Shown: positions 1-61,884 of the stretch, piece after piece | How positions within the stretch are numbered: the first letter of the stretch is position 1 | How the letters are laid out: each line of letters opens with the position of its first letter | DNA from: SAR202 cluster bacterium | GTDB taxonomy: Bacteria; Chloroflexota; Dehalococcoidia; Lucifugimonadales; VGZY01 | DNA length: 61,884 nt | Direction: 5' to 3' | NCBI GenBank assembly: GCA_016872355.1 | Contig: VGZY01000009.1 | Span: forward strand, 1 to 61,884 | Translations under genes and position numbers: made by a program | Notes under the pieces: model-generated | Told to the model about the DNA's origin: nothing | Seen by the model: the letters and a program-made list of their open reading frames with translations, nothing else | The model's database searches: none

Positions 1-604
1 TGGCCGCGGCGGGCGCGGGAGTGGCGGGCGGCAGGGCCGCCTGGGGTGTAGCCGTGGGCGCCGGTGTCGGCGGAAGCGCCGTGGCAGTCGGGGCTGGCGC
101 GCCGCCCTCGCCGACGACTACAAGGGCCGTCATGTTGGGGTGGTACTCACAGAAATAGGCGAAGGCCCCGGCCTGGGCGAACGTGAACTCGAAGGTCTGG
201 TTCTGGTCTCGGCGCCCGCTGTCAAAGAGGCCGGACTTCTGCCCCGGCGCTCCCGAGGAGACGGTGTGCGGGGCGCTATCGTGGTTTACCCAGCGCACCC
301 GCTGGCCAACCGGTATCTCGATCTCGGGGAATGCGAAGTTCATGATGAAAGCTTCAGTGACCGGGGTGTCGATGACTGCCGTCGGCGTTCCGGTGGGGGG
401 CTCAGGCGTTGCAGTCGCCGCTGGCGAGGTGGGTGAAGGCGCGGCCGCGGGCACGGTGGCTGCGGAGGGCAGGGCAGTGGCCGGCGCCGAGGTGGGGGTT
501 GGGTCCGGGCCGGACGTGCATGCAGCAAGTATTGAAAGTGCGGAGGCGGATATCAGGAGCCGGACAGCCGGCCGTAACGTGTGGAGGACCAAGTGACACC
601 TCAT
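1..604 (-). CDS. Cupredoxin-domain lipoprotein (partial, runs off left edge)
   Basis: This frame is open from ATG at 604 to the window edge (201 codons, no stop), so the C-terminus is missing. The N-terminus is a lipoprotein signal with a lipobox ending Leu-Ala-Ala-Cys29. Residues 30-76 are an Ala/Pro/Thr-rich linker. Residues 77-164 are a blue-copper (plastocyanin-like) fold: the APHTV segment supplies His113, and YFCEYHPNM supplies Cys152, His155 and Met158, a complete type 1 copper site. A second Ala/Pro/Thr-rich linker follows, suggesting another domain beyond the edge. Such proteins carry electrons or bind copper at the outer face of the membrane. No clear Shine-Dalgarno precedes the ATG. 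It is divergent from the exonuclease gene. Confidence 0.82.
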   Translation of the reverse strand, partial: MRCHLVLHTLRPAVRLLISASALSILAACTSGPDPTPTSAPATALPSAATVPAAAPSPTSPAATATPEPPTGTPTAVIDTPVTEAFIMNFAFPEIEIPVGQRVRWVNHDSAPHTVSSGAPGQKSGLFDSGRRDQNQTFEFTFAQAGAFAYFCEYHPNMTALVVVGEGGAPAPTATALPPTPAPTATPQAALPPATPAPAAA

Positions 605-816
605 ATCGTGGAAACAAATATTTTGCGTGGCACGTACTTATAACGATGGTCTGTGCGGCCAGGTTATAGCGGTGCAAACGGCATTTACGTAGATGATTGT
701 ACGTACGAGTGACCTGCTTAAAATCCGTGCCAGCCCCTATTTAGAAATTTTCTAGACACAGTCCAACCATGTCGCTAAACTGTCTTAGTCAAGAAGGACC
801 GTGCGGGAGTCTAAAG

Positions 817-1695
817 GTGCTACGCCATTCTTTCATTCACTTTCCCGGCGTGGGATCAACAACGGAAAAGCACCTGTGGGAAGCAGGGATTCGCACGTGG
901 GACGACTTCAGGGCGGCGACTACAGTGCCGCTGCGGGCGAGCGGGATGCGCGACGTCATTTGCGCCCGGATTGACGAGTCCCGAGAGCGGCTGGAAACCA
1001 GGGACGGGGCCTTCTTCAGCGCGTGTTTCACGTCGCACGACCGGTGGCGGATCTACTCTGATTTCCGTGACCAGGCGGCGTTCCTGGACATCGAGACTAC
1101 AGGCCTCTCTCCCCAGTCCAGCCGCATAACGATGGTTGGGGTCCTGGACAGGGAGGGTTACCGGGCGTTTGTGGCGGGCGAGAACCTGGATGAGCTGCCG
1201 AGAGCGATGGAGCGGTATTCGCTGATAGTGACCTACAACGGCGCATCGTTCGATATACCGTTCGTGGAGTACTTCTTCGGAAAGATATTCCGGCACGCCG
1301 CGCACCTGGACCTGCGATACCCGCTGAAGAGGCTTGGGTACGGGGGTGGGTTGAAGCAAATCGAGAGGGAGCTTCGGGTGGCGCGCCCGTCGGAGCTGTC
1401 CGAGCTCGGCGGCTTCGAGGCAGTGATCATGTGGCAGATGTGGGAGCGTGGAGAGCGCGGCGCGCTCGATACGCTGGTCCGCTACAACGCGGAAGACGTT
1501 GCATCGCTTCCTGCTCTGGCGGATATCGCGTACAACGAGTTGCTGGACGACATTCCGTTTCCGGTCGAGCCGGTTAGGCTATGGAACCGTCCGGTTATTG
1601 ACCTTCCTTACGATCCATCCGTGGTGCGCAGGCTGGCCGGAGCAAAGGTGTGGGACCGCCCGTTCACGGAGCAGCGGGGCGTGCGTACATATTGA
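817..1695 (+). CDS. RNase H-like DEDDy exonuclease (YprB-like)
   Basis: A 292-residue protein of the RNase H-like 3'-5' exonuclease family related to B. subtilis YprB. Residues 1-60 form a helical segment starting LRHSFIHFPGVG, typical of these proteins. The nuclease core shows the DIET motif (Asp91, Glu93), a YNGASFD motif (Asp146) and a YNAED motif (Asp227, with Tyr four residues before), which are the acidic metal ligands of DEDDy exonucleases. I chose GTG at 817 because GGGAG lies 7 nt upstream and the sequence then starts where family members start; an ATG at 769 in the same frame lacks a ribosome-binding site. The substrate is unknown; a role in nucleic-acid repair or turnover is inferred. 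Confidence 0.8.
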   Translation: MLRHSFIHFPGVGSTTEKHLWEAGIRTWDDFRAATTVPLRASGMRDVICARIDESRERLETRDGAFFSACFTSHDRWRIYSDFRDQAAFLDIETTGLSPQSSRITMVGVLDREGYRAFVAGENLDELPRAMERYSLIVTYNGASFDIPFVEYFFGKIFRHAAHLDLRYPLKRLGYGGGLKQIERELRVARPSELSELGGFEAVIMWQMWERGERGALDTLVRYNAEDVASLPALADIAYNELLDDIPFPVEPVRLWNRPVIDLPYDPSVVRRLAGAKVWDRPFTEQRGVRTY

Positions 1696-1725
1696 TATGA
1701 GAACTCAATCTGGAGGGGTTGTGGG

Positions 1726-2949
1726 GTGGCATTTAGTGAAGTGGCCCGCAAGGCAGCATGGACGGACCGAATCGAGGCTCCGAAACTGATGAGCAAGGTT
1801 GCGGTGGTCAACGCGGATTTCCGCGTTCAGGTGGTCAGCTCCGAAAATGGCGATTGCCGGACATTTAACGGCTACGGCAACATGCACATGTGGCCCGTAT
1901 GGTCGCCAAACGGGCAGCAGGTCCTCTTTTCCGGTTACTCCACTATCATGAACGGCCACGGGCGCCAGCGCCTGCTGCTGCATGACCTGGGCAACGGCGA
2001 CGCTCAAATCATCTACGACAGCGAGCCGGGAGCAGACGCCATTGCCCCACGAACGCCGCACTACTCAGCGTGGTCGCCGGACGGCCGGCGCGTGGCGATG
2101 CTGGCGCGGAACATGCTCCGGAAGGGCCTCTCGCTCTACCTACTCGATCCATCGCGCGGGGATGCACCGGAGAAGTTCATCGACGGCGCCCCATTGTTCT
2201 TCTCCTGGTCCCCGAACTCCAGGTTCCTCCTTGTTCATTCGCGGTTCGACCACTACATAGTCGATTTCCGCGATGACAGCTACGTCACCCGCCTGAACTA
2301 CAAGTCCGGTCTCTATTCCGCCCCATCCTGGTCGCCGCGCGGCGGCAAGTTCGCCCTGATGCACGAAGTGCCCGGCGGCCGGCAGACCCTCCAGCTTGTG
2401 AACCCGAAGGGCGACTGTGTGCAGGAAATCGCCGAGGTGGATGGGGCAGGCGCTTTCTCCTTGTGGCCGAAGGGCGACCGCATTGGCCTGCTCCGGGGCC
2501 AGATAGGCCAGTCGCGCTACTTCAAGGAGCTATGGCTGGCGCCTCTGTTCGGAGGGGATGAGCAGCAGCTGATCGGCGAGCCGGTGTTTGCCTTCTACTG
2601 GTCCCCATCCGGCGCTCACATCGCATACGTCACACCTGCGCCCAACATGGAAGGCGTAATGCGCCTGGGCATCGTCAACACTGAGAACGGGTACACCCGC
2701 TACATGGTCGATTTCAAGCCGACTGAGGAGCAGCTTACCCAGCTTATGTTCTTCGATCAGTACTCGCAGACGCACAATCCCTGGTCACCGGACGGGACAA
2801 AGCTGGTGTTCACAGGGACGCTCACCGACGAGTACCAGCAAGACCACAAGAGGACCCAAGGGCCGTCGGTCTTCCTGGTGGACGTGTTTGGGGAGCGCCC
2901 CGTCAGGCCGCTGGCGGCGGGCGTGATGGGCTCCTGGCAGCGGTGCTGA
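1726..2949 (+). CDS. TolB-like beta-propeller protein (PD40/WD40-like)
   Basis: A 407-residue protein made of about seven repeats of the WSPxG type: WSPNGQQVLFSG, WSPDGRRVAML, WSPNSRFLLVHS, WSPRGGKFALM, a degenerate WPKGDRIGLL, WSPSGAHIAYV and WSPDGTKLVFTG. This is the TolB/DPP-IV N-terminal style of propeller blade, usually a protein-interaction or ligand-binding scaffold. No signal peptide is evident, so it may be cytoplasmic. The start is GTG at 1726, with GGAGG just upstream. It follows the exonuclease gene by 30 nt and may be co-transcribed. It ends before a strong hairpin shared with the convergent PHP gene. No enzymatic domain is visible. Confidence 0.75.
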   Translation: MAFSEVARKAAWTDRIEAPKLMSKVAVVNADFRVQVVSSENGDCRTFNGYGNMHMWPVWSPNGQQVLFSGYSTIMNGHGRQRLLLHDLGNGDAQIIYDSEPGADAIAPRTPHYSAWSPDGRRVAMLARNMLRKGLSLYLLDPSRGDAPEKFIDGAPLFFSWSPNSRFLLVHSRFDHYIVDFRDDSYVTRLNYKSGLYSAPSWSPRGGKFALMHEVPGGRQTLQLVNPKGDCVQEIAEVDGAGAFSLWPKGDRIGLLRGQIGQSRYFKELWLAPLFGGDEQQLIGEPVFAFYWSPSGAHIAYVTPAPNMEGVMRLGIVNTENGYTRYMVDFKPTEEQLTQLMFFDQYSQTHNPWSPDGTKLVFTGTLTDEYQQDHKRTQGPSVFLVDVFGERPVRPLAAGVMGSWQRC

Positions 2950-2960
2950 GCGCAGGCAAG

Positions 2961-2988
2961 TATGAATTATGAATTATGAAGTATGAAT
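2961..2988. repeat. Four tandem 7-mers (TATGAAT)
   Basis: Four consecutive heptamers, TATGAAT, TATGAAT, TATGAAG and TATGAAT, lie just after the propeller gene stop codon. They are AT-rich against a GC-rich background. No function is evident. Confidence 0.6.
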
Positions 2989-3033
2989 GGTGGATGACAC
3001 TGGCCCTAACGGCCTCATCCTGAAGGATCTCGC

Positions 3034-3063
3034 AGGGGGCGATTGGCATGCTAATCGCCCCCT
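3034..3063. terminator. Bidirectional intrinsic terminator
   Basis: A perfect 11-bp stem (AGGGGGCGATT with AATCGCCCCCT) and an 8-nt loop sit between two convergent genes, the propeller gene (+) and the PHP gene (-). The T-tracts on both sides are weak, so factor-independent termination is likely but not certain. Confidence 0.6.
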
Positions 3064-3092
3064 GTTCTGTTGGGTGGCGCATTGCGTTGGGG

Positions 3093-3995
3093 TCATTTCA
3101 GGAAGACTGGCTGGGTCCACGCCTTCTTGCCGGTGGATGAGCGCACGGTGGCGCGCACGTAGCCCTCATTACCCTTGATCGCATAGGCGGCCCTGGCGCC
3201 GTCAGAAGTCGCAAGGACGGCGCCGTTTCTTCCGCTGAATGTTGTGGTATAGGTGACACCTTCGACGGGGCTGACCTCCAGCGATATGCTTGCCTGCGAC
3301 CAATCAAGGCTTGAGAGGGTGACTCCGGTGCTCGCATAGAACTCGCCGGCGTTTAGCGCCGCCAGGATGGCGGGGACGGTAAGCTCCTCCGCCCGGAGGT
3401 GGACCCAGCCACGGCCCGGGTAGGCGCGCGTGGGCAGGTCCTCGTCGTACGTGTGGGCGTCATCAGTCGCAATGCCCCAGATCACCATGCCACCGCTGAG
3501 GACGCCGTCCCATATCTCTTCGCAGCTCATGCGGCCGGGGCCGCCGTCGTTGTTCTTGCTCGTGCCGCCGCCGTTGTATATCTCCACGAACCTCGCGCCC
3601 GGCGTCTGCAGTATCTCGCGGTGGTCGAAGCTGTAGCGGTCGTTAGGGTGATTTATCGACGCGAGACCGCCGGCCTCGATCACCGCGTTGACGTTGGCCT
3701 GGATGGTCGGCAGCACGTCCCACGCATCAACGAACTCTACCGTGCGGGTAATGCCGAAGCCGTTGATGTGCACCGTGCCCTTCTGGCTCTTCATCGCCTT
3801 GCCCACTTCCTGCCCGGGGATGAGCAACAGCCTGTCGAAGTCGTAGTCCACGAGATGGTCGTGCTCTGTCATGCACAGGAAGTCGTAGCCATGGTCGGCA
3901 TACCACTTGAGGGCGTTGGACGCTGAATGCGGGCTCTCCTTGAAGCCGTGAGAGTGAGTATGGAGGTTACCTTTGTACCACTTGAGATTGGACAC
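3093..3995 (-). CDS. PHP-domain metal-dependent phosphoesterase, paralogue 1
   Basis: A 300-residue PHP-superfamily protein. The N-terminal motif NLHTHSHG (residues 10-17) and the TEHDH motif near residue 40 are the first metal-binding signatures of the fold; SINHPND and a later TDDAH segment supply further ligands. About the last 90 residues form a beta-rich domain ending in a motif around VRATVRSSTGKKAWTQPVF, almost the same as the ending of the second PHP gene at 4816-5742, so the two are paralogues. The start is GTG, preceded by AGAGGAA. PHP proteins hydrolyse phosphate esters or related bonds; the substrate is not predictable here. A lipoprotein gene lies between the two paralogues in the same orientation. 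Confidence 0.8.
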   Translation of the reverse strand: MSNLKWYKGNLHTHSHGFKESPHSASNALKWYADHGYDFLCMTEHDHLVDYDFDRLLLIPGQEVGKAMKSQKGTVHINGFGITRTVEFVDAWDVLPTIQANVNAVIEAGGLASINHPNDRYSFDHREILQTPGARFVEIYNGGGTSKNNDGGPGRMSCEEIWDGVLSGGMVIWGIATDDAHTYDEDLPTRAYPGRGWVHLRAEELTVPAILAALNAGEFYASTGVTLSSLDWSQASISLEVSPVEGVTYTTTFSGRNGAVLATSDGARAAYAIKGNEGYVRATVRSSTGKKAWTQPVFLK

Positions 3996-4045
3996 GAGCG
4001 TTCCTCTAAATTCGGGATTGAGATATCTTAACAGGAGAAAGCAAT

Positions 4046-4073
4046 GCGGGCTACCGTGCTACCGGTAGCCCGC
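4046..4073. terminator. Hairpin after lipoprotein gene
   Basis: A perfect 10-bp stem (GCGGGCTACC with GGTAGCCCGC) with an 8-nt loop lies 22 nt downstream of the stop of the minus-strand lipoprotein gene. On that strand it is followed by ATTGCTTTC, a weak T-rich tail. It probably ends the lipoprotein transcript before the next PHP gene. Confidence 0.6.
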
Positions 4074-4095
4074 GTTTCAGTTCATCTTGAATAGG

Positions 4096-4725
4096 CTAGA
4101 GGGCGGCCTTGACGCGCGACTTGAGCTCCGCGGGCGAGATACTCTCCGCGAAGTCTTCGCCGTCGATATACTCGGCTTTTGCTCCTTCCGCTTCAATAAG
4201 GCCCTCCGGGCCGGAGCCGTAGGTGCCGTCCGGGTTCGTTGCCAGCGCTAAGATCAGGTGGTCGCCCACGTCCGGCAGCGCGAACTGGATCAAAGACGCA
4301 TATTCCTTCTCGTCGCCCTCGTGTCCATACATACGAACCGTGACAACGGACGAGGCACCGATCTTGCCGTCGCTCTTCAGCACCTCTTCAACGCGCACAG
4401 CGTAGTCGGTGTAAGGCGATCTGATGTCGGTCTTGCCTTCATCTCCGTACGGCTCGAGCATGCGCTCAGTTGCAGATTCCACCTTGCCGACAAATATTAC
4501 CTCGGAGCGCTCAACGAGCTGGCCCACGCTCTGCGGCCGCTGGACCATCATGGAAGTCGAGCCGCCGGGACCGGGTCCTTGCGACGCAGCGGGCGCGCCG
4601 GAGATGTCGTCGCCGGCGGCCGGGGTGGCGGGATCGTTCCCCGCGCACGCCACACCTGCGATCACCACGACTCCGGCGGACAGCCCAATTATGAACCTGC
4701 CGGTACGATTCCCAATCCTCACCAT
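4096..4725 (-). CDS. Putative secreted lipoprotein
   Basis: A 209-residue protein with a basic N-terminus, a hydrophobic stretch (about residues 11-26) and Cys27 followed by AGND, a probable lipoprotein signal, although the residue at -3 is Gly rather than Leu. A disordered Gly/Pro/Ser linker follows, then a segment starting near LVERSEVIFVGKV and running through VRVEEVLKSDGKIG, a pattern seen in unnamed exported proteins that contain a small beta-barrel-like domain. I do not recognise a function. A good ribosome-binding site (GGAGGAAG) precedes the ATG. Its position between two paralogous PHP hydrolases on the same strand suggests one unit. Confidence 0.7.
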   Translation of the reverse strand: MVRIGNRTGRFIIGLSAGVVVIAGVACAGNDPATPAAGDDISGAPAASQGPGPGGSTSMMVQRPQSVGQLVERSEVIFVGKVESATERMLEPYGDEGKTDIRSPYTDYAVRVEEVLKSDGKIGASSVVTVRMYGHEGDEKEYASLIQFALPDVGDHLILALATNPDGTYGSGPEGLIEAEGAKAEYIDGEDFAESISPAELKSRVKAAL

Positions 4726-4815
4726 CGTCTTCCTCCATCCTTGGGGGTTGATACGAACACTGGGTGTTCGTTATGGAAAAGACGACGGCGGGCGCTCGAA
4801 TGTTCCGGTCGGTCC

Positions 4816-5742
4816 TTACTTTCCGCCGGTGAAGACCGGCTGGGTCCATGCCTTCTGGCCGGATGAGGAGTAGACCGTGGCGCGAACGTACCCCTCGTCG
4901 CCGCGTATGGCGTAGCTTGCGGAGAGGCCGGTGCTTTCCTTCAGCACCACGCCGTGCTTGCTTGTAAAGCGCGTTGTGTAAATGAAATCGCGCGACTGGT
5001 CTATCTCGATGCTGACGCGGTCCTTTTCGGTTGCAAGGCCTTTGAGGTCGATACCCGTGGAGAAGTAGAAACTCCCCTCGGACATCGCGTCTACTATCGC
5101 TTTGCTGGAGAGGTCCGGAGCGTTGACCATCACCCAACCCCGGCCGGGGTTGGCCTTGAGGGGATGGTAGTCGTGGTAGTGGTGAGAGTCGTCCACGGCG
5201 ACTCCCCATATCACGCGGCCGGCGCTGAGCACGGCGTCCCATATCTCCTCGTTGCTCAGCTTGCCGGGTGCGCCAAAGAGGTTCACGCCCGGGTGGCCGT
5301 TGAATATCTCCAGCAGGTGGGCGCCCACGACCTGCTTGAGATGGGTCTGGTCGAACGCCCACCGGAAGTTCGGGTGGTTGATCGAGGCGATCCCGCCGGC
5401 CCCAAGGATGGCGTTTACGTTCGCCTGGATCGTCTCCACAAGCGTGTCGCAGTTTATCGGCTCGACATACCGTTCGATACCGATCGCGCCGATGTGCACG
5501 GGGTGGGCGGCATCCCCCTGCTGCACAAGCGCGGAAACCTCTTCGCCGGGGATCAGCAGCGGGCCGGCTTGGCTGCCAGAAGCGCCATGGTCCAGGATGG
5601 TGCGGTGGTTATGGTCGCTGAGGACCAGGAAGTCGTAATCGTGGTTTCGGAACCAGCGGACGATAGTCTCGGGGTCGGCGTCTCCGTCGGACTCTTTCGT
5701 GTGCGTGTGAAGGTTGCCCTTGAACCAGCGCTTGTCGGTCAT
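4816..5742 (-). CDS. PHP-domain metal-dependent phosphoesterase, paralogue 2
   Basis: A 308-residue PHP protein with NLHTHTKESDGDAD near the N-terminus (metal ligands and a typical ESDGDA extension), a VLSDHNH motif, and SINHPNFRWAF. Its C-terminal beta-rich domain ends with VRATVYSSSGQKAWTQPVF, matching the PHP paralogue at 3093-3995. I placed the start at ATG 5742, with GAGG 6 nt upstream; an upstream in-frame start at 5775 would add 11 residues not found in the paralogue. The substrate is unknown. It transcribes away from the three sugar-isomerase genes, so the 5743-5956 region must hold promoters for both directions. Confidence 0.8.
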   Translation of the reverse strand: MTDKRWFKGNLHTHTKESDGDADPETIVRWFRNHDYDFLVLSDHNHRTILDHGASGSQAGPLLIPGEEVSALVQQGDAAHPVHIGAIGIERYVEPINCDTLVETIQANVNAILGAGGIASINHPNFRWAFDQTHLKQVVGAHLLEIFNGHPGVNLFGAPGKLSNEEIWDAVLSAGRVIWGVAVDDSHHYHDYHPLKANPGRGWVMVNAPDLSSKAIVDAMSEGSFYFSTGIDLKGLATEKDRVSIEIDQSRDFIYTTRFTSKHGVVLKESTGLSASYAIRGDEGYVRATVYSSSGQKAWTQPVFTGGK

Positions 5743-5956
5743 TGAAGCCTCGCAGGCTGGACCGGAAGGCGCCATGCCGCCGGCCCTGGATTTGGTATAA
5801 GACGGGGTTAGGGTAGCGAGGACGGCGACTTCGTGTCAAATAGCGAGGGTGATCGATAAAATTGCCCCATGCGAACTGTTTGAAAGTGTGATAGACTGCC
5901 GATCCGTTGACGGCTTGCGAACGATTGACCCCACTCTATAGCCAGGAGCGTCAAGG

Positions 5957-6796
5957 ATGATCAAACTCAGCTGGATGGCGCGGGCCGACAGCGAGGCCGA
6001 GCTGGAAAACCAGCTCAAGTACGCCAGGAAGATCGATCTGGACGTTATAGACTTCCACATCGGCAAATTCCCTCGCACAACCAAGTTCCTGCGTCATATC
6101 AAGAAGGAAGCCCTGAAGGCCGGCCTGCCGATAGGCTACCTGGGCGGCCCCACCCTGGTGGGCGAGGCCGATGGCCGCAAGAAGCGCATGGACCAGGCCA
6201 AGCAGGACGTGGACCTCACCGGGTTCCTTGGCGCCCAGATGCTTCGAATGTTCGCCCGGCACAAGTGGCCGGCCACCGTTGAGGAGCAGGAGAAGTACTG
6301 GAAACCGATGATCGAGGACTTCCAGGAGCTGGCGGACTATGCCGCGCCCAAGGGCGTCGCTCTGGGCCTTCAGAACCATAACCACAGCAGCTTCTGCATG
6401 AACGCAGACCAGGCGCTGAGGATCCTCAAGGAAGTGAACCGCGAGAACTTCACCTACCTCATGGACTCCGGCCAGTGGCAGGGCTCCATCGGCGGCTCGC
6501 CTCGCGGCTTCCGCGATATCAACGTGGACATCTACAAGGACTATATGGAACGGATGGCGCCGCATACCACGCTCGTCCGCGCCAAGATTTACAAGATCGA
6601 TAACGGCTGGGAGGAGTGGATCGACTACCCCCGCGTGTTCAAGATACTGGCGAAGGCCAAGTTCAACGGCAACGTATCGATAGTGTTCGAAGGCGGCGAG
6701 CCCCCACGCAACCGCTTCGACGACGACCAGTGCGTGGCCCTGGCGGCCAAGCACCTGCGGGAAGTGGCGGCGCTCTCTAACCTTTACGACGTTTAA
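5957..6796 (+). CDS. Sugar-phosphate isomerase/epimerase (xylose-isomerase-like TIM barrel), paralogue 1
   Basis: A 279-residue protein of the xylose-isomerase-like TIM-barrel superfamily, the family that includes sugar-phosphate isomerases, epimerases and endonuclease IV. It begins MIKLSWMARADS and carries the metal/substrate segments GLQNHNHSSF, LMDSGQWQGSIGG and IVFEGGEPPRN. It is the first of three tandem paralogues (5957, 7018, 7996), all on the plus strand but separated by repeat-filled gaps of 126-221 nt. Conservation between copies extends over the full length (for example FARHKWPA, WKPMIEDFQ, RAKIYKIDNGWEEW). The exact substrate is not predictable; a role in catabolism of sugar acids or polyols is inferred. 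Confidence 0.82.
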   Translation: MIKLSWMARADSEAELENQLKYARKIDLDVIDFHIGKFPRTTKFLRHIKKEALKAGLPIGYLGGPTLVGEADGRKKRMDQAKQDVDLTGFLGAQMLRMFARHKWPATVEEQEKYWKPMIEDFQELADYAAPKGVALGLQNHNHSSFCMNADQALRILKEVNRENFTYLMDSGQWQGSIGGSPRGFRDINVDIYKDYMERMAPHTTLVRAKIYKIDNGWEEWIDYPRVFKILAKAKFNGNVSIVFEGGEPPRNRFDDDQCVALAAKHLREVAALSNLYDV

Positions 6797-6813
6797 GAGA
6801 CCTCTCTCCCCAT

Positions 6814-6948
6814 CCCTCTCCCCTGAGAGGGGAGAGGGGGTAAGGACGGCGGGCACAGCCGCCTGCGGGAGTCTGAGGGCAGCGCCCTCAGGGATTTAGG
6901 AATTGCAGTGGACTTCGTCCCTTGCCGGGGGCTGGGGCGAAGCCCCAG
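6814..6948. repeat. Composite of three hairpins between isomerase genes
   Basis: Three separate stem-loops fill this gap: CCCTCTCCCCT with AGGGGAGAGGG (6814-6838, 11 bp, 3-nt loop), CTGAGGGC with GCCCTCAG (6873-6891), and CTGGGGC with GCCCCAG (6932-6948). Related CTCTCCC/GGGAGAG hairpins occur at 13696-13715 and 14876-14894. This looks like clustered REP-type elements rather than a gene; the first hairpin may also end transcription of the upstream isomerase. Confidence 0.6.
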
Positions 6949-7017
6949 GGATTTATTCCCCCTTCCCTCCCCAATGGCGAAGCGCAGTAGAAAATCCGTC
7001 GCACGGAGCACACACAA

Positions 7018-7869
7018 ATGATCAAGATCAGCATGATGGCCCGGGGCAAAGACCAGGGCGAATACGCCGGCCTCGTCAAGCACGGCAAAGAGATCGGCCT
7101 CGACGCCATAGACATACACATGGACCGCCACATCAACCGCGAGCCCAAGTTCATGGCCACGCTCAAGAAGCAGTGCCTGGACGCCGGACTGCCGATCGGT
7201 TACTTCTCATCCGGCCACAGCATGGTCGGCCCGGCAGAGCAGCGGCAGGCGCGGATCGCCCAGGCTAAGTCAGATGTGGACGGCGCGTCCGTCATGGGCG
7301 CGCAGCTTTGCCACGCCTTCGCCCGCCACAACTGGCCGGCAAAGGAAGAGGAGCAGGAGAAGTTCTGGGGCCCGATGATCGAGGACTTCCAGGCAACTGC
7401 CGACTACGCGGCCGAGAAGGGCGTCGTCCTGGGCCTCCAGAACCACAACCACGGCTCGTTCGCAATGAACGCGAACCAGGTCCTGCGCATCCTGCGCGAG
7501 ACCGGCCGCAAGAACCTCACGTACATTATGGACTGCGGCCAATGGCAGGGCTCCATCGGCGGCTCGCCGCGCGGGTGGACCGACACCTCCGTGGACATCT
7601 ACGACCATTACATGAAGCGCGTCGCGCCGTACGCCACCTGCGTCCGCGCCAAGATATACAAGATCGATAACGGCTGGGAGGAGTGGATAGACTACCCCCG
7701 CGTATTCAAGATGCTCCAGGCTGTAGACTTCAACGGCAACGTCTCCATGGTGTTCGAGGGCGGCGATCCGCCCCGCAACCGCTACAGCAAGGAAGAGTGC
7801 CTCAAAATCGCAGTCCCGTACCTCCGCGAGGTAATCAAGCGCTCGGACGACAGGGGCGGGAGAGTTTAG
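7018..7869 (+). CDS. Sugar-phosphate isomerase/epimerase, paralogue 2
   Basis: A 283-residue xylose-isomerase-like TIM-barrel protein, very similar to its upstream neighbour: it shares LGLQNHNHGSF, GQWQGSIGGSPRG, RAKIYKIDNGWEEWIDYPRVFKM and MVFEGGDPPRN. The conserved His-Asn-His and the acidic residues before GQW and in the FEGGD loop are likely metal ligands. Conservation with paralogue 1 in the PRG...DIY region and C-terminal loop is higher than with paralogue 3, so copies 1 and 2 are probably the more recent pair. Function within the sugar-acid pathway is inferred only from the fold. Confidence 0.82.
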   Translation: MIKISMMARGKDQGEYAGLVKHGKEIGLDAIDIHMDRHINREPKFMATLKKQCLDAGLPIGYFSSGHSMVGPAEQRQARIAQAKSDVDGASVMGAQLCHAFARHNWPAKEEEQEKFWGPMIEDFQATADYAAEKGVVLGLQNHNHGSFAMNANQVLRILRETGRKNLTYIMDCGQWQGSIGGSPRGWTDTSVDIYDHYMKRVAPYATCVRAKIYKIDNGWEEWIDYPRVFKMLQAVDFNGNVSMVFEGGDPPRNRYSKEECLKIAVPYLREVIKRSDDRGGRV

Positions 7870-7877
7870 GACAAATT

Positions 7878-7967
7878 CAGTAGTTGGTAGTCGGTAGTAG
7901 GTAGTCGGCCAATCCAACAGCCGGCTGTTCGTCTGGCCTACTACCTACTACTAACTACCAACTACTG
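7878..7967. repeat. 90-bp imperfect palindrome with heptamer periodicity
   Basis: A large inverted repeat fills the gap between isomerases 2 and 3. The outer 14 bp are perfect (CAGTAGTTGGTAGT with ACTACCAACTACTG). Each arm is itself built from GGTAGT-type heptamers, and the centre is CAGCCGGCTG. It has the shape of a mobile miniature palindrome. It could also form a very stable cruciform or mRNA hairpin between the two genes. Confidence 0.7.
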
Positions 7968-7995
7968 TCTCCATAATTTTCTTCAGGAGTCACTG

Positions 7996-8823
7996 ATGAT
8001 CAAGCTTAGTTGGATGGCCCGCGCAAACACCAACGAGGTGTTCCAGGAACAGGTCAACTTCGCGCGCGAGCTTAACCTGGACGCCATCGACTTCCACGTC
8101 GGCGGCATGCCCCGCGACCCGCTCTTTGTCCGCCGCATCAAGAGGCAGTGCCTCCAGCTCGGCCTCCCCATCGGCTACCTCGGCTCCGGCTCCATGACCG
8201 GCCCGCTGGAAGAGCGCGAGGCCCGCATCAAGGAGATGAAGGAGGACATCGACCTCGCCGAGTTCATGGGCGCCCAGATGATCCGCGCCTTCGCCCGCCA
8301 CAAGTGGCCGGAGACCAAAGAGGAGCAGGAGAAGTTCTGGAAGCCCATGATCGAGGACTTCCAGAAGGTCTGCGACTACGCCGCCGAGAAGGGCGTATTC
8401 ATCTCCCTCCAGAACCACGACAACAGCTCGTTCTGCATGACCGCGGACCAGGTGCTACGCATCTACAAGGACGTCGCCCGCGACAACTTCAGCTTCATCC
8501 TTGACACCGGCCAGTGGTACAAGTCCATCGGCGCAGACCCCCGCGGCGTCATCAAGGACCCCAACCTGGACATCTACGAGACCTACATCAAGGCCACCGC
8601 GCCCATCGCCACCTGCGTGCGCGCCAAAATCTACCGCATCCACACCGGCAAAGAGGAGTACCTGGACTACCCGCGCATCATGAAAATCCTCAAGGACGTC
8701 AACTTCAACGGCACCATGTCCATAGTCATGGAGCACGTAGACAAGTCCTACGAGTACAACCACGTCATGCGCCTCGCCGCCACATACCTCCGCACCCTCC
8801 TGGCAGACTACAACAAGAAGTAG
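7996..8823 (+). CDS. Sugar-phosphate isomerase/epimerase, paralogue 3
   Basis: A 275-residue member of the same TIM-barrel family, starting MIKLSWMARANTN. It keeps FARHKWPET, FWKPMIEDFQ and DTGQWYKSIG but differs at the active-site loops: LQNHNHSS of paralogues 1 and 2 is LQNHDNSS here, and the glycine-rich FEGG(E/D)PPRN loop is replaced by MEHVDKSYEYN. This suggests a changed substrate. It ends before a 9-mer repeat and a strong terminator, closing the isomerase run. The ribosome-binding site is AGGAG 6 nt before the ATG. Confidence 0.82.
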   Translation: MIKLSWMARANTNEVFQEQVNFARELNLDAIDFHVGGMPRDPLFVRRIKRQCLQLGLPIGYLGSGSMTGPLEEREARIKEMKEDIDLAEFMGAQMIRAFARHKWPETKEEQEKFWKPMIEDFQKVCDYAAEKGVFISLQNHDNSSFCMTADQVLRIYKDVARDNFSFILDTGQWYKSIGADPRGVIKDPNLDIYETYIKATAPIATCVRAKIYRIHTGKEEYLDYPRIMKILKDVNFNGTMSIVMEHVDKSYEYNHVMRLAATYLRTLLADYNKK

Positions 8824-8833
8824 GACGGAGATG

Positions 8834-8854
8834 TAATCCGCAGATTACGCAGAT
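8834..8854 (+). repeat. 9-mer repeat element, forward copy (left border of RM island)
   Basis: The sequence TAATCCGCAGATTACGCAGA is built from the 9-mer CGCAGATTA. Inverse copies lie at 10968-11000 and 12507-12535, and another forward copy at 12097-12130. It forms the left border of the restriction-modification island. Confidence 0.75.
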
Positions 8855-8858
8855 GTAA

Positions 8859-8891
8859 GACAGCCGCCCCGATTCCATCGGGGCGGCTGTC
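8859..8891 (+). terminator. Strong intrinsic terminator after isomerase 3
   Basis: A perfect 15-bp stem (GACAGCCGCCCCGAT with ATCGGGGCGGCTGTC) and a 3-nt loop, followed by TGGCGTTTTGC. It ends the isomerase transcript and insulates the restriction-modification promoter downstream. Confidence 0.75.
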
Positions 8892-8918
8892 TGGCGTTTT
8901 GCGGCTGTCAATCCCTGG

Positions 8919-8947
8919 TTCAGATTTTAGGCGCTACAGTGTATACT
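8919..8947 (+). promoter_or_regulatory. Promoter of the restriction-modification operon, leaderless geometry
   Basis: TTCAGA (8919-8924), a 17-nt spacer and TATACT (8942-8947) match sigma-70 -35/-10 boxes in 4 of 6 and 5 of 6 positions. The ATG of the methyltransferase starts at 8954, only 6 nt after the -10 box, so transcription would begin at or next to the start codon. The same 6-nt spacing is seen for padR and for the regulator at 40445. Confidence 0.55.
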
Positions 8948-8953
8948 GCGGAT

Positions 8954-9879
8954 ATGCGCGATACGCCGCGCAGACTAAGCCGAAACAAACGACAGGTGCA
9001 TGCGATGAGCGGCGGTGCCAAGCCACGGAACGGCTCAAGCAGTTTGGTCTACGAGACATCCGACCACAACGCGCGGCTGTTCCAAGTGATAAGGGAGAAG
9101 TATTGGGCCCGACAGGCCTATATGGAATCTCTTTTTGGGGCAGACACCAACGGTGCCGTCAACGGCAACGGCAAACATCCGCACGGCAGCAAGCCGCTCC
9201 TGCTGGATTTGTTCTGCTGTGCCGGCGGGGCTGGGATGGGCTACCACCGCGCGGGCTTCGACGTTGTGGGCATAGATATTACCCCCAGCCCAACTACCCG
9301 TTTCGGTTCATTCAATACGACGCGCTGAAGCTCGACGCCGAATTCTTGGCCCAGTTCGATGCGATTCACGCCTCACCGCCGTGCCAGTCCTACTCCGACC
9401 TCGCCAAGCGCAATCGCAACGCCGACGCTTGGCCGCGGCTGATTGAGCCCGTGCGGGAAATGTTGGAGGCGACCGGCAAGCCGTACGTTATTGAGAATGT
9501 GGAGGGCGCTCCGCTGCTCAATCCCGTCAGGCTTTGCGGCACAATGTTCCGTGGACTGCGCGTCATCCGGCATCGTCTGTTCGAAGCCAACTTCCAGATA
9601 GTATCCCCGCCGCATGGAAAGCACCCGTTAGTGCATACCCTTGACAAGCGCAAGGCTCACTACGGAAAGACCGACCAGTTCAAGGACTTCGTACAGGTTA
9701 CGGGCGGGGGCAATTGCTCCGTGGCGGCGGCCCGCGATGCAATGGGCATAACCTGGATGAGCAAGAAAGAGCTTAACGAAGCCATTCCGCCTACGTATAC
9801 GAAGTTTATCGGCGGGCAACTTCTAACATATATTTCTTCCGTTGAAGAGACCGGTGTAAGGCGGCTAGCGAGTGCGTAA
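8954..9879 (+). pseudogene. C5 cytosine DNA methyltransferase, frameshifted
   Basis: Type II C5 methyltransferase homologue read in two frames. Frame A (from ATG 8954) carries the SAM-binding motif LLDLFCCAGGAGMGYHRAGF and ends VVGIDI; frame B resumes PQPNYPFRF and continues with HASPPCQSYSDL (catalytic Cys), YVIENVEGAPL and a C-terminal FIGGQLL segment, stopping at 9879. The switch falls in a run of five C at 9282-9286; one extra C would restore a continuous protein of about 309 residues. Either the gene is inactivated, the shift is a homopolymer error, or it is phase-variable. The last 8 nt overlap the HNH gene. The protein is compact and phage-like, with little room for a target-recognition domain. 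Confidence 0.82.
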
Positions 9880-10435
9880 GCTTTCAGCAAAGAGTAAGAT
9901 CAAAACGTATTTCTTGGAGCATCTCGGTGAAGTTGTCACCATACATAAAATCCAGGAGATCTCCGGAATCTTCGATAGCCCGCGGCGTGTAAGAGAGATT
10001 CGCCAGGAAGAGGGTTGGGCGATTCTTTCAGACAAAGATACGACGACCCTTAAGCCGGGTCAATACATGCTGAAAGAACTGCCTCCAGTGGCACCTGACG
10101 TCAAATTCTCTCGGAAGATGTCGGCCAAATTGAAAGCAGTGGTTCTGGATCGCAACGGACATACCTGCCAGATGTGCGGTCTGACTCCAGGCCAAACCGA
10201 TCCGGATACAGGTCGCAAGGTTCTTTTGCACATCGCGCACATCAAAGACAAGAGCTTGGGCGGCAAGGATGAGATAAGCAATCTCCGGGAGCTTTGCTCC
10301 ACGTGCAATCAAGGTGCCAAGAACATAACGGCTGAAAAGCCTTCCAAGATTTGGCTGCTGAGCCAGGTTAGGCGGGCGGGGCAGGACGAGCAACGCGCGG
10401 TGTACGAATGGCTTCGCGGGAAGTTCGGCGAGTGA
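9872..10435 (+). CDS. HNH endonuclease, probable restriction enzyme
   Basis: A 187-residue protein with an N-terminal winged-helix-like segment (residues 1-60, including FDSPRRVREIRQEEGW) and a C-terminal HNH nuclease: a zinc knuckle CQMC, then HIAHIKDKSLGG, NLRELCSTCN. It starts at GTG 9872, overlapping the methyltransferase stop by 8 nt, and is followed 1 nt later by the Vsr gene, so the three form one operon. Cognate restriction activity is inferred from this arrangement. Its base composition looks visibly lower in GC than its neighbours, consistent with lateral transfer. If the methyltransferase is truly broken, an active nuclease would be toxic, so activity deserves doubt. Confidence 0.78.
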   Translation: MRKLSAKSKIKTYFLEHLGEVVTIHKIQEISGIFDSPRRVREIRQEEGWAILSDKDTTTLKPGQYMLKELPPVAPDVKFSRKMSAKLKAVVLDRNGHTCQMCGLTPGQTDPDTGRKVLLHIAHIKDKSLGGKDEISNLRELCSTCNQGAKNITAEKPSKIWLLSQVRRAGQDEQRAVYEWLRGKFGE

Positions 10436-10436
10436 C

Positions 10437-10856
10437 GTGGATGCTTTCACCCCGGCCAAGCGCTCCCAGATTATGGGGCGAGTGCGCTCCAAGGACACCA
10501 AGTCCGAGCTCGCCGTAAGGAAGGCCCTCCACGCCGCAGGGTTCCGCTACCGTCTCCACGACCGCAAACTACCTGGCCGCCCGGACATTGCGCTCCCCAG
10601 GTTTCGCACCGCAGTCTTCGTCCAGGGCTGCTTCTGGCACGGCCACGGCTGCAAACGCTCCGCCGCTCCCACCTCAAACATCGAGTTCTGGTCACGTAAG
10701 CTCGCCCGCAACGTTGAGCGGGACGCGGCACACAGACAGACCCTAGAGCAGGCAGGGTGGAATGTGGAAGTCGTCTGGCAATGTGAGTTGTGCCCCGCCA
10801 CGGAGCGGCTCGTTGGGCGGCTGACGCAACTGCGGGAGCAGCAATCGGGCGGGTAA
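10437..10856 (+). CDS. vsr: Very short patch repair endonuclease (Vsr)
   Basis: A 139-residue Vsr nuclease, full length for the family. It shows the N-terminal RSKDTKSEL and FRYRLH, the metal-binding Asp in LPGRPDIALP, FVQGCFWHGHGC with the zinc and catalytic His/Cys residues, and NIEFWSRKLARN. Vsr nicks 5' of the T in T:G mismatches that arise when 5-methylcytosine deaminates, so it normally accompanies a C5 methyltransferase, as here. The start is GTG at 10437, one nucleotide after the HNH stop codon. Confidence 0.9.
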   Translation: MDAFTPAKRSQIMGRVRSKDTKSELAVRKALHAAGFRYRLHDRKLPGRPDIALPRFRTAVFVQGCFWHGHGCKRSAAPTSNIEFWSRKLARNVERDAAHRQTLEQAGWNVEVVWQCELCPATERLVGRLTQLREQQSGG

Positions 10857-10880
10857 GATCGCCCAGCCCCGCCGCCCCGC

Positions 10881-10938
10881 CCCGATCACCCTCTCTGTCG
10901 CCCGCAGCGCCGACATCTCCCCCATCGAGGGGGAGAAA
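10881..10938 (-). repeat. Dispersed hairpin repeat, copy 1 (inverse orientation)
   Basis: Read on the minus strand this 58-bp segment has CTCCCCCTCGATGGGGGAGA, then GATGTC, a GCG/GAC pair and ACAGAGAGGGTGA, matching the copy at 13819-13873 in order and spacing. It is a second family of short palindromic elements and sits inside the restriction-modification island border. Confidence 0.65.
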
Positions 10939-10967
10939 CATATCGGGGAGGCCGCGACCGCCTCCCC

Positions 10968-11000
10968 AAAATCTGTCTAATCTGCGTAATCTGCGGATAA
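10968..11000 (-). repeat. 9-mer repeat element, inverse copy (right border of RM island)
   Basis: The plus-strand core TAATCTGCGTAATCTGCGG, preceded by a degenerate third unit (ATCTGTC), is the reverse complement of the element at 8834-8854. Together the two bracket the methyltransferase-HNH-vsr operon as inverted repeats. Confidence 0.75.
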
Positions 11001-11011
11001 CTCTCCCCGGC

Positions 11012-12079
11012 TCACTTCCCCAGCGCCGCCACCACCGCGTCGCCAACCTGCGACGTCGTCGCCTTGCCGCCCAGGTCCGGCGTCAGGACCTTCGCCTCAG
11101 ACAAAACCTTCAACACCGCCTTGTCCGTCACGTCCGCCGCGCGCGTCTCGCCGATGAAGCGGAGCATCATGCCGGCGGCCAGCACCGTGGCCAGGGGGTT
11201 CGCGATGCCCTTGCCCGCGATGTCCGGCGCGCTGCCGTGCACCGGCTCGAAGAGCGAGGGGAAGCGGCGCTGCGGGTCGATGTTGCCGCTCGGGGCAAGG
11301 CCCATGGAGCCGCTGATGATCGCGCCGATGTCCGTGAGGATGTCGCCGAACAGGTTGCTCGCGACCACCACGTCGAACATCTCCGGGCGGCGCACGAAGT
11401 CCATGCACGCCGCGTCCACCAGCAGCGACACCGTCTTGATGTCCGGGTACTTCGCCGCGACGCGCTTGAAGGCGTCGTCCCACACCACCAGGCCGTAACC
11501 CTGGGCGTTGGACTTGGTCACCGAGGTCACGTGCTTCTTCTTGCCGCGCTTGCGGGCCAGCTCGAAGGCGTACGTGATCACGCGCTCGCACCCGTGCCGC
11601 GTGAAGACGCTCGTCTGGATGCCGACCTCCTCCGGGAAGCCGCGGTACTGGAAGCCACCCACGTTGGCGTACTCGCCCTCGGTGTTCTCGCGGATGACCA
11701 CCATGTCGATGTCGTACGGCTTCTTGCCCGCCAGCGGCGATACCACGCCCGGGTACAGCACGCTCGGCCGCTCGCACACGTACTGGTCGAACGCGCGACG
11801 CATCGGCAGCAGCAGCCCGTTCAGCGTGATGTGGTCCTGTATCTCCGGGTGGCCCACCGCGCCGAAGAATACATGGTTGAACCCCCGCAGCGTGTCGAGG
11901 GCGTCCGCCGGCATCATCCGCCCGTTCTTGAAGTAGTAGTTGGACCCCCACGGAAACTCCGTGAACTTCCACCCGATCTTGAACTCCTTCCCAACGGCGT
12001 TCAGGACCTTCAGCCCCTCCTCGATCACATCCACCCCAATACCATCGCCACGAATAACCGCAATCTTGTACTCAGCCAT
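11012..12079 (-). CDS. Tartrate/isopropylmalate-type decarboxylating dehydrogenase
   Basis: A 355-residue member of the beta-decarboxylating dehydrogenase family (isopropylmalate, isocitrate and tartrate/D-malate dehydrogenases). Seen are the N-terminal IAVIRGDGIG, the substrate-binding VIRENTEGEYANVGG, the catalytic Lys in SVTKSNA, DAACMDFV, and the nucleotide-binding FEPVHGSAPDIAGKGIANP. The ENTEGEYAN loop and overall length fit tartrate/D-malate dehydrogenases best; the nearby hydroxypyruvate isomerase and glycolate-oxidase genes support a hydroxy-acid role over leucine synthesis, and no leuA or leuCD is nearby. The gene lies between two sets of 9-mer repeats. Confidence 0.85.
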   Translation of the reverse strand: MAEYKIAVIRGDGIGVDVIEEGLKVLNAVGKEFKIGWKFTEFPWGSNYYFKNGRMMPADALDTLRGFNHVFFGAVGHPEIQDHITLNGLLLPMRRAFDQYVCERPSVLYPGVVSPLAGKKPYDIDMVVIRENTEGEYANVGGFQYRGFPEEVGIQTSVFTRHGCERVITYAFELARKRGKKKHVTSVTKSNAQGYGLVVWDDAFKRVAAKYPDIKTVSLLVDAACMDFVRRPEMFDVVVASNLFGDILTDIGAIISGSMGLAPSGNIDPQRRFPSLFEPVHGSAPDIAGKGIANPLATVLAAGMMLRFIGETRAADVTDKAVLKVLSEAKVLTPDLGGKATTSQVGDAVVAALGK

Positions 12080-12096
12080 GCAAACCCCTTAAGAAT

Positions 12097-12130
12097 TTAT
12101 CCGCAGATTACGCAGATTACGCAGATTTTG
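12097..12130 (+). repeat. 9-mer repeat element, forward copy (distal border of GxxExxY cassette)
   Basis: Three successive units of the 9-mer lie here: TTATCCGCAGATTACGCAGA continues into another TTACGCAGATT. It is forward-oriented, opposite to the copy at 12507-12535, and overlaps the last codons and stop of the GxxExxY gene. Confidence 0.78.
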
Positions 12131-12557
12131 AAGACTTGGAGTGCGTAAGGGCGAATCGGCGGTGTTGTAATGACTTTGCGCCAAAGTTGATAAGAAGGCC
12201 GACGCCGTATCCGGTAGCCTTTAAGTAGTTGATGACCTGGGCCTCCTCGACTCCACCAAATTGCGATACGGCCTTTAGCTCGACTATCACAGAATCGTAG
12301 CAGATGAAGTCCGCGCGGTAGCCAGTGGATAAAAGACGGCCCTTGTATTCGATTGGGAGGTCTATTTCTCGTTTGAAGGGGATGCTCCGCTCGGCCAATT
12401 CCAGCTGAAACGCCTCCTGATAAACGGCTTCCAAGAACGCGGATCCCAATTGCCTATGGACTTCGAAAGCTGCACCAATGATCGCGAAAGTTCTTGGATC
12501 TTTCTCAATAATCTGCGTAATCTGCGGATTAATCTCGGTCCCGCGCGTCGTGCTCAT
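12117..12557 (-). CDS. GxxExxY-family protein, putative PD-(D/E)xK nuclease
   Basis: A 146-residue member of the GxxExxY family (PDDEXK_3-like). The signature region FEVHRQLGSAFLEAVYQEAF has Ala where the eponymous Gly is usual. The nuclease-like core is DLPIEYKG, then YRADFICYDSVIVELKAV (Asp, Glu-x-Lys), and the C-terminal INFGAKSLQHRR is typical. The function is not established. The N-terminal residues INPQITQI are the translation of the 9-mer repeat, and the other end of the gene runs into an inverse copy, so the coding sequence is bracketed by inverted repeats. The start at ATG 12557 overlaps the end of the PLP-enzyme gene by 29 nt. Confidence 0.8.
   Translation of the reverse strand: MSTTRGTEINPQITQIIEKDPRTFAIIGAAFEVHRQLGSAFLEAVYQEAFQLELAERSIPFKREIDLPIEYKGRLLSTGYRADFICYDSVIVELKAVSQFGGVEEAQVINYLKATGYGVGLLINFGAKSLQHRRFALTHSKSSKSA
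12507..12535 (-). repeat. 9-mer repeat element, inverse copy (proximal border of GxxExxY cassette)
   Basis: The plus-strand core AATCTGCGTAATCTGCGG is followed by ATTAATCT. It supplies the TAA stop of the upstream PLP-enzyme gene (12529-12531) and encodes residues near the start of the GxxExxY protein. Confidence 0.78.
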
Positions 12558-13638
12558 AGCGGCCGGTAACGTCGCCCTTGGCGTTCACGCGGAGGCCGTA
12601 GGGGAACTTCACGGTGGTGGTGCACGCGTGGCCGGGGATGGCCAGGATGTAGTCGCCAACCTTGAGAGGAGCGCCGTTGAGCTTGATCACCCCGTGCTCC
12701 TCGGACTGCGATACCAGCTCAGCCTGGGGGTAGCCAGCCACCTTGAAGCGCAGGTTCGTGGGCTGGTCCGGCGAGGCCGCCTTGGAGCCGATGTCGCACG
12801 TCACGGTGTCCTTGCCCGCGTGCGCGTCCACCACCTGGCCCAGCACCAGCGCGGCGGGCTTGAACGGCAGCTCGGACATCGTCGCGTTCCGGTGGTCCCA
12901 GTAGACGAACGTCCCGGGCGATACGCGTATCTTCGGCTCGTCCATGTACAGGTGGAAGCCCCACGACCCCGCCGCGACGTTGTCCGTCACCGGGACGCCC
13001 GCCTTCTCGGCCGCGGCCCAGATATCGCGCATATAGCCGATGCCCTGCGCCACCAGCGCCTTGCGCTCCGCGATGTCCGGCTTGTACAGATTCTCGCCGT
13101 CGAAGACGTGCACGCCGATAGCCTTCAGCCCCTTCGTCTTGGCGGTCTGGATGTACAGGTCCGCCGCCTCCTTGCCCGGCTGCGCGCCGGTCCGGTGCAT
13201 CCCGGTGTTCAGGTCCATGTACACGCCGATCGTGATCTTGTTCGCCAGCGCCAGCTCGGACAAGGTTTTGAGGTGCTCCGGCTTGCTGATGATCGTCTTG
13301 ATCTCGATCTTCGGATACTTCTTGACGAGCGCGACGAACCTCGCCAGCTTCTTCGGGTGGATGGTAGGGTAGGCGACGATGATCTCCTTCACCCCGTTCG
13401 CCGCCAGCACCTCCGCCTCCTTCATCGTCGCGCACTTGTAAGCCGTCAGCCCGCCCGCCATCTGCAGCTTGAGGATGTCCGAAGACTTGTGCGTCTTGAA
13501 GTGCGGCACCACGCGGTCCGCGCTTCCGCACACCTTAACCACCTGCGCGATGTTGTGCTTGACGATGTCCACATAGATCAGGAACGCGGGAGTCTCGATC
13601 TCCTCCGGCCGGTTGATACGGTACCCAGCGATTTCCAT
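12529..13638 (-). CDS. D-threonine-aldolase/D-serine-dehydratase-like PLP enzyme
   Basis: A 369-residue fold-type III PLP enzyme: an alanine-racemase-like N-terminal barrel with the PLP lysine in VPHFKTHKSSDI, MDLNTGMHRTG, HVFDGEN and AAGSWGFHLY, and the C-terminal metal-binding PGHACTTT typical of D-threonine aldolase and D-serine dehydratase. These enzymes split or dehydrate D-beta-hydroxy amino acids; an aldolase would release glyoxylate-level two-carbon units. I chose ATG 13638 (AAGGA upstream) over 13755, because the extra upstream residues are encoded by repeat DNA. The stop codon lies inside the 9-mer repeat, so the last residues (about ARDRD) may have been altered by its insertion. 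Confidence 0.82.
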   Translation of the reverse strand: MEIAGYRINRPEEIETPAFLIYVDIVKHNIAQVVKVCGSADRVVPHFKTHKSSDILKLQMAGGLTAYKCATMKEAEVLAANGVKEIIVAYPTIHPKKLARFVALVKKYPKIEIKTIISKPEHLKTLSELALANKITIGVYMDLNTGMHRTGAQPGKEAADLYIQTAKTKGLKAIGVHVFDGENLYKPDIAERKALVAQGIGYMRDIWAAAEKAGVPVTDNVAAGSWGFHLYMDEPKIRVSPGTFVYWDHRNATMSELPFKPAALVLGQVVDAHAGKDTVTCDIGSKAASPDQPTNLRFKVAGYPQAELVSQSEEHGVIKLNGAPLKVGDYILAIPGHACTTTVKFPYGLRVNAKGDVTGRYEHDARDRD

Positions 13639-13674
13639 TGTTGGCGTCCTTCGTGTGAAATTGCAGCCCTCACC

Positions 13675-13715
13675 TGTCCCGATTTCATCGGGACATCCTC
13701 TCCCAGGGGAGAGGA
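13675..13715. repeat. Two adjacent hairpins
   Basis: TGTCCCGAT pairs with ATCGGGACA (13675-13695) and TCCTCTCCC with GGGAGAGGA (13696-13715). They lie in the leader of the PLP-enzyme gene and belong to the same hairpin families seen elsewhere in this window. Confidence 0.6.
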
Positions 13716-13818
13716 GAAATGGGATCGGGGCCGCCGGTTCCGGGGAGTTTAGCACAACAGGCCGGGAAGATTAAGCGCAGGGTTAGGGCAGAGTAGGGTA
13801 GGGGACGGTGTGTTTTGT

Positions 13819-13873
13819 ATCTCCCCCTCAGGGGGAGATGTCACGGCCCCGCGTGACAGAGAGGGTGACGGGC
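13819..13873 (+). repeat. Dispersed hairpin repeat, copy 2
   Basis: ATCTCCCCCTCAGGGGGAGA is a palindrome, followed by GTCACG, GCGTGACAGAGAGGGTGA. It matches, in the opposite orientation, the element at 10881-10938. It lies in the 283-bp gap after the PLP enzyme; I see no gene there. Confidence 0.65.
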
Positions 13874-13921
13874 TTGGGGGCGGTAGAGGGATCAGGGGGG
13901 AAGAATCGCCCCCTCGCTCCC

Positions 13922-14827
13922 TCACGCCATCGCCCGCCGCGCAGCTGCATGGCCGCCCTCGCGCGCCGCGGCTGCGAACAGCAGGGCCGACGCCACGAAC
14001 ATCGCAGTGAACATTCCGTTGATCCCCAGTATCTGCTGCACCGGGGTTGGGTCGCCCAGCGTGACCCGGAAAATCTGCGACAGCGTGATGGCGTTGTCCA
14101 CCGCGTTCTCGCCGCCCCACCACGCGGGGTCCATCTCAACGGAAACCAGCGCGATTACGCCGATTGTTGCCTGAACGAGAGCCGCCGCGAATAGCGTTAT
14201 CGCCATCCCGGTGGGCCTGAACCGCGCGACCAGCGCACCAACGCCTCCCACGGCGAACACCGCCAGGTACATCGCGTTCGCGGCGTTGTCCTCGCCGCCG
14301 ATTGCGCCAACCGCCGGGACGATGAAGAACAGGAGCAGCGCGCCGAGGAGCCCGATTCCAACGCCCGCGCGGTACGCAAGGCTATCTCTCATAAGACCGG
14401 ATATCAACTGGAATGCGACGCCAACCAGGAACACTGCGACCCCGACGCCGATAAAGTCGCCCGGCCCCCAGTTGAAGTCTTCCATTAACAGCTCGCCCGC
14501 CAAGGGCAGCAGCAGGAAGACTGCCGACCCTATCGCCGCGCGCACAACGTACTTCAGCACGGTGCCGGACATACCTGCCTCTCTCCGGGCGCCCTGCTCA
14601 GAGCGCCACAACAGGTCGTCTACGGCTCCAATGAAGCACCGCATCACCAACCCTACCGCGGCTGCTGACTCCGAGCGCCCTCGCTCCAGGACGTACCGAC
14701 GTTGCTCGTACAGATCCGACTCAATCTCCGTTGTGCGGCGCTTCCTCGTCAGGCCGTCCATGCCGACAAGGTACGTCGACACCCACGCGCGAACAATCCA
14801 CTCGCACAGCCGGTAAGAACCGCTCAT
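13922..14827 (-). CDS. Multi-pass membrane protein paired with PadR
   Basis: A 301-residue integral membrane protein with about six or seven hydrophobic segments, among them YVVRAAIGSAVFLLLPLAG, FIGVGVAVFLVGVAFQLISG, VGIGLLGALLLFFIVPAVG, GGVGALVAR and LFAAALVQATIGVIALVSV. The N-terminal 100 residues are soluble and helical (MSGSYRLCEWIVRAWVSTYL onward). It starts at ATG 14827, overlapping the PadR stop by 4 nt (ATGA), so translation is coupled. PadR regulators often control an adjacent membrane protein or transporter; the substrate or role is not recognisable. Confidence 0.7.
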   Translation of the reverse strand: MSGSYRLCEWIVRAWVSTYLVGMDGLTRKRRTTEIESDLYEQRRYVLERGRSESAAAVGLVMRCFIGAVDDLLWRSEQGARREAGMSGTVLKYVVRAAIGSAVFLLLPLAGELLMEDFNWGPGDFIGVGVAVFLVGVAFQLISGLMRDSLAYRAGVGIGLLGALLLFFIVPAVGAIGGEDNAANAMYLAVFAVGGVGALVARFRPTGMAITLFAAALVQATIGVIALVSVEMDPAWWGGENAVDNAITLSQIFRVTLGDPTPVQQILGINGMFTAMFVASALLFAAAAREGGHAAARRAMA

Positions 14828-15249
14828 GCCGTGGCCCTCCCGGAGGATGTCCGCCCGGGTGACAGTTCGTCTCCTCCTCTCCCCGAGGGAGAGGCCTTTG
14901 CCGCTTTGGGCAAAGGGTGAGGGCTCCGGCTGTTCTGCTCTGTCCGCTGTCCCTCCACGGCGCGTTCTCCCGCGGCCGTGATGCGGTACAGCCGGCGTAG
15001 AGGCCGCCCGGACCGGGCTGCCTCTATGGCGTCCTCCCACCGACTTTCCAGCAGGCCGTAGGTCTCGAGTCGATTGAGCGCCCGGTACAGGGTGCCCTGG
15101 CCCGTCAGCAGCTTGAGCTCCGGCCCCTCCGCCATCTCTTTGGCTATCAGGAACCCGTGGAATTCAGGCAAACCGCGACCCGCCAGGCCCATGCCTGCCT
15201 CGAGTATGCTGAATTCGATTGGCCTCAACTGTCCAGGTTTGCGTCTCAT
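14824..15249 (-). CDS. PadR-family transcriptional regulator
   Basis: A 141-residue PadR winged-helix regulator: FSILEAGMGLAGRGLPEFHGF, GTLYRALNRLETYGLLESRWE (recognition helix and wing) and GRPLRRLYRITAAGERAV are classic. Family members end soon after that; here the tail from about residue 105 (SPHPLPKAAKASPSGRGG) is translated from an inserted double-hairpin repeat (14876-14932). The start is ATG 15249, with no Shine-Dalgarno, 6 nt after a TATAAT box, so the mRNA is probably leaderless. A perfect palindrome in the promoter is the likely autoregulatory operator. The downstream membrane protein is translationally coupled. Confidence 0.85.
   Translation of the reverse strand: MRRKPGQLRPIEFSILEAGMGLAGRGLPEFHGFLIAKEMAEGPELKLLTGQGTLYRALNRLETYGLLESRWEDAIEAARSGRPLRRLYRITAAGERAVEGQRTEQNSRSPHPLPKAAKASPSGRGGDELSPGRTSSGRATA
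14876..14932. repeat. Double-hairpin repeat inside padR 3' end
   Basis: CCTCTCC pairs with GGAGAGG (14876-14894) and CCTTTGCC with GGCAAAGG (14895-14916). The segment is in frame with padR and encodes its unusual C-terminal tail. Confidence 0.65.
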
Positions 15250-15255
15250 AACGGC

Positions 15256-15285
15256 ATTATACGCATATATATGCGTTTCAGTCAA
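15256..15285 (-). promoter_or_regulatory. padR promoter with palindromic operator
   Basis: On the minus strand TTGACT (15285-15280), an 18-nt spacer and TATAAT (15261-15256) form a near-consensus sigma-70 promoter. The spacer holds the perfect 16-bp palindrome ACGCATATATATGCGT (15261-15276), a good candidate PadR operator: a bound dimer would block RNA polymerase. The ATG begins 6 nt after the -10 box. Confidence 0.72.
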
Positions 15286-15428
15286 CGCCCCGTCGTCCTG
15301 AACCGGACGGCGTACTGTTCGCACGTGCCTCAACCCTTATCCTATTGTCATTTAGGCCCGGGCACGCCAAGAATGTATGGCATCGGTACACCGGGCGCAA
15401 TCGCCTGGCGTTTGCTGCTGGAGGGACC

Positions 15429-16412
15429 ATGTCTCTGGTGGGAATAATAGCCAATCCGGCTTCAGGGAAGGACATCCGCCGCCTTGTCGCCCAGGGCCGG
15501 TTCGTCCCGAACCAGGAGAAGATCAACACGTTGCGACGTATCCTGGCGGGACTGGCGGCGACCGGCATCCAGCGCGTCGTCATGATGCCGGACTCTGCGG
15601 GCCTGGGTTACGGCGCCATGGAGGGCGCGCCGGCGACCATCAGTCTCGAATTCCTCGAGATGGAGGTCATGGGAAACGAGTCCGATACTACCCACGCGGC
15701 GCGTATGATGGCCGATATGGACGTGCGTTGCCTGATCACCCTCGGCGGCGACGGGACAAACCGCGCGGCCGTAAAGGGCGCCGCCACAATCCCGATGGTG
15801 CCGATCTCCACCGGGACAAACAACGTCTTCCCGAGCACTATTGAAGGCACCGTAGCCGGAATGGCCGCCGGAGTTGTCGCGAAGGGCCTCGTGGACCTCG
15901 CCGGCGTGGCGCGGTCCGCGCCATTTCTCGAGGTATCGGTTGCCGGAAAGCCACGCGATATCGCCCTGGTGGACATCGCCGTCAGCCACGAGCGATTCGT
16001 CGGCGCGAGGGCGATTTGGGACATCGAAACCGTTCACGAGATATTCCTATCTCGCGCGGAGCCCGGCAGCATCGGCCTATCCGCAATCGGCGCCGCCGTG
16101 CATCCCTCGCCGGCAGACGAGCCCTCCGGCCTGCGCGTGCGATTCGGCCAGGGCGGCGGCACGGTGCTCGCTCCCCTAGCGCCGGGCGCCGTCAGCCCAA
16201 TTCCCATCCGCGACTACCGGCCGCTCACGCTGGGGCAGGGCGTGCCCATCGACCTGGTGCCCTGCACGATCGCCCTGGACGGCGAGCGCTCCGTCACCCT
16301 CAGGCACGGCGACGAAGCGTCCGTTACTCTGACGGCCAACGGCCCACTTGTTGTTGACGTTCCCGAGGCGCTCCGTCGGGCCGCCGCTGCGGGCGTATGG
16401 AGGAGGAGTTGA
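15429..16412 (+). CDS. ATP-NAD kinase/AcoX-like protein
   Basis: A 327-residue protein of the ATP-NAD kinase-like superfamily, closest in layout to AcoX proteins of acetoin catabolism. It begins MSLVGIIANPASGKDIRRL, has the nucleotide-binding LGGDGTNR (Gly-Gly-Asp motif, about residue 105) and ISTGTNNVFP, then a beta-rich C-terminal half. True AcoX proteins accompany acetoin or pyruvate dehydrogenase-type genes, and an AceE-like E1 gene lies 1.5 kb downstream. The start is ATG 15429, with GGAGGG 3 nt upstream. The reaction is not known; NAD phosphorylation is only inferred from the fold. Confidence 0.75.
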   Translation: MSLVGIIANPASGKDIRRLVAQGRFVPNQEKINTLRRILAGLAATGIQRVVMMPDSAGLGYGAMEGAPATISLEFLEMEVMGNESDTTHAARMMADMDVRCLITLGGDGTNRAAVKGAATIPMVPISTGTNNVFPSTIEGTVAGMAAGVVAKGLVDLAGVARSAPFLEVSVAGKPRDIALVDIAVSHERFVGARAIWDIETVHEIFLSRAEPGSIGLSAIGAAVHPSPADEPSGLRVRFGQGGGTVLAPLAPGAVSPIPIRDYRPLTLGQGVPIDLVPCTIALDGERSVTLRHGDEASVTLTANGPLVVDVPEALRRAAAAGVWRRS

Positions 16413-16515
16413 AGGCGCCGCGTGTCGTCCTCATCCCGCCGAAAACCCCGCCCGCGCTTGTCCCCTGACCCCAGACCCTATACACTCTTACCACTTCACT
16501 TGAGGAGCTGGTCAG

Positions 16516-16965
16516 ATGGTCATGGGTTTCAACCACTCCGGCATCGTCGTCAAAGACCTTCAGAAGATGATTGCCTTCTACACCGAGACACTAGGCATGA
16601 AGGTCGACCGCGAGGTGGACAGCGTCGCGCCGCCGGAAGGCGATCACACCGGCTTTCCGGGCGCGAAGCGCAAACTCGTCTTTGTAAGCTTCCCGGACGG
16701 CGACCACAGCATGGAGCTTGTCCACTACATCAACCCACCCAGTCCCGCAGGCGGGCTCGAAAAACACCAGGTGAACGCCTCGCATATCTGCTTCAACGTG
16801 AAGGACTTGCAGGCCTTCTACGACAAGACTTCGAAGGGCGTCATCAGGTATGTAACGCCCCCCAAGTTCCGCAACATCGCAGGCGGCGTTCGCGTCGGCA
16901 TCGTCTACGGCTATGACCCGGAGGGCAACCTCATGGAGTTCATGGAGAGGACGAAGACCGCCTGA
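16516..16965 (+). CDS. VOC-family (glyoxalase-like) protein
   Basis: A 149-residue vicinal-oxygen-chelate protein with two beta-alpha-beta-beta-beta modules: FNHSGIVVKDLQKMIAFYTE (metal ligand His7), SMELVHYINP (Glu), NASHICFNVKDLQAFYD (second His), and GYDPEGNLMEFME (second Glu). These are the four metal ligands of the glyoxalase I/dioxygenase/epimerase fold. The substrate is unknown; methylmalonyl-CoA epimerase and glyoxalase activities are both possible. GAGGAG sits just upstream of ATG 16516. It lies between AcoX-like and hydroxypyruvate isomerase genes. Confidence 0.8.
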   Translation: MVMGFNHSGIVVKDLQKMIAFYTETLGMKVDREVDSVAPPEGDHTGFPGAKRKLVFVSFPDGDHSMELVHYINPPSPAGGLEKHQVNASHICFNVKDLQAFYDKTSKGVIRYVTPPKFRNIAGGVRVGIVYGYDPEGNLMEFMERTKTA

Positions 16966-16978
16966 ACGGCCCTTCGCC

Positions 16979-17006
16979 TTGACGCTATCTGCATATCCCA
17001 TATAAT
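16979..17006 (+). promoter_or_regulatory. Promoter upstream of hydroxypyruvate isomerase
   Basis: TTGACG (16979-16984), a 16-nt spacer and a perfect TATAAT (17001-17006) resemble a strong sigma-70 promoter. It would give a leader of about 70 nt before ATG 17081. It starts just after the VOC gene stop codon. Confidence 0.6.
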
Positions 17007-17080
17007 GAGGATACCCGCCCGGTCCAACGGCGCCGTCCCCGGTGCAGCCGGGCAGGGTGATGCCTACCCAGGAGCCGTTA

Positions 17081-17863
17081 ATGCCCAAGTTCGCCGCAAA
17101 CCTGACGATGATGTTCAACGAGGTCCCGTTCCCGGAGCGCTTCCAGGCCGCCGCGAAGGCCGGATTCACAGGGGTGGAATACCTTTTTCCCTACGACTTC
17201 GATAAGGGCCTCCTCGCCGACCAGCTAGGCAAGAACAAGCTCAGGCAGGTGCTTCACAATCTGCCCGCAGGGAACTGGGGCGCGGGCGAGCGCGGCATCG
17301 CCTGCCATCCAAACCGCGTCGGAGAATTCCAGGACGGCGTCGGCAAGGCCATCGACTACGCGAAGGCGCTCAACTGCAAGATGCTGAACTGCCTGGCCGG
17401 CATCGCGCCGAAGGACGTGGACGCCGACAAGCAGCGCAAGACGATTGTGGACAACCTGAAGTTCGCCGCCGGCAAGCTGGAGAAGGAAGGCATCAAGCTC
17501 CTGATCGAGCCGATCAACACCCGCGACATCCCGGGCATGTATCTCAACAAGACGGCACAGGCAAAGTCGATTATCGCCGATGTGGGGTCGAAGAACCTCT
17601 TCCTGCAATACGACGTTTACCACATGCAGGTGATGGAGGGCGACCTGACGCCGACGATCAAGTCCAACCTCGATATCATCAAGCACATCCAGATTGCCGA
17701 CACGCCCGGCCGCAACGAGCCCGGCACCGGCGAGATCAACTACCCCTTCCTGTTCGCGCAGATCGACAAGCTCGGTTACGATGGATGGATAGGGTGCGAG
17801 TACCGCCCGGCCAAGACCACGGCAGAGGGCCTCGGCTGGGCAAAAGGGTACCTGGGGAAGTAA
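17081..17863 (+). CDS. hyi: Hydroxypyruvate isomerase
   Basis: A 260-residue TIM-barrel isomerase, the usual length of Hyi (about 258). Characteristic segments: MPKFAANLTMMFNEVPFPERF at the start, GFTGVEYLFPYDF, NLPAGNWGAGERGIACHPNR, LIEPINTRDIPGMYL (metal ligand Glu), YDVYHMQVMEGDLTPTI, and HIQIADTPGRNEPGTGEINY. It interconverts hydroxypyruvate and tartronate semialdehyde in glyoxylate catabolism. The start ATG 17081 has AGGAG 6 nt upstream; a longer reading from 17042 lacks support. A consensus-like promoter precedes it. With the tartrate-type dehydrogenase and GlcDEF genes it points to hydroxy-acid use. Confidence 0.85.
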   Translation: MPKFAANLTMMFNEVPFPERFQAAAKAGFTGVEYLFPYDFDKGLLADQLGKNKLRQVLHNLPAGNWGAGERGIACHPNRVGEFQDGVGKAIDYAKALNCKMLNCLAGIAPKDVDADKQRKTIVDNLKFAAGKLEKEGIKLLIEPINTRDIPGMYLNKTAQAKSIIADVGSKNLFLQYDVYHMQVMEGDLTPTIKSNLDIIKHIQIADTPGRNEPGTGEINYPFLFAQIDKLGYDGWIGCEYRPAKTTAEGLGWAKGYLGK

Positions 17864-17893
17864 CGGCGAGCCGTTCAGGTAACCCTTCGGTAG

Positions 17894-17914
17894 GGGCGGG
17901 TCTGAGACCCGCCC
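17894..17914. terminator. Hairpin between hyi and the E1 gene
   Basis: GGGCGGGTC pairs with GACCCGCCC around a 3-nt loop, 30 nt after the hyi stop codon and 31 nt before the next start. It may partly end hyi transcription, or be another copy of a hairpin repeat; there is no clear T-tract. Confidence 0.45.
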
Positions 17915-17944
17915 TCCTTGTAAGGCGAAAGTGTGAGGTTCCCC

Positions 17945-20329
17945 ATGGCCACCGTGAAGTCCATACCCGACATTACCTCTATCGAGCAGCGGCAGAAGCT
18001 GCTCGAAGAGATACAGGAACGCGTGCTCTGGCTGGCCATCAACATGGTGGACTACGCCAACAACGTGCGCCCTAACCCGGGCGGTGTGAAAGTCGGCGGC
18101 CACCAGGCGTCCAGCTCGTCCGTCGTCACTCTCATGACGCATCTCTACTTCGAGTTCATGAAGGCCGGGGACAAGATCTCGGTAAAGCCCCATGCCTCGC
18201 CGGTCTTTCACGCTATCCAGTACCTGTTGGGCAACCTCACTGAGGAGCACTTGAAGGGCCTCCGCGCCTTCCACGGCCTCCAGGCCTACCCCAGCCGCAC
18301 CAAGGACCCGGACGGCGTGGACTTTTCCACCGGCTCCGTCGGCCTTGGCGCCGTGGCGCCGAACTTCGCATGGCTAACCGAGGAGTACGTCCGCCACCAC
18401 CTGAACAAGGAGAGCGGCGTCGACCGCCGGTGGATCGCGCTCGTGGGCGACGCCGAGCTGGACGAGGGCAACGTCTGGGAGGCTATCGCCGATCCCGCCC
18501 TGTTCGATTCGAAGAATATCCTGTGGATCGTCGACCTGAACCGCCAGAGCCTGGACCGCATTATCCCCGGCATCCGTGTTCGGTGCTGGCGCGACATGTT
18601 CGCGGCGAACGGCTGGCGCGTGGTGGACGCAAAGTACGGCAAGAAGCTGCAGGCGGCATTCAACGAGCCCAACGGCGAGCTGCTGCGCACCGCCATAGAC
18701 GAAATGTCCAACGAGTTCTACCAGCGCCTCCTTCGCGTTCAGCCGTCGACGCTGCGCGAGTGGCTTCCAAAGGCGAGCCGCTACCCGCGAGACATGGAGC
18801 GCCTTCTCGGACGGTGGAACGACCACGACCTGCAAGACATGTTCCGTAATCTCGGCGGACACGATTTCGGCATGCTGCGCGAGGCGTTCGACCAGATGGA
18901 CCTTTCAAAGGGTCCGCACGTGCTGTTTGCGTACACCCTGAAGGGGTGGAAGCTGCCCACGGCCGGCGACCCCCAGAACCACTCGACCAACCTGAAGCCG
19001 TACCAGATGGAGAAGACACGCATCGCCCTGGGCATCCCCGAAGACCAGAAGATGGCGCGGCTCCCCGCGGACTCCCCGGCAGGCAAGCTGTGCATCGAGA
19101 CGGCGGAGAAGCTGCAAATAACGAAGCGCCTCAAGCCCGTCACACCGGAGATGTCCATCCCGGCCGGCTTCGAGCAGGCCTACAAAGGCAAGATGTCCAC
19201 CCAGCAGATCTTCGGCCTGGTGCTGACGGAGATATCGCGCCGGGTGCCGGAGCTCGCCCAGCGCCTGGTGACCATCAGCCCGGACGTCGCTTCCTCCACC
19301 AACCTCGGCGGGTGGATCAACAAGGCCGGCGTCTGGTCGCGCTTCCCGCACCAGGAGCTACCGCAGGACGAAGAGCTTCGCGCGCTGCAGTGGACAGAGT
19401 CGCCCACCGGCCAGCACATCGAGCTCGGCATCTCCGAGAATAACCTCTTTATGGCTCTCGGCCAGCTCGGCACCTCGTTCGAGATGAACGGCGAGATGCT
19501 ATTCCCGCTTGGCACGCTGTACGACCCGTTCGTCCGGCGCGGCCTGGACGCCTTCTACTATGCCGCTTACTCTGGCGGCAAATTTATCGTCGTCGCCACG
19601 CCCTCAGGCATCACCCTCGGCCCGGAGGGCGGCGCGCACCAGTCTGAGATCACGCCGTCCATAGGAGTCGAGATGCCGGAGATGGACTTCTACGAGCCCG
19701 CCTTCGGCCATGAGCTGGAGTGGATCATGCTCTCCGCTATGGAGCAGATCCGCCGTCGCGAGCACTCTACGTATCTGCGCCTGACGAGCAAGCGCATTGA
19801 CCAGGACATCTTCAAGATGCCCTCGACACCGGAGGCCGTGGAGACGCTGCGCAAGCAGGTGATCCGCGGCGCGTACAAGCTCATCGACCGTAGCGCCGAG
19901 CCTGGCTACGGCAAGGGCTACAACATCGTTAACATCATGGCGGTCGGCGCTATGGCGCCGGAGGCCGTCGCCGCAAGCAACCGCCTGCTGGACGAGGGTG
20001 TTTTCGCTAACGTGTTCAACGTTACGGGTCCCGGTCCCCTCTACCGCGAGTTCCAGGACTCCGTGCGGGCAGCGATCAAGGAGGGCAGGGGCTCCCGGCC
20101 ATTCCTGGCGGACGTGATCGGCGTGGGTGAGCGCACCGCCCCCATCGTTACGGTTTGCGACGGCCACCCGCACCAGCTGGCGTGGCTCGGCGCCGCGCTC
20201 AAGACGGAGACCTACCCCCTGGGCGTCACGAAGTTCGGCCAGTCCGGCAACCCGTGGGACCTCTACCGCGAGTACGGCATCGATGCCGACAGCATCATGG
20301 CCGCGAGCTTCAGCGCGCTGGGGATGTAG
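17945..20329 (+). CDS. Pyruvate dehydrogenase E1 (AceE-type) / transketolase-like
   Basis: A 794-residue thiamine-diphosphate enzyme of the homodimeric E1 type. Early residues HQASSSSVVTLMTHLYF resemble the AceE/transketolase opening. The cofactor-binding region is GDAELDEGNVWEA followed by IVDLNRQSLDR (the GDG...N motif, with Ala for the second Gly). Next come PHVLFAYTLKGWKLPTAGDPQNHSTNL, the pyrimidine domain (ELGISENNLFMALGQLG; AYSGGKFIVVATPSGITLGPEGGAHQS), and a C-terminal transketolase-like domain. It is shorter than E. coli AceE (887). No E2 or E3 gene adjoins, so the partner enzymes must be elsewhere, or it acts on another 2-oxoacid. Start ATG 17945, with GAGG upstream. Confidence 0.78.
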   Translation: MATVKSIPDITSIEQRQKLLEEIQERVLWLAINMVDYANNVRPNPGGVKVGGHQASSSSVVTLMTHLYFEFMKAGDKISVKPHASPVFHAIQYLLGNLTEEHLKGLRAFHGLQAYPSRTKDPDGVDFSTGSVGLGAVAPNFAWLTEEYVRHHLNKESGVDRRWIALVGDAELDEGNVWEAIADPALFDSKNILWIVDLNRQSLDRIIPGIRVRCWRDMFAANGWRVVDAKYGKKLQAAFNEPNGELLRTAIDEMSNEFYQRLLRVQPSTLREWLPKASRYPRDMERLLGRWNDHDLQDMFRNLGGHDFGMLREAFDQMDLSKGPHVLFAYTLKGWKLPTAGDPQNHSTNLKPYQMEKTRIALGIPEDQKMARLPADSPAGKLCIETAEKLQITKRLKPVTPEMSIPAGFEQAYKGKMSTQQIFGLVLTEISRRVPELAQRLVTISPDVASSTNLGGWINKAGVWSRFPHQELPQDEELRALQWTESPTGQHIELGISENNLFMALGQLGTSFEMNGEMLFPLGTLYDPFVRRGLDAFYYAAYSGGKFIVVATPSGITLGPEGGAHQSEITPSIGVEMPEMDFYEPAFGHELEWIMLSAMEQIRRREHSTYLRLTSKRIDQDIFKMPSTPEAVETLRKQVIRGAYKLIDRSAEPGYGKGYNIVNIMAVGAMAPEAVAASNRLLDEGVFANVFNVTGPGPLYREFQDSVRAAIKEGRGSRPFLADVIGVGERTAPIVTVCDGHPHQLAWLGAALKTETYPLGVTKFGQSGNPWDLYREYGIDADSIMAASFSALGM

Positions 20330-20383
20330 GTGTTAGGTGTTAGAATAGGCCGTCCAAAGCATCATAGGAGTGTGATGTAACCT

Positions 20384-21112
20384 ATGCTATTCCGGCTCAA
20401 GCACCTTATTGCAGCAGCGGCCATTGCCATCGTTCCGGTGGTACTTGCATGTAGCGGCGACTCTGCTTCGACCTCGACATCGACTGCCAACCCAACGGCC
20501 ACATCGCGGCCGGCCGCCGCCCAGCCGACGCCGAAGTCGATGAGCTGGGACAAAGAGCCGCCGATGACAATCGACCCGAACAAGCGCTACACCGCCACCG
20601 TCCAATTGGCGAAGTCGGACAACGCGAAGTTCGTCATCGAGCTCTATGCCAAGGAGGCCCCCCACACCGTCAACAGCTTCGTCTTCCTTGCCCGGCAGGG
20701 GTACTACAACGGCGTGACATTCCATCGCGTCCTCGCCAACTTCATGGCCCAGACCGGCGACCCCACCGGCACGGGATCGGGCGGGCCGGGTTACACATTC
20801 CAGAATGAGTTCTCGCCCATCCGCCGCCACGAAGGCCCCGGCATCATCTCCATGGCCAACGCCGGCCTGCGGAACGGCCAGGCGACCAACGGCAGCCAGT
20901 TCTTCATCACCTTCACAGACACGGGCTACCTGGACGGCCTCAACCCGGACGGCAGCGCCAAGGACTGCGGGGCATCGCGGGTCTCCTGCCACACGGTCTT
21001 CGGCAAGGTAATTGAAGGGATGGACGTGGTCAACGCTATCACGCTCCGCGACCCCGCAACCGCCCGCACTCCCGGCGACGCGATCCGGTCGATCACCATC
21101 AAGGAAGAGTAA
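20384..21112 (+). CDS. Cyclophilin-type peptidyl-prolyl isomerase, lipoprotein
   Basis: A 242-residue exported cyclophilin. The N-terminus has KHLIAAAAIAIVPVVLAC, a lipoprotein signal with Cys23 as the lipidated residue, followed by a Ser/Thr/Pro linker to residue 50. The cyclophilin domain includes FVIELYAKEAPHTVNSFVFLA, YYNGVTFHRVLANFMAQTGDP (Arg and Phe of the active site), and GSQFFITFTDTGYLDGL, then HTVFGKVIEGMDVV. It should fold proteins at the outer membrane face. It ends before a strong terminator. Confidence 0.9.
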   Translation: MLFRLKHLIAAAAIAIVPVVLACSGDSASTSTSTANPTATSRPAAAQPTPKSMSWDKEPPMTIDPNKRYTATVQLAKSDNAKFVIELYAKEAPHTVNSFVFLARQGYYNGVTFHRVLANFMAQTGDPTGTGSGGPGYTFQNEFSPIRRHEGPGIISMANAGLRNGQATNGSQFFITFTDTGYLDGLNPDGSAKDCGASRVSCHTVFGKVIEGMDVVNAITLRDPATARTPGDAIRSITIKEE

Positions 21113-21142
21113 GAGCGAGAAGCTCTAAGGGATAAACGCATC

Positions 21143-21169
21143 AGGGGCGTCCGTTTCACGGACGCCCCT
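21143..21169 (+). terminator. Intrinsic terminator after cyclophilin gene
   Basis: A perfect 12-bp stem (AGGGGCGTCCGT with ACGGACGCCCCT), TTC loop, then TCGTTTTCTGT. It ends the cyclophilin transcript and separates it from the convergent MFS gene. Two smaller hairpins of the CGCGATTTATCGCG type lie just beyond (21185-21260). Confidence 0.75.
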
Positions 21170-21278
21170 TCGTTTTCTGTAGCCCTCGCGATTTATCGCG
21201 ACTGGGTCGCCCACAGGCGAACAGGGAGATCAATACGGTCGCGATGAATCGCGCGGGCCACGGCACATCTCGCTGACA

Positions 21279-22631
21279 CTACTGCAATGCCCTCAGCTTC
21301 TTCTGGGTCAGCATGATCGCGACTGACATCGCCAGCACGATGCCCGCGATGATCCCGATAGCCAGCCTGTCGCCCAGCAGGTCTATCGCAAGGCTCATCG
21401 GCAGCATGCCAAGAGGCATCAACCCCCAGTTTAGCATCCACACGCTGACAACCCTCCCCCGGAACTGTTCGTCGGAATTCTCCATGACAAGCGCCAGGTT
21501 TATCGCCTTGTGACCGGCGTCGCTGAGGCCGAGCGCGAGCATGATCACCGCAGCCACGTAATAGATGGGAATCAGCGCTATTAGCAGCATTGAGATGCCT
21601 GCGGCGAAGCCTCCCATGATGAGGAGGAGCCCCCGGTTCTTCCGGCCAATGGCAGCAACGCCGATTGAACCGGCAAGGGAGCCGAGGCCCAGTATGCTGA
21701 GCAACAGGCCAAGTGAGCCCGATTCGCGGTGGTAAACGTCCACTACGAACACAGGCAGCAAGAACCGGAACGGCATGATTAGCATCACCGTGCTCAGGCC
21801 AACTCCAAGAAGCACTAGAACAATCGGCGTGCGGCGAATATACGACATCCCTGCCTTGATGTCCGCCATCATCGCGTTCTTTGGCTTGAGCCGGGCAGCG
21901 GTCGCGGGGATGGATGCCGTCAACACCATCGCAATCAGCATTGTCAGGCCGATGAGCATGAAGACGTGGCCCGGTCCGATAACCGCGTACAGAACGCCTG
22001 CCATCGCCGGCGCCGCGAATGTCATCGCGCTCATCGCCGCGGCGGTCATCGCCACCGCGTTCCCGAGCCGGTCCTTCCCAACGAGCTCGGGGATAATCGA
22101 CTGCCGGGCGGGTGCGACGAATGAGAACATCGCCCCTTGCAGCGCCGAGGCGATGAGGATGTGCCACCACTGCACGGTCCCGGTGTAGACCAGGACGGCC
22201 ACCGCGACGGCGATCACCATGATCGCGCCCTGTCCGGCCTGGATAAGCCGCTTGCGGTCCAGCCTGTCAGCGAGTGCGCCGCCGAAGAGGGAGAGGAAGA
22301 GCATGGGCAGGGCGGAAGCGGCGTTGACCACGCCAAGCAGGAATGCCGAGTCCGTCATATCGTAGACCAGGTAACTGCGGACCAACTGCTGCGACTGCAC
22401 ACCCGCCATCATGAAAAGAGTGCCCAGCCACAGGCGCTGAAAGCTCTTCTCTCCCAGGGAAACAAAGGTCTGCCGCCAGGGAAGCGAGCTGGTGTGCCTT
22501 GGAGGAGCTGTCCGCCTCGGGGCTGCTTGGCCGCTGGACCGCACGGACGGCTGGGGTGCGGAGTGGGGACCGGTCGCTGAGGGCAGGCTGCTAGGGGACG
22601 GTTCCGGGTTCGTTCCAGGTTCTGGAGGCAT
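21279..22631 (-). CDS. MFS transporter (EntS-like exporter)
   Basis: A 450-residue major facilitator with about twelve hydrophobic segments. The loop motif GGALADRLDRKR between helices 2 and 3 is the MFS signature, and the layout (long Pro/Ser/Thr-rich N-terminal tail, then FQRLWLGTLFMMAGVQ) fits the MFS_3/EntS-like drug or siderophore exporters. A Shine-Dalgarno is not evident before ATG 22631, and the first 50 residues are low-complexity, so the true start may lie downstream. Upstream lies an unusual terminator-like leader (22645-22719). The substrate is unknown. Confidence 0.78.
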   Translation of the reverse strand: MPPEPGTNPEPSPSSLPSATGPHSAPQPSVRSSGQAAPRRTAPPRHTSSLPWRQTFVSLGEKSFQRLWLGTLFMMAGVQSQQLVRSYLVYDMTDSAFLLGVVNAASALPMLFLSLFGGALADRLDRKRLIQAGQGAIMVIAVAVAVLVYTGTVQWWHILIASALQGAMFSFVAPARQSIIPELVGKDRLGNAVAMTAAAMSAMTFAAPAMAGVLYAVIGPGHVFMLIGLTMLIAMVLTASIPATAARLKPKNAMMADIKAGMSYIRRTPIVLVLLGVGLSTVMLIMPFRFLLPVFVVDVYHRESGSLGLLLSILGLGSLAGSIGVAAIGRKNRGLLLIMGGFAAGISMLLIALIPIYYVAAVIMLALGLSDAGHKAINLALVMENSDEQFRGRVVSVWMLNWGLMPLGMLPMSLAIDLLGDRLAIGIIAGIVLAMSVAIMLTQKKLRALQ

Positions 22632-22644
22632 TTTTGTAGAGCCG

Positions 22645-22719
22645 GCAAATAAAAGGGGTCCGGGCTATGAGCGCGCTCATCCCGAAGGCAGGCGCTCATA
22701 GGTGTTTCAACCCGGACCC
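22645..22719 (-). promoter_or_regulatory. Attenuator-like leader upstream of MFS gene
   Basis: On the minus strand a 9-bp outer stem (GGGTCCGGG with CCCGGACCC) and a 10-bp inner stem (CTATGAGCGC with GCGCTCATAG) are followed by CCTTTTATTT, the form of an intrinsic terminator, only 14 nt before the MFS start. ATGAGCGC can also pair with a second GCGCTCAT right beside it (palindrome ATGAGCGCGCTCAT, 22667-22680), so two folds are mutually exclusive. It matches no riboswitch class I know. Confidence 0.5.
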
Positions 22720-22832
22720 GGTTCGAACTGTGCTGTCCTTGATGATACCACACGGGTGCCGGTGATGATAGCATTGTAGTGGCTTCGGACAAACACTTCC
22801 CCGGACGGGGAAAGGCTTGCAGAGAGGACCTC

Positions 22833-23942
22833 GTGGGAAACACTTTCGGACGCGCCTTCAGAATAACCACATGGGGAGAGTCGCACGGCGACGCCGTCGG
22901 CGTCGTCGTGGACGGCTGCCCCCCGCGCGTGCCTCTGAGCGTCGAGGACATCCAGCCGGACATGGACCGCCGAAGGCCCGGCCAGAGCCGCATCGTCACG
23001 CAGCGCAAGGAGGAGGACCGGATCGAGATCCTCTCCGGGGTTTTCGACGGCATGACTCTAGGCACGCCCATCATGCTCGGCGTCTGGAACACCGACCAGC
23101 GGTCGAAGGACTACGACCACATGCGCACGAAGTTCCGGCCGTCTCACGCCGACTTCACCTACCAGGCAAAGTACGGCGTTCGCAACTGGAAGGGCGGCGG
23201 CCGCTCCAGCGCCCGCGAGACCATCGGGCGCGTGGCCGCCGGCGCCATCGCAAAGAAGATCCTCAAGGCCGAGTACGGCGTTGAAATCGTCGGCTACGTG
23301 AAGCAGGTCTGGCAAATCAAGGCCGATATCGACCCGGACAAGGTTACCCTGGACCAGGTGGAGGCGAACATCGTGCGCTGCCCGGACGCCGGTGTCGCCG
23401 AGCGCATGATTGAGCGCATTGAAGAGGCGCGCAAGGATGGCGATTCTCTCGGCGGGGTAGTGGAGTGCGTCGCGCGGGGCGTGCCGGCGGGACTCGGCGA
23501 GCCTGTCTTCGACAAGCTGGAGGCAGACCTGGCCAAGGGGATGCTCTCGCTCCCGGCGTGCAAGGGCTTCGAGTCGGGGTCCGGCTTCGGAGGAACGCTC
23601 CTGACCGGCTCAGAGCATAACGACCCGTTCTATAACGATTCCGGCCGCATTCGCACGCGCACAAACAACTCCGGCGGCATTCAAGGCGGCATCACCAACG
23701 GCGAGAATATAATCATCCGCGCCGCCTTCAAGCCGACGGCAACGATCATGCGCACGCAGGAGACCGTGGACGAGACCGGCGCGCCGGCGGAGATCGCTGG
23801 GCGCGGCCGCCACGACCCATGCGTACTGCCGCGCGCGGTGGTGATGGTGGAGGCGATGATGGCGCTGGTGCTGGTGGACCACGCCCTCAGGCAGCGAGGC
23901 CAGGTGGGAGGCTGGGACCCGGGGAGGCGATTGCCGGGGTAG
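22833..23942 (+). CDS. aroC: Chorismate synthase
   Basis: A 369-residue chorismate synthase. It starts [18 protein letters not shown], with the active-site His in GESHG, followed by [29 protein letters not shown], and [21 protein letters not shown], and C-terminally [16 protein letters not shown] and [11 protein letters not shown]. It makes chorismate from EPSP with reduced FMN in the shikimate pathway. I chose GTG 22833 (GAGG 7 nt upstream), because the family starts here; an ATG-like upstream start at 22779 adds 18 unsupported residues. It is divergent from the MFS gene. Confidence 0.93.
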
Positions 23943-23979
23943 CGGCGAGGAATTCTGACTGAATGCCCGAGGCGGTCCA

Positions 23980-24177
23980 CTAGCCCTGCACGGCGTAATC
24001 GAGCGCGCGCGGGTTCTCCATTCGCTTCGACGCATCTAATATCTCAATGCCAACAACATTTCCGTCCTTGTCATAGTCGATTATGACGCCAGGCCGGTCC
24101 TCGTCGCTCTCATCAACGGGCGCGTTGCTAAGCAAGATTCTAAGCACGTCCACTTGCTGGTCGTAGGTGACTTTCAA
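23980..24177 (-). CDS. DUF2283-family small protein (antitoxin-like)
   Basis: A 65-residue protein matching the DUF2283 pattern: MKVTYDQQVDVLRILLS, then PGVIIDYDKDGNVVGIEILDAS. Its start overlaps the stop of the DUF4258 gene by 4 nt (ATGA), so they are translated together. DUF4258-DUF2283 pairs occur next to each other in many bacteria in the manner of toxin-antitoxin modules; that role is an inference here. Confidence 0.8.
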   Translation of the reverse strand: MKVTYDQQVDVLRILLSNAPVDESDEDRPGVIIDYDKDGNVVGIEILDASKRMENPRALDYAVQG

Positions 24178-24434
24178 TGGTCCCTCCGGTACTTGCCTAC
24201 CTGGCTAGTCTTGTACGCGGTAATGACCATGGGCGGGCTAACGTCACTGGCTACCACCACTCTGATCAAGTACATTTTACCGCCAAGCGGTGCGAACTTC
24301 GACTGGTAGACTTTTCTGCCGTCGTATGAGGCAACTATTTGTCCCGGTTCCCTTAGCACCTCATCCAGGATATTCCTGGATATGCCCCTTCGAGCCATTT
24401 CTTCCTTGGCATGCTCCGAAACCACAATGTCCAT
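24174..24434 (-). CDS. DUF4258-family small protein (toxin-like)
   Basis: An 86-residue protein with MDIVVSEHAKEEMARRGIS near the start and REPGQIVASYDGRKVYQSKF and MYLIRVVV further on, the DUF4258 pattern, which is distantly RelE-like. I placed the start at ATG 24434, since a longer in-frame reading runs into the neighbouring SDR gene. It precedes and overlaps DUF2283 by 4 nt. It may be the toxin of the pair. Confidence 0.78.
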   Translation of the reverse strand: MDIVVSEHAKEEMARRGISRNILDEVLREPGQIVASYDGRKVYQSKFAPLGGKMYLIRVVVASDVSPPMVITAYKTSQVGKYRRDH

Positions 24435-24439
24435 ACACT

Positions 24440-25234
24440 CTATACCACCGGCGACTCGCCGCCGTCGATATTGATCGCGGTGCCTGTCAGGTAGCTTGCG
24501 CGCTCGGATGCGAGGAAGGCTATGACGTCGCCGGCCTCGCCCGCTTCTCCAACCCGTCCCAGCGGGACGCCGTCTACCCGGGCCATGCTGCGATAGAAGT
24601 CTTCCAACCCCAGCGAGGGCTCGTCGCGCCTCCGCTCCTGCCACGCCCGCTCGTGCTGGCCGCTCTTTACCAGGCCTATGCACACCGTGTTGACCAGTAT
24701 GTTGTCCTTCGCAAGCTCGCGGGACATAGCCTTTGTCAGCGCTATGCCGGCTGCCCGGCTGACCGACGTCGGAACTGACCCCGCGCCCGGCGTTCGGCCG
24801 CCGATGCTGGTGACGTTGACTATCCGGCCCCACCTGTCGCGACGCATCAACGGTATGGCCCTTCGTGAACAGCGGATGGCCGCAAAGAGCTTCAGGTCGA
24901 GGTCGGCCTGCCACTCTGCGTCCGATTTCGACTCGAGCGGGCCTGCGTTGGACACACCGGCGTTATTGACGAGAATATCGACCCGCTTGAACTGGTCGAT
25001 TACTCTGTCGAAAAGGCGGTCGATGTCTTCAGTCCTGGTCACGTCCGCCTGAACGGCGAGGACCTGTCCTCCGGCGGCGCGAATCTCAGAGGCTGCCCGC
25101 GCAAGGGCATCTTCCCTGCGGCCGCATATCACAACCGTTGCACCTTCGGCGGCCAGGCTGAGGCCGGCGGCCTTGCCGATTCCCTCGCTACCGCCGGTGA
25201 CAACGGCTACTCTTCCTTTCAGGCCCAGTTCCAT
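24440..25234 (-). CDS. Short-chain dehydrogenase, atypical active site
   Basis: A 264-residue SDR with the cofactor-binding VVTGGSEGIGKAAGLSLAAEG, the NNAG motif in ILVNNAGVSNAG, and IVNVTSIGG with the active-site Ser region. Where the catalytic Tyr-x-x-x-Lys is expected the sequence reads PTSVSRAAG, so Thr replaces Tyr and Arg replaces Lys. The C-terminus SERASYLTGTAINIDGGESPVV is typical. It starts on ATG 25234, sharing one nucleotide with the stop of glcF, so it is the last gene of the glcD-glcE-glcF operon. Activity may differ from ordinary SDRs, or it may be a special subgroup. Confidence 0.82.
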   Translation of the reverse strand: MELGLKGRVAVVTGGSEGIGKAAGLSLAAEGATVVICGRREDALARAASEIRAAGGQVLAVQADVTRTEDIDRLFDRVIDQFKRVDILVNNAGVSNAGPLESKSDAEWQADLDLKLFAAIRCSRRAIPLMRRDRWGRIVNVTSIGGRTPGAGSVPTSVSRAAGIALTKAMSRELAKDNILVNTVCIGLVKSGQHERAWQERRRDEPSLGLEDFYRSMARVDGVPLGRVGEAGEAGDVIAFLASERASYLTGTAINIDGGESPVV

Positions 25235-26559
25235 TACTTGCCCTCCGCGGCATACGCCTCGTCCAGGAGATCGGTCACGTAGCAAACGCGCACGCCCAGG
25301 CCACTCCGGTCCGCCCCGAGCTTTAGCTGCATCACGCAGCCCGGGTTGGCGGTGGCCACAACGTCGGCCCCGGTCTTGCTGACCGCCTCCATCCTGGAGT
25401 CCAGCACGCGCATAGACATCTCGTGCTCAGTCACGGTGTACGTCCCTCCGGCGCCGCAGCACACGCTGCTGCCGAGCTCAACCAGCTCCAGGCCGGGTAT
25501 CGCCCTGAGCAGCGCCCTCGGCGCCGCGGTGACCCTCTGCGGGTTCGCGAGGTGACACGAGTCCTGGTACGTCACCTTTCGCTCAATGCGACCGGTCGGA
25601 GGGATGAGCGGGAGGGCGGCGAGAAACTCGTGGATGTCTTTCACAAGATCATAGAAGGCCCGGGCCTTCTCCGCGTAACCGGAGTCATCGGCAAGCAGGT
25701 GGCCGTACTCCTTCATCCTGGAGCCGCAGCCCGCGGACGCGACCACGACCGCGTCCACACCGGCAGAGAGAAAGGCGTCGATGTTCCTTCGGGCCATGTC
25801 GCGGGCCTGCTCCAGGTCCCCTGTGTGCGAGTGAATAGCCCCGCAACAGCCCTGGCCGCGGGTGACCTGGACCTCACAGCCGTTCCGCGTCAGCACCCGG
25901 ATAGCGGCATTCATCTGCGGGCCGTGCACCAGCGGCATAACGCAGCCGGCCAAAACTGCGATGCGCGCCCGAAGCGGGCCTATGGCTGGAATAACCTGTC
26001 CCTTCGCCTCCAGCCGCTCGGCCGGGACCTCCGGCGCCGTGCCCTCAAGCGCCGCCAGGCCGGGCGCGATGGCAGAGAGGACCTTCGTCCTGCGTACGAG
26101 TGATTGGGCGCCGGTGCGCTGGTACATGCGCAGCCCGACGACGGCGAGCCCAAGCCGGGACTGTTTCGGCACAACCTGCTTCAGAACAATGTAGGTTGCG
26201 GCTTTCTCGAGGAGGCCCCGCTTGCGGTGCTTTTCTACCTGGGCCATCGTGGCCTCGATCAGGGTGCCGTATGGGACGCCGGAAGGACACGCGACCTCGC
26301 AGGCGCGGCACTGGATGCAAAGGTCCCAGTGCCTGACCGTTTCCGCCGTAATGCCTATACGCCGCTCGTTGACGGCCTTCATGAGGGCGATCCGGCCTCT
26401 CGGCGACTCAGTCTCAAGGCCGGTCTCGAGATAAGTGGGGCACGCCTGAAGGCAGAACCCGCAGTGCACGCACTTGTATAGCTCGGACTCCTTCGGGGCG
26501 TCCGGGCCGGAAAAGAATGGCCCGTTCGACCGGTCGGCGGCGGTTGGCTCAGAAGGCAT
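25234..26559 (-). CDS. glcF: Glycolate oxidase iron-sulfur subunit (GlcF-like)
   Basis: A 441-residue iron-sulfur protein with two 4Fe-4S motifs, CVHCGFCLQACP and CIQCRACEVACP, near the N-terminus, then two CCG-type domains: GQGCCGAIHSHTG and a C-terminal SSVCCGAGGTYTVTEHE. It passes electrons from the flavoprotein subunits GlcD/GlcE to the membrane quinone pool. The start is ATG 26559, right after GGAGGA, overlapping the glcE stop (TGATG). The order D-E-F with overlapping genes makes assembly as one complex likely. Confidence 0.88.
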   Translation of the reverse strand: MPSEPTAADRSNGPFFSGPDAPKESELYKCVHCGFCLQACPTYLETGLETESPRGRIALMKAVNERRIGITAETVRHWDLCIQCRACEVACPSGVPYGTLIEATMAQVEKHRKRGLLEKAATYIVLKQVVPKQSRLGLAVVGLRMYQRTGAQSLVRRTKVLSAIAPGLAALEGTAPEVPAERLEAKGQVIPAIGPLRARIAVLAGCVMPLVHGPQMNAAIRVLTRNGCEVQVTRGQGCCGAIHSHTGDLEQARDMARRNIDAFLSAGVDAVVVASAGCGSRMKEYGHLLADDSGYAEKARAFYDLVKDIHEFLAALPLIPPTGRIERKVTYQDSCHLANPQRVTAAPRALLRAIPGLELVELGSSVCCGAGGTYTVTEHEMSMRVLDSRMEAVSKTGADVVATANPGCVMQLKLGADRSGLGVRVCYVTDLLDEAYAAEGK

Positions 26560-27845
26560 CAAATTCCTCCGGCGAACCGGCCGAGGTTCAGCGAGCCGTT
26601 CGGATCGAACTGAGATTTCAGCCTTCGCATCGTCTCTATGGAGCTACCTACCTCTCCCCAAACGTCGAAAGACGCTTTCATCGAGGACGAGCACCGCTCA
26701 ATCACCGCCGAGCCGCCCATGGCTGCTGCGGCGGCCCTGACCTGACTGGCTTTCCCGAAAGCCTGTACGTCGTCCATCGGGCCGCGCCAGAGTATTTGCA
26801 CAGTGCCGTGCGCCGGGTGCGCCACCATCTCCGGCGCCACCGTTCCATCTGCGACGCTATGGATAAGCGCCGCGACATTGGAGGGGGTGACGCTGGCCCG
26901 CATCGCCAACGCAGGGGTGTCGCCGTCCCATCCGAAGTCAGACAGGCCCCGCCACAGTCCCGCCGCCGACTCACCTTCCATGGTCTCCAGCCCGGTGGCG
27001 CCTGCCGCCATCGCGTGGCGCGCGCACTCGTCCACCTGCCTCGCCAGCGCCGCGGGCCTCCCCCCCATCCGGACCGCCAGCCTTGTGCACGAGGGGCCGA
27101 AGCAAGTGATTGCCAGCGGCATCACCGCGCTCCTGAATACGGCGAGCCCCGCGCTGACGGCGTCATCGGCAGACGGGAAATCGACAATGAGCGTCGCCTC
27201 ACGCACCGGCAAGGGCGTCAGCTTGAACGACACTTCTGCGATCACCCCGATGGTGCCGAGGCCGCCTATGTGCAGGCGGGACATGTCATACCCGCTGACG
27301 TTCTTGACCACCTGCCCGCCGCTCTTCGTGACCGTCCCATCCGCCTGCACGACCTTCATGCCGATAACGAGGTCGCGAGGGTGCAGGTACTGCCACTTGA
27401 GCGGGCCGGCCGTCCCAACGGCAAGTGTGCCGCCGACAGTAGCCAGCGTGGGCAGCGGCGGGTCGATAGCCACCATCTGGCCCTGGGCGGACAGCCTCTG
27501 CTGGAGCGCGGCGAAGGTGACACCCGCCTCAACAGTGGCTGTCAGGTCCGCGTGGTTGTGCGCGATCACCCTGTTCAGCCCGGTCATGTCCACCGCAACG
27601 TCGTACGCCCTGGGAGCATTTCCTATTGATAGCCGCGTCCGCCCGCCCGTGGGAGAAACGGCCAGCCCGTGTCGCTGCGCGGAGCCGAGCACCGCCGCAA
27701 GCTGATCGACGGTTGAAGGCCGTGTCACAACCGCCGGAGCCATTCGGTCAATCTCGTAAGGGGCGACTTCGTGACCGGCAGTAATCCCCCTCGCTTCCAG
27801 GTCGCTCTCGAATGTGGTAATTTCCCTTGTGGTCCGAACGCTCAC
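26559..27845 (-). CDS. glcE: Glycolate oxidase FAD-binding subunit (GlcE-like)
   Basis: A 428-residue FAD-linked oxidase of the GlcE type, a shorter relative of GlcD. The PCMH flavin-binding region is recognisable in PSTVDQLAAVLGSAQRHGL, VSPTGGRTRLSIG, DPPLPTLATVGGTLAVGTAG, and SGGQVVKNVSGYDMSRLHIG, with GTIGVIAEVSFKL. It starts on GTG 27845, overlapping the GlcD stop (GTGA). It oxidises glycolate or another 2-hydroxy acid with GlcD and GlcF. Confidence 0.87.
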   Translation of the reverse strand: MSVRTTREITTFESDLEARGITAGHEVAPYEIDRMAPAVVTRPSTVDQLAAVLGSAQRHGLAVSPTGGRTRLSIGNAPRAYDVAVDMTGLNRVIAHNHADLTATVEAGVTFAALQQRLSAQGQMVAIDPPLPTLATVGGTLAVGTAGPLKWQYLHPRDLVIGMKVVQADGTVTKSGGQVVKNVSGYDMSRLHIGGLGTIGVIAEVSFKLTPLPVREATLIVDFPSADDAVSAGLAVFRSAVMPLAITCFGPSCTRLAVRMGGRPAALARQVDECARHAMAAGATGLETMEGESAAGLWRGLSDFGWDGDTPALAMRASVTPSNVAALIHSVADGTVAPEMVAHPAHGTVQILWRGPMDDVQAFGKASQVRAAAAAMGGSAVIERCSSSMKASFDVWGEVGSSIETMRRLKSQFDPNGSLNLGRFAGGI

Positions 27846-29287
27846 TTGTACGCACCCGGCCCGGCCCGGCCCACTCCCGCCGCCTGCTCCAGGCGCGCGT
27901 GGCCGCCTCCCTTCGGAAAGACCTTGCCCGGGTTGAGCATGTCGTCGGTCACGAACGCGGGCTTGAGCATTGCCATTGCGGCCATATCTGCCTGTGAAAA
28001 CATGAGCGGCATGTACTCCTGCTTCTCAAGGCCAATTCCGTGCTCACCGGACAGCACGCCGCCGTACTCTACGCAAATCTTGAGAATTTCCCCACCGGCG
28101 TAGAGGGCGCGGCGAAGCTCGTCAGGGTCCCTCTCATCGAAAAGCACCGAGGGGTGAAGATTCCCGTCGCCGGCGTGCAGCAGGTTAACTATCGGCAGGC
28201 GCACCTCGGCCGATACCTCGGCTATCCGTGTGAGGACCTCGACCAGCCGGGTGCGGGGAATTGTGCCGTCTACAAGGTAGTAGTTGGGCGCCAGTCTGCC
28301 GAGCGCTCCCAGAACGCCTTTGCGACCGGCCCACAGGCGGTCCCTCTGCGCCTGGTCGGTCGCAGCCCTTATCTCCATCGGGCCATACCTGCGGCAAATG
28401 CGCTCGATCTCTTCCGCCTCCTCTTCGACTGCTTCGCTAAGCCCGTCCACCTCCACCAGCAGCACAGCGCCCGCATCGGCAGGGTATCCGGCGTTCACGG
28501 CCGGCTCCACCGCCTTGATGCAAAGGTGGTCCATCATCTCGATCGCGGCCGGCACAATTCCCGCGCCGATGATGCCGGAAACCGCCTGGCTCGCTTGCTC
28601 GATCTCCCTGAACACCGCCAGGAGTGTCTTGACCGCCTCCGGCTTCCTGAGCAGGCGCACGGCAACCTTTGTAACTACGGCCAGCGTCCCTTCCGAACCC
28701 ACTACGACACCGCGAAGGTCGTACCCGGGCTTCTCGCGAGTCTTGCCACCCAACCACAGCACAGACCCATCCGCGAGCACCACCTCCGTGCCGAGGATGT
28801 GGTTGGTTGTCACGCCGTACGCGAGGCAGTGAGGGCCGCCGGAGTTTTCTGCGACGTTGCCGCCGATGGTGCACGCCTTCTGACTGGATGGGTCCGGAGC
28901 GTAATAAAGGCCGTACTTTCCGGCTGCGTATGAAAGGTCCATGTTGACGACGCCCGGCTCAACAACTGCAACCATGTTCTCCGGGTCGATCTCAATGATC
29001 GCCTTCATCCGGGTCATGGCGAGCACAATCCCGCCGCGTTCCGCGACTGCGCCGCCACTGAGGCCGGTGCCAGCGCCGCGCGCGACGACAGGGACGCCGT
29101 GCTTTCGGGCGGTCTTCATCACAGCCGAGACCTGGTCGGTGTTCCCGGGAAGCACAACCGCGCGCGGCAGCGCACGGTCCACCGACCCGTCGTACTCGAA
29201 GACGATGACGTCTTCAGGGCGGTACAGGGCATACCGCTCTCCGACTACCGACGTCAGCTCGGTTACCAGCGCGTCCGGCTTGGCCAT
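27842..29287 (-). CDS. glcD: Glycolate oxidase subunit GlcD
   Basis: A 481-residue FAD-linked oxidase. The PCMH-type FAD domain shows VARGAGTGLSGGAVAERGGIV and DPSSQKACTIGGNVAENSGG, followed by GVTTNHILGTEVVLADG, and the C-terminal LLHAGDGNLHP (metal or substrate binding) and EHGIGLEKQEYM. Glycolate or D-lactate is the usual substrate. I chose ATG 29287 with GGGGG upstream over the longer frame from 29332. First gene of the glcDEF-SDR operon; divergent from the epimerase gene. Confidence 0.9.
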   Translation of the reverse strand: MAKPDALVTELTSVVGERYALYRPEDVIVFEYDGSVDRALPRAVVLPGNTDQVSAVMKTARKHGVPVVARGAGTGLSGGAVAERGGIVLAMTRMKAIIEIDPENMVAVVEPGVVNMDLSYAAGKYGLYYAPDPSSQKACTIGGNVAENSGGPHCLAYGVTTNHILGTEVVLADGSVLWLGGKTREKPGYDLRGVVVGSEGTLAVVTKVAVRLLRKPEAVKTLLAVFREIEQASQAVSGIIGAGIVPAAIEMMDHLCIKAVEPAVNAGYPADAGAVLLVEVDGLSEAVEEEAEEIERICRRYGPMEIRAATDQAQRDRLWAGRKGVLGALGRLAPNYYLVDGTIPRTRLVEVLTRIAEVSAEVRLPIVNLLHAGDGNLHPSVLFDERDPDELRRALYAGGEILKICVEYGGVLSGEHGIGLEKQEYMPLMFSQADMAAMAMLKPAFVTDDMLNPGKVFPKGGGHARLEQAAGVGRAGPGAYK

Positions 29288-29417
29288 ATCGGCCCCCTTA
29301 CAAAGTAGCACCATAATATGAGATTGGCGCATAGCAGTACAGGGTTAGGCCGGCAGGGAGTTGTTTCTTTCCATAACCGGATATAAGCTTGTAGGAAACA
29401 ACACTGGAGAAAAGATA

Positions 29418-30335
29418 GTGCGCGTTCTCATTACCGGCGGCGCCGGCTTTGTAGGCTCTCATATTGTCGACAGGCTGCTTGCCAGGAAGGACCAGGTGCT
29501 GGTCCTGGACAACCTCTCGAGCGGCAAGAAGTCCAACGTACCCTCGGGCGCTGACCTCGTTCAAATGGATATCACGGACCCGAAAGTGTACGACGCAATC
29601 GCGGCATTCAAGCCGGACCTGGTAACGCACTGCGCCGCCCAGGCTTCGGTGGTCGTGTCAATGGAGGACCCCATCCACGATGCGACGACGAACATTCTGG
29701 GCAGCATCAACATGCTGAACGCCTCCGTGAAGGCGGGCGTGCCGCAGTTCCTCTACATCAACACAGGCGGCGCGCTGTACGGCGACCCGGAGCGCAACCC
29801 GTGCCGCGAAGAAGACGCCATCCGCCCCATAAGCCCTTACGGACTGAGCAAGTGGACATTTGAGCAATACCTGCGCGTTCTTGCGCCGGAAACGATCACG
29901 GTGAAGGTCCTGCGGCTGGCGAACGTCTTCGGCCCGCGGCAGGACCCGAAGGGCGAGGCAGGCGTCATCGGCATATTTGGCCTCAGGATGCTCAAGGGCC
30001 AGCCCGTCACTATCTACGGCGACGGCGAGCAGACGCGCGACTTCATCTTCGTAACCGACGTCGCCCGGGCGCACGAGAAGGCCCAGCTTCACAATGGGCC
30101 GGTTACCGTCAACGTCAGCACAAACAAGGCCACATCCGTGAATGAGGTAACGAAGCTCCTGACGGCGGAGGCGGGCTACAAGCTAAAGCCCGGTTATGCC
30201 CCTGCGCGCCGCGGGGAGGTCAAGCGCATCGTGCTCGACAACACCCGTGCGAGGAAGCAGCTCGGCTGGGCGCCCGAAGTCTCGCTGAAGGACGGCCTGC
30301 GCCAGACTGTCGCCTGGCTCAAGTCCCAGGCATAA
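29418..30335 (+). CDS. NAD-dependent sugar-nucleotide epimerase (GalE family)
   Basis: A 305-residue extended SDR. The Rossmann motif is LITGGAGFVGSHIVDRLL, with VLDNLSSGKKSNV after it. The active site is INTGGALYG (Thr in the usual Ser place) and SPYGLSKWTFEQYL (Tyr-x-x-x-Lys). RLANVFGPRQDPKGEAG, GDGEQTRDFIFVTDVARA and NVSTNKATSVNEV match UDP-glucose 4-epimerases. It supplies a sugar nucleotide, probably UDP-galactose, to the exopolysaccharide pathway. The GTG start at 29418 has GGAG upstream; the longer frame from 29361 lacks one. Confidence 0.85.
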   Translation: MRVLITGGAGFVGSHIVDRLLARKDQVLVLDNLSSGKKSNVPSGADLVQMDITDPKVYDAIAAFKPDLVTHCAAQASVVVSMEDPIHDATTNILGSINMLNASVKAGVPQFLYINTGGALYGDPERNPCREEDAIRPISPYGLSKWTFEQYLRVLAPETITVKVLRLANVFGPRQDPKGEAGVIGIFGLRMLKGQPVTIYGDGEQTRDFIFVTDVARAHEKAQLHNGPVTVNVSTNKATSVNEVTKLLTAEAGYKLKPGYAPARRGEVKRIVLDNTRARKQLGWAPEVSLKDGLRQTVAWLKSQA

Positions 30336-30374
30336 TCGCTTCCGGCAGCGAGGCCGGACCGTGACCGAACTCCC

Positions 30375-30400
30375 GGGCGGCAGGTGTTCACCTGCCGCCC
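30375..30400 (+). terminator. Intrinsic terminator after epimerase gene
   Basis: A perfect 12-bp stem (GGGCGGCAGGTG with CACCTGCCGCCC) and a 2-nt loop, followed by GTCCCATCTC, 40 nt after the epimerase stop. The T-tract is poor. The next gene (30478) would need its own promoter or read-through. Confidence 0.6.
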
Positions 30401-30477
30401 GTCCCATCTCCCTCTCTGCAATTGACCGCAGCCAAGGCCGTCAACTAGAATCGACTCACTTCAACCGAGTTGAGAAA

Positions 30478-32598
30478 ATGGCAAAGTCACCCATTGAAAA
30501 CGTCCTGCTGAACACCATCCGCGTCTTGCTCGTTATGGCGCTGCTTTCCCCACTGATAGTGATGACCGAGCCCTTCCCCAGCACCTTCTTCCCGTTCATT
30601 GTCGGCAAGGCCCTTTACTACCGGGCCCTGATCGAGATTGCCGTCGGAATCTGGTTAGTCCTGGTGTTACGGGACAGAACGTATATGCCTCCGAAGTCGT
30701 GGCTATTGCCGATTCTGGGCGGGTACGTGTTTATTGCGTTGCTGGCGTCTCTCCTCGGCGTGAGCATGCAGCGGAGCCTGTGGTCTACGTACGAGCGAAT
30801 GCAAGGGTGGGTGGACCTGGCGCATTGGTACCTGTACGTAGTTGTTGCCGCTTCGGTGTTCCGGACCTGGCTGCCGTGGCGGATTGCTCTCAACTTCAAC
30901 CTCGGTGTCAGCATAGTCATGGGGCTGCTGGGGCTGACGCAGTACTTCGACTTCGGCATATTGCCGTTCCTGAGGACCACGCAACGCCTGGAGATATCGC
31001 TTGGCAACCCGACGTATGTCGGCGGATACATGGCGGTGAATGTCCTTATTGCGCTTGGTTTTCTGGCGAGCTCGTTCTTCAAGGATAGGGTCGTCCAGGA
31101 GCCTGAGGCGACGACCGCCGGCCGCAGGAAGCGGGCTTCCGGGCCTGCCCGCAAGAAACCGGAGAGCGCTCCTCTCTTGAACGAGAACGTCATGCGCGCC
31201 TTCTGGATTTCCGCGCTGTTGATGGACCTCCTCATGCTCTACCTGAGCGGCACGCGCGGCGCATTCCTTGGGCTGGTTGCCGGACTGCTTTTCTTCATTG
31301 CAGGATATGCAGCGCTGGGCAGGGTCCGCGGTCTGAAGCTCGCGGCCTACGGCGCCCTAGGCTTCGTTGGAGCGCTCGCCCTTCTCCTGGTCGTAATCCG
31401 TGTCTCCGCCGGGTCCGGCGGGATAGACGGCACAACCGGCGTGCTCGAAAGGGTGGCTACGACTGGCCTGAACGACGAGAGCATGCAGGGCCGCATTCGT
31501 TCCGCCAAAGTTGGACTGCAGGGGTTTGCGGAGCGGCCGATACTCGGTTGGGGACCGGAGAACTTCACGATCGCCTACGACAGGCTGGTGCCCCTTGAGG
31601 TGGTGGCCGCCGCCACAGTCACTTTTGACCAGGCGCACAACAAGCTGATCGAGGAGTTGACCACGAAGGGCATTCTCGGCTTACTTGGGTACATGGCCTT
31701 CTGGGGGTACCTGGTCTTCATTGTAGTGAGGCGCACCAGGTCGCTTGAGAGCGGGGCGCAGGCTCTCGTGCTCTTTGCCGGAGCGGCACTGGTTGCCTAC
31801 TTCGTTCAGAACCTCTTCCTGTTTGACAACGTCGGCACGGTCGCCCAGTTCTACCTGCTCGTGGCTTTTGTGGCTTTTGTGGACGGACTGTTCGCGCCAC
31901 GGGAGGAGCCAGAGGGCGCCGCTGCGCCGGTGAGAAAGGGCGCCGCCGCAGATATACCTTTGCGCGGCCTCAAATTCCTTCAGACCGATGGCGGCCTGAT
32001 GACGGGCGCCGGCATCATGGCGGTGCTCATTTTCGTCGCGTTCACTTTCTACACTCTGCGGCCCCTGGTTGCCTCCCAGACGGTGATCAAGCCGCTCGGC
32101 AGCTCGCGCCCATGGCCGGAGCGGCTTGCGCTGTTTGAGGAGTCGATCCACACGTTCCCAGAGCTTGGAAACTACCCGCGCCGGGTTATGCTTGAGCGGA
32201 TGAGGGTGGAATGGGAGTCGATGTCTCAGACGGACGCGAGAGCAGCGCTGGACCTTGCTGAGAAGGAGGGCCGCCTGGGTATTGAAGCCGAACCGCAGGA
32301 GTGGCGGCTGCACAACTCGCTGGCGGGGCTCTATCAGGTAGCTTCGCTTTTCGATCCGACGGTCATCCCCAAATCCAGGGTCCTAGTGGAAGAGGCTGCT
32401 GCGCTTGCGCCGACGAGGATAGAGGTGCAGCTGCTGCTGATCGGCCAGTTCGTAGTAGAGGGCAACTTCGCGAGCGCGCGCGACATAATCGACAAGTACG
32501 TGGCGGAAACGCCTGCTGCGGAGCGCCATTTCAGGGGCATCCGGGAGCAAATAGACGAAATCGAGGCCGAGAGTGCGAAGACGCCCGCACCGGGATAA
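30478..32598 (+). CDS. O-antigen ligase/polymerase family membrane protein with TPR-like tail
   Basis: A 706-residue protein with about twelve membrane segments in the first 500 residues (LLVMALLSPLIVMTEPF; WLLPILGGYVFIALLASLLG; AFWISALLMDLLMLYLSG among them). The Wzy_C/O-antigen ligase signature is GRIRSAKVGLQGFAERPILG followed by WGPENF and QAHNKLIEELTTKGILGLLG. The last 150 residues are helical repeats (ALDLAEKEGRLG; HNSLAGLYQVA; LVEEAAALAPTRIEVQ), TPR-like. It polymerises or transfers the exported glycan. I chose ATG 30478, since the longer frame begins inside a terminator. Confidence 0.83.
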   Translation: MAKSPIENVLLNTIRVLLVMALLSPLIVMTEPFPSTFFPFIVGKALYYRALIEIAVGIWLVLVLRDRTYMPPKSWLLPILGGYVFIALLASLLGVSMQRSLWSTYERMQGWVDLAHWYLYVVVAASVFRTWLPWRIALNFNLGVSIVMGLLGLTQYFDFGILPFLRTTQRLEISLGNPTYVGGYMAVNVLIALGFLASSFFKDRVVQEPEATTAGRRKRASGPARKKPESAPLLNENVMRAFWISALLMDLLMLYLSGTRGAFLGLVAGLLFFIAGYAALGRVRGLKLAAYGALGFVGALALLLVVIRVSAGSGGIDGTTGVLERVATTGLNDESMQGRIRSAKVGLQGFAERPILGWGPENFTIAYDRLVPLEVVAAATVTFDQAHNKLIEELTTKGILGLLGYMAFWGYLVFIVVRRTRSLESGAQALVLFAGAALVAYFVQNLFLFDNVGTVAQFYLLVAFVAFVDGLFAPREEPEGAAAPVRKGAAADIPLRGLKFLQTDGGLMTGAGIMAVLIFVAFTFYTLRPLVASQTVIKPLGSSRPWPERLALFEESIHTFPELGNYPRRVMLERMRVEWESMSQTDARAALDLAEKEGRLGIEAEPQEWRLHNSLAGLYQVASLFDPTVIPKSRVLVEEAAALAPTRIEVQLLLIGQFVVEGNFASARDIIDKYVAETPAAERHFRGIREQIDEIEAESAKTPAPG

Positions 32599-32607
32599 TA
32601 GCGCGAA

Positions 32608-32639
32608 AAGAGAGGCGGTCCGTACGATCCGCCTCTCTT
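32608..32639. terminator. Bidirectional terminator
   Basis: AAGAGAGGCGG pairs with CCGCCTCTCTT around a 10-nt loop, between the convergent O-antigen ligase (+) and hemerythrin (-) genes, with AAAAG and TTCG flanks. Confidence 0.7.
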
Positions 32640-32646
32640 CGTCTGG

Positions 32647-33102
32647 TTAAACGACGGCTTTCGCCAGTGCTTCCTTGCGCTTGAGGAGCTTCTCGCCTAT
32701 CGCCCCCAGCTCCTCCTCTGAGATGGACTCTTCGAACTCGGGGAACATCTCACCCTCTTCCTCTTCGATGTGGTGCTCCACGTTCTCCATGAGGACCGTG
32801 AACTTGGCGACGTAGTTCTCGTCGTCCGACTTCATGTTCTGCAGCTCGCCCATGAGCACATCAACAACGTGGTGCTCCTCATTCGCCTCTTTCACGAGCT
32901 CCTTGCCCTCTTTGCCTGTTGCCCTGGCGACTGCGGGATAGAAGATCTCTTCTTCGATCTGGGAGTGGACCATGAGCTCCCTGAACGCCTTCTCTGCAAT
33001 ACTCGCCCTGGTCTTGTACGCTGCATCGCCCGAGTTGCGGAAGTCTTTGAAAAGCCCCTTAACGGCCTTATGATCGGCCTTATGCAGTTCCAGTGCGTTC
33101 AT
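32647..33102 (-). CDS. Hemerythrin-domain protein
   Basis: A 151-residue hemerythrin/HHE four-helix protein. Iron ligands: ELHKADH (His7, His11), LMVHSQIEEEIFYP (His45 and Glu49), EANEEHHVVDVLM (His) and NVEHHIEEEEGEMFPEF (His, Glu). Di-iron hemerythrins bind oxygen or sense redox/iron state; which is not known here. The GGAGGAGGAGG before the ATG at 33102 is an excellent ribosome-binding site. It is unrelated in function to the exopolysaccharide genes on either side. Confidence 0.85.
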   Translation of the reverse strand: MNALELHKADHKAVKGLFKDFRNSGDAAYKTRASIAEKAFRELMVHSQIEEEIFYPAVARATGKEGKELVKEANEEHHVVDVLMGELQNMKSDDENYVAKFTVLMENVEHHIEEEEGEMFPEFEESISEEELGAIGEKLLKRKEALAKAVV

Positions 33103-33426
33103 TGGCGCCTCCTCCTCCAGTGTTACTACAACCGCCGCTGAGTGAAACGCCGTCTAAGTCGAGAGTAACGGTGGCTGCGAGCTCACGGCAATAAGCCGTC
33201 CGGACATCAAGATCTGGTCTTAAATAACTATCAGCCTCGCCGCTAAACGCACCGCCGCTGCCGTTCGGAGGGCGATTGCCTTCGGGGAAGGCGGTGGTCA
33301 TAAGCCGGATGGACTAGACGATGCCGTTTTCCAGCTACACATTCGACCGTTGACACCCGTTTGGGGCGCGGCTATCCTTCCGTTAAGATGCTAACGCCTG
33401 TGCGCCAACGGGCGCGGGAGGGATTT
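33103..33426. other. Intergenic region, no gene recognised
   Basis: This 324-bp stretch separates the divergent hemerythrin and manC genes. It holds the manC promoter (33350-33378) and the hemerythrin ribosome-binding site. A minus-strand frame of 73 codons (33080-33301) overlaps the hemerythrin start, has no ribosome-binding site and looks spurious. Confidence 0.6.
33350..33378 (+). promoter_or_regulatory. manC promoter
   Basis: TTGACA (33350-33355), 17 nt, then TATCCT (33373-33378): a perfect -35 box and a weaker -10. It would give a leader of about 42 nt with GGGAGGG before ATG 33427. Confidence 0.6.
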
Positions 33427-34950
33427 ATGAAGCTGTACCCTGTAATTCTCGCCGGTGGCTCGGGCACACGCCTGTGGCCCCTCTCCCGAGACCATTACCC
33501 GAAGCAGTTCCTTTCCCTAATGGGGGAGCGCAGCATGCTGCAGGAGACCGTCTGCCGCTTGGACGGCATGGAAAACGTCGCTCCCCCGATCATCGTATGC
33601 AACGAGGTCCACCAGTTTCTCCTTGCGGGGCAGCTCCGGGAAATCGATCGCAAGGGGCTGGCGTCGATAATCGAACCCTCCGGGCGCAATACCGCGCCCG
33701 CGCTTACCCTGGCCGCCCTGAAGCTGGCCGAAATCGTCAAGGACAAGGAAGAGGACCCGATTATCCTCGTGATGTCCGCGGACCATGTGATTACGGACCA
33801 ACGCGTTTTTCATAACGTTGTCCGCGAAGGCGCAGCACACGCCGCCGCCGGCCGCCTCGTGACGTTTGGCGTGGTCCCGGACGCTGCGGTCACAGGCTAC
33901 GGGTACATCCAGAAAGGCGCCGCCGCCGGCGCCCCTGCGACGAAGGCTGCTACTGCCGCCGGCGCCTCGTCATTAACTGCGAGGGAGCTGGCCGCATTTG
34001 TCGAGAAGCCGAACCTGGCGACAGCCGAGAAGTACGTCGCCTCTGGAGACTACCTGTGGAACAGCGGCATCTTCATGATGCGCGCTTCAGTGTGGCTTGC
34101 AGAGCTCAAAAAATACCGGCCCGACATTTCTGACGCGTGCGTAGCCGCCTATTCAGCCGGCAAGACCGACGGCGATTTCTTCCGACCGGGCAGGGAGCAA
34201 TTCACCGAATGCCCCAGCGACTCAATCGACTACGCCGTAATGGAGAAAGCCGCAGCCGCCATCTACAGTCGTAACGGCAACGGCGCCTCTGGGGAGTCTC
34301 ACGGGGCAACCGGGTGCGTAGTGGTGCCGATGGACGCCGGGTGGTCAGACATCGGCGCGTGGTCTGCACTTTGGGAAGAGCGGGGGCACGACGAGAACGG
34401 CAACGTCGTCCAGGGCGACGTTTATGCCCATTCTACGAAGAACTCTCTCCTGCTCTCACAGCACCGGCTGCTGGCAACAGTGGGCCTGGAGGATGTGGTG
34501 ATCGTGGAGACCGGGGACGCCGTGCTGGTAGCGAAGAAGGACCGGGCCCAGGAAGTCAAGGAAATTGTCCAGAGACTCAAGAAGGACAGGCGTCCGGAAT
34601 ACGTGGTACACCGAAAGGTCCACCGCCCATGGGGGACGTACGAGGTCCTGGACAAGGGACCCGGGTTCCAGGTCAAACGCCTTACGATCAACGTGGGGGC
34701 CGCCATTTCGCTCCAGATGCACTATCACAGGTCTGAGCACTGGATCGTTGTGACGGGCACCGCGAAGGTGACGCGCGGCGACGAGGTATTCCTGTTGACG
34801 GAGGACCAGTCCGCGTATGCTTCCAAGGGGATGAAACACCGGCTGGAGAACCCCGGCAAGGTGCCCCTGGAGCTGATCGAGGTGGGCTCGGGTGCGTACC
34901 TTGGCGAGGACGACATCGTAAGGTTTGAGGACAACTACAACAGGAAGTGA
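33427..34950 (+). CDS. manC: Mannose-1-phosphate guanylyltransferase / mannose-6-phosphate isomerase
   Basis: A 507-residue bifunctional ManC. The N-terminal nucleotidyltransferase carries ILAGGSGTRLWPLSRDHYPK and NPSGRNTAPA-like EPSGRNTAPALTLAALK, EKPNLATAEKYV, and LWNSGIFMMRASVW. The C-terminal cupin (VHRPWGTYEVLDKGPGFQVK; LQMHYHRSEHWIVVTGTA; EVGSGAYLGEDDIVRFEDNY) is the isomerase. It makes GDP-mannose, the precursor of the Gmd/Fcl reactions at 57534-59530. There is a low-complexity Ala/Gly insert near residue 165. A sigma-70-like promoter and a good ribosome-binding site precede the ATG at 33427. Confidence 0.9.
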   Translation: MKLYPVILAGGSGTRLWPLSRDHYPKQFLSLMGERSMLQETVCRLDGMENVAPPIIVCNEVHQFLLAGQLREIDRKGLASIIEPSGRNTAPALTLAALKLAEIVKDKEEDPIILVMSADHVITDQRVFHNVVREGAAHAAAGRLVTFGVVPDAAVTGYGYIQKGAAAGAPATKAATAAGASSLTARELAAFVEKPNLATAEKYVASGDYLWNSGIFMMRASVWLAELKKYRPDISDACVAAYSAGKTDGDFFRPGREQFTECPSDSIDYAVMEKAAAAIYSRNGNGASGESHGATGCVVVPMDAGWSDIGAWSALWEERGHDENGNVVQGDVYAHSTKNSLLLSQHRLLATVGLEDVVIVETGDAVLVAKKDRAQEVKEIVQRLKKDRRPEYVVHRKVHRPWGTYEVLDKGPGFQVKRLTINVGAAISLQMHYHRSEHWIVVTGTAKVTRGDEVFLLTEDQSAYASKGMKHRLENPGKVPLELIEVGSGAYLGEDDIVRFEDNYNRK

Positions 34951-34986
34951 GCAGTGAGCCCCGATGCAATCGGGGTTCAGAGCCAC

Positions 34987-35060
34987 AGTGAGCAGTGAGC
35001 AAAGGATACAGTGGGGCGCACTCGGTGCGCCACTACGGCGGGACCGGCTAACTGCTCACT
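34987..35060. repeat. Palindromic repeat between manC and SNase gene
   Basis: AGTGAGCAGT (34987-34996) and ACTGCTCACT (35051-35060) are perfect inverted repeats around GGCGCACTCGGTGCGCC. The left motif is also repeated directly (GCAGTGAGC at 34951 and 34992). It is MITE- or REP-like and may act as a terminator for the convergent genes. Confidence 0.6.
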
Positions 35061-35071
35061 GCCGACTGCCG

Positions 35072-35899
35072 TCAGTGCTCCTTGTCCTTGCGGAAACCGG
35101 AGGCGCGGGCCTCGGCCTCCGTACAGAACCACGCGTCGCCGTCGGCAGCGGAGACAATTATCGTCTCGTAGAAGAACCCGCCGGGTACGTGAAAGATGCG
35201 CTGGCCCGTCCTGCCGTCCACGTTGCCTTTGATGACCGCGTCGGTTGTGCCTGAGTAGTCGCAGATGCCGCCGATTCCATCCATGCCCCCGAAGTTCGGC
35301 AGCGTGCCGCCTTCGAAAGGCTGGCCGGATACGGGCGTGGGCGTGTAGGGGATTGAGACAAAGTCGTGCGAGGCCTGCTGCCATAGGCCGCGCAACTGGT
35401 TACGGGCTTCCTCTTCAGCGGCCAGGAACTGCTGGAGATATTTGAAGCTCCCTTCATCAGATGTAACCCGGGCGTAGCCGCTGACGAGCATCTCCCGATT
35501 AACCATGTCCCCGTTTGCGTAAACGAAGCACAGCAGGTTACCTTCCTCGTCGAAGAGGTCAGGCGCCTCTTCCATCTCTACCCGCTGCCCCGCCACCGTG
35601 AACCGGTTGAAACTGAACGCCGCGTTATCGCCGGATTCCGACGCGATGCTGGGCGCTTCGATGCCATAATAGCGCACCCTTACAACTTTTCTGTCGTCGG
35701 TCTCAACGTCGATCACAGTGGAGTCCACAATATTCACGGCCGTGCCCGGTGCGCACCGGGCATCTCCGTTGGATACGCCCTGCTGAACAGGCGTTGGGGT
35801 AGGATTTGTGGGCGTCTTCTTCTTGCATCCAAGGGCGAACAGGAGAGAGAGGGTAAGGACGGCGGCTGCAACAGCCACGATGTATCGACGCGAGGGCAT
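35072..35899 (-). CDS. SNase-like lipoprotein with C-terminal sunset domain
   Basis: A 275-residue exported protein. The signal YIVAVAAAVLTLSLLFALGC ends in a lipobox Cys, followed by a Lys/Pro/Thr linker. Residues about 55-175 form a staphylococcal-nuclease-like (OB-fold) domain: VNIVDSTVIDVETDDRKVVRVRYYGIEAP and EGNLLCFVYANGDMVNREML. The C-terminal 60 residues (CDYSGTTDAVIKGNVDGRTG, then FHVPGGFFYE and WFCTEAEARASGFRK) resemble the sunset domain. I prefer ATG 35899; a GTG at 35911 overlaps the stop of the upstream Ig-like gene and is an alternative. Its role outside the cell may be nucleic-acid degradation. Confidence 0.78.
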   Translation of the reverse strand: MPSRRYIVAVAAAVLTLSLLFALGCKKKTPTNPTPTPVQQGVSNGDARCAPGTAVNIVDSTVIDVETDDRKVVRVRYYGIEAPSIASESGDNAAFSFNRFTVAGQRVEMEEAPDLFDEEGNLLCFVYANGDMVNREMLVSGYARVTSDEGSFKYLQQFLAAEEEARNQLRGLWQQASHDFVSIPYTPTPVSGQPFEGGTLPNFGGMDGIGGICDYSGTTDAVIKGNVDGRTGQRIFHVPGGFFYETIIVSAADGDAWFCTEAEARASGFRKDKEH

Positions 35900-35907
35900 G
35901 GGGGCTA

Positions 35908-36780
35908 TCACCTGGCAGGCTGGATCTGGACGATCTCGGCGATTATGGCGTTCTCATACTTGCCGGTCGATGCGGACGCCTTGAAGTTCCCGAGGCCGTT
36001 GATCGTGCCGATAGAGTTGTCTGCCAGACTCCAGCGGACTATCACGCTACTGACCTCGACGGAGTTCTCGTCCCATCCCTTCACGCTGAAGCGGACGGTC
36101 TTTCCGGCGGAGACGACCGCATTTAGCGGCTGGATGTCGACCGTGGTCAGCTTACCAGGGATCGTGATCGTCCCTGTCTTAGTCATCGTTATCGTCTCAC
36201 CGCCCGCTAGCTTCTGTGTGACGCTTACCCGGACGGCATCCGTGTAAATCCCGGCCATCGATCCGGCCTTGAAGGCGCCGTTGGAGCTGATTTCTCCGGC
36301 GCTGCCGTCGACCATTTCCCAGGCAATCACCAGGTTCGTTGCCGCCTTGCCGTTCGTTGCCGCGGCCTTCACACTAAACGTCGTCAGAGTCCCCGGCTGG
36401 AGCACTACGCCGGTCGGGCGGACTTCGACAGACTTCAGGCGGGAAATAGCCTTTGACTGCTGGACAACGACGGTCGCGTAGTCTCTGCAATGCACAAAGC
36501 CGAACTCGCCCGGGATGAATGCTTCGACGAGCACCGCGTCCGCATATACGCCGGGATCTTCGCCGCTGATGAAGGACCCCTTTTCATCTATGGTCCCCGC
36601 CTTCGGGTCCGCCATGCTCCAGCGGAGGGTTGTGCCCACAGCGACCTGGCCAAGGCCGTTCAACGCGTGCGCGGTGAAGTGGGAGCGCTCGTTCGGTGCG
36701 GTGAAATACCTTTGTGGCAGGGCATGCACTGTCAGAGTGTTCACAAATTGCGATGAATCGTTGACGGTAACGGATGTCAC
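35908..36780 (-). CDS. Ig-like (BIG2-type) surface protein, 3' fragment
   Basis: A 290-residue fragment with three repeated Ig-like modules, each shaped like VxPTGVVLxPGTxxTFSVKA, then WxMVDGSAGEISSNGAFKAG and YTDAVRVSVTQ; comparable units are seen at WSMADPKAGTIDEKGSFISG and WSLADNSIGTINGLGNFKAS. It starts from a GTG just after an in-frame TGA (36802-36804) that separates it from the upstream fragment; both are in the same frame, so they are one gene of about 553 codons. It should be a cell-surface repeat protein anchored by the upstream lipoprotein signal. Without read-through it lacks a signal peptide. Confidence 0.75.
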   Translation of the reverse strand: MTSVTVNDSSQFVNTLTVHALPQRYFTAPNERSHFTAHALNGLGQVAVGTTLRWSMADPKAGTIDEKGSFISGEDPGVYADAVLVEAFIPGEFGFVHCRDYATVVVQQSKAISRLKSVEVRPTGVVLQPGTLTTFSVKAAATNGKAATNLVIAWEMVDGSAGEISSNGAFKAGSMAGIYTDAVRVSVTQKLAGGETITMTKTGTITIPGKLTTVDIQPLNAVVSAGKTVRFSVKGWDENSVEVSSVIVRWSLADNSIGTINGLGNFKASASTGKYENAIIAEIVQIQPAR

Positions 36781-36801
36781 GGCCGTGATCTCGACACCGT
36801 T

Positions 36802-37569
36802 TCACACGGCGGACACCTCGACAGCGTTCTCGTAAAAGCCTGCCTCACCCTGGACTGTGAGGACGCCCAACTCGTCAATGCGGCCCAGCTTCTCGTCAAG
36901 GAGGCGCCAAGCGAATGGAACGTCCGGTATCAGGGAGTCGTCGACGTCGAATGCCACGGCGTGGAACCGGAATATCTGCTGGCGGAGCACGGTTGCCCCG
37001 TTCTGAACGAACTCGATGTGGGCCATCTCCAGCGGGCGGTCGTCGCCGACAACCACGACGTCTGCCGTTACCGATTTGGTGACAACACCATCCGGCGTGT
37101 TCTGCACCGCCGTTACAAGGACGCTACCCTGGTAGCTGCCCGGGCGGGACCGAGCGACAAAGGTGCCGTCCTCCGCGAATGAGCCCGCGCGGGCATCCAC
37201 CGCCGACCAGCTTAGCTGCACGTCCGGGAGCACCTGCCCGTTCCTGTCGTACGCCGTCGCCTTCAAGGTGGCGGAGTCTCCGGCATCGATAACGACTGGG
37301 TTGGGGTCGATGTTTACGGAGGTGAATACAGGTGCAACACGGACGATCGGCGCGGTGATCTCCACCGAGGCGCGGACCGTCAGCTTGGTCTCCGGGGTGG
37401 CGACCCTGGCGACGAAGGTCTTCTCATTCACCGGCGTGGCGGTGGCGGGTCGCGAGCACGCGGTCGCCACGAAGGCGAGGGCGAGGGACGCCACCGCGAG
37501 GGCCGAAAGAAGCGCCCTCGTTCGATTTTCTGACACTGCAAATGCTCTGGGCAAAAGACTACTCACCAC
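36802..37569 (-). CDS. Ig-like (BIG2-type) lipoprotein, 5' fragment
   Basis: A 255-residue protein with a signal anchor (ALLSALAVASLALAFVATAC, lipobox Cys) and two Ig-like modules (VFTSVNIDPNPVVIDAGDSA and WSAVDARAGSFAEDGTFVAR, then AWRLLDEKLGRIDELGVLTV). It ends AVEVSAV and a TGA at 36802-36804, followed in the same frame by NGVEITAVTSVTVND and then the next fragment. The TGA looks like a premature stop in a longer surface protein. The gene lies 20 nt downstream of the DUF4012 gene and is probably co-transcribed with it. Confidence 0.75.
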   Translation of the reverse strand: MVSSLLPRAFAVSENRTRALLSALAVASLALAFVATACSRPATATPVNEKTFVARVATPETKLTVRASVEITAPIVRVAPVFTSVNIDPNPVVIDAGDSATLKATAYDRNGQVLPDVQLSWSAVDARAGSFAEDGTFVARSRPGSYQGSVLVTAVQNTPDGVVTKSVTADVVVVGDDRPLEMAHIEFVQNGATVLRQQIFRFHAVAFDVDDSLIPDVPFAWRLLDEKLGRIDELGVLTVQGEAGFYENAVEVSAV

Positions 37570-37589
37570 TGTGATAATGACCTGGGGAA

Positions 37590-40193
37590 TCAGTCCGAGG
37601 CGGATGCGGACTTCTTCGCGAACACCACCTCGAAAAGCATGTCCTGGTCCACGCGGACCTGGAACCTGGGGGTTGCTCCGCTCGCGGTAAGCGCGACGGA
37701 GCTGGAGGCTACGCGGTAGCCGCTCGGGAGCAGGAACTCGAGTGTAACGTCCCTGTACCTGCTGCCCGGCTGCTTCTGTAGAAGAAGCTGGTACTTGATG
37801 GTCTCGCCGTCCCGGAAGGTCAGCCTGGACGGGAGGTAATAGACGAGGTTAATCTCTTTCGTCTGTTGCGCGCCCACGGCGAACAGCCCGGACAGGACTG
37901 TTTTGTCGTAGGTTGAGCCTGTAGCTACGGTATCTTTGCCCGGGTCCCCCCTCCCGATCTCCGCCGCAACCGTATTCATGGACAAGGGCAGGGGGTACTG
38001 CTTAACAGCTTCGCCCCCCCGTGGCACGTAGGCCCTCCAGAAGTCCCAGTAGCAAGCGTTTTTGAGCTGGCTATAGTTCGTGTCGCGGTTCAGCCACTGC
38101 GGCTCGCAGCCTGGGGAGCCCGGACCACTATGATTATTGTAACGCAGTCGCAGATTAATTCTAGCCCCTTTTTCACGTTTCAGGTCCACCTGGTAGTGGA
38201 CTGTCCTCTCGATGTTCCTGTCCGCCTTGCTCCATCCGACGTTGGAGTCGACTACATAGAGGTAGTCCATATCGGCAGACTGGGTGACGCTGCCGTCCCA
38301 TCCCTTGAGCGCCATGAGGCCCTGAGCGGCCGGGTCGCTCATATAGACCAGCATCTCCCGCTTCTCCAGGCTGTCCCTCATAGCCGCGCCAAGGCGAAGC
38401 ATCGTCGGCAGAGACGCCCTTGAGTCAAGGCTTCTAATTGCCCCCTGGAGCACCACGTCCATGTAGGCGCGTCCGTGCAGGTCCGTGCCTTCTTCAAGCC
38501 GCGCGAACAGGTTTCTCTGGTTAATGTCGGGGCCGCCGTCAGGTGCGGGAATATCGCCGATGGCCTGGACCAGGCCTAACAGAGTCCACTGATTGATGGC
38601 GACCACCCCATCGACCCGTATGCCCTGGCCTATGACAAACATATCTGCGGCTGTCTGCGCCGTCACCGGGAAATGCGGCTCCCATGAGACGTCTCGCATC
38701 AGCCACACGGTTGCGTTAATGTGATCGCGGAGCCCCGCGGGCGCTGAAGGGTAGAGGACCAGCTTGTCCCAATCGTCTACAAACACGGCATCGTAATAAT
38801 CGATGGCCCTGAGGCCGCCGGATTCGAACGTGACCAGCCATACGGAAGAGACGAAGCCCCCGGTGGCCCTGAGCTCATCCGCAGTCTGGCCGAGCACCAG
38901 GTAACGCTTGACTGAGCCATCTGCGCCGATGATGGACTCGCCGATGGGTGCGATATCGTTGAGCAGGCCCATACCGTCTGCCAGGTTCGCAACCAGCGCC
39001 TGCAGGTCGGCCATGCCGGCAATCTCAGCGGCGCTGCCTGATGAACCGGCCTTTGCGAGTGTGCGCCGGGAGTCGTCAGGGAGGGCGACGGCGGACGCGA
39101 TATCCTGCTGCCTGGCTGAAACGGCGGTTATCACGGGTGCCAGTGTGCCGCCCGGGCCCAGCAGACCGCCTCCGGACTTTTTAACCTCCGCGAAGGCCGG
39201 CTCAAGCACGTCGACGCCTATGTAAGCGGCCTTTGCGGCCTTCTGAAGTGAGCTTTCCATGTCATTCAGGAGCCTGAGGCGCGCGAGCAGCTCAGTGCTC
39301 TGTCCGCTATCGGCCACGAGCCGTGTGAGCGACTCTGAGCGGACCAGCGCAAACTGGAGGTCGGTGTCGAGCTTCGCCATTGTGGCCTTCAGCGCGGCAA
39401 AGTCCATTGGCCCGGTTGCAGAGCCGTTGAACTGACCGACAAACGGCCTGGCGCTGGCGCCGATCTCCATCAGGTCTGCGAGGAGGCCGGAGGCCTGCTG
39501 TCCTATTACGGCGGCGCTCTGCATGCGGGCTTCAGACTCTGTCATGAAGTCCATGGCGCTGATGGCCGGAGTAATAGTGTATGAGGGGCGGACCTTGCTG
39601 ACACTGCGCGACGCCCTGGCGTGCTCATTCAGGGTTGTTGCGAACGTGGCCTCAAGCTGTTGCGCCTTGCTCGCAAGATCGTCGACCGCAGCGCTGCCGG
39701 TCGGAGCGAGCATTACCGTCTGAGCGTCCGACAAGGTGGACATCAACTCAGCGGAGCTCTCCAGGATATCCCCAGCAAACAGAACGTCCCGGTGGACGCG
39801 CCCGGCCTGGGTGGCCCATGCCTTGACCTCGCGGTCGGCCCATGGCAGCCACGACGCCGCTGAGGAGAGCCGCGAAGCCCATCCTGCGGAGCGCGCAAGC
39901 GCCCCGGTCTCTCCCTCTATGGTCGCAACTCTGGATTTCAGGTCATCGATGGCTTTCGTGTCTGCGTCGGTCACGCCTCGCGAGGAGATATCCCGAAGGT
40001 CCCTGATCCGGTCCGAAGCTCCGGCGGCCAGCGGGGCAAGGTCGATCGCGATTTTGGCGGAAACCACGGTAATCGCTAATACAGTAACAAATACCAGCGA
40101 ATGCCAGACACGGCGACCTCCTCGCTCGAGGAGGTGCGGCAGTGCGGCAGCTACGCCGCCGGACCCGGTCTTCTTCTGCTTCCGATCACCCAT
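37590..40193 (-). CDS. DUF4012-domain membrane protein
   Basis: An 867-residue protein with an N-terminal membrane helix (about residues 30-52, LVFVTVLAITVVSAKIAIDL), a long helical region and a DUF4012 domain (YLVLGQTADELRATGGFVSS; YYDAVFVDDWDKLVLYPSAP). The C-terminal part is beta-rich and adhesin-like. DUF4012 proteins are common in Chloroflexota and Actinobacteria near cell-surface polysaccharide genes; the function is not established. A TATAAT-like -10 box on the minus strand (40250-40245) lies upstream of ATG 40193. It heads the Ig-like/SNase gene group. Confidence 0.82.
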   Translation of the reverse strand: MGDRKQKKTGSGGVAAALPHLLERGGRRVWHSLVFVTVLAITVVSAKIAIDLAPLAAGASDRIRDLRDISSRGVTDADTKAIDDLKSRVATIEGETGALARSAGWASRLSSAASWLPWADREVKAWATQAGRVHRDVLFAGDILESSAELMSTLSDAQTVMLAPTGSAAVDDLASKAQQLEATFATTLNEHARASRSVSKVRPSYTITPAISAMDFMTESEARMQSAAVIGQQASGLLADLMEIGASARPFVGQFNGSATGPMDFAALKATMAKLDTDLQFALVRSESLTRLVADSGQSTELLARLRLLNDMESSLQKAAKAAYIGVDVLEPAFAEVKKSGGGLLGPGGTLAPVITAVSARQQDIASAVALPDDSRRTLAKAGSSGSAAEIAGMADLQALVANLADGMGLLNDIAPIGESIIGADGSVKRYLVLGQTADELRATGGFVSSVWLVTFESGGLRAIDYYDAVFVDDWDKLVLYPSAPAGLRDHINATVWLMRDVSWEPHFPVTAQTAADMFVIGQGIRVDGVVAINQWTLLGLVQAIGDIPAPDGGPDINQRNLFARLEEGTDLHGRAYMDVVLQGAIRSLDSRASLPTMLRLGAAMRDSLEKREMLVYMSDPAAQGLMALKGWDGSVTQSADMDYLYVVDSNVGWSKADRNIERTVHYQVDLKREKGARINLRLRYNNHSGPGSPGCEPQWLNRDTNYSQLKNACYWDFWRAYVPRGGEAVKQYPLPLSMNTVAAEIGRGDPGKDTVATGSTYDKTVLSGLFAVGAQQTKEINLVYYLPSRLTFRDGETIKYQLLLQKQPGSRYRDVTLEFLLPSGYRVASSSVALTASGATPRFQVRVDQDMLFEVVFAKKSASASD

Positions 40194-40409
40194 ATCGAGT
40201 CCCTACAAATTCGACCATTTTTCCCAGCGTTAACAACCCAACGAATTATACACAGTTCCTGCTATGAACGCACTCACATTCGTTGCGCGGTTCGAAGGAA
40301 GTTCACTGGGCCGCCGCTTCACGAAGCCTCATCCCTTCGACAATTACAGGGCTTTTCCGTGGTTAATTCAATCGCCTTAATTAAAACGATGGGATGCCGA
40401 AATAGGTAC

Positions 40410-40438
40410 TTGACATAGTTTCCAACCCCTCATACATT
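40410..40438 (+). promoter_or_regulatory. Promoter of the EPS regulator gene, leaderless geometry
   Basis: TTGACA (40410-40415), a 17-nt spacer and TACATT (40433-40438). The ATG starts at 40445, 6 nt after the -10 box, so the transcript should begin at or beside the start codon. Confidence 0.72.
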
Positions 40439-40444
40439 TGTGCA

Positions 40445-41119
40445 ATGCGTTCTGCGAATGAACATCAGGACATATTAGGCGGCGACGTCTATCGCGAGCT
40501 GCGGGTGCTTGAAGAAGTAAACAAGGACCCCGAGCTTAGCCAGCGACGACTTGCCTCCGAGCTTGGCATTGCCCTTGGTGTAGCCAATCTGCTTCTGCGC
40601 GAAATGGCAAAGCGGGGATACGTTCGCGTGACCCAACTTGGCTGGCGGAAATGGGCCTATGTGGTTTCCCCTTCCGGGGTCGCGCGTAAGGTCCACCTTG
40701 CAGCGGCATACGTTGAGCAGTTCATTGGCCATTACAAGCGTGTCCGCGGGATTCTCAGGGATGATTTGAAAGGGCAGATCACGGAAGAGTCCAGCGTGGC
40801 GATTGTGGGCTCTACAGAAATGGCTGAGCTTGCATTCCTGGCGCTGCGGGACATAGGCGTTGAGGAGATACACATTTTCGATCTGCACGCGAACGGCCAG
40901 AGATTCCTCGGCATGAAAGTCAGATCTGTGTGCGAGATCGAAAACGGGCGATTCTCAAGGGTCCTCCTGGCGGCGAGGGGAGACAACGATGAATGCCGGC
41001 AGATGCTCCTTTCCCAGGGGGTTGCCGAAGCGGACTTTCTGGAGGTGATGGGCTGGAGAAGCCGGCCTGCCGCCAGGGCCAACGACAGCACCACCGGCAC
41101 CGACGCAGGACCCCGATGA
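40445..41119 (+). CDS. Winged-helix regulator of EPS genes (MarR-like)
   Basis: A 224-residue protein. Residues 10-80 are a winged helix-turn-helix (YRELRVLEEVNKDPELSQRRLASELGIALGVANLLLREMAKRGYVRV), of the EPS-associated MarR-like type. The C-terminal half (VAIVGSTEMAELAFLALRDIGVEEIHIFD) looks like a small Rossmann-type ligand domain. It sits at the head of the exopolysaccharide genes, 88 nt before the NusG-like gene, and divergent from DUF4012. A strong TTGACA promoter abuts the ATG. It probably senses a metabolite, such as a nucleotide sugar, and controls the locus. Confidence 0.78.
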   Translation: MRSANEHQDILGGDVYRELRVLEEVNKDPELSQRRLASELGIALGVANLLLREMAKRGYVRVTQLGWRKWAYVVSPSGVARKVHLAAAYVEQFIGHYKRVRGILRDDLKGQITEESSVAIVGSTEMAELAFLALRDIGVEEIHIFDLHANGQRFLGMKVRSVCEIENGRFSRVLLAARGDNDECRQMLLSQGVAEADFLEVMGWRSRPAARANDSTTGTDAGPR

Positions 41120-41207
41120 ACAACGCCGGTGTGTTCAGGGTTTGAACAGACTGCCGACGGCACGTACAATATAGGCTGACTACGATCGCGCAGATGGAGG
41201 GGCCCGC

Positions 41208-41828
41208 TTGTCGAATGGCTGGCGCTTGGTCAGGACCAAGCCTCTTTCGGAATATGTAGCTGCCTCTGCGCTCGAGCGCTCGGGGTACATGCCGTTCTTC
41301 CCACGTGTAATAACACCCCGGCCACGGGCAGGACACAATGACGCGCCGCTCTTCCCGGGATACCTTTTCGTGAGGAACGAGGATGAAGGTGCGTCGTTGC
41401 CGCCCGTAGGCCGAATCGCCGGGCTTATCGGGTGGGTGGAGTTCGACGGAGTCATACCCGTTGTGCCGGACAGCGTAATAGTGGAGATGGATGCCAGGCT
41501 CAAGGAAGTAAACGCAACGGGAGGGCAGTGGCGCCGCTACCAGCCTGGAGACAGGGTGCGGGTAGTCAACGGCCACGTGGACAGTCTGGCCGAGGTGCTG
41601 GAAGAGGCGAAGTCCCCACAGTCCCGGGTAAAGGTGCTCATGAGCTTCATGGGAGGCCTGGTCCACGCCAGGGTGCCCTGGTACAGCCTGGAGCCGGCAG
41701 GCGGGCAGGAATGGCTGGAAGCGCAGGCAGGGAGTGGGCGTCCACCCCGCCGAACGCGGGGCAAGGGCCGCTGGATCAAGGGCTTCGGGCCGCGCGGCTC
41801 CCAGGGCGCGTTGCCGGCGGAGAGTTAG
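41208..41828 (+). CDS. NusG/RfaH-like transcription elongation factor
   Basis: A 206-residue NusG paralogue: NGWRLVRTKPLSEYVAASAL (NGN domain) and GYMPFFPRVITPRPRAGHND, PLFPGYLFVRNE, with a KOW-like PGDRVRVVNGHVDSLAEVLEE and a basic C-terminal tail. Specialised NusG paralogues of this kind (RfaH, LoaP, UpxY) relieve termination in long surface-polysaccharide operons. TTG start with GGAGG 8 nt upstream. A strong intrinsic terminator lies 1.5 kb downstream inside the operon (43365-43416), a possible target. Confidence 0.82.
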   Translation: MSNGWRLVRTKPLSEYVAASALERSGYMPFFPRVITPRPRAGHNDAPLFPGYLFVRNEDEGASLPPVGRIAGLIGWVEFDGVIPVVPDSVIVEMDARLKEVNATGGQWRRYQPGDRVRVVNGHVDSLAEVLEEAKSPQSRVKVLMSFMGGLVHARVPWYSLEPAGGQEWLEAQAGSGRPPRRTRGKGRWIKGFGPRGSQGALPAES

Positions 41829-41968
41829 AATAACGAAAGACATCGCCCTCCGTAGAAGCTTCTGCTCCGGGGGCGACCCAGGGGCGCGCGCGGCTAACTC
41901 GGCTGACCGGCCGGGGGGACGTCGTGTGCCGTCTGATCGTACCGCAACGGAACGAAAGAGGAGAGAAG

Positions 41969-43336
41969 TTGAAAAACAAACAGGACGTTAGAATCGCGGT
42001 GTTGGGCCTTGGCCACGTTGGTCTGCCCACAGCTCTTGGCATGGCAGAGGTTGGCTGGACAGTCATCGGCGCCGACGAGTACCGGGACAAGGCGGAGAGG
42101 ATCCAGAGTGGGGACCCGACCTTTTACGAGCCGGGCCTCGAAGAACTCCTCAAGAAGCACCTGGACTCCGGGAGGTTTATCGTCCGCAAGGATGTGGCCT
42201 CGGCGGTGAAGGACTCCAACGTCATTTTCGTGTGCGTGGGCACGCCTCAGAAAGACGATGGCGCCGCAGACCTTTCCCATATGGAGAAGGTGGCCCGGAC
42301 TATCGCGCCGAATCTGAATGAGTACAAGGTGATTATCGAGAAGAGCACAACGCCCGTGCAGACTGCCGGGCGGCTGAAGCAAAGCATCATTCGTTATGCT
42401 GCCGCCCGTTCCAACGGCAACGGCGGCTCGGTGGACTTCGATGTGGCGGTCAACCCTGAGTTCCTGCGGGAGGGCACGGCCATTTACGACGTGTTCAACC
42501 CGGACAGGATTGTCATCGGGGTAGAGAGCGAGCCGGCGGCGAAGATGATGATGGACGTCTACCGACCCCTTGTTGAGCGGATCGGCAAGAGTATGGATTC
42601 CACGATCATAGTCACGGACATCAACGCCGCAGAGATTATCAAGCACGGTTCAAACGCGTTCCTGTCGATGAAGATTTCATTCGCGAATATGGTCGCCGAC
42701 CTTTGCGAGGCGACGGGAGCGAACATCCAGGACGTGACGCGCGGCATCGGGATGGACCCGCGCATCGGCCCCCGCTTCCTGAATGCGGGCATAGGGTACG
42801 GCGGCTATTGCTTCCCGAAGGACATTCGCGCATTCACATACGTCGCCTCGGAGCACGGAGTGGACTTCTCTCTGTTGCGCGAGGTTGAGAAGATCAACAA
42901 TGCGAGGGTGGGCAAGTTCGCTGCCAAGGTGCGGCAGGCGCTATGGGTGGTGAAGGGCAAGAACATCGCGGTGTGGGGCCTGGCGTTCAAGCCGGGAACG
43001 GACGATACGCGCGAGGCGCCGGCGCTGGCCGTGGTGCGGGCGCTGATCGAGGAAGGAGCGCACCTGCGCCTGCACGACCCGCAGGCCAACAAGGAGGCCA
43101 TGCGCGATATCCCCGCGAACCCGCCGTCAGTGGTGTATTGCGACTCGGCAGAGGATGCGGCGGCAGGCGCTGACGCCGTGGTGCTGCTTACGGAGTGGAA
43201 GGACTACCTGGGCGTGGACCTGGCGAAGCTAAGGCCCGCGATGGAAGTACCTCTCATCATCGATGGCCGCAACCTGTTCGACCCCGCGAAAGTGCGGGGC
43301 GCAGGGTTTGAATACTACAGCGTCGGCAGGCCGTAG
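41969..43336 (+). CDS. UDP-glucose/UDP-sugar 6-dehydrogenase
   Basis: A 455-residue nucleotide-sugar dehydrogenase. AVLGLGHVGLPTALGMAEVG is the NAD-binding site; VNPEFLREGTAIYDVFNPDR and the catalytic Cys281 in GIGYGGYCFPKD identify the family. The end region (WGLAFKPGTDDTREAPAL) binds the substrate. It oxidises UDP-glucose, or a related UDP-hexose, to the uronate for the exopolysaccharide. I chose TTG 41969 (AGAGGAGAGAAG upstream) rather than 41924, which has no ribosome-binding site. Confidence 0.85.
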   Translation: MKNKQDVRIAVLGLGHVGLPTALGMAEVGWTVIGADEYRDKAERIQSGDPTFYEPGLEELLKKHLDSGRFIVRKDVASAVKDSNVIFVCVGTPQKDDGAADLSHMEKVARTIAPNLNEYKVIIEKSTTPVQTAGRLKQSIIRYAAARSNGNGGSVDFDVAVNPEFLREGTAIYDVFNPDRIVIGVESEPAAKMMMDVYRPLVERIGKSMDSTIIVTDINAAEIIKHGSNAFLSMKISFANMVADLCEATGANIQDVTRGIGMDPRIGPRFLNAGIGYGGYCFPKDIRAFTYVASEHGVDFSLLREVEKINNARVGKFAAKVRQALWVVKGKNIAVWGLAFKPGTDDTREAPALAVVRALIEEGAHLRLHDPQANKEAMRDIPANPPSVVYCDSAEDAAAGADAVVLLTEWKDYLGVDLAKLRPAMEVPLIIDGRNLFDPAKVRGAGFEYYSVGRP

Positions 43337-43364
43337 ACCTTCACGGACGATAAACGGTACCAAT

Positions 43365-43416
43365 GGGCTGCACGTTCTGGGACAATGAGTCCCGGGGCGT
43401 GCAGCCCTTATTTTGG
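43365..43416 (+). terminator. Strong intrinsic terminator before flippase gene
   Basis: GGGCTGCACG pairs with CGTGCAGCCC (43365-43407), with an inner GGGAC/GTCCC stem, followed by TTATTTT. The T-tract overlaps the reading-frame start of the flippase at 43413, so the downstream genes need antitermination or an internal promoter. Confidence 0.8.
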
Positions 43417-44981
43417 CCTGTTCTGAGAGCAAGAAGATCGAAGACCCGAAGCCGGCAGCAATAGAGCCTGGAGCCGCGGGGGACCTTTCCCGGCGCGTGC
43501 TGAGCGCGGGCACGTGGACGATGGCAATGCGGGTGGTCGTCTCGGTGGCCGGGACGGCCCGTGTGATGGTGCTGGCCCGGCTCCTGGCGCCGGAGGACTT
43601 CGGCCTGATCAGCATCGCTCTGCTGGTCGTCGGTTTCCTCGATTCGATGGCGCAGACGGGCTTCGCGACGGCGCTGGTGCAGCGTAAGGGGGATATCAGG
43701 CCGTACCTGGATACCGCATGGACGGTCCAGCTGGTGCGCGGTGTTGTTCTGGCCGGGGCAGTTGCGCTCGCGGCGCCCGTGGTGTCGCGGTTCTTCGACT
43801 CGCCGGGGGCAGAGTCCATTGTGCGGACGATGGCGCTGGTGGTGCTGTTCAAAGGCCTGACGAACAGTGCGGTGGTCTACTTCCAGCGGGACCTGGAGTT
43901 CCGCAAGCAATCGGTCCTTCAGATCGTCCATACAATGTCGGACGTCGCCGTGAGCGTCGGTTTTGGGATCGCGCTGAGGGACGTGCGCGCCCTGGTTTAC
44001 GGCGCGGTGGCGGCGAGCATCGCCCTGGTAGTCGTATCATTTATCGTACACCCATACCGTCCCAGGCCCAGGATCGACTTCGGGAAGGCGCGTGAGCTTT
44101 ATAGCTACGGCAAATGGGTCTTCGGCACGAACGTACTCAAGTACTTCATCCTCAACGGCGACAACGCGTTTGTTGGACGCATGCTGGGCACGGTGGCGCT
44201 GGGACATTACCAGATGGCTTACCGCATTTCGCAGATGCCGGCAACGGAGGTGGGGGACCTTATCTCACGCATAATGTTTCCGGCGTGGTCCAAGATGCAG
44301 GAAGATGTGGACCGCCTGCGCGCGGCATATCTGAGAACGGTGCAGGTGTCCACACTAGTGACGCTACCGCTCGCCGGTGGGGTGCTTGTGCTGGCGGACG
44401 CTTTCACGCGCGTCGTTTTGACGGAGAAATGGCTGGAGATAGTGCCGGCGCTGCAAGTTCTGGCCGTGCTGGGGGCGTTGAAGACGATCGGCGCGTTCGC
44501 TCCGCTATTTCAGGCGCTCGGGCGGCCGCGGTTTGTGACCATTGTCTCGGCGGTAAGGCTCGCGGCAATCGCCGCGCTCATTTATCCGCTGACGCAGACA
44601 ATGGGAATAGTAGGGACGGGCTGGGCAGTGCTGATCGGAACGGCGGTAACGATCCCATGGTCGCTCACGGAGGCGATGAAGGCTGTCCGCGGGTCGTTAA
44701 TGCAGTTCGTTGAGGCGGTGTGGATAGCTATCGCGGCAACGGGGGTCATGATGGCCATCCTCCTCGTGGCGCTTCAGCTTACTGCCTCTTCGAATATTGT
44801 GTGGGCAGGAGGGCTGATTGGGCTGGAGGGCGCGGCGGAATCGGTGGCGGGGCTTGTGTGGCTGGGCGGCCTTGCCACGGTCGGGTGCCTGGCTTACGGC
44901 AGCGCCTGCCTGGCGCTGGACACAATGACCGGGTCTAAAGCGTTAACGAGCCTGAAAAGGCTTGCGGGTATCTCGCATTAG
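43413..44981 (+). CDS. Oligosaccharide flippase (Wzx-like, MATE/MOP family)
   Basis: A 522-residue polysaccharide transporter with 12-14 membrane segments. The opening LSAGTWTMAMRVVVSVAGTARVMVLARLLAPEDFGLISIALLVVGF is characteristic of the Wzx/RfbX group, followed by GFATALVQRKGDIRPYLDTAW and YFQRDLEFRKQSVL. It moves lipid-linked repeat units across the membrane. The start is uncertain: TTG 43413 lies inside the terminator tail; GTG 43497 or ATG 43521 would be closer to family starts. Confidence 0.82.
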   Translation: MACSESKKIEDPKPAAIEPGAAGDLSRRVLSAGTWTMAMRVVVSVAGTARVMVLARLLAPEDFGLISIALLVVGFLDSMAQTGFATALVQRKGDIRPYLDTAWTVQLVRGVVLAGAVALAAPVVSRFFDSPGAESIVRTMALVVLFKGLTNSAVVYFQRDLEFRKQSVLQIVHTMSDVAVSVGFGIALRDVRALVYGAVAASIALVVVSFIVHPYRPRPRIDFGKARELYSYGKWVFGTNVLKYFILNGDNAFVGRMLGTVALGHYQMAYRISQMPATEVGDLISRIMFPAWSKMQEDVDRLRAAYLRTVQVSTLVTLPLAGGVLVLADAFTRVVLTEKWLEIVPALQVLAVLGALKTIGAFAPLFQALGRPRFVTIVSAVRLAAIAALIYPLTQTMGIVGTGWAVLIGTAVTIPWSLTEAMKAVRGSLMQFVEAVWIAIAATGVMMAILLVALQLTASSNIVWAGGLIGLEGAAESVAGLVWLGGLATVGCLAYGSACLALDTMTGSKALTSLKRLAGISH

Positions 44982-44987
44982 GACGCA

Positions 44988-46841
44988 ATGATTCTACGGC
45001 TGACAGACATACTACGCGAACAGGCCGGGCTAACTGCCCTGTTCTCCGACGCTGCGTTCCTCAGGGAGACGGCCCAGCGCAGGCTTCACGACGGCACCGA
45101 GTATGCGAGGCTGACCGACTCCTGGGAAGAGGTGCGCAGCCACTTTCTCACCATCGAGCTCGGCAGGCCACAGCTGCTGAGCCTCCAGCTGTCGAATGTG
45201 ACCGACGTGCGATACGAGGGCGCGATCGGTCTGGCCGCCATCTCGGAAGGGGTGCTCTACTGGTTGCCGAGGCCTCCGGTAGACCGCACCTGGGACGTGA
45301 ACGGCAGGATTGAGACGGAGGCAGACCTCAGCCTCAACTGGGAGCTTGTGGGCGCCTCCCTTGATATCTCCATTGCGCAGTGGGGCAGCAGGCGCCTCGA
45401 ATTGGCCGTCATCGAGGTCAGGGAGAGCGCTCCGCAGTATCTGGTGGACCTGTTCGAAGTGAGCAGGGTGGAAAAATTCCGCCTGAGCGAGTACCGGTAC
45501 TTCAGGCACGAAGGGATCTCCGATTTTTGGAGGAGCCTCGTAAAGGGGCAGATCTTCGAGACCCGTCACAAAGAAACGAATGGCGGAAAGCGCGTGCCGC
45601 AAGAGCAGGCTGCTCTCCTGCTCTACAATGTGGCGTCGCTCATGGAGGCTTCAGGAAAGCGCGTATACACTGCCCTCCGGCACCTCATAGCCTATTCTGT
45701 GATGATAAGGCTGGATGAGCGCGGCAGGTGGCGTCACGGCCACTGGACGCGGCTGATGGAGACGCACACGCGATTCCAGGCGGATGGCATTTCGCTGTTG
45801 ATAGACCATTTCGAGCGCTCCAGGAACCGCTCCTTCCTGCACGCAGCGGACAGGGCCAGCCAGTACCTGCTTTCGCTTTCGGACTGGCTAGATAGCGGAC
45901 GCTGGTTCCTGCACGACGAGCTGGAGGCGGAGCCGGAGCTTGTCAGCCTCGGGTATCATAACCTGGTGGAATCGAACGCCTTTGGGAAGTCAACGTCAAA
46001 CACTCTGTGCGTCAACACGCACGTGAACACGTTGCGAACACTGCTACTGATGGCAACGCATGACCAGACCGGCAAGTACCGCGAGCAGCACCGCCTCGGT
46101 CTCCAGGCCCTGAGGACCGTGCTTTCCGCACAGTCGCGACCAGATGCCTTCGAATCCGTGTTCGAGGTCTACGAGCTAGGCGGCAGGCTGGCCAGAGGCG
46201 GCAGGGTGGGACGCAAGGCATCATCGTGGCTAACGCGCGTGGCAGGGCGGTCGATGTTGAAGGCCAAGGCCCGCTACCCGCGCCTGGTGATGCCCAACGG
46301 CTTCATTGAGCGGGACCTGGTTGCATCCTCCCTGTCTCAGCGTTACAACCTCATCAACCTCCGGGACCTGATGGTCCACCGGCTGGTGTCGAAAGAGACC
46401 TGGGCGAACGGGGCAATCGATGCCGGCCTGGCGTACCTGGAGCGCAGGTGCATAAAGAGGCGGCAGGTGGACGAGCCGTGGATGTACGGCACCCTGCTGG
46501 AAGTCTTCGCGCTGGACGGCAAACGGACCGATGTTATTGTAAAGCTTGCCAACCAGGCCTACGAGAATGGCGGCTTCCCTGTTGACCTGATGCTCGCGGC
46601 ATGGACATTGAACCGGGAGAGGGTCTCCGCGCTGATCAGCTCCGTGGAGAACGGGATTCTCCCAATCCCCCTCCGCGGCGGAGAGGACATGCTCCTGGTC
46701 AATCCCACCGCGGAGCCGCTTGCGCCGTTCGAAGGCGCAGCGCCCATCCCCGCCGGCGAGTACGCCATCCTGGCCGTGAAGGAAGCGCCGTCACGCGCAT
46801 TTGGGCCGTTGCTGCCAAAGCTTCGAACGCAGGGTGGCTGA
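44988..46841 (+). CDS. Unrecognised 617-residue protein in EPS locus
   Basis: I do not recognise this protein. The N-terminal 200 residues are beta-rich (LSLQLSNVTDVRYEGAIGLA; LNWELVGASLDISIAQWGSR), followed by a long helical part with repeated helices (LHAADRASQYLLSLSDWLDS; NTLCVNTHVNTLRTLLLMATH; LQALRTVLSA), the layout of an alpha/alpha toroid such as those of sugar epimerases or lyases. No catalytic motif is clear. It has no signal peptide. It lies between flippase and methyltransferase, 6 nt after the flippase stop, so it is in the operon. A glycan-modifying role is inferred from position only. Confidence 0.6.
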   Translation: MILRLTDILREQAGLTALFSDAAFLRETAQRRLHDGTEYARLTDSWEEVRSHFLTIELGRPQLLSLQLSNVTDVRYEGAIGLAAISEGVLYWLPRPPVDRTWDVNGRIETEADLSLNWELVGASLDISIAQWGSRRLELAVIEVRESAPQYLVDLFEVSRVEKFRLSEYRYFRHEGISDFWRSLVKGQIFETRHKETNGGKRVPQEQAALLLYNVASLMEASGKRVYTALRHLIAYSVMIRLDERGRWRHGHWTRLMETHTRFQADGISLLIDHFERSRNRSFLHAADRASQYLLSLSDWLDSGRWFLHDELEAEPELVSLGYHNLVESNAFGKSTSNTLCVNTHVNTLRTLLLMATHDQTGKYREQHRLGLQALRTVLSAQSRPDAFESVFEVYELGGRLARGGRVGRKASSWLTRVAGRSMLKAKARYPRLVMPNGFIERDLVASSLSQRYNLINLRDLMVHRLVSKETWANGAIDAGLAYLERRCIKRRQVDEPWMYGTLLEVFALDGKRTDVIVKLANQAYENGGFPVDLMLAAWTLNRERVSALISSVENGILPIPLRGGEDMLLVNPTAEPLAPFEGAAPIPAGEYAILAVKEAPSRAFGPLLPKLRTQGG

Positions 46842-46861
46842 GGCACACCGGATGGAGTGAA

Positions 46862-47644
46862 ATGGAAAAGACCCGCAAGGCTGCTCAAAAACTAGGTGGC
46901 AGAGGCGCATTCGACCGTGAGAGCGTCGAAGCCCTCTACAAGGACCCCACAGTCGTCGATTCCTACGACGAGGAGCGCTTCACGAGCATCAAGGGACGCA
47001 TCCGACACGCCCTGGACACCGATGCCGTTGTGGCCCTGCTTGCGCCCGTGAGGCCCCGCGCCGTCCTGGACATGGCCACCGGCACCGGGCGCTTCGCCGA
47101 TGCCGTATCCGGCCGCTTACGCTATGCTACGGTCGTGGCAGCGGACAATTCGCCGCTGATGCTTGCCAGGGCAAGAGGACGAACGAAGCGCCCCACCTAC
47201 GTGAACGCCAATGCGTTCTCCCTGCCCTTCGCCGATGGGTCATTCGACGCGGTCGTGACCTTCCTTTTTGTGCGTCACTTCAAGAAAGAGGACCGCAAGC
47301 TGCTGCACGCGGAAATTCGCAGGGTGCTGAGACCCGGGGGGACCCTGGTTATCGACGTTGCCAACCGCCGGTACCATGAGAAGGCGATCGCAGACCGCCA
47401 CGTGTTCGATGAAATCTACACGAGGGACGAGTTCGCAGCGGAGATGGCAGAGGCGGGGTTCAAAGTCGAAAGTCTCCTCGGTGTGCCCGTGAGCTGGCCC
47501 GGACTGAACCGGGCAATCTCAATCGCTCCCACGGTCCGCGGCAAAGTATTCGTGGCAAGGACGGCGAACCGCCTTCTCAGGTCACGGACCCGGCCGACAA
47601 ACAACTCTGCTATCTGGGTTGCAAGGTGCCGAAGAGACTCCTGA
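46862..47644 (+). CDS. Class I SAM-dependent methyltransferase
   Basis: A 260-residue methyltransferase: motif I VLDMATGTGRFADAVSGRL, motif II-like VVAADNSPLMLARARG, NANAFSLPFADGSFDAVVTFLFVRHF, and LRPGGTLVIDVANRRYH. It probably methylates a sugar of the exopolysaccharide. ATG 46862 has GGAG 6-7 nt upstream; the longer reading from 46601 overlaps the preceding gene. Its 3' end overlaps the next gene by 19 nt. Confidence 0.83.
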   Translation: MEKTRKAAQKLGGRGAFDRESVEALYKDPTVVDSYDEERFTSIKGRIRHALDTDAVVALLAPVRPRAVLDMATGTGRFADAVSGRLRYATVVAADNSPLMLARARGRTKRPTYVNANAFSLPFADGSFDAVVTFLFVRHFKKEDRKLLHAEIRRVLRPGGTLVIDVANRRYHEKAIADRHVFDEIYTRDEFAAEMAEAGFKVESLLGVPVSWPGLNRAISIAPTVRGKVFVARTANRLLRSRTRPTNNSAIWVARCRRDS

Positions 47645-48726
47645 TAATCGGCCGGAAGCTAGACCCGTATCCCCCGTTCGACGACGCAGTCAAGAACGCC
47701 ACACTTCTGCTTGCGGACACGCTCGCCCGGCAAGGCGTCAGCGTGCGGGTGCTCTCGTACTGGAAAGGTGCCCGCTACGCCGCCCGCAGGGCGCGCAGAA
47801 ACGGCGTGCCGTACCTCATCATCAACCGGACGCGCTGGCCCCGGATTCTAAACCGGGTCATCTCAAACAGCGCTGTGCCACGAATCCTCTGCCGCGCCTT
47901 TCGCGCGGATGCAGTCTATTTCCATGGCGCCTTCCTTGACCTGAAGGCGCGCAAAGCTGTGCATATCTATTCGCACCAGCACTTCGACGCGGACATGAAG
48001 GTTTCGAGAGACACCGCTGTTCTGGCTGAGAACGACTCGATCTACGAGCGCGCGAAGCTGGCATATCCCTCCAACGAGGTACACCTCGTCTATCCCGGCG
48101 TGGACCTCGCGAAGTTCAGGCCGCGCACGATGTCCCGGCCACGGAAGCAGGTCAAATTTGTCTTCGCGAGTTCGACAGTGCCGGAGCACGACACACGGGA
48201 GCGTGAGATTGCGGTGATGGAGAGCAGGGGAGTCTTCGATATCATAAAGCTCACGGGGGCGCTCTCCGCGAGGATGCCCGTCGAGACCACCATGCTCTGG
48301 CGCAAGGACACCGCGGTGGTAGACTCCTTCCTCGCTCCGGCAGGGCCTGTGAAGGCCGTGAGACGTTACGTCGAGGACATGAACGCCTTCCTCGACGACT
48401 TCGACTTCTGCTTTTGCCTTTTCAAGGACGACGGAAACGTCAAAGGCATACCGCAAAGCATGATCGAATGCATGGCCAAGGGGATTCCGATAGTGACATA
48501 CCGGGACGGCCCTCTAGGGGACCTGGTCAGGGAGCACGGATTCGGCGTGACGGTGTCGCCGGGCGGCGGCGAAGGCGACATCGATGCACTTGCCCGAGCG
48601 GCGACGGTCCCCGAGGAATACTCCAGGCTCTCGGCCAACGCCGTCGCCACCGCCCGCCGCCTGTTCGATATTGAGGCAACAGCGTCAAAGGTCGCGGACA
48701 TCCTGTTCCCGCGGGGCGCCGCGTGA
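47626..48726 (+). CDS. Glycosyltransferase (GT-B fold, GT4-like)
   Basis: A 366-residue protein with the GT-B shape: PKRLLIIGRKLDPYPPFDDA at the start, VYFHGAFLDLKARKAV, VHLVYPGVDLAKFRP and C-terminal IPQSMIECMAKGIPIVTYRDGP, the Glu-rich donor-binding region of GT4. The N-terminal half is divergent. It starts at GTG 47626 inside the methyltransferase gene. It transfers one sugar in the repeat unit; the sugar is unknown. Confidence 0.75.
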   Translation: MPKRLLIIGRKLDPYPPFDDAVKNATLLLADTLARQGVSVRVLSYWKGARYAARRARRNGVPYLIINRTRWPRILNRVISNSAVPRILCRAFRADAVYFHGAFLDLKARKAVHIYSHQHFDADMKVSRDTAVLAENDSIYERAKLAYPSNEVHLVYPGVDLAKFRPRTMSRPRKQVKFVFASSTVPEHDTREREIAVMESRGVFDIIKLTGALSARMPVETTMLWRKDTAVVDSFLAPAGPVKAVRRYVEDMNAFLDDFDFCFCLFKDDGNVKGIPQSMIECMAKGIPIVTYRDGPLGDLVREHGFGVTVSPGGGEGDIDALARAATVPEEYSRLSANAVATARRLFDIEATASKVADILFPRGAA

Positions 48727-49946
48727 AGATCGCGTTCGTCACGTCAACGTTCCCCAGCATCTCGCAGACCTTCATCCTGAGCCAGGTCACCGCGCTGCTC
48801 GACCTTGACCACGACGTGCGAATATTCGCATTCGGGGCGGAGAGCGGGATCGTTCACGAGGACGTGGCTGAGCGAGGGCTCCTGGACCGGACGGTCTACC
48901 TCGTACCTCCTCCGGGCGCCCTCCGGCGGTACGCCGCGGCTGCTGGCATGTTCCCTCGCATTGGGCCAGGTAATATCGGGCGGGTCGCCGGCTCTTTGAA
49001 TCCCGTTGCGAACGGTCCCGGCGTTGTGAACCTGAGGGCCTTGTATTCGTGGATGCCGCTGGCCGCAGGGCGACCATACGATATCGTGCACTGCCACTTC
49101 GGCGGCGTGGGCAGGCGGGTTGTGCCCGCGGTGCCGGCGGTCCGGCCTGGAGCGTTCGTAACAACCTTCTACGGTCACGACGTCTATCGCGAGACCCAGG
49201 CCGCCCAAGGGCTGTACCACCGGCTAGCAGTGCAAGGAGATGCGTTCATTGCACTGTCCGGTCCCATGAGGCAGGACCTCATAGCCCTGGGGTTGCCTGA
49301 GGCAAAGACCTTCATCCATCCGCTCGGCATATACTCCGACCGGTTCCGGCCGCGAAAGCGCGTCTCCGTTCCGGGGCCCGTAGAGGTAATCACGATCGCG
49401 CGGCTTGTGGAAAAGAAGGGGATAGAGTTCGCATTGAGGGCGGTCGCGGAATATTCGTCCCGGCCAGGCGCACTTCCGCTGTCCTACAAAATTGTGGGCG
49501 AAGGACCGTTGCGCACTCCACTGGAGGCGACGGCCGCGGAACTGGGCCTTGGGCAGTGCGTCCGATTCCTCGGTGCAAAATCGCAGCGCCAGGTAGAGGA
49601 TCTCATAGGGGAGGCCGACGTGTTCCTGTTGCCCAGCGTCACCGCGGCGGACGGCGACAAAGAGGGCACACCGACCACGTTGATCGAGGCGCAGGCAATG
49701 GGCATACCTGTGCTTTCAACCATTCACAGCGGCATCCCCGAAATCGTTGAAGGTGGCGTCACGGGCTTCCTGGCGCCGGAGCGCGACGTGCCGGCGCTCT
49801 CCTCCAGGTTAGGGCAGCTTGTCGAGGACGCCGAATTGCGCTCCAGCATGGGAATGGCAGGGCGCGCACGCGTTCTGGAGCGGTACGACGCCCGGAAGCT
49901 TGCCGACAGGCAGGTGGACATATATCGGCGGCTGATAAAGAGATGA
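48723..49946 (+). CDS. Glycosyltransferase family 4
   Basis: A 407-residue GT4 protein: KIAFVTSTFPSISQTFILSQ (colanic-acid type WcaL-like opening), DIVHCHFGGVGRRV, TTFYGHDVYRE, ITIARLVEKKGIEFALRAVAEY, YKIVGEGPLRTPLEATAAEL, and DKEGTPTTLIEAQAMGIPVL with the EX7E donor site. It overlaps the previous gene by 4 nt. One of nine glycosyltransferases in the operon. Confidence 0.87.
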   Translation: MKIAFVTSTFPSISQTFILSQVTALLDLDHDVRIFAFGAESGIVHEDVAERGLLDRTVYLVPPPGALRRYAAAAGMFPRIGPGNIGRVAGSLNPVANGPGVVNLRALYSWMPLAAGRPYDIVHCHFGGVGRRVVPAVPAVRPGAFVTTFYGHDVYRETQAAQGLYHRLAVQGDAFIALSGPMRQDLIALGLPEAKTFIHPLGIYSDRFRPRKRVSVPGPVEVITIARLVEKKGIEFALRAVAEYSSRPGALPLSYKIVGEGPLRTPLEATAAELGLGQCVRFLGAKSQRQVEDLIGEADVFLLPSVTAADGDKEGTPTTLIEAQAMGIPVLSTIHSGIPEIVEGGVTGFLAPERDVPALSSRLGQLVEDAELRSSMGMAGRARVLERYDARKLADRQVDIYRRLIKR

Positions 49947-50821
49947 CTTCTACGACACCCCCGTTCGTCTCCGTGATTATCCCCGTCTACAACAACACGG
50001 ACGGCATTCACAAGGCTATCACCGCCCTCATGGCCCAGACCTACCCAGCGGACCGCTTCGAGGTTGTTGTCGCCGACAACAACTCGAACGACGGCACCGG
50101 CGCCATTGTGGACACCCTTGCGGAGCGCTATCCAGGGCGTGTGCGCCGCGTAGTGGAATCGCGCGTGCAAACATCCTACGCGGCGCGGAACAAGGGAATC
50201 GAGGAGGCCAGGGGGGAAGTCTTCGCCTTCACGGACTCCGATTGCATCCCTGACGCGCGCTGGATTGAAGCGGGCGTTGCGGGGCTGGTGCGTGAAGACG
50301 CAGCATGCGGCGGAGGCGGGGTTGAGTTCACGTTTCATCGGGAGCGCCCGAACGTGTACGAATACTTCGATTCAGCGCGCAAGCTCAACCAGCGCAGCTA
50401 CGTGGTGGATTCCGGCTTCGCGGCAACCGCGAACTTCTTTGCCAGGGCTCGCCTGTTCACAGACTACGGGCCATTTCTCGGCGACCTGGTGTCCGGCGGC
50501 GACTACGAGTTCGGCCGGCGCGTGACCGCCCGTGGTGAGAAGCTTATATACATTGAAGACGCCGTCGTCGGTCACCCGGCGCGGCGCACATACAGGGAAA
50601 TAGTCAAGAAGAGCAGGCGGGTGGCCCAGGGCCAGCGACAGCTTGCTCAGCGCGGCCTCCTCAAGCGGCCGCGAGCCGGATGGAGGCAGATCCTTCCGGC
50701 CAGGTCGTGGCCGAAGGACGGCAAGTGGGACCGCACCCTTACGCTCATCGAGAAGGCACAGCTTTTATGGGTCCAGACCGCCATCCGCTGGTCGACCGCC
50801 CGAGTGAAGGCGGAGGGCTAG
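49943..50821 (+). CDS. Glycosyltransferase family 2
   Basis: A 292-residue GT2 protein: SVIIPVYNNTDGIHKAITAL, VVVADNNSNDGTGAIVD, AARNKGIEEARGEVFAFTDSDC (metal-binding DxD as DSD), and a C-terminal amphipathic stretch. It starts on ATG 49943, overlapping the GT4 stop by 4 nt. Confidence 0.87.
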   Translation: MTSTTPPFVSVIIPVYNNTDGIHKAITALMAQTYPADRFEVVVADNNSNDGTGAIVDTLAERYPGRVRRVVESRVQTSYAARNKGIEEARGEVFAFTDSDCIPDARWIEAGVAGLVREDAACGGGGVEFTFHRERPNVYEYFDSARKLNQRSYVVDSGFAATANFFARARLFTDYGPFLGDLVSGGDYEFGRRVTARGEKLIYIEDAVVGHPARRTYREIVKKSRRVAQGQRQLAQRGLLKRPRAGWRQILPARSWPKDGKWDRTLTLIEKAQLLWVQTAIRWSTARVKAEG

Positions 50822-50822
50822 C

Positions 50823-51722
50823 GTGGCCATGCAGTCCAACGGACCAAAGGTAAGAGTCATAATCCCCACCCACAACCGGGCGCACCTGGTGAGCCGCTCA
50901 ATAGACAGCGTGCTGGCGCAGACGTTCGCCGACTTCGAGCTGCTGGTCGTCGATGATGCATCGAGCGATGGCACGGAGGGGGTGGTCAAGGCCATAGCGG
51001 ACCCTCGCGTCCGCTATCTCCGGCACGAGCAGAACCGCGGCGCGTCCGGAGCCCGGAATACTGGCCTGGCGAACATGCGCGGAACGTACGTTGCGTTCCT
51101 CGACGATGACGACGAGTGGTTGCCGACCAAGCTGGAGGAGCAGGTCAGTCAGCTGGATTCCGAGCCCGCGGACGTTGGGATGGTCTACTGCTGGATGGAC
51201 TATTTCGACGAGGATGGCAAGCTGGTCGGCGAGACCCACCCGACGCTGAAGGGTTACGTCTTCGACCAGCTCCTGGACAGGCAGCGGCTGGCAGGTTGCC
51301 CTACGCTACTCGTGAGGGCGGAAGTCGCGCGGGAAATGGGCGGGTTCGACGAACGCCTCGTTAGAGGGAACGACGGCGACTTCATTCGCCGGGTCTGTCT
51401 GCGGTACAAGGTCGACGTGCTCCCGAAGGTGCTGGTTAAGGTGCATGTGGGACACGGCCCCCGCCTCACGAGCTCAACGGCCAGGGGCATAGCAGCCGAC
51501 GCCAGGGGAGTGGAAATCCGCCTGGAGAAGTTCAAGGCGCAATATGCCCGGCGACCCCGCGAACGAGGGGCAACGCTGCGCCACCTGGCGGTCCTGGAGG
51601 CCCGTCTGGGGAGGCGCCGCTCGGCGTGGCGGAATTTTATGCGCGGCGCTACTCTTTCGCCGGAGCCGGGCAGGCTGTTTTTCGACCTCGCCAGGTTCGT
51701 GAAGGCCAACGTTGGCCGCTGA
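50823..51722 (+). CDS. Glycosyltransferase family 2
   Basis: A 299-residue GT2: VRVIIPTHNRAHLVSRSIDS, LLVVDDASSDGTEGVV, GASGARNTGLANMRGTYVAF, LDDDDEWLPTKLEEQV. The DDD cluster is the metal site. Start GTG 50823 with GGAGG 7 nt upstream, one nucleotide after the previous stop. The next gene begins with TTG 51712 inside this gene. Confidence 0.87.
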   Translation: MAMQSNGPKVRVIIPTHNRAHLVSRSIDSVLAQTFADFELLVVDDASSDGTEGVVKAIADPRVRYLRHEQNRGASGARNTGLANMRGTYVAFLDDDDEWLPTKLEEQVSQLDSEPADVGMVYCWMDYFDEDGKLVGETHPTLKGYVFDQLLDRQRLAGCPTLLVRAEVAREMGGFDERLVRGNDGDFIRRVCLRYKVDVLPKVLVKVHVGHGPRLTSSTARGIAADARGVEIRLEKFKAQYARRPRERGATLRHLAVLEARLGRRRSAWRNFMRGATLSPEPGRLFFDLARFVKANVGR

Positions 51723-52680
51723 GCGACCGCCTTTGAACGAGGGCATCGTTCGTCCCGCGCCGCTTGTGACAGCCGCGATCACGACCTTTCGGCGGCCGCA
51801 CATTCTGGCAGGGGCGCTGAAAAGCGCGTTACGGCAGACGTACCGGAACATCGAGGTAATCGTCGTCGACGACTTCTCACAGGACGAAACGGAGGCAGTA
51901 GTGGCGGAAGCCGGCAACGGGCGGGCGCGGTACATCAGGCATTACAGCAACCGGGGGCTCGGGGCCTCGCGCAACACGGCCCTGGATGCTGCGAGCGGGA
52001 TGTACATCGCGTACCTGGACGATGACGACGAGTGGCTTCCTGAAAAGGTTGAAAAGCAGGTATCTGTCGCGGAGGGCGTGGCCCCTGACTGTGCCGTTGT
52101 TTACTGCGGCGGAAGAATAGCGGCCCGCGACGGTCGCATCCTTTCAACCTCTCTCCCGGCTTTCCGGGGTCCTATCCAGGATTTCGTAGCGTCCGGCCGG
52201 CTGAGCACAATTCCATCGACGCCCCTTTTCAGGACTGACCTGCTTCGACGCGTAGGCGGGTACGATGCGACGCTCCCGAGTCACCTCGACCACGATGTAT
52301 GGATGTCGATGGCCCTCGCCGGCCTGCGAGCGGACTACGTCAACGAGCCGCTCGTGACGGTCGGAGCGCCCACAGGGAGGAGGATGACGAGCGACACGGA
52401 GGCCCGATGGAAGGCCACCGCCATGTACTTCAAGAAATGGCGACCGCACCTGGTCGAATGGATGGGCGAGAAGGGCGCGGCGCGTTACGAGACGGCGTAC
52501 TTCATGCGGGTGATGGGCGCAGCAGGGCGGGACGCGCTTCGTTCGGGGCGCTACCGCAACGGTATCGGCGCTCTGGCCAGGGTGGTGCGGCGCTGGCCGG
52601 CCAGGCCGGAGGCCTACATCACCGGGGGTCGCGCAATTGCCGGCGCAGTTTACGATCTGAGACCGGCGCGCCGTGGCTGA
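51712..52680 (+). CDS. Glycosyltransferase family 2
   Basis: A 322-residue GT2: TAAITTFRRPHILAGALKSA, VIVVDDFSQDETEAVV, GLGASRNTALDAASGMYIAY, LDDDDEWLPEKVEKQVSVAE. It closely resembles the preceding GT2 (both have LDDDDEWLP), suggesting tandem duplication. The start is TTG 51712 with an 11-nt overlap with the previous gene; TTG 51733 is a possible alternative. Confidence 0.84.
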   Translation: MAAERPPLNEGIVRPAPLVTAAITTFRRPHILAGALKSALRQTYRNIEVIVVDDFSQDETEAVVAEAGNGRARYIRHYSNRGLGASRNTALDAASGMYIAYLDDDDEWLPEKVEKQVSVAEGVAPDCAVVYCGGRIAARDGRILSTSLPAFRGPIQDFVASGRLSTIPSTPLFRTDLLRRVGGYDATLPSHLDHDVWMSMALAGLRADYVNEPLVTVGAPTGRRMTSDTEARWKATAMYFKKWRPHLVEWMGEKGAARYETAYFMRVMGAAGRDALRSGRYRNGIGALARVVRRWPARPEAYITGGRAIAGAVYDLRPARRG

Positions 52681-53494
52681 CCCGCTCGTTTCCATCATCA
52701 CCCCGTCTTACAACAGCGCTGCATTCCTTGAGCAGACTATCCTGGGCGTGGCTGCGCAGACATACAGGAACATCGAATACATTATCGTGGACGGCGGCTC
52801 CACCGACGGGACGGTCGATATCATCAAGCAACACGCCGGCACGGTGACGAAGTGGGTCAGCGAAAAGGACGGAGGACAGGCGGACGCACTCCGCAAGGGT
52901 CTCGAAATGGCCTCAGGCGAAATTCTTGCCTGGGTAAACTCCGACGATGTCTACCCGCCCATCGCCGTGCAAACGGCTGTTACGGCCCTGGAAAAGAGTG
53001 GCGCGGACGTTGTGTACGGGAATAGGGGGCTCATCGACGCCGACGGGCGATGGCTAGGGGAGCGCAGGCTGAGCCCCTTCCTTCCGTACTTTTCTCGCCG
53101 CGGCATGCTCTACGGCGGGTTCGGAGTCTACCAGCCGGCAGCGTTCTGGACAAAGCGGCTCTATGACAGCGTCGGCGGGGTTGACCCAACCTTTCGATTC
53201 GCCATGGACACGGACCTATTTGTCAAATTCGCCCTGGCAGGGGCGAGGTTCAAGTTCATCCGGCGCGAGCTTGTCTACTTCCGCGTCCATGAGGCATCAA
53301 AGACATCCACTATCAAGGACACGGCCAGGAAGGAGTGGGCGAGTATCTCCTCATACGTCCCGCCACGGCCAGCGGCATACAAACTCGCGGTCCGCAGCAT
53401 CTGCCGGGCCTGGCGTCTGGGTTACGATATAGTGGACACGGGCGGCCGCTACCAGTTCGGCCGCCTCAAAGACAAGTACAGGTTCGTCCCTTGA
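52673..53494 (+). CDS. Glycosyltransferase family 2 (WcaA-like)
   Basis: A 273-residue GT2: SIITPSYNSAAFLEQTILGV, YIIVDGGSTDGTVDIIKQ, SEKDGGQADALRKGLEMASG, AWVNSDDVYPP (SDD metal site), and YQPAAFWTKRLYDSVGGVDP. Start GTG 52673 overlaps the previous stop by 8 nt. It ends before a 9-mer repeat, suggesting a break in the cluster. Confidence 0.86.
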   Translation: MADPLVSIITPSYNSAAFLEQTILGVAAQTYRNIEYIIVDGGSTDGTVDIIKQHAGTVTKWVSEKDGGQADALRKGLEMASGEILAWVNSDDVYPPIAVQTAVTALEKSGADVVYGNRGLIDADGRWLGERRLSPFLPYFSRRGMLYGGFGVYQPAAFWTKRLYDSVGGVDPTFRFAMDTDLFVKFALAGARFKFIRRELVYFRVHEASKTSTIKDTARKEWASISSYVPPRPAAYKLAVRSICRAWRLGYDIVDTGGRYQFGRLKDKYRFVP

Positions 53495-53498
53495 TCCC

Positions 53499-53530
53499 TA
53501 ATCTGCGTAATCGGCGTAATCTGCGGAAAT
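53499..53530 (-). repeat. 9-mer repeat element upstream of carbamoyltransferase
   Basis: TAATCTGCGTAATCGGCGTA continues into ATCTGCGGAAAT: three units of the AATCTGCGN 9-mer, inverse orientation, ending 8 nt before ATG 53538. Confidence 0.72.
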
Positions 53531-53537
53531 ATTCTTC

Positions 53538-55271
53538 ATGATAATTCTGGGTTTCAATGCGTTTCATGGGGACGCCTCAGCCGCTATCTTCCGAGACGGC
53601 GAGCTGGTGGCGGCGGTGGAGGAGGAGCGGTTCACCCGGGTCAAGCACGAGGCGGGATTCCCGTCCCGTGCGATCAGGTACTGCCTCGAGACTGCCGGCG
53701 TGCGGCCCGAGGAGATCGACCACGTGGCGATTCCACGGAAGCGTTCGGCGCACCTGGCCCGGAAGGCCCTGTGGGCCGCCCGGATGCCTTCGCTGGCGCT
53801 GGACAGGGCGAAGGTTTGGAAGAAGTTCGGCACTGTGCAGGACCTCCTCGCAGCCGCTGTTGATGTGCCGGCGGCACGGCTCAAGGCGCAGTACCACTAC
53901 GTTGAGCACCACGTCGCGCACGCCGCAAGCTCGTTTTACGCTTCGCCGTTCGAAAGCGCTTCGGTCCTGTCTCTGGACGGGCTTGGCGACTTCGCCAGCA
54001 TGCTCTGGGGAACGGGGAAGGGGCGAGACATGTCGGCGGAGGGCTTCACGCTATTCCCCAACTCTCTGGGCATTTTCTACACGGCCATAACGCAGTACCT
54101 GGGACTCTGGAGCTACGGCGACGAGTACAAGGTCATGGGCCTTGCGGCGTACGGCGAGCCTAAGTACAAGGAGATGTTCGACAAGCTGGTCCGCGCGCAC
54201 AATGACCTGACCTTCAGCCTTGACCTGAGGTACTTCGCCCACCACAAGGGCGGGCCGGAGATGTCCTGGCCCGAAGGCGAGCCCAAGATCGGGAAGCTCT
54301 TTTCAGCGGAGCTTGAAAAGGCTCTCGGACCCGCGCGCGTCCCTCGCGGCCCCGTGGAGAAGCATCACCAGGACGTGGCGGCCACCCTCCAGTGGCGGAC
54401 GGAAGAGGTCCTGTTCGTCCTGATGAACCAGCTTTTCAAGCGCACCGGCAACGCGAACCTCTGCTACGCGGGCGGCGTCGCGTTCAACTGCTCGGCCAAC
54501 GGCAAGATATTCGACCGCACGCCGTTCAGGGACATTTACATACAGCCCGCCGCGGGAGACGCAGGGCTGGCGATAGGCGCGTCCCTGTACGTCTACCACC
54601 AGGTGCTCGGCCAGCCGCGCAAGGTGCGAATGACCCACTCTTACTGGGGACCGGAATACGGCGTCGACCGGATGGAGGCGGCCCTGAAGGCGCAGACCGT
54701 CAGCTATAAGAGGCTCGCCATGCCCAGCCTGATCGACCGCACCGCCCAGCACATCGAGGCGGGGAAGGTCGTGGGCTGGTACCAGGGCCGAAGCGAGTGG
54801 GGTCCCAGGGCGCTCGGTGACCGCAGTATCGTCGCCGACCCACGCCGACCGGACATGCAGGATATCCTCAACCGTCGCATCAAGATGCGCGAGACCTTCC
54901 GGCCGTTCGCGCCGTCCGTCCTGGCGACGCGCACAGGCGAGTGGTTCGAAAAGGACTTTCCATCGCCGTTCATGCTGATGACCTACCCGGTGAGGGAAGA
55001 GAAGCGCGCGCAGATTCCGGCGCCGACGCACGTGGACGGCACGGGCAGGCTGCAGACGGTAACGAAGGACGCCAACCCGCTGTACTGGGACCTTATCAGC
55101 GCGTTCGACCGCCTGACAGGAGTTCCGATGGTGCTGAACACCTCATTCAACGAAAGCGAGCCCATAGTGAACACGCCGGAAGAGGCGGTGGCGTGCTTCC
55201 TGCGGACAAAGATGGACGTGCTGGCGATGGGCCCGTTCATGGTGGAGCGCAACGGCGCGGAGGAGCCGTGA
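53538..55271 (+). CDS. Carbamoyltransferase (NodU/CmcH family)
   Basis: A 577-residue carbamoyltransferase. The N-terminal Kae1-like domain begins ILGFNAFHGDASAAIFRDGE, with VAAVEEERFTRVKHEAGFPS, HVAHAASSFYASPFESA (metal-binding His residues) and LSLDGLGDFASMLWG. The C-terminal YrdC-like part has WYQGRSEWGPRALGDRSIVA and RETFRPFAPSVLA. It carbamoylates a sugar hydroxyl using carbamoyl phosphate and ATP. No Shine-Dalgarno is evident, and a 9-mer repeat precedes the ATG. The stop overlaps the next gene by 4 nt (GTGA). Confidence 0.88.
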   Translation: MIILGFNAFHGDASAAIFRDGELVAAVEEERFTRVKHEAGFPSRAIRYCLETAGVRPEEIDHVAIPRKRSAHLARKALWAARMPSLALDRAKVWKKFGTVQDLLAAAVDVPAARLKAQYHYVEHHVAHAASSFYASPFESASVLSLDGLGDFASMLWGTGKGRDMSAEGFTLFPNSLGIFYTAITQYLGLWSYGDEYKVMGLAAYGEPKYKEMFDKLVRAHNDLTFSLDLRYFAHHKGGPEMSWPEGEPKIGKLFSAELEKALGPARVPRGPVEKHHQDVAATLQWRTEEVLFVLMNQLFKRTGNANLCYAGGVAFNCSANGKIFDRTPFRDIYIQPAAGDAGLAIGASLYVYHQVLGQPRKVRMTHSYWGPEYGVDRMEAALKAQTVSYKRLAMPSLIDRTAQHIEAGKVVGWYQGRSEWGPRALGDRSIVADPRRPDMQDILNRRIKMRETFRPFAPSVLATRTGEWFEKDFPSPFMLMTYPVREEKRAQIPAPTHVDGTGRLQTVTKDANPLYWDLISAFDRLTGVPMVLNTSFNESEPIVNTPEEAVACFLRTKMDVLAMGPFMVERNGAEEP

Positions 55272-56485
55272 AGGTCCTCCACATCATCCCGAGTTTCGCG
55301 CCCGGGTGGCGCTACGGCGGGCCAATCGTCGCCGGCCTCGGCATGACGAAGGCGCTCGTGAGGCTCGGACACGAGGTGACCGTCTTCACCACCAACATCG
55401 ACGGCCCCGGCGTCCTTGACGTACCGACGGGCGAGGCTGTGGACCTGGACGGCGTGAAAGTATGGTACTTCCCGGTGCAGCGTCCCCGGTGGTACTGCTA
55501 CTCCAGCGGGCTCGCCAGGGCGCTGAAGGAGCGCGTGCAGGAGTTCGACGTCGTGCATATCCACTCCGTCTTCCTGTGGCCAACGACGGTCGCTGCCGCC
55601 TGGTGCCGCCGGTACGAGGTACCGTACATTCTCCGGCCGGCGGGGATGCTGAGCCCGGCAATGCTCTCGAAGGCGTACGCCGGCTCGAAGGCTTCGATGC
55701 TCAGCAAGGTGCGGAAAAACATCTACCTGAAGTCGTTTGGCCGGTCGGACATCAACCGCGCTTCAGCCATACACTTCACCTCCCAGGCGGAAAAGGACGC
55801 CACCGACCGCATGCGGCTGAAGCCGCCCAGGCGTGTCCTCCCGCTCGGCGTGGAGCTCCCCGGGGAGTCGGTGACAACTCCCGTCGCTGGGCTGCGTTCG
55901 CGGTACCCCGAGCTGGCCGACAAGAAGATCGTGTTGCACCTCTCGCGCCTCGACCCGGTTAAGGGGATGGACATCCTGGTCCCCGCGTTGGCCGAGCTGG
56001 CAAAGACTAAGGAATTCGCGTTTGTCATCGCCGGGATCGGAGACAAGCCGTACGAAGACCAGGTCAGGGCGATGGTCGATTCGAGCGGCCTGACCTCGCA
56101 GACGGTCTTTACGGGGCTGGTGGACGCCGAGCAGAAGTGGTCGTACTTCGCGGACGCGGATGTGTTTGTGCTTCCATCCTACCACGAGAACTTCGGCGTG
56201 GCGGTCGTTGAGGCGATGGCATCCGGCCTGCCGGTGGTGATTTCCGATCGCGTGAACATCTGGCACGAGGTGAAGGACGCCGGCGCGGGCGTCGTCACCG
56301 GCATGAGCCCCATAGAAGTCGCGGAGGCGCTGGCGCTCCTGCTTGACAACGCAGAGCTGCGGCAGCGCATGGGCGCGAACGGCCGCCAGCTCGTGGCGGA
56401 GAAGTTCACGTGGGACATCGCTGCAAAAAGGATCGCAGGGCTATATGAGCAAGTGGCTCCGAGACGAGCACCAACCGTCACGTGA
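55268..56485 (+). CDS. Glycosyltransferase family 4
   Basis: A 405-residue GT4: KVLHIIPSFAPGWRYGGPIV, FDVVHIHSVFLWPTTVAAAW, LRPAGMLSPAMLSKAYAGSK, LHLSRLDPVKGMDILVPALA and SYHENFGVAVVEAMASGLPV with the donor-site Glu residues. I chose GTG 55268 (GGAGGAGCC upstream); a frame open from 54941 overlaps the carbamoyltransferase and is not coding there. Confidence 0.86.
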   Translation: MKVLHIIPSFAPGWRYGGPIVAGLGMTKALVRLGHEVTVFTTNIDGPGVLDVPTGEAVDLDGVKVWYFPVQRPRWYCYSSGLARALKERVQEFDVVHIHSVFLWPTTVAAAWCRRYEVPYILRPAGMLSPAMLSKAYAGSKASMLSKVRKNIYLKSFGRSDINRASAIHFTSQAEKDATDRMRLKPPRRVLPLGVELPGESVTTPVAGLRSRYPELADKKIVLHLSRLDPVKGMDILVPALAELAKTKEFAFVIAGIGDKPYEDQVRAMVDSSGLTSQTVFTGLVDAEQKWSYFADADVFVLPSYHENFGVAVVEAMASGLPVVISDRVNIWHEVKDAGAGVVTGMSPIEVAEALALLLDNAELRQRMGANGRQLVAEKFTWDIAAKRIAGLYEQVAPRRAPTVT

Positions 56486-56487
56486 AG

Positions 56488-56590
56488 TCCTTGTAGGGGC
56501 GCCCCGATTCATCGGGGCGCCCGCGCCCTGCCAGGGCACGACATTGCGTTCACAACGTAACGGGCGCACTGCTGTGCGCCCCTACAAGGA
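56488..56590. mobile_element. 103-bp MITE-like palindromic element
   Basis: Perfect 15-bp terminal inverted repeats, TCCTTGTAGGGGCGC (56488-56502) and GCGCCCCTACAAGGA (56576-56590), enclose smaller hairpins (GCCCCGATTCATCGGGGC; GGGCGCACTGCTGTGCGCCC). No coding capacity. No clear target-site duplication. Confidence 0.7.
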
Positions 56591-56605
56591 TTTTCGCCAA
56601 TGAAA

Positions 56606-56634
56606 GGTCTGCGCAATTTGCGGTTAATATCTCC
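56606..56634 (-). repeat. Degenerate 9-mer repeat upstream of GT2 gene
   Basis: GGTCTGCGCAATTTGCGGTT continues into AATATCTCC: the inverse 9-mer element with substitutions, ending at the GTG start of the next gene. Confidence 0.45.
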
Positions 56635-57474
56635 GTGAATCTCACTGTCATCGTCCTCACCCTCAACGAGGAGGCCAACCTCCCGGACTGCCTCGCCAGC
56701 CTCAAGCCGCTGGCGGCGGAGATCGTCGTCGTCGACTCCGGCAGCACGGACCGCACCGTGGAGATCGCCGAGAGCTTCGGCGCAAGGGTCGTAACGCACC
56801 AGTTCGAGACACAAGCGCGCCAGCTCAACTGGGCGCTCGACAACGTGCCCATGAGCGGCGAGTGGGTCATCCGGCTGGACGCAGACGAGCGGCTCACGCC
56901 GGAGCTGGCGAAGGAGCTCCCCGTCTCGCTGCCCAAGATGGATGCCGCCGTCACCGGCCTCTACGTAAAGCGCCGCGTCTTCTTCATGGGCAAGTGGATA
57001 CGCCGCGGGGGGTACTATCCCACGTGGATACTGCGAGCATGGCGCTGCGGCAAGGCCAGGGCCGAGGACAGGCCGATGGACGAGCACATGGTGCTGAGCC
57101 AGGGCAGGGCGGGCAAGCTGCGGCACGATATCCGGGAGGATAACCGGAAGGGGCTTTTCCACTGGATCGCCCGCCACAACGGCTACGCGCGGCGCGAGGC
57201 CCAGACGATCATGGCCCCGCCCGCGGACAACGAGGTCAAGCCGTCCCTGCGCGGTGGGCCGGTCGCGCGGAGGCGCTGGCTCAAGGTCAAGGTATATGGC
57301 CGCATGCCCCTGTTTGTCCGCCCTGTGATATATTTCCTCTTCCGGTACTTCATACAGCTTGGATTCCTGGATGGGAGACAGGGGCTCGTCTTCCACTTCC
57401 TCCAGGGCTTCTGGTACCGTTTCCTGGTGGATGCATACATCCTTGAAGCGCGGCGCGAAGCCAAACGGTCATAA
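56635..57474 (+). CDS. Glycosyltransferase family 2 (WaaE-like)
   Basis: A 279-residue GT2: LTVIVLTLNEEANLPDCLAS, IVVVDSGSTDRTVEIAES, ARQLNWALDNVPMSGEWVIR, LDADERLTPELAKEL (DAD), and a C-terminal membrane-associated segment (RPVIYFLFRYFIQLGFLDGR). Like WaaE/KdtX and related lipid-carrier enzymes, it may be membrane-bound. The GTG start has no evident Shine-Dalgarno. Confidence 0.82.
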   Translation: MNLTVIVLTLNEEANLPDCLASLKPLAAEIVVVDSGSTDRTVEIAESFGARVVTHQFETQARQLNWALDNVPMSGEWVIRLDADERLTPELAKELPVSLPKMDAAVTGLYVKRRVFFMGKWIRRGGYYPTWILRAWRCGKARAEDRPMDEHMVLSQGRAGKLRHDIREDNRKGLFHWIARHNGYARREAQTIMAPPADNEVKPSLRGGPVARRRWLKVKVYGRMPLFVRPVIYFLFRYFIQLGFLDGRQGLVFHFLQGFWYRFLVDAYILEARREAKRS

Positions 57475-57486
57475 CTCTGTTCAAAC

Positions 57487-57519
57487 TTTGCGTTCTCTGC
57501 GAACCCTGCGATTAATCTC
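57487..57519 (-). repeat. Degenerate 9-mer repeat upstream of gmd
   Basis: TTTGCGTTCTCTGCGAACCC then TGCGATTAATCTC: related to the inverse 9-mer family, with the spacing kept but the units diverged. It lies 15 nt before the gmd start. Confidence 0.45.
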
Positions 57520-57533
57520 CCCTCCGAGGTCAC

Positions 57534-60761
<3,228 letters not shown>

Positions 60762-60765
<4 letters not shown>

Positions 60766-61184
60766 ATGCACGACTGCGGGTGCTCATCGCGTTGGCGGCC
60801 GCCGCAGCCATAACCGCGCCGGCGTTGACGGCGCGGGCGCAAGGGCCGGGAGATGCGTGGGCCGTTACGGACAAGACGGTCCTTGTCCCGGACTTTGCGC
60901 CGCACATGACCGCGAACGTGCGTACCGGCGATCTCCTTGGGGACGGCTCCGTGCAGGTCTTCGCCGCGGAGCCGCTTCGGGGGCAGGTAATCTGGATGCG
61001 CCGACCTGACGACTTCGTGGCCTTCCAGGTCGGTCTCAGGCAGCCCGTGAGAACGCACGTGGTCGATCTGGACGGCGACTCGGACAGGGACCTGCTCGTT
61101 GCCGATATAGGCTCTTTAATACCATCCGACGAAAATGTCGGTCGCGTCGTGTTGCAGCGGAACGTCGGCGGTGGGCGGTTTTAG
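60762..61184 (+). CDS. FG-GAP repeat protein, 5' fragment
   Basis: A 140-residue exported fragment: signal VLIALAAAAAITAPALTARA, then FG-GAP/VCBS-type repeats (VRTGDLLGDGSVQVFAAEPL; VVDLDGDSDRDLLVADIGSL). The frame ends at TAG 61182-61184, after FGGGRF-like GGGRF, and continues in the same frame PVTLLENVGRVACAEAADFD, so the TAG interrupts one gene. TTG start with GAGGGA just upstream, overlapping the GT4 stop. FG-GAP proteins are exported Ca-binding beta-propellers. Confidence 0.72.
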
Positions 61185-61187
61185 CCG

Positions 61188-61538
61188 GTGACGCTGCTGG
61201 AGAACGTGGGCCGGGTTGCCTGTGCGGAGGCGGCCGACTTCGACCGGGACGGCGATCTGGACATCGCGGTGTGCGTGTTCGGAAACAACGAAGGCAAGGT
61301 AGTGTGGCTTGAGCAGAAACCTGGCATGGCGTTCGAGGAGCACGTAATCGACCCTCGCCCCGGCGCCATTCACGCGTTTCCGTTCGATGCGGACCGAGAT
61401 GGCGACGCGGACATCGCAGTCTCGCTTTCGCAGGACTTTGCAGAGGTGCTGCTCTATCGGAACAACGGCGCAGGAGTTTTCGCCATAGAGGTGCTGTTCA
61501 AGGCGGCGATCAAGCAGTACGGAATGTCGGGGATTTAG
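61188..61538 (+). CDS. FG-GAP repeat protein, middle fragment
   Basis: The same frame continued from a GTG 3 nt after the TAG: ADFDRDGDLDIAVCVFGNNE, HAFPFDADRDGDADIAVSLS and RNNGAGVFAIE repeats. It ends at a second in-frame TAG (61536-61538) after GMSGI, and the frame then goes on LADLDKDGDTDILVTNGDE. It has no signal or ribosome-binding site of its own, so it is unlikely to be an independent gene. Confidence 0.68.
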   Translation: MTLLENVGRVACAEAADFDRDGDLDIAVCVFGNNEGKVVWLEQKPGMAFEEHVIDPRPGAIHAFPFDADRDGDADIAVSLSQDFAEVLLYRNNGAGVFAIEVLFKAAIKQYGMSGI

Positions 61539-61668
61539 CTGGCGGACCTGGACAAAGACGGCGATACGGATATTCTCGTCACGAACGGAGACGAGGGGGA
61601 CGGGCCTCTGCCTGAAGGGATGGACCCGTACCAGGTGCATGGAGTGCAATGGCTGGAGAATAACGGCC
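61539..61668 (+). pseudogene. FG-GAP repeat protein, tail cut by insertion sequence
   Basis: The frame continues LADLDKDGDTDILVTNGDE and GVQWLENNG, typical of the family, then leaves the pattern near 61668, where repeat-type DNA begins; it stops at 61698. With the two TAG codons upstream, the gene is a pseudogene unless the stops are sequencing errors. Confidence 0.65.
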
Positions 61669-61884
61669 TGTCAAGGGGCAGTGAATCTGTCAGTGTTTAG
61701 GGTGCAGTGATTTTGTCAGTACGGTTCGTCTCCATGGGTGGTCTGCAGCCGGCTTATGGGCGGTGGACTTAGCCGGATAGGGACTGAGTCCTCTCGCCCG
61801 AGGTTTCGGTTGAATTCCGGTGGGAGACTCCTGCGCTTCGGGTTTTGGCTGCTCACCGAGTGAAGATTGGGGATGAGAAAGGTC
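61669..61884 (+). mobile_element. Probable insertion-sequence end (partial, right edge)
   Basis: Two 18-bp copies, GCAGTGAATCTGTCAGTG (61678-61695) and GCAGTGATTTTGTCAGTA (61704-61721), repeat at 26-bp spacing, as in transposase-binding ends of integrase-type (IS481/ISNCY-like) elements. A reading frame opens near 61873 (MRKV, with GGGG upstream) and runs off the edge; it may be the transposase. The family is not certain. Apart from this, I see nothing in 61722-61872. Confidence 0.45.

Follow-up and report, generated by a model that had tools for sequence, protein, structure and literature searches.

What does the 617-residue protein encoded at positions 44988-46841 (plus strand) of a SAR202 cluster bacterium contig do within the glycan gene cluster that surrounds it? 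The stretch analyzed, hereafter the window, comprises 61,884 nucleotides, and the open frame in question is unbroken over its 617 codons, running from an ATG at 44988 to a stop codon that ends at 46841, with many stops in the complementary frame on the opposite strand. Eight full-length or near full-length relatives (559-670 amino acids) align with the encoded protein, here termed P0001, across most of its length at 23-33% identity, with 50 columns invariant among the nine sequences; the frame is therefore more than a chance occurrence, and the gene is real, full length and conserved. Searched as a single sequence, P0001 matches neither a Pfam nor an NCBIfam family at E ≤ 10, nor any PDB sequence, so that the original prediction, which held that no known family fits, is a fair description of the sequence taken by itself. 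As expected there, too, the protein lacks a predicted signal peptide: 19-residue Kyte-Doolittle windows reach a mean of at most 0.79 over residues 1-60 and 0.91 over the whole protein, leaving it without a hydrophobic, signal or transmembrane segment by this measure. None of the nine family members carries a hydrophobic N-terminal segment of either kind, which fits an action in the cytoplasm, as for the archaeal epimerase Agl32.

The family is rare, with a patchy spread over unrelated bacteria and a single archaeon. Relatives from three sources, Bacterium BMS3Bbin08, an ANME-1 archaeon and Candidatus Scalindua, came to light when genome contigs were scanned, and a profile search of the phylum sample around BMS3Bbin08 contributed five more, the eight together representing bacteria from two further phylum groups and the single ANME-1 archaeon. 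Counting the centre genome of each phylum sample, the family occurs in 1 of 400 genomes in its own phylum sample and in 1 of 343, 6 of 346 and 1 of 345 in three others. The viral contigs scanned contain no relative, and a plasmid search with the single P0001 sequence returned nothing. A recent horizontal origin was considered and, as judged by composition, rejected, the gene matching its neighbours in GC (0.619) and GC3 (0.789); in contrast to this compositional uniformity, the source genome is the only one of the 400 in its phylum sample to possess the gene.

The immediate surroundings in the window are those of a glycan cluster. At its head lies an RfaH/NusG-like gene (41208-41828), a NusG paralogue scoring 62 bits against the RfaH model (below cut-off), which may serve as the antiterminator of the cluster. 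Two genes upstream of P0001 is a nucleotide-sugar dehydrogenase (41924-43336, plus strand) that exceeds the TIGR03026 cut-off and, by sequence, appears closest to the UDP-glucose 6-dehydrogenases, its best-scoring equivalogs being TuaD and AglM, both below their own cut-offs. Between this gene and the next, at 43365-43407, a 19-pair GC-rich stem followed by TTATTTT forms a possible terminator or regulatory element, because of which the dehydrogenase may perhaps constitute a separate transcription unit; over the whole terminator scan, sites were no more numerous than in shuffles. There follows a TuaB/Wzx-like polysaccharide flippase of the MOP type (43413-44981, plus strand; PF13440, 273 bits, with the NCBIfam MOP flippase and TuaB models below cut-off). 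A gap of 6 bp separates the flippase stop from the P0001 gene, and 20 bp lie between the end of the P0001 gene and the likely ATG of a SAM-dependent methyltransferase (46862-47644, plus strand; PF08241), a start chosen for its position after the P0001 gene and its upstream GGAG. From this spacing we infer that the three genes are cotranscribed, as originally predicted. Next come a GT4-like glycosyltransferase (47626-48726, plus strand; GT4 Pfam matches weak and below cut-off) and a WcaL-like GT4 glycosyltransferase (48723-49946, plus strand; TIGR04005, 184 bits, below cut-off), and farther downstream many GT4 and GT2 glycosyltransferases, a carbamoyltransferase, and GDP-mannose dehydratase/GDP-fucose synthase genes. 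The carbamoyltransferase, of the NodU type and situated amid glycosyltransferases (53538-55271), suggests a carbamoylated sugar. Elsewhere in the window, three adjoining minus-strand frames at 35072-37569, Ig-like repeats being present in the two that were read, adjoin a gene for an 867-residue DUF4012 protein (37590-40193).

Which of these neighbours travel with the family? All relatives found are encoded among glycosyltransferases and exporters. In six of their loci, representing four independent lineages (BMS3Bbin08, Scalindua, G1039 and the G987/G1049/G1117 group), the directly downstream gene is a homologue of the WcaL-like GT4 of the window, with full coverage and 37-41% identity, while other GT4s in the relatives' loci match it with far lower scores; in most of these loci a GT2 lies immediately upstream of the family gene. 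The window differs in having two genes between P0001 and this glycosyltransferase, the WcaL-like GT4 being nonetheless the conserved partner of the family. Co-occurrence with Wzx and DUF4012 genes, which had been put forward as a check on the role of the protein, is not conserved: a search of the relatives' loci found no DUF4012 homologue and a flippase weakly in one; the export gene is a flippase in the window and the ANME-1 locus, and export is instead of the ABC type in two lineages (Scalindua and G987). The UDP-glucose dehydrogenase was likewise rejected as a conserved partner, a close homologue standing beside the enzyme gene in the window only. Sulfotransferase genes lie near the family gene in two lineages, with four in Scalindua and two, one of them matching PF03567, in G1039. 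In the Scalindua locus (L004, 4674-15774), where the four surround the relative together with ABC export genes and Wzy_C, the product is possibly a sulfated glycosaminoglycan-like glycan. A separate peculiarity is locus L031 (5642-13811), in which four radical SAM/SPASM genes surround the most divergent relative, P0009, and which is alone in this among the loci examined. With every relative placed among glycosyltransferases and exporters, the earlier proposal that P0001 modifies glycans is the functional idea with the most support.

Structure prediction bears out the anticipated architecture of a beta-rich N-terminus and a long helical, toroid-like part. Two AlphaFold models, of P0001 and of its relative P0002, each built from a four-sequence alignment and with mean pLDDT of 71-72, both place strands at residues 2-144 and helices at 148-554. 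The N-terminal part is a predicted beta-sandwich (residues 1-144, 44988-45419, plus strand; pLDDT mostly 80-93), likewise present in P0002, and the helical part a predicted toroid (residues 148-554, 45429-46649, plus strand), with residues 159-596 matching the toroids of GLCE, AGE and GH76 in structure; P0001 is thus, by prediction, a protein of the (alpha/alpha) toroid superfamily. Confidence falls below pLDDT 50 in the loops at 308-340 and 427-450, which surround the invariant motifs, and in the active-site loops of P0002 as well. Fold comparison yields several close neighbours rather than one. The structural aligner ranks human and zebrafish GLCE chains 1-5 for P0001 and 2-6 for P0002, with Z of 13.2-13.5 and rmsd of 3.3-4.2 Å over 231-240 residues, these alignments spanning the helical part only (residues 165-491 of the P0001 model), and GLCE is tied in Z with GH76 and AGE/cellobiose 2-epimerases. 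GH76 BT2949 is tied or first, and cellobiose 2-epimerases and related AGE enzymes, at Z of about 12-13.2, align over 283-314 residues, more than GLCE. Foldseek returns toroid enzymes with low TM-scores for both models, led by the PL27 lyase BACCELL_00875 (E 2.8e-5 and 1.1e-5). The models therefore predict a helical toroid as in GLCE, a shape also common to other families, and the fold alone does not decide, because a Z near 13 could be common for a mostly helical model.

Two relatives, P0002 and P0003, pass the cut-off of the C5-epimerase family PF06662 (C5-epim_C; 24.3 and 27.5 bits against 23.3), while P0001 itself has no match to PF06662 in the Pfam search and a PF06662 search of the source genome found nothing. 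The cut-off is unspecific for C5-epimerases, since DUF255-like thioredoxin-toroid proteins (loci L019, L024 and L025) pass it too; these proteins also surpass the family against the C5-epimerase profile, and we no longer take the relatives' matches to prove that they belong to PF06662. The HMM search suggested at the outset thus leaves the single sequence without a family, with two of its relatives above an unspecific threshold. In an ANME-1 phylum-sample genome, a 402-residue toroid-like protein (L018, 1108-2313; PF06662, 27.7 bits), whose gene adjoins a UDP-GlcNAc 2-epimerase-like gene, is possibly another single-domain epimerase-like protein. We compared the helical part of the P0001 family by hhalign with a panel comprising AGE, DUF255, GH94 and a C5-epimerase profile built from five PF06662 proteins and stretches of human and zebrafish GLCE. 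The C5-epimerase profile scored highest (46.1, probability 77%, E 2e-5), followed by AGE (32.2, probability 14.5% over 42 columns) and DUF255 (30.8), whereas 100 column shuffles scored at most 20.2. The AGE match is above the shuffles and below the C5-epimerase match, and similarity to GH94-type phosphorylases was not found, the score of 14.3 falling inside the shuffle range. PDB sequences searched with the family profile and the relatives gave no match or chance matches only. At the level of profiles, then, the statement that no known family fits gives way, and D-glucuronyl C5-epimerase is nearest among the families tested. DUF255 is itself nearer to the C5-epimerases than the P0001 family is (score 57 against 46), so that the relation is one at the superfamily level.

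Does the family retain the residues that such an enzyme would need? The columns invariant in all nine members include W248-x-HG-x-W253, E258-x-H260-x-R262, W306-x-L-H309-D310-x-x-E313 and G333-K334, as well as N343-T-H345, P431-R432, R442, Y453, N457 and D460, with H250, H260, H309 and H345 as the invariant histidines. The catalytic residues of GLCE are E499, Y500, N510, Y560 and Y578 (PMC13308652); a description of the mechanism assigns the role of base to Tyr578 and has Glu499 donate from the opposite face (PMC12834895). Two of the five have putative equivalents in P0001, judging from profile alignment and models. N343, in the invariant NTH motif N343-T344-H345 (46014-46022, plus strand), aligns with Asn510 at an hhalign confidence digit of 9, and the invariant Y453 (46344-46346, plus strand) falls in the Tyr578 column of the extended profile alignment. 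The points at which the ten listed structural alignments to GLCE end (488/613, 490/615 and 491/616 for P0001, 492/613 for P0002) all imply the latter register too, placing Y453, and Y457 of P0002, on human residue 578, assuming that the last 35 residues are gapless. Glu499 and Tyr500 appear to be replaced. The invariant W-x-LHDxxE motif (H309-D310...E313; 45912-45926, plus strand; nine of nine members) is the candidate replacement, at a register confidence of 0.1-0.3: counting from the shared Trp puts H309 at Glu499, E313 lies nearby in the profile alignment at low confidence, and the candidate position for Tyr500, which among the PF06662 members used is V or Y, holds D310 rather than a Tyr. 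Tyr560 is probably replaced by an acidic residue, the candidate position being E441 (E or D in all members) in a region not confidently aligned. P0001 thus fails as a full member of the GLCE family, and we do not file it there. A Tyr/His pair is nevertheless chemically reasonable, because DSepi1 uses His and Tyr residues (PMC13308652).

We propose, at a probability of roughly 45%, that P0001 is a cytosolic C5-epimerase-like enzyme whose substrate is a uronic acid of a lipid-linked glycan that has yet to be exported. Glucuronate from UDP-GlcA would enter the lipid-linked glycan, the nearby GT4 would add the next sugar, and P0001 would then bind the uronic acid already within that lipid-linked (or otherwise cytoplasmic) glycan and invert its C5. 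Y453 would abstract the C5 proton from one face, H309 or E313 of the W-x-LHDxxE motif would give a proton back from the opposite face, and N343 together with conserved cationic residues would hold the carboxylate. The D-glucuronic acid would thereby become L-iduronic acid, and the flippase would export the glycan; the substrate could also be a different uronic acid. Sulfotransferases are the usual companions of iduronate in glycosaminoglycans, and their genes near the family gene in two lineages count for this reading, as does the presence, two genes upstream, of the gene closest to UDP-glucose 6-dehydrogenases. Counted against it are the failure of P0001 to match a family, the unspecific PF06662 cut-off, the apparent replacement of Glu499 and Tyr500 and the probable one of Tyr560, the fold tie with GH76 and AGE, the first place of PL27 in Foldseek, the pLDDT below 50 in the active-site loops, and the restriction to the window of a dehydrogenase homologue beside the enzyme. 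A more far-reaching and less probable proposal is that the family comprises previously undescribed cytoplasmic uronyl C5-epimerases with a Tyr and a His (or displaced Glu) as the catalytic pair in place of the Tyr/Glu of GLCE. Together with the WcaL-like GT4, these enzymes would provide ANME archaea and environmental bacteria unrelated to one another with glycosaminoglycan-like surface glycans that contain iduronate and, in some lineages, are sulfated.

The same fold and the same invariant residues can be read in other ways. Abstraction of the C5 proton is also the first step of beta-elimination, and a uronate polysaccharide lyase that trims or proof-reads the glycan would agree with the leading Foldseek match of both models, BACCELL_00875 being an L-rhamnose-glucuronate lyase. 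Its TM-scores of about 0.2 and rmsd above 20 Å over the whole chain indicate a match that reflects common architecture, C5-epimerases come nearest in the profile comparison (with C5-epimerases, AGE, DUF255 and GH94 as its panel), and a cytoplasmic lyase in a biosynthetic operon devoid of catabolic genes would be unusual; we regard such a lyase as quite improbable. Scarcely better placed is an AGE-like 2-epimerase or aldose-ketose isomerase working on a free sugar or sugar end through the four invariant histidines. The tie in Z with cellobiose 2-epimerases speaks for it, yet the profile similarity is weaker than to C5-epimerases, and AGE enzymes consist of one domain of about 400 residues, with no N-terminal beta-sandwich; we hold this to be rather improbable.

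A beta-sandwich, a toroid and a small C-terminal beta element make up the layout of several GH63/GH65/GH94/GH76-like enzymes, and P0001 could accordingly be a toroid hydrolase or phosphorylase of this kind, trimming the glycan or a lipid-linked intermediate. Such enzymes are frequent in the Foldseek lists, BT2949 is among the best in Z, and D310, E313 and E258 would provide invariant acids; the GH94 profile, the one from this group in the panel, nonetheless scores 14 against a shuffle mean of 15, a known catalytic acid motif was not recognised in P0001, and we hold this to be unlikely. Need the protein be an enzyme at all? A non-catalytic toroid that binds or scaffolds the glycan and aids the adjacent GT4 would explain both the conserved neighbourhood with the WcaL-like GT4 and the absence of a complete known catalytic set. 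This too seems unlikely, as the dense set of invariant polar residues kept across bacteria and an archaeon (H250, E258, H260, R262, H309, D310, E313, K334, N343, H345, R442 and Y453) looks more like an active site.

Iduronic acid is rare in bacteria. The C5-epimerases identified so far outside eukaryotes are one bacterial and one archaeal enzyme (PMC13308652). If the C5-epimerase reading is true, P0001 would represent a second, cytoplasmic type of C5-epimerase with altered active-site residues, present in several phyla and near sulfotransferases in two lineages. Its gene would then mark uncultured microbes whose glycans contain iduronate, and chemoenzymatic work would gain a new enzyme.

How, then, does P0001 compare with the known systems? 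With the heparan sulfate GLCE (PF06662; PDB 6HZZ, 6I01 and 4PXQ) it shares, by prediction, the helical toroid (Z about 13.5), the Asn510 and Tyr578 equivalents and a beta-rich N-terminal part, which is likened by type only to the beta-hairpin and beta-sandwich domains of GLCE; unlike GLCE, it is cytoplasmic, appears not to conserve Glu499 and Tyr500, probably has an acidic residue for Tyr560, and lacks a counterpart to the conserved SAMAQG motif. For the C5-epimerase of the bacterium Bermanella marisrubri (Raedts 2013), a GLCE-like mechanism is described on the basis of alignment (PMC13308652), whereas some of the GLCE residues are absent from the P0001 family. AGE and cellobiose 2-epimerases share the toroid fold, with a tied Z, but show the weaker profile match and have no N-terminal beta-domain, and PL27 BACCELL_00875, first in Foldseek for both models, is a degradative enzyme with a global TM-score of about 0.2. 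The proposed place of action is that of Agl32 of Halobacterium salinarum, which epimerises a lipid-linked glycan before export and needs flanking sugars; Agl32 has one predicted domain, which is helical, with no beta-sandwich, and reportedly shares none of the GLCE residues (PMC13308652). Likened by description, the two share a helical domain, and the iduronate of the Agl32 system, set in a sulfated glycan, resembles the proposed product of the P0001 family; P0001 differs in its predicted beta-sandwich and in its putative GLCE-like residues. As an enzyme of a glycan cluster P0001 is ordinary; what makes it unusual is that its family is rare, widely scattered and cytoplasmic, and that the C5-epimerase-like site is altered in part.
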